Source: Paenibacillaceae bacterium UBA6304
Lineage (GTDB): Bacteria > Bacillota > Bacilli > Paenibacillales > Paenibacillaceae
Direction of reading: 5' to 3'
Length of the DNA: 15,201 bases
Assembly: GCA_002439285.1 (NCBI GenBank)
Contig: DJTQ01000269.1
Coordinates: 1-15,201, forward strand
Shown here one piece after another: positions 1 through 15,201 of the stretch; the stretch's first letter is position 1, and each line of letters starts with the position of its first letter. Under the pieces are notes generated by a model, which was not told the origin of the DNA, searched no databases, and saw only the letters and a program-made list of their open reading frames with translations. The translations under genes and the position numbers were made by a program.

Positions 1-49
1 TGGTCCGAGGCTCATCATCGACAATCAAAATGGTTTTCGATTTGAACAT
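1..49 (-). CDS. Response regulator, N-terminal fragment (receiver domain, runs off the left edge)
   Basis: Only the first 16 codons are in the window. They read MFKSKTILIVDDEPRT, which is the first beta strand of a CheY-like receiver followed by the acidic DDE pocket that binds Mg2+ and helps phosphorylate the later Asp. The ATG lies 2 bp past the stop of the histidine kinase, and its ribosome site (GAGG, 7 nt upstream) is formed by the last bases of the kinase gene, so the two are co-transcribed and probably translationally coupled. Partners of YesM-type kinases are usually YesN-type regulators with an AraC-type DNA-binding domain. That part lies outside the window, so the output domain is inferred. 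Confidence 0.8.
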   Translation of the reverse strand, partial: MFKSKTILIVDDEPRT

Positions 50-51
50 AG

Positions 52-1815
52 TTAATCCTCTCCCTTATGAATGGGAATCATCAGGCTGACTGCGGTTCCC
101 TCGTTCTCTCCGCTTCTTATCGATAGTCCGGGTTGTTCCCGCTCTGAACCTCCATAGTAAAGCTTCAGCCTTTGCTGTACATTACAAATTCCCATTCCGG
201 ACCCTTTGGAGGAAGGGACTTTGCCGGTATCGAGCGCCGTGACGATGGTGCGGAGCGTTTCTTCATCCATGCCCTTGCCATCATCCTTCACGGTCACGAT
301 CAGATGCGTCTGATCTTCCGAAAGCGAGGTATGAACGGAGACCTCGCCCGGTCCGATCTTACCCTCAACCCCATGCAGAATCGCATTCTCGACCAATGGC
401 TGGATCAACAACTTCGGCATTTGGAGGAAGGCATAATCCGGTGATGACGTGATCGACCAGGTCAACCGCTCGCCCAGCCTCATTTTCATAATCAGGAGAT
501 AGCGTTCAACATGCTCCAGCTCATCTCGCAGCATAACCCATTCCGACTTGTTCGGCCCGGTAATCGTATACCTGAACAAATCGGACATCGCGATCACAAA
601 TTCGGCGAGCTCTTCTTCCTGTTTCTCCTGTAACGACCAATATAACGCTTCCAAAGTATTAAACAGGAAATGCGGATGGATTTGAGCCTGAAGCGCCTTC
701 AGCTCCGTCCGGCTCTGTATGATTTCTTTTTCGTAGACTAGCTCGATCAGTTCGTTCATATGCTCAACCATCTGATTGTACGTATGATTCAACTCGTTGA
801 TTTCAATGGTGGATGAAATTTGCTTCGTCGGCTTCAGTCCTCCTAGCCGTGCACCGCGCATCGTCTTGATCAGCTTGAAAATCGGGCGCGTAATGAGCGT
901 AGACATCAAGAAGGACAACACGATAAACAGCAGCGTGCCAATGCCCGCAGATAGGAGAATCGTCGTGCGAAGCACGGAAATACCGTCCGTTATGGCGCTG
1001 ACCGGCGTTAAGATCAGAAGCGTCCAACCCGTAACTTCCGATTGCTGCTTGACCAGCATAAATTTCTCTTTGCCGATGGTCACGATCGGCTCTGAAGATT
1101 GAATTAGCGTTTTGATAGCTCCGGCCGGAACCCGGTCGTCGGATTTGGTGATCAGGCTATAATTTCGGCCGACAACCAGCATCGTTTCACTCCCGGACTC
1201 CCCGGCCAGCGAGTCGTTGACTTTGAACGCGTCGCGGTCCATCCGGACAAGCAGATATCCGCCTGACATGAACCATTGATCCATCAGGCTGATACTTCGA
1301 ATCGCCAGTAAGGTATTCGGTTCCAGAGGATCAATACCTACCCAGACCATCCGACCTTTGGCCGCTTTGGCCTTCATAATCCAATCGCTGCTGATCTTCT
1401 TGTCTAGAGAGCTGCCATCCAATGGATACAGCCGGCGGTTCTCGCTGCTGTACATCTCGACCGAGGTAATCCCGTCCGCATAGGATTGAACGATCTTTAT
1501 GCTCGCAAGCAATCCCTGCCGCTCGTAAAAGGTCGCTTCCTTACCGTTCTTTTCGTTGAGCAAAAGTTGCTGAACATAGGGATTCGTTGCGACCTGAGTC
1601 GTCAGCGAATCAATCTGGTTAAGCACCGCCTCGAGCCGGCCGTTCGCCTGAATTGCCGTTTGCTGAATATGTTTTTCCGCATTATTTTTCAAAAGCCCGG
1701 AAACCGAGTCAAAAGTGAAGATGCCTACCACGAACAAAATAATGATCATCACAAACAGAAATCCGACCAGCATCTGATTCCTGAGGGTATTCCAACGGCT
1801 AGTCCGAAATTTCAT
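52..1815 (-). CDS. YesM/LytS-type sensor histidine kinase
   Basis: This is a 587-residue membrane sensor kinase that phosphorylates the response regulator starting just downstream. Transmembrane helix 1 is at about residues 16-35, an extracytoplasmic sensor region (Cache-like by length and family habit) at 36-283, helix 2 at about 285-307, and a HAMP linker at about 308-360. The family histidine box IHPHFLFNTL spans 379-388; the phosphorylated residue is probably H382. The ATPase domain shows the N box (PLVENAILHG, 473-482), G1 (DDGKGM, 511-516) and G2 (GSGMGICNVQQRL, 538-550), so the enzyme looks intact. The frame is open for 16 more codons to an ATG at 1863. I chose the ATG at 1815 because it is followed directly by the basic pre-helix segment and has AAAGGCGG upstream, while the 1863 start has no ribosome site. 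In this genus such pairs often control carbohydrate uptake genes, but no target gene is visible here. Confidence 0.93.
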   Translation of the reverse strand: MKFRTSRWNTLRNQMLVGFLFVMIIILFVVGIFTFDSVSGLLKNNAEKHIQQTAIQANGRLEAVLNQIDSLTTQVATNPYVQQLLLNEKNGKEATFYERQGLLASIKIVQSYADGITSVEMYSSENRRLYPLDGSSLDKKISSDWIMKAKAAKGRMVWVGIDPLEPNTLLAIRSISLMDQWFMSGGYLLVRMDRDAFKVNDSLAGESGSETMLVVGRNYSLITKSDDRVPAGAIKTLIQSSEPIVTIGKEKFMLVKQQSEVTGWTLLILTPVSAITDGISVLRTTILLSAGIGTLLFIVLSFLMSTLITRPIFKLIKTMRGARLGGLKPTKQISSTIEINELNHTYNQMVEHMNELIELVYEKEIIQSRTELKALQAQIHPHFLFNTLEALYWSLQEKQEEELAEFVIAMSDLFRYTITGPNKSEWVMLRDELEHVERYLLIMKMRLGERLTWSITSSPDYAFLQMPKLLIQPLVENAILHGVEGKIGPGEVSVHTSLSEDQTHLIVTVKDDGKGMDEETLRTIVTALDTGKVPSSKGSGMGICNVQQRLKLYYGGSEREQPGLSIRSGENEGTAVSLMIPIHKGED

Positions 1816-2034
1816 TGTATCGCAATCCGCCTTTCGTCCAGTTCCACTTGCTGCGCATGGCATTCGAGTTTATCTAATTCTAGAACAGTGGCGGATTCCC
1901 CTTTTTTTTTTTACGCTGATCGACATAAAAATAATCATCTCTCAGGCAGCGGCCTTTAGTCGCTTTTTAAAAGGGATCATGTTATTGTTACGTTTAAATG
2001 AAGCGCTGTCAAGAAGAAGTGGAGGGGGAAGAGA

Positions 2035-2598
2035 ATGACCATTTATATCGCGCTGCTGCGGGGCATTAACGTGGGTGGCAAGAACAAAATTAAAATGGCC
2101 GATTTAAAAACGGAGCTGGAAAAGATCGGACTTGCTAAGGTACACACGTATATCCAAAGCGGCAATGTTCTGTTTGCATCCGACAGGGATGAACCTGCGC
2201 TTCGCCGGGACATTGAGCAGATGATCGAAGCGGTGTTCGGCCTATCGCTGATCGTAGTTCTCCGCACCGCCAGCGAAATCACAACGATCGTAGAAAGCTG
2301 TCCATTTCCTGAAGTAGTGTTAGCGGAGGCCGAAGCCACCTGTGTCGGGGAGAGCCTGCATGTCGCCATGCTTCCGGAACCACCAGCCCAGTCAGGGGTG
2401 GACAAGCTGGATGCGGTAGAACGCGGCGGCGATTTGTACAGCATCGCCGGACGCGATGTCTATTTGCTGTTCAGACATAGCATCCGGGACTCGAAGCTGG
2501 CCACAGGCCTGCCTAAGCTGGGGGTCCAGGCCACGGTCCGAAACTGGAAGACCATGAATAAGCTCGCTGAATTGGCCGAGGGAATGAAGCAAGTTTGA
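2035..2598 (+). CDS. DUF1697 family protein
   Basis: This is a 187-residue soluble protein. Its N-terminus carries the DUF1697 signature: IALLRGINVGGKNKIKM, then the LKTELEKIGL helix, then TYIQSGNVLFAS. Length is normal for the family, which is widespread in bacteria and has no established biochemical role. The C-terminal half has the conserved pattern around YLLFRHSIRDSKL and the RNWKTMNKLAEL ending. The ATG is preceded by a very strong ribosome site (GGAGGGGG, about 6 nt upstream). The gene stands alone on the plus strand, divergent from the kinase. I see no convincing sigma-A promoter in the 170 bp upstream and no strong terminator directly after the stop. No signal peptide or membrane segment is apparent. 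Confidence 0.9.
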   Translation: MTIYIALLRGINVGGKNKIKMADLKTELEKIGLAKVHTYIQSGNVLFASDRDEPALRRDIEQMIEAVFGLSLIVVLRTASEITTIVESCPFPEVVLAEAEATCVGESLHVAMLPEPPAQSGVDKLDAVERGGDLYSIAGRDVYLLFRHSIRDSKLATGLPKLGVQATVRNWKTMNKLAELAEGMKQV

Positions 2599-2667
2599 GC
2601 GGGGCGAGACGTCTTGGTAATGACAAACTTCCATAAACCCCGAAGGATAAAGCTGGTTTCCCTCGCT

Positions 2668-2848
2668 AACGAAACTGACAAACCTTATTTGGGCAAAATT
2701 TGGCACTATTGGAATGTAACGAAATTCAAACACGCTATTGGAGGTGAAATCACACTCCTCAGCCTCATTTTCATCAAATAGCGTGACTCAGGTTCGTTAA
2801 TTTAAATCCATAGCCTAAATCATCCAATTAAGAATACATAGATTCGTT
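2668..2848. repeat. Four-unit inverted repeat cluster I (37-nt units)
   Basis: Two direct units on the plus strand (2668-2704, 2718-2754) face two inverted units on the minus strand (2762-2798, 2812-2848). Each begins AACGAA. The shared body is CACGCTATT, then a TTGA-like step, then GAAAAT; the first and third units match at 26 of 37 positions without gaps by my count. Gaps between units are 13, 7 and 13 nt, and both nested pairs centre on exactly 2758. The inner pair can form a long imperfect hairpin with a short loop, and the outer pair can extend it. The cluster starts 69 nt after the DUF1697 stop, so it may lie in that transcript's 3' region. Confidence 0.8.
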
Positions 2849-2872
2849 ACCGACAAGCTGGTCTTGAAAAAA

Positions 2873-2914
2873 GGGGTGTTCCAAAAGTCATCGTAGATGA
2901 CTGAGGGACATCCC
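2873..2914. repeat. 41-bp hairpin resembling two fused insertion-sequence ends
   Basis: The left arm GGGTGTTCCAAAAGTCATC and the right arm GATGACTGAGGGACATCCC flank a 3-nt loop. The inner AGTCATC/GATGACT stem is perfect and the outer stem is imperfect. A-rich sequence precedes it and CCCTTTCTC follows. The left 29 nt (2874-2902) recur with one difference at 3368-3396, directly upstream of a transposase remnant, so the hairpin reads as a minimal element made of two insertion-sequence ends. It could also work as a weak terminator for the upstream plus-strand gene. Confidence 0.6.
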
Positions 2915-2986
2915 TTTCTCTTGACCAAACTCACTTTCACCATGTCGCTCTCCTCCCTTGGCTCACCAGATCGCTATATGAAGATT

Positions 2987-3169
2987 AACTGGAAAACCTA
3001 CAGTTATTTCGCGCGGTAAGCCAGGTCCGGTCAAACTAACTGGAAATCCTACAGTTAATTTAGACACTTGCAGCGGAATGAGCGGAAAAGGTAAGAATTA
3101 ACTGTAGAAAATACAGCTAATTGTCCAGAATGACTGAATTCACGATAATTAACTGTAGGTAATACAGCT
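2987..3169. repeat. Four-unit inverted repeat cluster II (19-nt palindromic units)
   Basis: The units are at 2987-3005, 3038-3056, 3100-3118 and 3151-3169. The first two read AACTGGAAA(A/T)CCTACAGTT. The last two are in the opposite orientation: AACTGTAGAAAATACAGCT and AACTGTAGGTAATACAGCT. Each unit has AACTG/CAGTT-type dyad ends, and AT-rich flanks (TTA, AATT) extend the similarity. Unit starts are 51, 62 and 51 nt apart, and the nested pairs share one centre at 3078. Spacers (32, 43 and 32 nt) are not similar to each other. The units show no coding potential. Confidence 0.85.
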
Positions 3170-3222
3170 AACTTGCTCCCATCAGACACTCCTATCCATC
3201 CCAGCAGTGAATGCATGAAGTG

Positions 3223-3248
3223 ACTGGTTACTGGTTAGTGGTTACTGG
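3223..3248. repeat. Heptamer tandem repeat, 3.7 copies
   Basis: The unit ACTGGTT is repeated in tandem as ACTGGTT, ACTGGTT, AGTGGTT and ACTGG. It lies 54 nt after cluster II and reuses the ACTGG word found in the cluster II units. No gene overlaps it. It is probably a small slipped-strand repeat. Confidence 0.7.
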
Positions 3249-3367
3249 AAAGTTTGCTTAATGTGCGCCTGTTTCGTGTCCAGTTAGTTATAGTAATTAA
3301 TTCGTGCCCCTTAGCCGGAACGCTCAGGGAGGAATTCCTCTACGGGGCCAAACTTCTTAGAGAGCGA

Positions 3368-3505
3368 GGGTGTTCCAAAAGTCATCGTAGTTGACTTGGT
3401 AAAGTGGAAGTATCGAGCAACCATTCAAAAAGGAGAAGTTTCTTAATATACATTCAATTTACAAAGGAACAACTTGGCTTGCCAATGGACTTGGAAGGAG
3501 ATATT
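3368..3505 (+). mobile_element. Left-end relic of an IS1182-like insertion sequence
   Basis: The segment begins with a 29-nt sequence at 3368-3396 (GGGTGTTCCAAAAGTCATCG, then TAG, T, TGACT) that also occurs at 2874-2902 and is the likely terminal inverted repeat. About 50 nt later come an AAAGGAG ribosome site and the first codons of a transposase. No matching right end or transposase body follows. The remaining sequence runs into the MATE terminator, so the element is a stump left by deletion. Assignment to IS1182 rests on the transposase N-terminus, recalled from family members and not searched. Confidence 0.6.
3446..3505 (+). pseudogene. IS1182-like transposase, N-terminal remnant of about 20 codons
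   Basis: The frame reads IYIQFTKEQLGLPMDLEGDI. From memory, intact IS1182-family transposases of Paenibacillus and Bacillus begin close to MYIQYTMDQLCLPMDLEEDI, so nearly every position corresponds. The expected ATG is ATA here (3446-3448), although AGGAG is still correctly placed 10 nt upstream. After residue 20 the similarity stops: the next codons (RLARTLSELL) do not continue the family sequence. Start loss together with loss of the remaining protein marks it as a dead fragment. Confidence 0.65.
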
Positions 3506-3549
3506 CGCTTGGCGCGCACACTCAGCGAATTACTCTTCCCGGCAAAGAG

Positions 3550-3589
3550 AAGGAGCCAGCCAAGAATAACATCTCTTGGCCGGCTCTTT
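3550..3589 (-). terminator. Rho-independent terminator of the MATE gene
   Basis: A 16-bp stem (arms 3550-3565 and 3574-3589, two imperfect pairs) with an 8-nt loop and a GC-rich core AGCCGGCCAAGA lies 16 bp past the MATE stop. On the minus strand it is followed by the U-rich tail CTCTTT. The other flank has fewer consecutive T residues, so the minus direction is favoured. Confidence 0.75.
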
Positions 3590-3604
3590 GTATACTTCTA
3601 TCTA

Positions 3605-5035
3605 TCAAATCAATTTATGCGCATACCACTTCTTGCCGCGGAAACGCCACAGAAAGAGAGTTCCGCGTACGGCCCATTCGCAGTTCATCGCCAACCAGAC
3701 GCCCAGAATACCGAAGCCCAGCACAATACCGAGAACGTATCCTAAAATGACCCGGAACAGCCACATTGTCATCATCGAAGTGATCGAGGTAAACTTCGAG
3801 TCTCCCGCAGCCCGCAGGGCGGACGGCAGAATAAAGCTGATTGGCCAGAGCGGAATCGCCGCAAGTGTATTGATCAGCAGGACCAGGAAGATGTCGCCCA
3901 CGATTTCGGCAGGCGGTTCGAAAATACCGACGAGCGGCCGGAAAAACGGCATTAGCACGAGTCCGATCACTAGCAATGAGCAGGAGCCCAGCCAGAGCAG
4001 CGATTTGATGAACTTACGGGCATCCGCAACACTCCCGCTGCCGATACATTGTCCGACGATCGTTACGATCGTTAGAGACAGTGCGCTTGCCGGAATCTGA
4101 AACACCATCGCTAGCGAACCTGCGATCGCGTTAGTCGCAATGGCATAAGTTCCCAAGCTAACGATAAATACTTGAGTGAGCAGTTTCCCCCCGTTGAAAA
4201 ACATCTGCTCCGCAGCAAACGGAACGCCGATAAACATGATTTTGCGAAGCATTGACACCGGAAAATGAAACAGATCGCGGATGCGGAGGTGCAGCGTAGC
4301 ATCCATTTTGAACAAATAGAACAAAGCGCAAGCCGCTCCTGCATAACGAGCAATGTTGATGGCGATCGTCATGCCCATAACACCCATATGGAGAAAATTA
4401 ATAAAGACCACGTTCAATACAACATACAACAGATTCATAATGAGCGATAGGGCCAGCGATGCACGAGTTTTGCCGATCCCACGCAAGGCACCGCATACCG
4501 CCTGGACGATCGCAATCCCAAAGTAAGAGAGGCTGCTGCCTATCAGATAAATCCGGGCGCTGTCCAGCACATCGGCCGAAGCCGAACCGAACAGGACATT
4601 GAGCACCGGGTTGTGAAAGGCCATGATCAAAAGCCCGACTACCAAGGCCATCACCGATACGGATGTCACTGAGCTTGCCGAAGCCAGCGATACCATCTTA
4701 TCGTTACGGCTCCCTTTATACTGGGCCACCACGACCGTGCCCCCCGTGGCCACGGCCACAAATACATTGATCAGGAACACATTCAGCGAATCGACCATAT
4801 TCACGGCGCTAACCGCTGAGACGCCCGACGAACTGATCATAGCGGTGTTCAACAAATTCAACCCCACGATGAATGCCTGGTCAATCAATATCGGAATAAA
4901 TAGGGCGATCATTTGCCGGTAATCCATCGATTCCCCGGTAAAGTATTTGTCCAGAAAGCCCCTCATTTGAATACGTAAGCGAAGTTGCTTCAAGCTCATC
5001 ACATTCTTTTCTTTAAAATGGAAAAAACCCTTCAT
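3605..5035 (-). CDS. MATE family multidrug efflux transporter
   Basis: This is a polytopic membrane protein of 476 residues with about twelve hydrophobic segments, the size and layout of MATE (MatE/NorM-like) cation-coupled antiporters that export drugs or metabolites. The first half shows the family pattern MIALFIPILIDQAFIVGLN, then NTAMIS, AVNMVDSLN, and GGTVVVAQYKG at the end of helix 2. The second half repeats the fold from about IGVPFAAEQMFFNGGKLL, with PASALSLTIVTIVGQCIGSG. The start is uncertain: a TTG at 5050, an ATG at 5035 and an ATG at 4999 are all in frame. None has a strong ribosome site (GAGAG 8 nt before 5035; AAAGAAAAG before 4999). I use the longest ATG form; the recognisable domain starts well after all three. 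It is monocistronic, with its own promoter and terminator candidates. The substrate cannot be told from sequence. Confidence 0.93.
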   Translation of the reverse strand: MKGFFHFKEKNVMSLKQLRLRIQMRGFLDKYFTGESMDYRQMIALFIPILIDQAFIVGLNLLNTAMISSSGVSAVSAVNMVDSLNVFLINVFVAVATGGTVVVAQYKGSRNDKMVSLASASSVTSVSVMALVVGLLIMAFHNPVLNVLFGSASADVLDSARIYLIGSSLSYFGIAIVQAVCGALRGIGKTRASLALSLIMNLLYVVLNVVFINFLHMGVMGMTIAINIARYAGAACALFYLFKMDATLHLRIRDLFHFPVSMLRKIMFIGVPFAAEQMFFNGGKLLTQVFIVSLGTYAIATNAIAGSLAMVFQIPASALSLTIVTIVGQCIGSGSVADARKFIKSLLWLGSCSLLVIGLVLMPFFRPLVGIFEPPAEIVGDIFLVLLINTLAAIPLWPISFILPSALRAAGDSKFTSITSMMTMWLFRVILGYVLGIVLGFGILGVWLAMNCEWAVRGTLFLWRFRGKKWYAHKLI

Positions 5036-5125
5036 CTGAAGAGCTCTCAATCAGCGAATCGGTAAATTACGACAAGATCTGAGTATTTCCGGGTCAATTG
5101 CCCAGGATTCAACAATACCTGTTTG

Positions 5126-5154
5126 ACGATATCACTCGTAGCATGTTCTGTCAA
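5126..5154 (-). promoter_or_regulatory. Candidate sigma-A promoter for MATE
   Basis: On the minus strand a perfect -35 box TTGACA (5154-5149) is followed after 17 nt by TATCGT (5131-5126), which matches the -10 consensus at four of six positions. This would start transcription near 5119, about 85 nt before the ATG at 5035. TTGAC (5123-5127) and GTCAA (5150-5154) form an inverted repeat across the promoter, which could be an operator, but short dyads arise by chance. Confidence 0.4.
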
Positions 5155-5224
5155 TGAAAGTGGTCGCTCTAGTTGCACGGTCCTGGGCTCCATCCAATTG
5201 GCCTCTCAATGATCATTAAACGCC

Positions 5225-5250
5225 AAAAAGACCGCCTAAGCGGTCTTTTT
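5225..5250. terminator. Perfect bidirectional rho-independent terminator
   Basis: The arms AAAAAGACCGC (5225-5235) and GCGGTCTTTTT (5240-5250) are perfectly complementary around a CTAA loop and give a U-tract on either strand. It most likely ends the large minus-strand operon whose last stop is at 5566, which leaves a 3' untranslated region of over 300 nt that includes repeat cluster III. Confidence 0.9.
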
Positions 5251-5308
5251 GAGCACGGGAAAACTTTGGTGAGGGACGACTACAGAGATGGATTCCTACT
5301 CTGTGCAC

Positions 5309-5505
5309 AATAGCGGACTTTTTGGGCCTTATTTCCCTAAATTTAAGCTTGAACTAGAAAATAGGGCCCCAAAAGGGCCCTATTTATCTAAATCACACTA
5401 GTTTTGACACTTTTGGCGCTACATCTGAAAAATAAGACCCTGAAAGTCCCCTATTTTCCCTTAATGCTGATAATCACGCAAATAGCGCCCCAAAAGTCCC
5501 CTATT
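5309..5505. repeat. Four-unit palindrome cluster III (26-nt units)
   Basis: The units are at 5309-5334, 5359-5384, 5430-5455 and 5480-5505. In the forward direction they share AAATA at one end, a CCCCAAAAGTCC-like core and CCCTATT at the other. The first unit is inverted (GGACTTTTTGGGCC core). The second is almost perfectly palindromic: AAATAGGGCCC at 5359-5369 and GGGCCCTATTT at 5375-5385 around CAAAA. Units two and four differ at 3 of 26 positions. Starts are 50, 71 and 50 nt apart, and both nested pairs centre on 5407. The cluster lies 60 nt beyond the stop of the operon's last gene and before the terminator, so it is probably transcribed as 3' UTR. Confidence 0.85.
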
Positions 5506-5565
5506 ACTCATTCGGTCGATCCTAACCTCTTTATATCTAACAGTAGTCGCCTTGTGGCAATCATT

Positions 5566-8500
5566 TCATTTTGTCGTATCTTTGAGGTTCGTTTTTTCCG
5601 AGGAATCCGAGGGATCAATCTCATCTTGTCCCTGCAATTCCTGCTTTGTAATTTCTTTTACTGTATATTCAGTATCCCCCACGGTAATCACACTTCCATC
5701 AGGAATGGATTGACCCACTATTACGGTGACACGTCCAGGATACTGCTCCGGCGTTTTGACTTCCGGCGGTGCTACGGAAGCGGGGTCCGTCACGGCGGCC
5801 CCTGCGCCTGTGGTTCCTGTAGCCCCCGTGGTTCCAGTGGAGTCGGTGGTGCCGGTCCCTGGTGATTCTGTTGAATTTTTCGTTCCTGTCGTTTTCGTTG
5901 ATTCCTTGGTTCCCGCATTTCCGGACTCGGACTTTCCGGGCGTTGACTTCTTTTCCTTACTGGACGCAGGGTCTGTTTCCTCACCGGTTACAGGATCGCT
6001 ACCCTTACCCTTACCTGCTGCTTCGTTTCCTTTGGTCTCTTCCTTGTTTCCCTCCGAATTTCCGTTACCCGGAGCGTCGGCAGCACATTCTGAAGTAAAT
6101 TTCAGCATGGACAGTTCCTGCGGCTCTTCGCCCTTTACCTGAATCGACAGTACACTTGGTTTGAATTTGGTGCACTCGGTTAGATCATCAAAAGGAAAGA
6201 TCAGGTGCGTTTCGACTTTGCCGTCACCCTCGGCGGCGTTCACCTTCTCGGCAAATACGATGGATTCCATTACAGGATCCACTGGAACATTCGTTCCATC
6301 GGTCGTTGCAGGCGGAGTATCCGACACGGGATCATCCTTCCCGATCACGCCGGTTTCCTTCAGCACCACCAGTCCTCCGACCACAATGATTACTAACAGG
6401 CAGAGTACTGCCGATGTGGCAACGACTGCTTTCCGTTTTTGGACCAATAATCGGCTCAGCGGAGAAGACAGTTCCAGCTTAGCCTTGTCGAATACGGTCC
6501 CGAGCGCCTTACCCGCCTTCGAAAAATAGTTCCGGCGATATTCGCGGCTCTTGAAGGCGGTTTTGTCATGTCTTTTGAAATAGGCCAAAATAGCCGACGC
6601 ATAAGCGGGAACCAGCCCCCGGGGACGCGCAAAATTGGGATGCTGTTGTGACCACAGCATAAATTCATAAATGACTTCCTTGTTATCGACATTTCTGCGT
6701 AAATAATCAAACAGTGAAGTATACTCCACAAAGCCCGTCTCCGACTCCCGATAGAAGGCCAAGGCGACCCTATGAAATTCAGAGGATCTAATTTCACCTT
6801 GAAGCCATCTGCGGACAAGCTGCTGGACGCGATCCACTTCCACCAGACCCAATCCGTCAAATATCTCAACATCCGATTTGTCCTCGTTGAATATCCGATA
6901 TGCGGCGTACAGAACGGCGGCATTGCTGCTCAGACGGGAATCCTTCTGGCTTCGTACCCATGCTTTGCCGTCCAGCCGGCCCAGAAATTCGGCACTCATC
7001 AGTTGCTCTCTCGTGAGCCTGTCCAAGTCCAATTCGCTTAGCAGCATACGGCTGGCTGCCGTGGATAACAACTCTGTCATTCCGGATTCCTCAAACGCGT
7101 TATCCGCCGGCGAGTGCCCGCCAGACCATTTGCCGGTCTCCAGCAAAATCAGATTCACGGCACGGAGCAGCCCCGAATTGCTGCGCAGCAGGTCCATTAA
7201 CCGGTTGCGCGCGGCCTCCTGAAAAGAAGTGTCGTAAAGCACCCGCGGATGTTTTGTGCCCCATGAGTAGATTAAGCTTAGAATTCCCTTGATATCCCCG
7301 GTTTTGTTGAATTTGTCGCGGATATAAGGATCAAACAAAGCTTTGGAGAGCCCTTCATTTCCAAGTACGCTCGTAAAGAAAGCAGCGTCAAGCCCGGGAT
7401 GACCCTCAATCAGTGCATATAAGGCATCAACTTCATCACGCCGCTCCTGCATCAGCGTATTCCTCAAAGCACGGACGTAATAAGCGATGATCTTATCCTC
7501 TTGACCGGCTCCCTGAATCCCGAAATAATCGCGGAAGCATTCCGCGACGGCAAGATCGGGAACCTGTCCTTGGCTTACCCGGTCAAACTCAAGATCGAAA
7601 CGGGACAGGAACAGATCGTTCAGGTCCATTCTCGTCTCCAGGGACCCGACCGGCCGCAAATACTCCAGCAATCCCCGTAAAACCGCAAGCTTATGATCTT
7701 CATACATCACGTCATCGCCGGACTTCACTTGATAGAACACAGCTAATTCATGATAGCTGGACAGGGCCGACTTACGTTCGCTCCCCATTCCTTCCAACAT
7801 AGCATCGGCAAAAGCAAAAAAGTCCTCCAGCCGGTCTACGTGATCCAGACTACTCCAGACAAGATCAAGGTAAGGCTGGCGCGACCAATCCAGATCGATC
7901 TGTCCGGTCCGTTCGGCAGCCAAGTCAAATACAAAATCCTTCTCAATATTACGGTCATTGGGACGCAGGCTCCCCTTTTCCACAAATTGAAGATGGATAT
8001 ACTTCTTATTGGCCGGCTCCTTGGCATAAGTAAGAAAGCCCAAACGTCTGCGGAACTCAAAAGGCAGGCAGGCATACAAGATGTCCAGCAGAGAGAGTGC
8101 CTCCCTGGAGATGTCCTCCACAGGGACGTTCAGCGATACATATACTTTCTTTCTGCCCTGTCCCGAAGCCGTCATTACGGCGAACAACAATTGTTTGAAA
8201 AGGAGTTCATCCAGACCTAGCCGGGCCAGACGTTCCTTGGCGGAAGTTTGTCCCGCTGCAGCCAAGCTCCCACCCGAGCGCGGAATTTGTGATAATTCAG
8301 GCAACTCGGTCCCGTGCTCCACATCATATCCACTCTCAAATGCGGCCCCGATCCAAGACTTGTAATTCGCAACGATTTCCTCGGAGCGGTCTCCGGGAAT
8401 GACATAATTATGCGTAAAAAAAGCACTCCGCAGCCCGGTGAAATCCACCGGTTGATATATGCTGCGGCCCAGCACGGTTTCGCCGCTTTCAGCGTGAAAC

Positions 8501-8724
8501 AGATGCACGGACTCGGGATACAAGGCCCCGTCCTTCTCACTGCGGGCCGTAAGCTCGGCGGGCGCATCGTACATGCAGAACGGATGAAGGACCTTCTTGA
8601 TAAAGGCCACTTCAAGGCCGGGAGATTTGGCTACCGTATCGAAACCTTCGGCGGAGCGAAATACGCCCCGCCGCTCCCGGGTGTACATTTGCTGCTGAAT
8701 ACTTCCTGGAGAGATAGACTTCAA
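5566..8724 (-). CDS. GAP1-like GTPase-associated protein with one transmembrane helix
   Basis: This protein has 1052 residues. The first 100 residues, with IQQQMYTRERRGVFRSAEGF, DTVAKSPGLE and then FFTHNYVIPG near residue 100, resemble the N-terminal domain of the GTPase-associated protein 1 (GAP1) families, which are genomic neighbours of DO-type GTPases. Residues to about 750 are soluble and mostly helical in the second half. A single hydrophobic helix at about 767-788 follows the basic QKRK, so the N-terminal part should be cytoplasmic and the last 260 residues outside. The outer part has a small domain with two Cys (851 and 880), a Thr/Gly/Ser/Glu-rich linker at about 884-985, and a short beta-rich end. 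The start is TTG: it overlaps the GTPase stop as TTGA (8721-8724) and has a strong GAGGGGAG site 7 nt upstream. The N-terminal assignment is recall-based; no enzymatic motif is visible. Confidence 0.85.
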   Translation of the reverse strand: MKSISPGSIQQQMYTRERRGVFRSAEGFDTVAKSPGLEVAFIKKVLHPFCMYDAPAELTARSEKDGALYPESVHLFHAESGETVLGRSIYQPVDFTGLRSAFFTHNYVIPGDRSEEIVANYKSWIGAAFESGYDVEHGTELPELSQIPRSGGSLAAAGQTSAKERLARLGLDELLFKQLLFAVMTASGQGRKKVYVSLNVPVEDISREALSLLDILYACLPFEFRRRLGFLTYAKEPANKKYIHLQFVEKGSLRPNDRNIEKDFVFDLAAERTGQIDLDWSRQPYLDLVWSSLDHVDRLEDFFAFADAMLEGMGSERKSALSSYHELAVFYQVKSGDDVMYEDHKLAVLRGLLEYLRPVGSLETRMDLNDLFLSRFDLEFDRVSQGQVPDLAVAECFRDYFGIQGAGQEDKIIAYYVRALRNTLMQERRDEVDALYALIEGHPGLDAAFFTSVLGNEGLSKALFDPYIRDKFNKTGDIKGILSLIYSWGTKHPRVLYDTSFQEAARNRLMDLLRSNSGLLRAVNLILLETGKWSGGHSPADNAFEESGMTELLSTAASRMLLSELDLDRLTREQLMSAEFLGRLDGKAWVRSQKDSRLSSNAAVLYAAYRIFNEDKSDVEIFDGLGLVEVDRVQQLVRRWLQGEIRSSEFHRVALAFYRESETGFVEYTSLFDYLRRNVDNKEVIYEFMLWSQQHPNFARPRGLVPAYASAILAYFKRHDKTAFKSREYRRNYFSKAGKALGTVFDKAKLELSSPLSRLLVQKRKAVVATSAVLCLLVIIVVGGLVVLKETGVIGKDDPVSDTPPATTDGTNVPVDPVMESIVFAEKVNAAEGDGKVETHLIFPFDDLTECTKFKPSVLSIQVKGEEPQELSMLKFTSECAADAPGNGNSEGNKEETKGNEAAGKGKGSDPVTGEETDPASSKEKKSTPGKSESGNAGTKESTKTTGTKNSTESPGTGTTDSTGTTGATGTTGAGAAVTDPASVAPPEVKTPEQYPGRVTVIVGQSIPDGSVITVGDTEYTVKEITKQELQGQDEIDPSDSSEKTNLKDTTK

Positions 8725-9983
8725 TTCGATTCTCTCCCCTCGATGTAATTCAACTGGTACAGCAGCCAGATAAAGGGCTCATCCACCCGGATCGGGCTGA
8801 CCACGCCTTGCAGTTTCTGATCCACCGGATTGCTTCCGAGCGCGGAAACCGCGAAATAAGCTGTGTTGGTGAAGTACACATCCATCGTACCTTTAAACGG
8901 ACGGTCCACCTTCTCGATAAAGCGCCGGATCTCTCCGTCGATATTTTCAAATTCAGCCACATTGAAGCTCTTGCGGTGAACGACATTGTTAAATACGTTG
9001 CTGTTCGGCTTGATATATTCTCCATCCCCATCGCTCAATGCACGAAGCATATCGCTCTTGGTGAGGACAACTGCCGTAGGAATATCAGTCTTCCCCTTCT
9101 CCTCATAGGCGATGAAATCCCCGAACATGGTCAGCACCACGTCCCGCGGTTCATCGTACTGGGAAACCCATTCGCCCGGCTCCCCTCCGATATTGATGCG
9201 AATCTTCTCGCGGATCGAGCGGATTTGCAGCGGATCGACCATAAATAGAATGCCGGAGGAATTCTTGATGTGCTGGCCTTGCAATCCCAGATAGTCCTGA
9301 TCCACCATTCCTTCGCCCGCCACATCAAAAAAGACCAGCGTCAATGGCGGCTTCCGGTCATCCTTGAACACAAACTGAAAAATGAACGGCTCCTGCATTT
9401 TCTCCTTTTGGGTCGAAGCAAGTAAATCTCCGCGTTCGAATAACGGCTCTTCATACATGCTGCGGAACTTCCGGCTGATCTCCGCATTCAGCGGCATGCA
9501 GGCCGCATCGAAGTGATCCGCCGTCGTATTCTGAAGCGTGTGGATTAGAGAAGTCATATACACCGACTTCCCGACCTGCGAAGCCCCGATAATAGAGATG
9601 ATGTTGCTCGGCACTTTGCCGGCGGTCACCGGAAGCTCGTTATGGCAGTGCGGGCACAATCTCCGTCGCGTGACGATTCCATAGCGGTCATTCAGCCCGA
9701 TCAACACATGGTCCGAATAAATCCGGTGTTCCTCCGGTACCTGATGAGGAGCGATAATTGCCTCCATATCGTAGACCGTGTCCAGACCGAAGCGCTCCCG
9801 GTACTTGTTCAGCGCTTCATCCTCGCCCAAAGCGTAGTCCTCGTCGTCCTCACGGTGATGCGCCGCCCGGAACACAACTTCCTCCGGCGAAAATTTACTG
9901 AAGCAATACGGGCAGACAATATCATAGAATAACGGCCGCGGCGCGGCCTGCGGTTTCTTCTTGAACATCTCGAATATGCCCAT
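8721..9983 (-). CDS. Zinc-ribbon P-loop GTPase (DO-GTPase2-like, TRAFAC type)
   Basis: This is a 420-residue soluble protein. Cysteine pairs CPYC (24-27) and CPHC (110-113, followed by His) form a split zinc ribbon around a charged insert. The GTPase core shows G1/Walker A GASQVGKS (133-140), G3 with DVAG (220-223, in FFDVAGEG), G4 TKSD (308-311) and a G5-like SALG (380-383). All key nucleotide-binding residues are present, so it should bind and hydrolyse GTP. A zinc ribbon ahead of the P-loop and a GAP1-like gene downstream fit the DO-GTPase2 family of predicted bacterial signalling or conflict GTPases. The ATG has GGAGG 9 nt upstream. It starts 28 bp after the preceding gene's stop and overlaps the next gene by 4 nt, so translation of the last two genes is probably coupled. 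Its biological role is unknown. Confidence 0.9.
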   Translation of the reverse strand: MGIFEMFKKKPQAAPRPLFYDIVCPYCFSKFSPEEVVFRAAHHREDDEDYALGEDEALNKYRERFGLDTVYDMEAIIAPHQVPEEHRIYSDHVLIGLNDRYGIVTRRRLCPHCHNELPVTAGKVPSNIISIIGASQVGKSVYMTSLIHTLQNTTADHFDAACMPLNAEISRKFRSMYEEPLFERGDLLASTQKEKMQEPFIFQFVFKDDRKPPLTLVFFDVAGEGMVDQDYLGLQGQHIKNSSGILFMVDPLQIRSIREKIRINIGGEPGEWVSQYDEPRDVVLTMFGDFIAYEEKGKTDIPTAVVLTKSDMLRALSDGDGEYIKPNSNVFNNVVHRKSFNVAEFENIDGEIRRFIEKVDRPFKGTMDVYFTNTAYFAVSALGSNPVDQKLQGVVSPIRVDEPFIWLLYQLNYIEGRESN

Positions 9984-10011
9984 GGGTTCATTCCTCCTTC
10001 AGGCTCAGGGA

Positions 10012-10647
10012 TTACTCCGCGATGAGCTCATACCATTGTCCGTACTTGCGCCCATCCGTAAAAAACAGCCGCACGTAATCGTCTTTGCCTACCTCAATGA
10101 CAGGCAGGACGTTCTTTCCCGGAGCAAAGTCTTGCAGGAAATGGAAGACGGTTCCGTCCTCCTTGCCTGCCGGATATCCGCCCTGCTTCTTGACGTAACA
10201 CAGGACGTCCTTGCCGAGCACCGTTTCCGTCATCACTTGAATTTGAATGCTTTTATATTTGCGGAATAAGCTGTTCTTCTGCGTGACCGAGTAAAAAATC
10301 CGTGCTCTCCCGGCATTCATCACCAACTGGTTCTGTCCATCCCGCTGATGGATTAGCTGCAATTCCTCGTCCGCCGTCAAACATCCGTATACTGTATATA
10401 GCACGCGGCCAATTCCGTCCAGACGTTCACGGAACCCGCCGTTGGCTTTGTATTCCTCCCGCGTGTACAACTTTAAATCCTTCTCCTCCGGCAACGTATC
10501 GGAAGGCTCGTCAGCCGGGCCCTTGTGAATATATACCGCTTGGACTCCCTCCGGCCAACGCCAGCGCAGGCATATCCAGTCTTCGTCCAGGCTATAGCTC
10601 ATTTCCCGAATGAACGGCGTGGACGGTGTAGCGTCGATAACCCGCAT
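10012..10647 (-). CDS. Beta-rich protein of unknown function, FN3-like N-terminus
   Basis: This is a 211-residue soluble protein with no signal peptide or membrane helix. Alternating hydrophobic patterns suggest two beta domains. The first has WICLRWRWPEGVQAVYIHK (about residues 24-42), like the second and third strands of a fibronectin III fold, followed by TREEYKANGGF. The second runs from about residue 130 to the end and contains VLCYVKKQGGYP and DDYVRLFFTDGR. No catalytic motif is visible. It lies between the vWA and GTPase genes with short gaps (22 and 28 bp), so it probably acts as a binding or adaptor subunit of the same complex. The ATG has GGGAGG 11 nt upstream. I recognise the layout as typical of accessory genes beside such GTPases but know no family name. 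Confidence 0.8.
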   Translation of the reverse strand: MRVIDATPSTPFIREMSYSLDEDWICLRWRWPEGVQAVYIHKGPADEPSDTLPEEKDLKLYTREEYKANGGFRERLDGIGRVLYTVYGCLTADEELQLIHQRDGQNQLVMNAGRARIFYSVTQKNSLFRKYKSIQIQVMTETVLGKDVLCYVKKQGGYPAGKEDGTVFHFLQDFAPGKNVLPVIEVGKDDYVRLFFTDGRKYGQWYELIAE

Positions 10648-10669
10648 GTCTTCTCAAACCTCCCATGCT

Positions 10670-11950
10670 CTAGAATCCTCTGTTGACTCCGTCTCGCGAC
10701 CGTTCCCCGACGGCGTTCCCGGCGGGCGTGCCTTTCCCGTTCCGACGGCGTCCTGTTGTTCTGCCTTGGTTCTCTTTGACCGGCACCACCAGTGTAAACA
10801 GAGCGATTACCCCTGCCAGGATCAGACAGGACAGCAGCCGGACCAGACCATCGGAGAAGGCATCACCGGACAGTCCGAATTCCAGCAGCAATCCTGCCAG
10901 GATCCCTCCTGCGGCGCCGCCGATACTAAAGCTCTTGGCCAGATACCGGTTATCGAACATAATGCCAAGCGCCAAACCGAGCACAGCGCCGATCAGAAGG
11001 ATCGATACGATCCGCAGCGCCATGTAATAGCCGCTATCCTCCGTCGGACCTGTCCGCTCCGTTACAAGAGAGCGTTCGCCGATGTTGTCATATATTTTCT
11101 GGAAGGCAAACGTTAGTTGATCCGCTTCCGCCACATCCTGATATTGCCCGCCCGTCTGAGCCGCAATTTCCTTGAGCAGGGCGGAGCCTTCCGCATTATC
11201 CAATCCCAGGCCGATCGCGTTGATGGCGATCCCGTCCTTTTTGTATTCGCTAAGCGCATTCGCTGTATCCACTTCGCTATATCCGTCCGACAGCAAAATC
11301 ACCAGGGTCCCACGGCTGGAGGAATTCCGCTCCTTAATCTGGTTCATCGCTTCGGTCAAAGCCAGATCAATATTGGTTCCTCCCTGCATCGGTTCCAGGC
11401 CGTCCAGTCTTGCGAACACCTCTTCTTTGACCCCTTGATCCTTCAATCTGATAAAAGGTTGGATCAACTGGGCCCTATCGTCGAATACAATAATTGCGGC
11501 CTCTTTATCCTGATCCATCTTGTTAATCAGCATTTTGGTCGCTTCATACCGGCTATCATCAGGATCGCTCTCCCCCATGCTCCCGGAGTCGTCGATGACA
11601 AACACGATATTCTTGACCTGCTTCACGCCGCCGAGATTCAATTCATAAACAAACTCAAGCGCCAGGCCCGCAACGAACAGCATCACCAGGGTTGCCGGAA
11701 CAACCAGCTTCCAGGAGGCGCCCACGTAACGTTGCCGCCAGGAGGACCCGTTCAGCCGCGGCTTGATCATCTCAGCCACCAGGCAGAATACGCCGACGCA
11801 CAGAGCCAGAATCCCGAAATACAAGCCGATAATCACCATACCGGGCAAATCGCCAGGGAGGCGATCCAGCAGAATTTCTCCAACCACAAAGCCTACGGCT
11901 CCCCCGATCAGACTGAACAACAACAGGAGCAAATTGATTTTACGTCTCAT
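10670..11950 (-). CDS. Six-helix membrane protein with a von Willebrand A domain
   Basis: This protein has 426 residues. Hydrophobic helices lie at about 5-25, 38-60, 82-102, 310-331, 343-360 and 370-390. Between helices 3 and 4 is a vWA domain (about 110-300) with a complete metal-binding MIDAS: DDSGS (120-124), the Thr of GGTN (192) and the Asp of LLSDG (222), so it should bind a ligand through Mg2+ or Mn2+. Positive charges at the N-terminus, at 63-74 and at the C-terminal tail (GRRRNGKG) place those parts in the cytoplasm and the vWA domain outside. GGAAAGGAAG precedes the ATG. The gene follows the tubulin-like gene by 36 bp and precedes the beta-rich gene by 22 bp. Topology is inferred from charge only. 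It might be a receptor or anchoring subunit of the operon's complex. Confidence 0.92.
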   Translation of the reverse strand: MRRKINLLLLLFSLIGGAVGFVVGEILLDRLPGDLPGMVIIGLYFGILALCVGVFCLVAEMIKPRLNGSSWRQRYVGASWKLVVPATLVMLFVAGLALEFVYELNLGGVKQVKNIVFVIDDSGSMGESDPDDSRYEATKMLINKMDQDKEAAIIVFDDRAQLIQPFIRLKDQGVKEEVFARLDGLEPMQGGTNIDLALTEAMNQIKERNSSSRGTLVILLSDGYSEVDTANALSEYKKDGIAINAIGLGLDNAEGSALLKEIAAQTGGQYQDVAEADQLTFAFQKIYDNIGERSLVTERTGPTEDSGYYMALRIVSILLIGAVLGLALGIMFDNRYLAKSFSIGGAAGGILAGLLLEFGLSGDAFSDGLVRLLSCLILAGVIALFTLVVPVKENQGRTTGRRRNGKGTPAGNAVGERSRDGVNRGF

Positions 11951-11986
11951 CTTGTTTGCTTCCTTTCCATTGATTTAATAGATTAC

Positions 11987-14365
11987 TCAACGCAGTTCTG
12001 GCAGCCTGTCGGGTTCTATACCGTGAAATTCGTAGCCGTTCGCAAGATAGGTCTCGTAATACACCTTGCCATTGCGGTAATACATCAGGTCCTCCAAATG
12101 AAAACCGCCCATCAGGTTCAGCTTCACTACGCCGCTGCTGCGTTTCTCATGAAGGCAGCCCAGCTTATAAATCCGCGACGTTTCGTCGACGCCGAACACA
12201 TAACGGACGAACTCACTTTCATAATCTCCAAAAATATATTTTTCCTCGTAACGGTGTTCCTGCGTGTAATCATACAGCCGCAAATGAATGGTAGCCCGGT
12301 CCTCGAGGGTCCGGTACAGCTTCTTGAACAATTCGTCCTTCGACAGAACTTCCTTATTGCTGTAATCAATCGTGACATTCGAGCGCTGCAGCAACTCCTC
12401 CTCAAACGTCAGTTTGAAGTAGGAAGAAGTCAACAGGGTATCCCGGCAAACCGCAATCAGTTTTGACAGAAGACCTTCTGTTCCGTTGTGATCCAGCAGT
12501 TCCCGTTGATTTCCAAGCATTCTATCTTCAAAAAACACGCCTGGCCCGCGCTTCGCCTTCCATTCGTCGATCACGCGTCTCGTCACCAGTTCGTAGTATT
12601 CCATAATATTCTGCCCGATGTAATCGTCCGCCCAGGTCACGCTCTCCTGTGCCGCCTCTTTCAATTGGCTTTCCAAACTCTCCAGTTGAGTGATCTTAAC
12701 GCCGTAAAGCTTATGCAGGGCTTCGACTTCCGCCTCCATCCGGGCGAGCAGCTTCAATTTCATCTCCAGAACCAGGAGGTTGCGCTTTCTGAAATAGACA
12801 GTCTGGAACAACTCCGAGATGCAGGCCCGCAAATTGCGCTTATCCATAAACGGCACCCGCTTAAAGGCCAGATGATCCACGATTCCTTCGGAAACCTGGT
12901 CCAACTCGGCCTTGGCCAAGTTCAGCTCCATTTGCGTCTCCCGGTAAAGGGCCTGCAGGAATGGGCGAATCCCGCCCCTCTCCTTATGCTCCCCGCTCCA
13001 ATGGTACAGTTGGAACAAGCCGATGAGCGGGTCGGCGGTCATGCCGGTCCGCACCGATTGATTCAGTTCTTCCGCTACGTTCAGCAGCTCCAGGCGCCGG
13101 CCGGCCGCCTCTTCATAGTTACTCCGGAAGAAGGCGGCACAACCGCCGCCGAACAACGCTTCCTCGGCCTCCCGCAGCGACATATTCCGGATGGATGCAT
13201 AGCTGACCTCATGGGTCATCAGAGCGTGCATCTCGGAAATCGCCTCGACATCCGGTACCAGGGAAGACACCCGTTCTTCGATCGCTACCGGGTTTACGCC
13301 GAACAAAGCCAGCCTCTGCTGCTCGCTTACTCCCGGGTCCTCCGCCATATCGGTCATCATCTGGCGGTAGAAATGATACAGCACCGCCAGCGCGATCGAC
13401 TGGTTAGGGCGTTTCACCTTGGCGAGGCCACCCGAAACATATCCCTGACGGCCCGATTGGGTCATGATGTTATTCTTGAACGAAGTGTTGTTGTAGTTGC
13501 TATTGGCCGGATCAAAGGTCTGTTCTTTGTATTTCCGGTTCTTCAACAGACTGATGTGGCTGATCATTTCATAACTGCTGTGCAGTTCGCCAGCCGACAT
13601 GATTCCCCGCTCGTTGCGATCCGACAGCACATACACCAGATCAAACAGCGGAGCGGCCCGGTGGGTCACCGGAATCGAAAGTCCGTCTTCCGTGACATGC
13701 AGATTGGCCTCAAAGGAATAGTCCGGCTGCTGCATATAATCCAGCTCCCGCAAAAAAGCTACTCCCGCCGAGCTGCCATAGCCGAAGGCCTCCACTTGTT
13801 CCCGTTCACTGATCAATGCGTACAAATCCATTTGCACCGACTTGAACGATTGGCCAAGAATGGACTCCGCAAGCAGCGAGAGCTCGGGGACAAACACATT
13901 AAGCGGGTCATCGACCCGCGTAATTACAGAGAGATGAATCCGGTCAAAGGAGGAGTAGAGCCGACCGTATTCCGATATTTGGCTGCTGACCCGGCGGATA
14001 GCCCGGTTCAGTTCAAACAAACCTTGCCCGCTCCGGTAAAACTCCCGGTACATGTGAGGACGAACCGTCTTCGGGTCGTCCCCTCCCCCTATTCCGGCAA
14101 GAACATGTCTCATAACCGAAGGGGAGCCATCGGGTTGACCCTTGGCCCCGTCTGCGGTCACAACGTGGAGATACATAACCCCTTTGCTGTTATCCCATTT
14201 CCGGTCGTTGATTTCCTTGACCACGTCGATGGCCTCTGCCGTCTTATCTCCAATAAACAAGAACAAAGCGGGATAATGAATGCTACTCTGATCGTCGCCT
14301 TGGCTGGTCAAACGTTCCTCGGCCCGGTCATAATCAATTGCAAATTGCTCTAGTTGCTCCTTCAT
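11987..14365 (-). CDS. Large protein with a divergent tubulin-like N-terminal half
   Basis: This is a 792-residue soluble protein. Residues 33-70 look like the first strand-loop-helix-strand of a Rossmann or tubulin fold (LFLFIGDKTAEAIDVVKEI, then VMYLHVVT). Later segments follow the order I expect in bacterial Tubulin_2-type proteins: a long helix at 115-135, a strand near 143-150, AFLRELDYM (203-211), PLFDLVYVLSDRNERG (239-254) and the GYVSGGLAKVKRP region (308-320). The tubulin signature loop GGTGSG is missing: the equivalent place reads TRVDDPLN (149-156). The C-terminal half (about 330-792) is mainly helical, with coiled-coil-like stretches. The ATG starts 3 bp after the stop of the upstream gene with a modest AAAGG site inside that gene, so the two are coupled. 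The tubulin relation is inferred from pattern order; certainty that it is a real gene is high. Confidence 0.85.
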   Translation of the reverse strand: MKEQLEQFAIDYDRAEERLTSQGDDQSSIHYPALFLFIGDKTAEAIDVVKEINDRKWDNSKGVMYLHVVTADGAKGQPDGSPSVMRHVLAGIGGGDDPKTVRPHMYREFYRSGQGLFELNRAIRRVSSQISEYGRLYSSFDRIHLSVITRVDDPLNVFVPELSLLAESILGQSFKSVQMDLYALISEREQVEAFGYGSSAGVAFLRELDYMQQPDYSFEANLHVTEDGLSIPVTHRAAPLFDLVYVLSDRNERGIMSAGELHSSYEMISHISLLKNRKYKEQTFDPANSNYNNTSFKNNIMTQSGRQGYVSGGLAKVKRPNQSIALAVLYHFYRQMMTDMAEDPGVSEQQRLALFGVNPVAIEERVSSLVPDVEAISEMHALMTHEVSYASIRNMSLREAEEALFGGGCAAFFRSNYEEAAGRRLELLNVAEELNQSVRTGMTADPLIGLFQLYHWSGEHKERGGIRPFLQALYRETQMELNLAKAELDQVSEGIVDHLAFKRVPFMDKRNLRACISELFQTVYFRKRNLLVLEMKLKLLARMEAEVEALHKLYGVKITQLESLESQLKEAAQESVTWADDYIGQNIMEYYELVTRRVIDEWKAKRGPGVFFEDRMLGNQRELLDHNGTEGLLSKLIAVCRDTLLTSSYFKLTFEEELLQRSNVTIDYSNKEVLSKDELFKKLYRTLEDRATIHLRLYDYTQEHRYEEKYIFGDYESEFVRYVFGVDETSRIYKLGCLHEKRSSGVVKLNLMGGFHLEDLMYYRNGKVYYETYLANGYEFHGIEPDRLPELR

Positions 14366-14368
14366 CGC

Positions 14369-15201
14369 TTACTTCAACCTTTTACGAATATCGTTTAATT
14401 GCGTAGCGATTCCCTTGTAGAACTGATACAGGTCCTCACCGTTGGCCAATTCGATCTTCTCATATTCCAACGAGTCCCGGGCTTCCAGGAAATTCACGGT
14501 CAATTCGTCCAGTTTGGACAGCAACGGCGTAATGTCCTCCGAAGCCGTCATTTCGGCGGCACGGCGCGACGATTTCCGCAGCAACGTATTCCGGCTCTTC
14601 TCGTCCAGACCGCGGAAATGAGTGAACACCTCGTATTCCGCATAATTGCGGCTCTTCATCAGATTGGCAAAAGGCTCCCATGCCTCTTCCTCCGCATCGC
14701 GGTCATAGACATACAGGGCGCCCTTCTTCACGATCGTTCCCGTATACATCGCCTCGATAAATTGCTCCAGCCATTTCTCCTCGTCCCGATACTGTCCGAG
14801 CAGCCCTTCCAACCGGTCAGCCATCTCGCGGATCGCCTTGTACTTGGCCAGCTCGCTACGAACTGTAGCAATCAGCTCCGGCGAGCGGATCAGGTTCTCC
14901 TGGGCCAAGTCTTCAGTGATGCTTCCGAAGATGTCTTTCGTCGCTGCGATCTCCAACCCGTCGGACAGCAAGCGCTTCAGCTCGGTCAAGGCGGACTTCA
15001 CCTCACCCAGATTCGGCTTCGGCGCGTCCAGACGCATATCGTATCCGGCCAGCTTCCGTTCCAGATCAAACGGCAAGGTCTGAACCACGGCAAACCGGTT
15101 GCTCGTATTTTGACCGATATTCTTCTCCACGATGATGTTCAAGCTGCGGGCTTCGGCAAATTCGCCGCGAACACGAGCATTGTAGCTCTGCACCCGCGAA
15201 T
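14369..15201 (-). CDS. C-terminal part of a larger protein, possibly tubulin-like (runs off the right edge)
   Basis: About 277 codons are visible and the frame is open to the window edge. The GTG at 15193 is probably internal (…SRVQSYNARVRGEF…), not a start. The segment begins with a beta-type stretch, TSNRFAVVQTLPFDLERKL, followed by about 220 residues of charged, helix-rich sequence ending NDIRKRLK. Bacterial Tubulin_2 proteins tend to have a comparable strand near the end of the core and a helical tail, and the next gene also looks tubulin-like. This could therefore be the nucleotide-binding tubulin homologue of the operon, but its signature would lie outside the window. It is the first visible gene of the operon; the promoter is not in the window. 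Confidence 0.75.
   Translation of the reverse strand, partial: SRVQSYNARVRGEFAEARSLNIIVEKNIGQNTSNRFAVVQTLPFDLERKLAGYDMRLDAPKPNLGEVKSALTELKRLLSDGLEIAATKDIFGSITEDLAQENLIRSPELIATVRSELAKYKAIREMADRLEGLLGQYRDEEKWLEQFIEAMYTGTIVKKGALYVYDRDAEEEAWEPFANLMKSRNYAEYEVFTHFRGLDEKSRNTLLRKSSRRAAEMTASEDITPLLSKLDELTVNFLEARDSLEYEKIELANGEDLYQFYKGIATQLNDIRKRLK

Follow-up and report, generated by a model that had tools for sequence, protein, structure and literature searches.

Dispersed four-site DNA elements of the Paenibacillales keep one spacing rule across families of different sequence

Three repeat clusters in a 15,201-nucleotide stretch of contig DJTQ01000269.1 from Paenibacillaceae bacterium UBA6304 (the window) follow a four-site spacing rule, and our analysis confirmed that this rule is real and general across families with different letters. 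Judged from sequence, the clusters may be candidate assembly sites for a DNA-binding protein that acts as an oligomer, some of their spread having taken place within MITEs, a reading to which we give not quite an even chance.

RESULTS

Three clusters share a four-site layout

An initial sequence-only reading of the window had described four mirror-symmetric units in each cluster, and this was borne out, with a common 21-nt core. The separate unit lengths of 37, 19 and 26 nt proposed there all reduce to this single core. The features are as follows.

2667..2849, cluster I: four 21-nt sites, family TAACGAA.., spacing 50/62/50
2667-2687 (+), 2717-2737 (+), 2779-2799 (-), 2829-2849 (-): sites of cluster I
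2873..3396, larger repeat carrying cluster II: about 525 bp, copies differing in their right end
2873-2914, left hairpin of the carrier repeat: GGGTGTTCC..GGGACATCCC
2986..3170, cluster II: four 21-nt sites, family TAACTG..CAGTTA, spacing 51/62/51, a dispersed repeat family
2986-3006 (+), 3037-3057 (+), 3099-3119 (-), 3150-3170 (-): sites of cluster II
3368-3396, right-hand piece of the carrier repeat, related to the left hairpin
5311..5503, cluster III: four 21-nt sites, family TAGCGG..CCTTA, spacing 51/71/50
5311-5331 (+), 5362-5382 (near-palindrome), 5433-5453 (-), 5483-5503 (-): sites of cluster III

The outer distances first reported (50/50, 51/51 and 50/50) hold for clusters I and II, whereas cluster III has 51 and 50; the middle distances of 44, 62 and 71 nt stand for II and III, but that of cluster I is corrected to 62. 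Outer and inner midpoints coincide exactly at 2758 in cluster I and at 3078 in cluster II, as claimed, and lie half a nucleotide apart in cluster III (5407 and 5407.5). In a weight-matrix orientation scan of clusters II and III (cluster I has no usable matrix), the proposed inversion about the midpoint was recovered for II (++--), while III read +--- with an almost perfectly palindromic second unit.

Cluster I has two near-full copies elsewhere in its own genome (C189, 86%; C332, 82%), as well as a half copy (C34) and a match over 75 bp (C206). The carrier repeat of cluster II, aligned over 27 loci plus the window, gave long matches at about 78 to 90% identity, among the 40 of 118 initial candidates that were scored. 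Cluster III has 33 matches in its own genome, long and partial ones pooled, and in its 16-row alignment the likeness is bounded on the left by the outer edge of site 1 and on the right by that of site 4.

The units were sorted into nine families, at least six of which occur together in the G006 stretch described below, and units of several families are imperfect palindromes. The earlier view of the families as unrelated does not hold entirely: of the nine consensuses, those of I, II, III/a, b, c and f, six in all, have a TA-N17-TA frame in common. Many b-family pairs remain similar for 50 to 100 bp past the outer sites; the b repeat is therefore longer than the four-site module, an observation that counts against a protein-assembly site.

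The spacing rule extends across genera

In 400 contiguous kb of G006, another species, a sequence-free four-unit scan with arm spacings left free from 30 to 90 nt placed both arms at 49-52 in 28 of 44 quads. A sequence-free scan of G000 (369 kb) gave 20 quads with both arms in this range, and block-shuffled controls yielded between 0 and 4 quads per genome, whatever their spacing. Among 50 unit groups in G006, 30 were exact fours and 10 were singletons; the unit order was mainly direct-direct-inverted-inverted. Over 1.4 Mb, outer distances between dyad centres (n = 206) were 50 (92), 51 (83), 52 (23) or other values (8), while inner distances (n = 114) were 62 (42), 61 (14), 72 (29), 71 or 73 (6), 64-65 (8, all family e) or other values (15), which places 91 of 114 at 61-62 or 71-73. 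Counted by eye among 43 listed pairs of same-strand family c neighbors in G006 and G011, 41 were 50 apart and 2 were 51 apart. In a histogram of palindrome centers, six pairs lay at 51 in G000 and none at 50-51 in G006; few centers entered it because the dyads are bulged.

A two-site pattern with its distance free from 35 to 65 matched in 94 of 392 genomes, representing 25 of the 49 genera sampled from the order. Among the 150 places listed, the distance was 48-51 in 146 and 61 in 4, and a reversed-pattern control gave zero matches. Two variants are one helical turn off the usual spacing: a 40/71/40 version with nearly perfect palindromic units in G024, from another family of the order, and an arm class of 61 bp in G180. 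The site distances are thus helically phased (40, 50-51, 61-62 and 71-72), except in family e (64-65), whose departure from the series counts against protein assembly.

Chance, or decay of tandem and inverted repeats, could draw on the small numbers in the window itself and on nothing else. It is refuted by the distance histograms, with the shuffled quads and the prevalence of fours also against it, and its probability is negligible. The sequence-only reading had attributed one spacing rule across different sequences to a common process, and this is supported: distances at loci with two or more units, plotted in several ways, peak at 50-51 nt. The contrary picture of variable spacing and typically single units did not appear, fours being the commonest state.

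Orthologous copies conserve sites without co-variation

We compared 25 orthologous pairs between genomes that are 91 to 93% identical over aligned blocks. Substitutions amounted to 6.5% in sites, 10.0% in the inner spacer, 13.2% in the outer spacer and 16.6% in the flank, in a set of nonindependent pairs that comprises only loci with four units detected in both genomes, so that site conservation is somewhat inflated. Gap openings per kb were 1.9 in the outer spacer, 2.3 in sites, 5.5 in the inner spacer and 14.5 in the flank. Surviving copies retain both their site letters and the length of their outer spacers. Across 19 pairs, the constrained site positions were the TA ends, a GG-x-A block and a TTAT end, with a variable center, and they appear to resemble a bipartite protein footprint.

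In the same 19 pairs, compensatory changes within the local dyad numbered 0, against 1.83 expected; between units 1 and 4 there were 0, against 0.35 expected, and between units 2 and 3 there were 4, against 2.23. Inverted partners were alike at 15.1 and 15.0 of 21 positions within an element and at 15.9 and 15.3 between elements; since partners are no closer within than between elements, recognition in trans is indicated. The lack of co-variation between partner sites argues against folded RNA or paired arms. Base-paired arms were rejected on this ground and because complementarity within elements did not exceed that between them.

These data bear on a REP/BIME-type hairpin element, whether of DNA or as a structured RNA, in which the four units would form hairpins or two long stems. 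The palindromic character of the units, imperfect in several families and nearly perfect in G024, speaks for it, as do fold z-scores of -4.6 to -5.7; such strong single-strand folding also counts against protein assembly, though any inverted repeat gives such scores. Y1 transposases (PF01797), present in some element-bearing genomes (14 matches in G016, 3 in G010, 2 each in G006 and G043, 1 in G020), fit it as well. None was found, however, in element-bearing G011 (100% complete), G013, G022 and G000 (86% complete), and a general partnership with Y1 was rejected for this reason. Conversely, G009 and G018 have 8 and 20 Y1 matches, with no such element in the 100 kb scanned of each or with the two-site pattern. 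An Rfam search of window positions 2400-5800 returned one chance match (E 0.5, 23.2 bits versus a gathering threshold of 82), and the REP tag GTAG or CGTC is absent from the ends of the unit consensuses. Together with the missing compensatory changes, these results make a hairpin element improbable.

Between species many copies were lost or replaced, and at one locus an element of one family can be exchanged for another family. It follows from the losses and replacements that no single copy is essential, which counts against protein assembly.

Placement and movement of the elements

With a crude ORF caller, 79 of 89 elements were intergenic and 10 overlapped an ORF; the 79 lay between convergent (25), tandem (40) or divergent (14) genes. 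This context is near background, so there is no strong placement rule.

MITEs are characterized by terminal inverted repeats plus a target duplication. Sites 1 and 4 of the elements are inverted copies of each other, as terminal inverted repeats are, but a survey of 71 elements found no target duplication at these sites, the best match over 3 nt being 0.37; such a duplication (CTA or TA) was seen at the outer edges of a larger carrier and nowhere else. In the locus comparison, an ordinary MITE that ends in GTTCAAAAAGTC accounted for many of the indels. In one clean insertion the four sites lay within outer terminal repeats, about 26 bp long, that belong to the insertion itself. Where a four-site element is missing from a locus, most cases have the appearance of a deletion or of an intergenic region replaced as a whole. 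Movement of the four-site elements themselves was not caught in the insertion-polymorphism comparisons, and a plasmid collection held no match to either of two query elements, one from family b and one from family c.

Could the units be the ends of a non-autonomous transposon of IR/DR type, with two transposase sites per end, a transposase acting in trans and the spacing that of its transpososome? The elements are dispersed and of high copy number, several families occur per genome, each inverted arm holds two direct sites, and in family III the likeness does not reach beyond sites 1 and 4. Two sites per end are likewise a feature of Sleeping Beauty, Tn7 and IS21. Yet the absence of duplication at the site edges, together with the narrow inner distance, which transposon ends need not have, argues against ordinary transposon ends. 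Moreover, the two-unit groups listed over 1.4 Mb included no opposite same-family arms able to flank a gene, and the terminal repeats of the clean insertion lie outside the four sites. We regard this reading as unlikely, with appreciable weight left to it. Of the causes first suggested for the rule, then, shared binding machinery is favored, while structured RNA and simple transposon ends are disfavored.

Another possibility is that copies enter single-stranded DNA at the replication fork, without target duplication. Strand counts in G006 cover the 100 of 142 places that were listed, up to 3.84 Mb, of which 67 are of the b-family unit type TAACGGACACAG. Before 1.8 Mb all 30 of these were on the minus strand, and beyond that point 36 of 37 were on the plus strand; when the 33 places with other unit types are added, 86 of the 100 fit by a count made by eye. 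GC skew in G006 changes sign between 1.713-1.717 Mb (-0.154) and 1.896-1.900 Mb (+0.138), and copy L307 lies between two genes of the opposite direction to its own. Against this, only 16 of 35 family II copies in G000 match the skew around them when 3-kb contexts are used, and 3 of 12 with 20-kb contexts. Orientations are mixed for family c in G011; over the 400-kb stretches family e divides 2:3 and one a subfamily (including CTAG-MITE copies) 10:4. Beyond family b and a small number of others, replication polarity fails as a general rule. Fork entry would also account for dispersal but not for the four-site ruler, and we give it a small probability.

DISCUSSION

The geometry, its spread over genera, the constraint acting on the letters of the sites and on the lengths of the spacers, and the lack of co-variation between sites are established here. 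Under the favored reading, protein assembly, the elements would form a dispersed, non-coding, order-wide class of about 190 to 205 bp, with four 21-bp sites about 50, 62 or 72, and 50 bp apart, read by a protein and not by a nucleic-acid fold. The sites would be landing places for four dimers of a predicted family-specific DNA-binding protein in one complex. With centers about 4, 5, 6 or 7 helical turns apart (40, 50-51, 61-62 and 71-72 bp), the proteins would lie on one helix face and might touch or wrap the DNA. Each sequence family may be served by a separate protein that co-evolved with its sites under an unchanged architecture; given at least six families in the G006 stretch, protein assembly would need as many proteins, which counts against it. 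The elements spread in part as passengers of ordinary MITEs, as the clean insertion shows, and a second route that leaves no target duplication is likely as well.

Our best guess is that the complex is a chromosome-organizing or self-perpetuating nucleoprotein site and not one of gene regulation, which is disfavored because the copies are many, mostly intergenic and exchangeable between families. A bolder version, which we hold tentatively and think somewhat more probably wrong than right, defines the class by geometry and not by sequence: diversified architectural or recombination proteins would build one octamer-like complex, families would replace each other at the same locus, and one family would keep nearly one orientation to the fork. 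If true, such a complex would stand at hundreds of places per genome.

Repeat families are usually recognized by sequence, but what is conserved here is a rule of distances, which persists where the letters have changed. The rule points to a candidate protein machine that, at the density seen in G006 (28 quads in 400 kb), would by extrapolation act at hundreds of places in a genome, and it offers a simple annotation aid for intergenic DNA now seen as junk.

Literature searches in an open-access library, with PMC3733652 and PMC2267715 among the papers covered, brought up no account of such a Paenibacillus element, subscription papers being mostly outside this coverage. In the available text on REP, BIME and REPIN sequences (PMC3733652), these are short imperfect palindromes, often in pairs and in many copies, with several families per genome, all of which the elements resemble. 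As far as that account goes, the elements differ in forming four-unit sets at near-fixed distances without the GTAG or CGTC tag, in occurring in several genomes without detectable Y1, and in families that vary in letters and not in geometry. The bcr1 repeats, from the available description, are similarly intergenic-type repeats of about 150 to 170 bp in a Bacillus group, but are specific to the B. cereus group by title; they are set apart here by description, not base by base. MITEs (200 to 500 bp) are likewise non-coding and dispersed, and some four-site modules, including family II, sit in larger repeats with terminal inverted repeats; the module itself, however, shows no target duplication and is found again in repeats whose ends differ in sequence. 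The IR/DR ends of Sleeping Beauty and the multi-site ends of Tn7 and IS21 share two direct sites per arm with the arms inverted, whereas the elements have a narrow middle distance and no coding partner was found for them over 1.4 Mb. Finally, Tn3-type res and recombinase accessory sites also combine several dyad sub-sites at set distances, but the elements described here have a symmetric four-site layout and many copies per genome.

Geometry of the window's three elements

With one common 21-nt core applied to all three four-site elements of the window, the site starts and spacings are as follows.

Cluster I: site starts 2667, 2717, 2779 and 2829; spacing 50/62/50
Cluster II: site starts 2986, 3037, 3099 and 3150; spacing 51/62/51
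Cluster III: site starts 5311, 5362, 5433 and 5483; spacing 51/71/50

The sequence-only reading had described four units in mirror symmetry, and this geometry stands, the outer and inner midpoints coinciding within half a base in clusters I, II and III. Its inner distance (sites 2-3) of 44 nt for cluster I becomes 62, the earlier value having arisen because a longer unit definition was used; its arm distances (sites 1-2 and 3-4) of 50/50 and 51/51 were reproduced for I and II, while the 50/50 given for III is replaced by 51 and 50 with the common core. At this locus, Paenibacillus vini is the best named relative: amino-acid identity reaches 78% in the best-matching segment of the 1052-aa protein. 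Some 60 bp to the left of cluster III, an inverted repeat that contains A and T tracts (window 5225-5252) is likely a terminator, and terminators were noticed, uncounted, near other four-site elements as well.

The spacing rule across genomes

We scanned 400 contiguous kb of a second genome, G006, for direct repeats of 24-mers with at least 18 matching positions. Distances of 50, 51 and 52 occurred 22, 11 and 5 times, against a background mean of 0.9 per distance (0.13 after block shuffling). When both arm distances were left free (30 to 90) in a four-unit scan, complete sets (quads) with both arms at 49-52 made up 28/44 in G006, 23/40 in G043, 19/38 in G011, 9/14 in G016 and 20/25 in the window's own genome (G000), the G000 contigs having mostly been picked for holding matches and the G016 stretch around a match, but not the G006 stretch. 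Shuffled sequence yielded 0-4 quads per genome at any spacing, and the same scan found no quads with both arms at 49-52 in G008 (0/3), G009 (0/4), G018 (0/3) and G024 (0/2). G024 belongs to another family of the order, and one of its two quads has the spacing 40/71/40 (inner distance between centres); the four nearly perfect palindromes of this element, around 3090-3280 of locus L196, have arms one helical turn shorter.

Quads were sorted into families by motif rules of our own, which four quads did not fit.

Table. Unit consensus of each family
Family a (includes cluster III): TAGCGG..TTATTT
Family b: TAACGGACAC..CTTATTT
Family c: TAACGGTTGC..TTATTT
Family d: AANTGCAAAAGTGCAG
Family e: TNATTGGAAATATCCAATAGA
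Family f: TAATTGCA
Family g: TGCAAATCTGCAGG
Family I: TAACGAA
Family II: TAACTG..CAGTTA

Weight matrices were derived from the quads, and the scan itself carried no requirement for fours. In G006 it returned 50 groups, 30 of them exact fours and 10 singles; the other counts were 48 in G043 (27 and 11), 40 in G011 (25 and 10), 19 in G016 (7 and 6) and 34 in G000 (17 fours, 12 singles); G008, G009 and G018 held singles alone (2, 5 and 2), and among seven named Paenibacillus loci of ~23 kb each a four was found in P. vini only. The labels -+--, +++- or ++-+ on some fours arise from near-palindromic units, whose score can come from either strand. Outer dyad-centre distances (n = 206) were 50 (92), 51 (83), 52 (23) and others (8). 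Inner distances (n = 114) were 62 (42), 61 (14), 72 (29), 71 or 73 (6), 64-65 (8, belonging to family e) and others (15, including 5 at 51 owing to strand labels). Listed family c neighbours in G006 and G011, counted by eye, were 50 apart in 41 of 43 pairs and 51 in 2.

Across the order, two TAACGG..YTATTT units with a free gap (start distance 35-65) matched in 94 of 392 genomes, covering 25 of the 49 genera; the reversed control pattern had 0 matches in the 392 genomes. Among 150 places listed, the distance was 50 in 123, 49 in 11, 51 in 11, 48 in 1 and 61 in 4, with a single second peak, offset by one helical turn. Within one genome, G180, 4 of 9 listed pairs are 61 apart instead of 50-51. 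By eye, eight of the listed plus-strand pairs have a minus-strand pair further on, at 108 (1), 109 (6) or 121 (1) bp, making complete fours in other genera. Same-strand arrays of 50-bp period also occur, with eight units at G214:C60:27819-28192 and four at G138:C10:124467-124641. The claim of a shared four-unit spacing is upheld in a stronger form than first made: the arm peak at 50-51 emerges without unit sequences, fours are commonest, and the pattern is spread over genera.

Constraint, copies and spread

G006, G043 and G011 share 91-93% identity over aligned blocks. For 32 element groups of the G006 stretch, the corresponding place in G043 retained some type of unit 24 times, lacked units 5 times and was unmapped 3 times; the counts for G011 were 23, 5 and 4. 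In 25 same-family orthologous pairs, admitted only with four units detected in both genomes and partly dependent because triplets were included, differences amounted to 176/2695 positions in sites (6.5%), 92/917 in inner spacers (10.0%), 175/1327 in outer spacers (13.2%) and 1167/7024 in flanks (16.6%). Gap openings per column were 2/1029 in outer spacers, 7/2993 in sites, 5/917 in inner spacers and 134/9273 in flanks.

Within G000, cluster III has 33 matches, long and partial together; in a 16-row alignment, similarity runs from the left edge of site 1 to the right edge of site 4, and column agreement falls from site to spacer to flank. Cluster I has, besides itself, two near-full copies, one half copy and one short match. 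Cluster II sits within a longer repeat that opens on the left with a GGGTGTCCC..GGGACACCC hairpin and whose right end varies; of 118 candidates 40 were scored, and the alignment took in 27 loci and the window. This hairpin, noted at window 2873-2914, with a related right-hand piece at 3368-3396, and in loci L061 and L062, looks like a two-way terminator and marks the left end of the family II repeat; cluster I copies in contigs C189 and C332 likewise extend into it.

Among non-orthologous copies, similarity mostly stops within ~10 bp of the outer sites, and in many b pairs it extends 50-100 bp past them. No target duplication was found at sites 1 and 4 in 71 elements. Transposon ends as the cause of the geometry fail a specific test. 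One clean 382-bp gain in G011 versus G006 encloses a four-site module of family a between terminal repeats of ~26 bp starting CTAGTAGA and is accompanied by a duplicated CTA or TA; this carrier also occurs nested inside another MITE in G006. Five loci hold different families in G006, G043 and G011 between shared aligned flanks, one being a nested insertion. At the cluster III place, two four-site elements lie next to each other in P. vini (L084 13231-13690), one b-like and one, read by eye, TAACGAAC-like. An ordinary MITE with GTTCAAAAAGTC ends explains many indels among the three genomes, several with short target duplications, and so moved recently.

Among 100 listed b units of G006:C1, 66 of 67 of the TAACGGACACAG type switch strand at ~1.8 Mb, where GC skew also flips; the switch fits 86 of 100 across all types. 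This may be insertion polarity or functional polarity, and no general strand polarity was found in the other families examined. In locus L307 (within L301-L309), b unit orientation follows the flip against both neighbouring genes.

What reads the sites

Position analysis covered 19 of the 25 orthologous pairs, six being left out for register. Changes kept away from the TA ends, from the G-G-x-A block and from the TTAT end, and fell mainly at the site centre and outside the core. Co-changes in these 19 pairs were absent at local dyad partners (0 versus 1.83 expected) and at U1-U4 (0 versus 0.35), and numbered 4 versus 2.23 at U2-U3. In 71 elements, the inverted partners of a single element agree at 15.1 of 21 positions for U1-U4 and 15.0 for U2-U3, and the same units in different elements of a family at 15.9 and 15.3; these figures fit recognition in trans and speak against base pairing. 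Single strands fold more strongly than shuffled ones (z -5.7, -4.8 and -4.6), as is bound to happen with inverted repeats. A folded RNA as the cause fails a specific test. Most likely, the geometry reflects a putative protein assembly in which all three distances are kept. The literature searched offered no counterpart to the geometry rule; as dispersed intergenic repeats, the elements are of a known kind.
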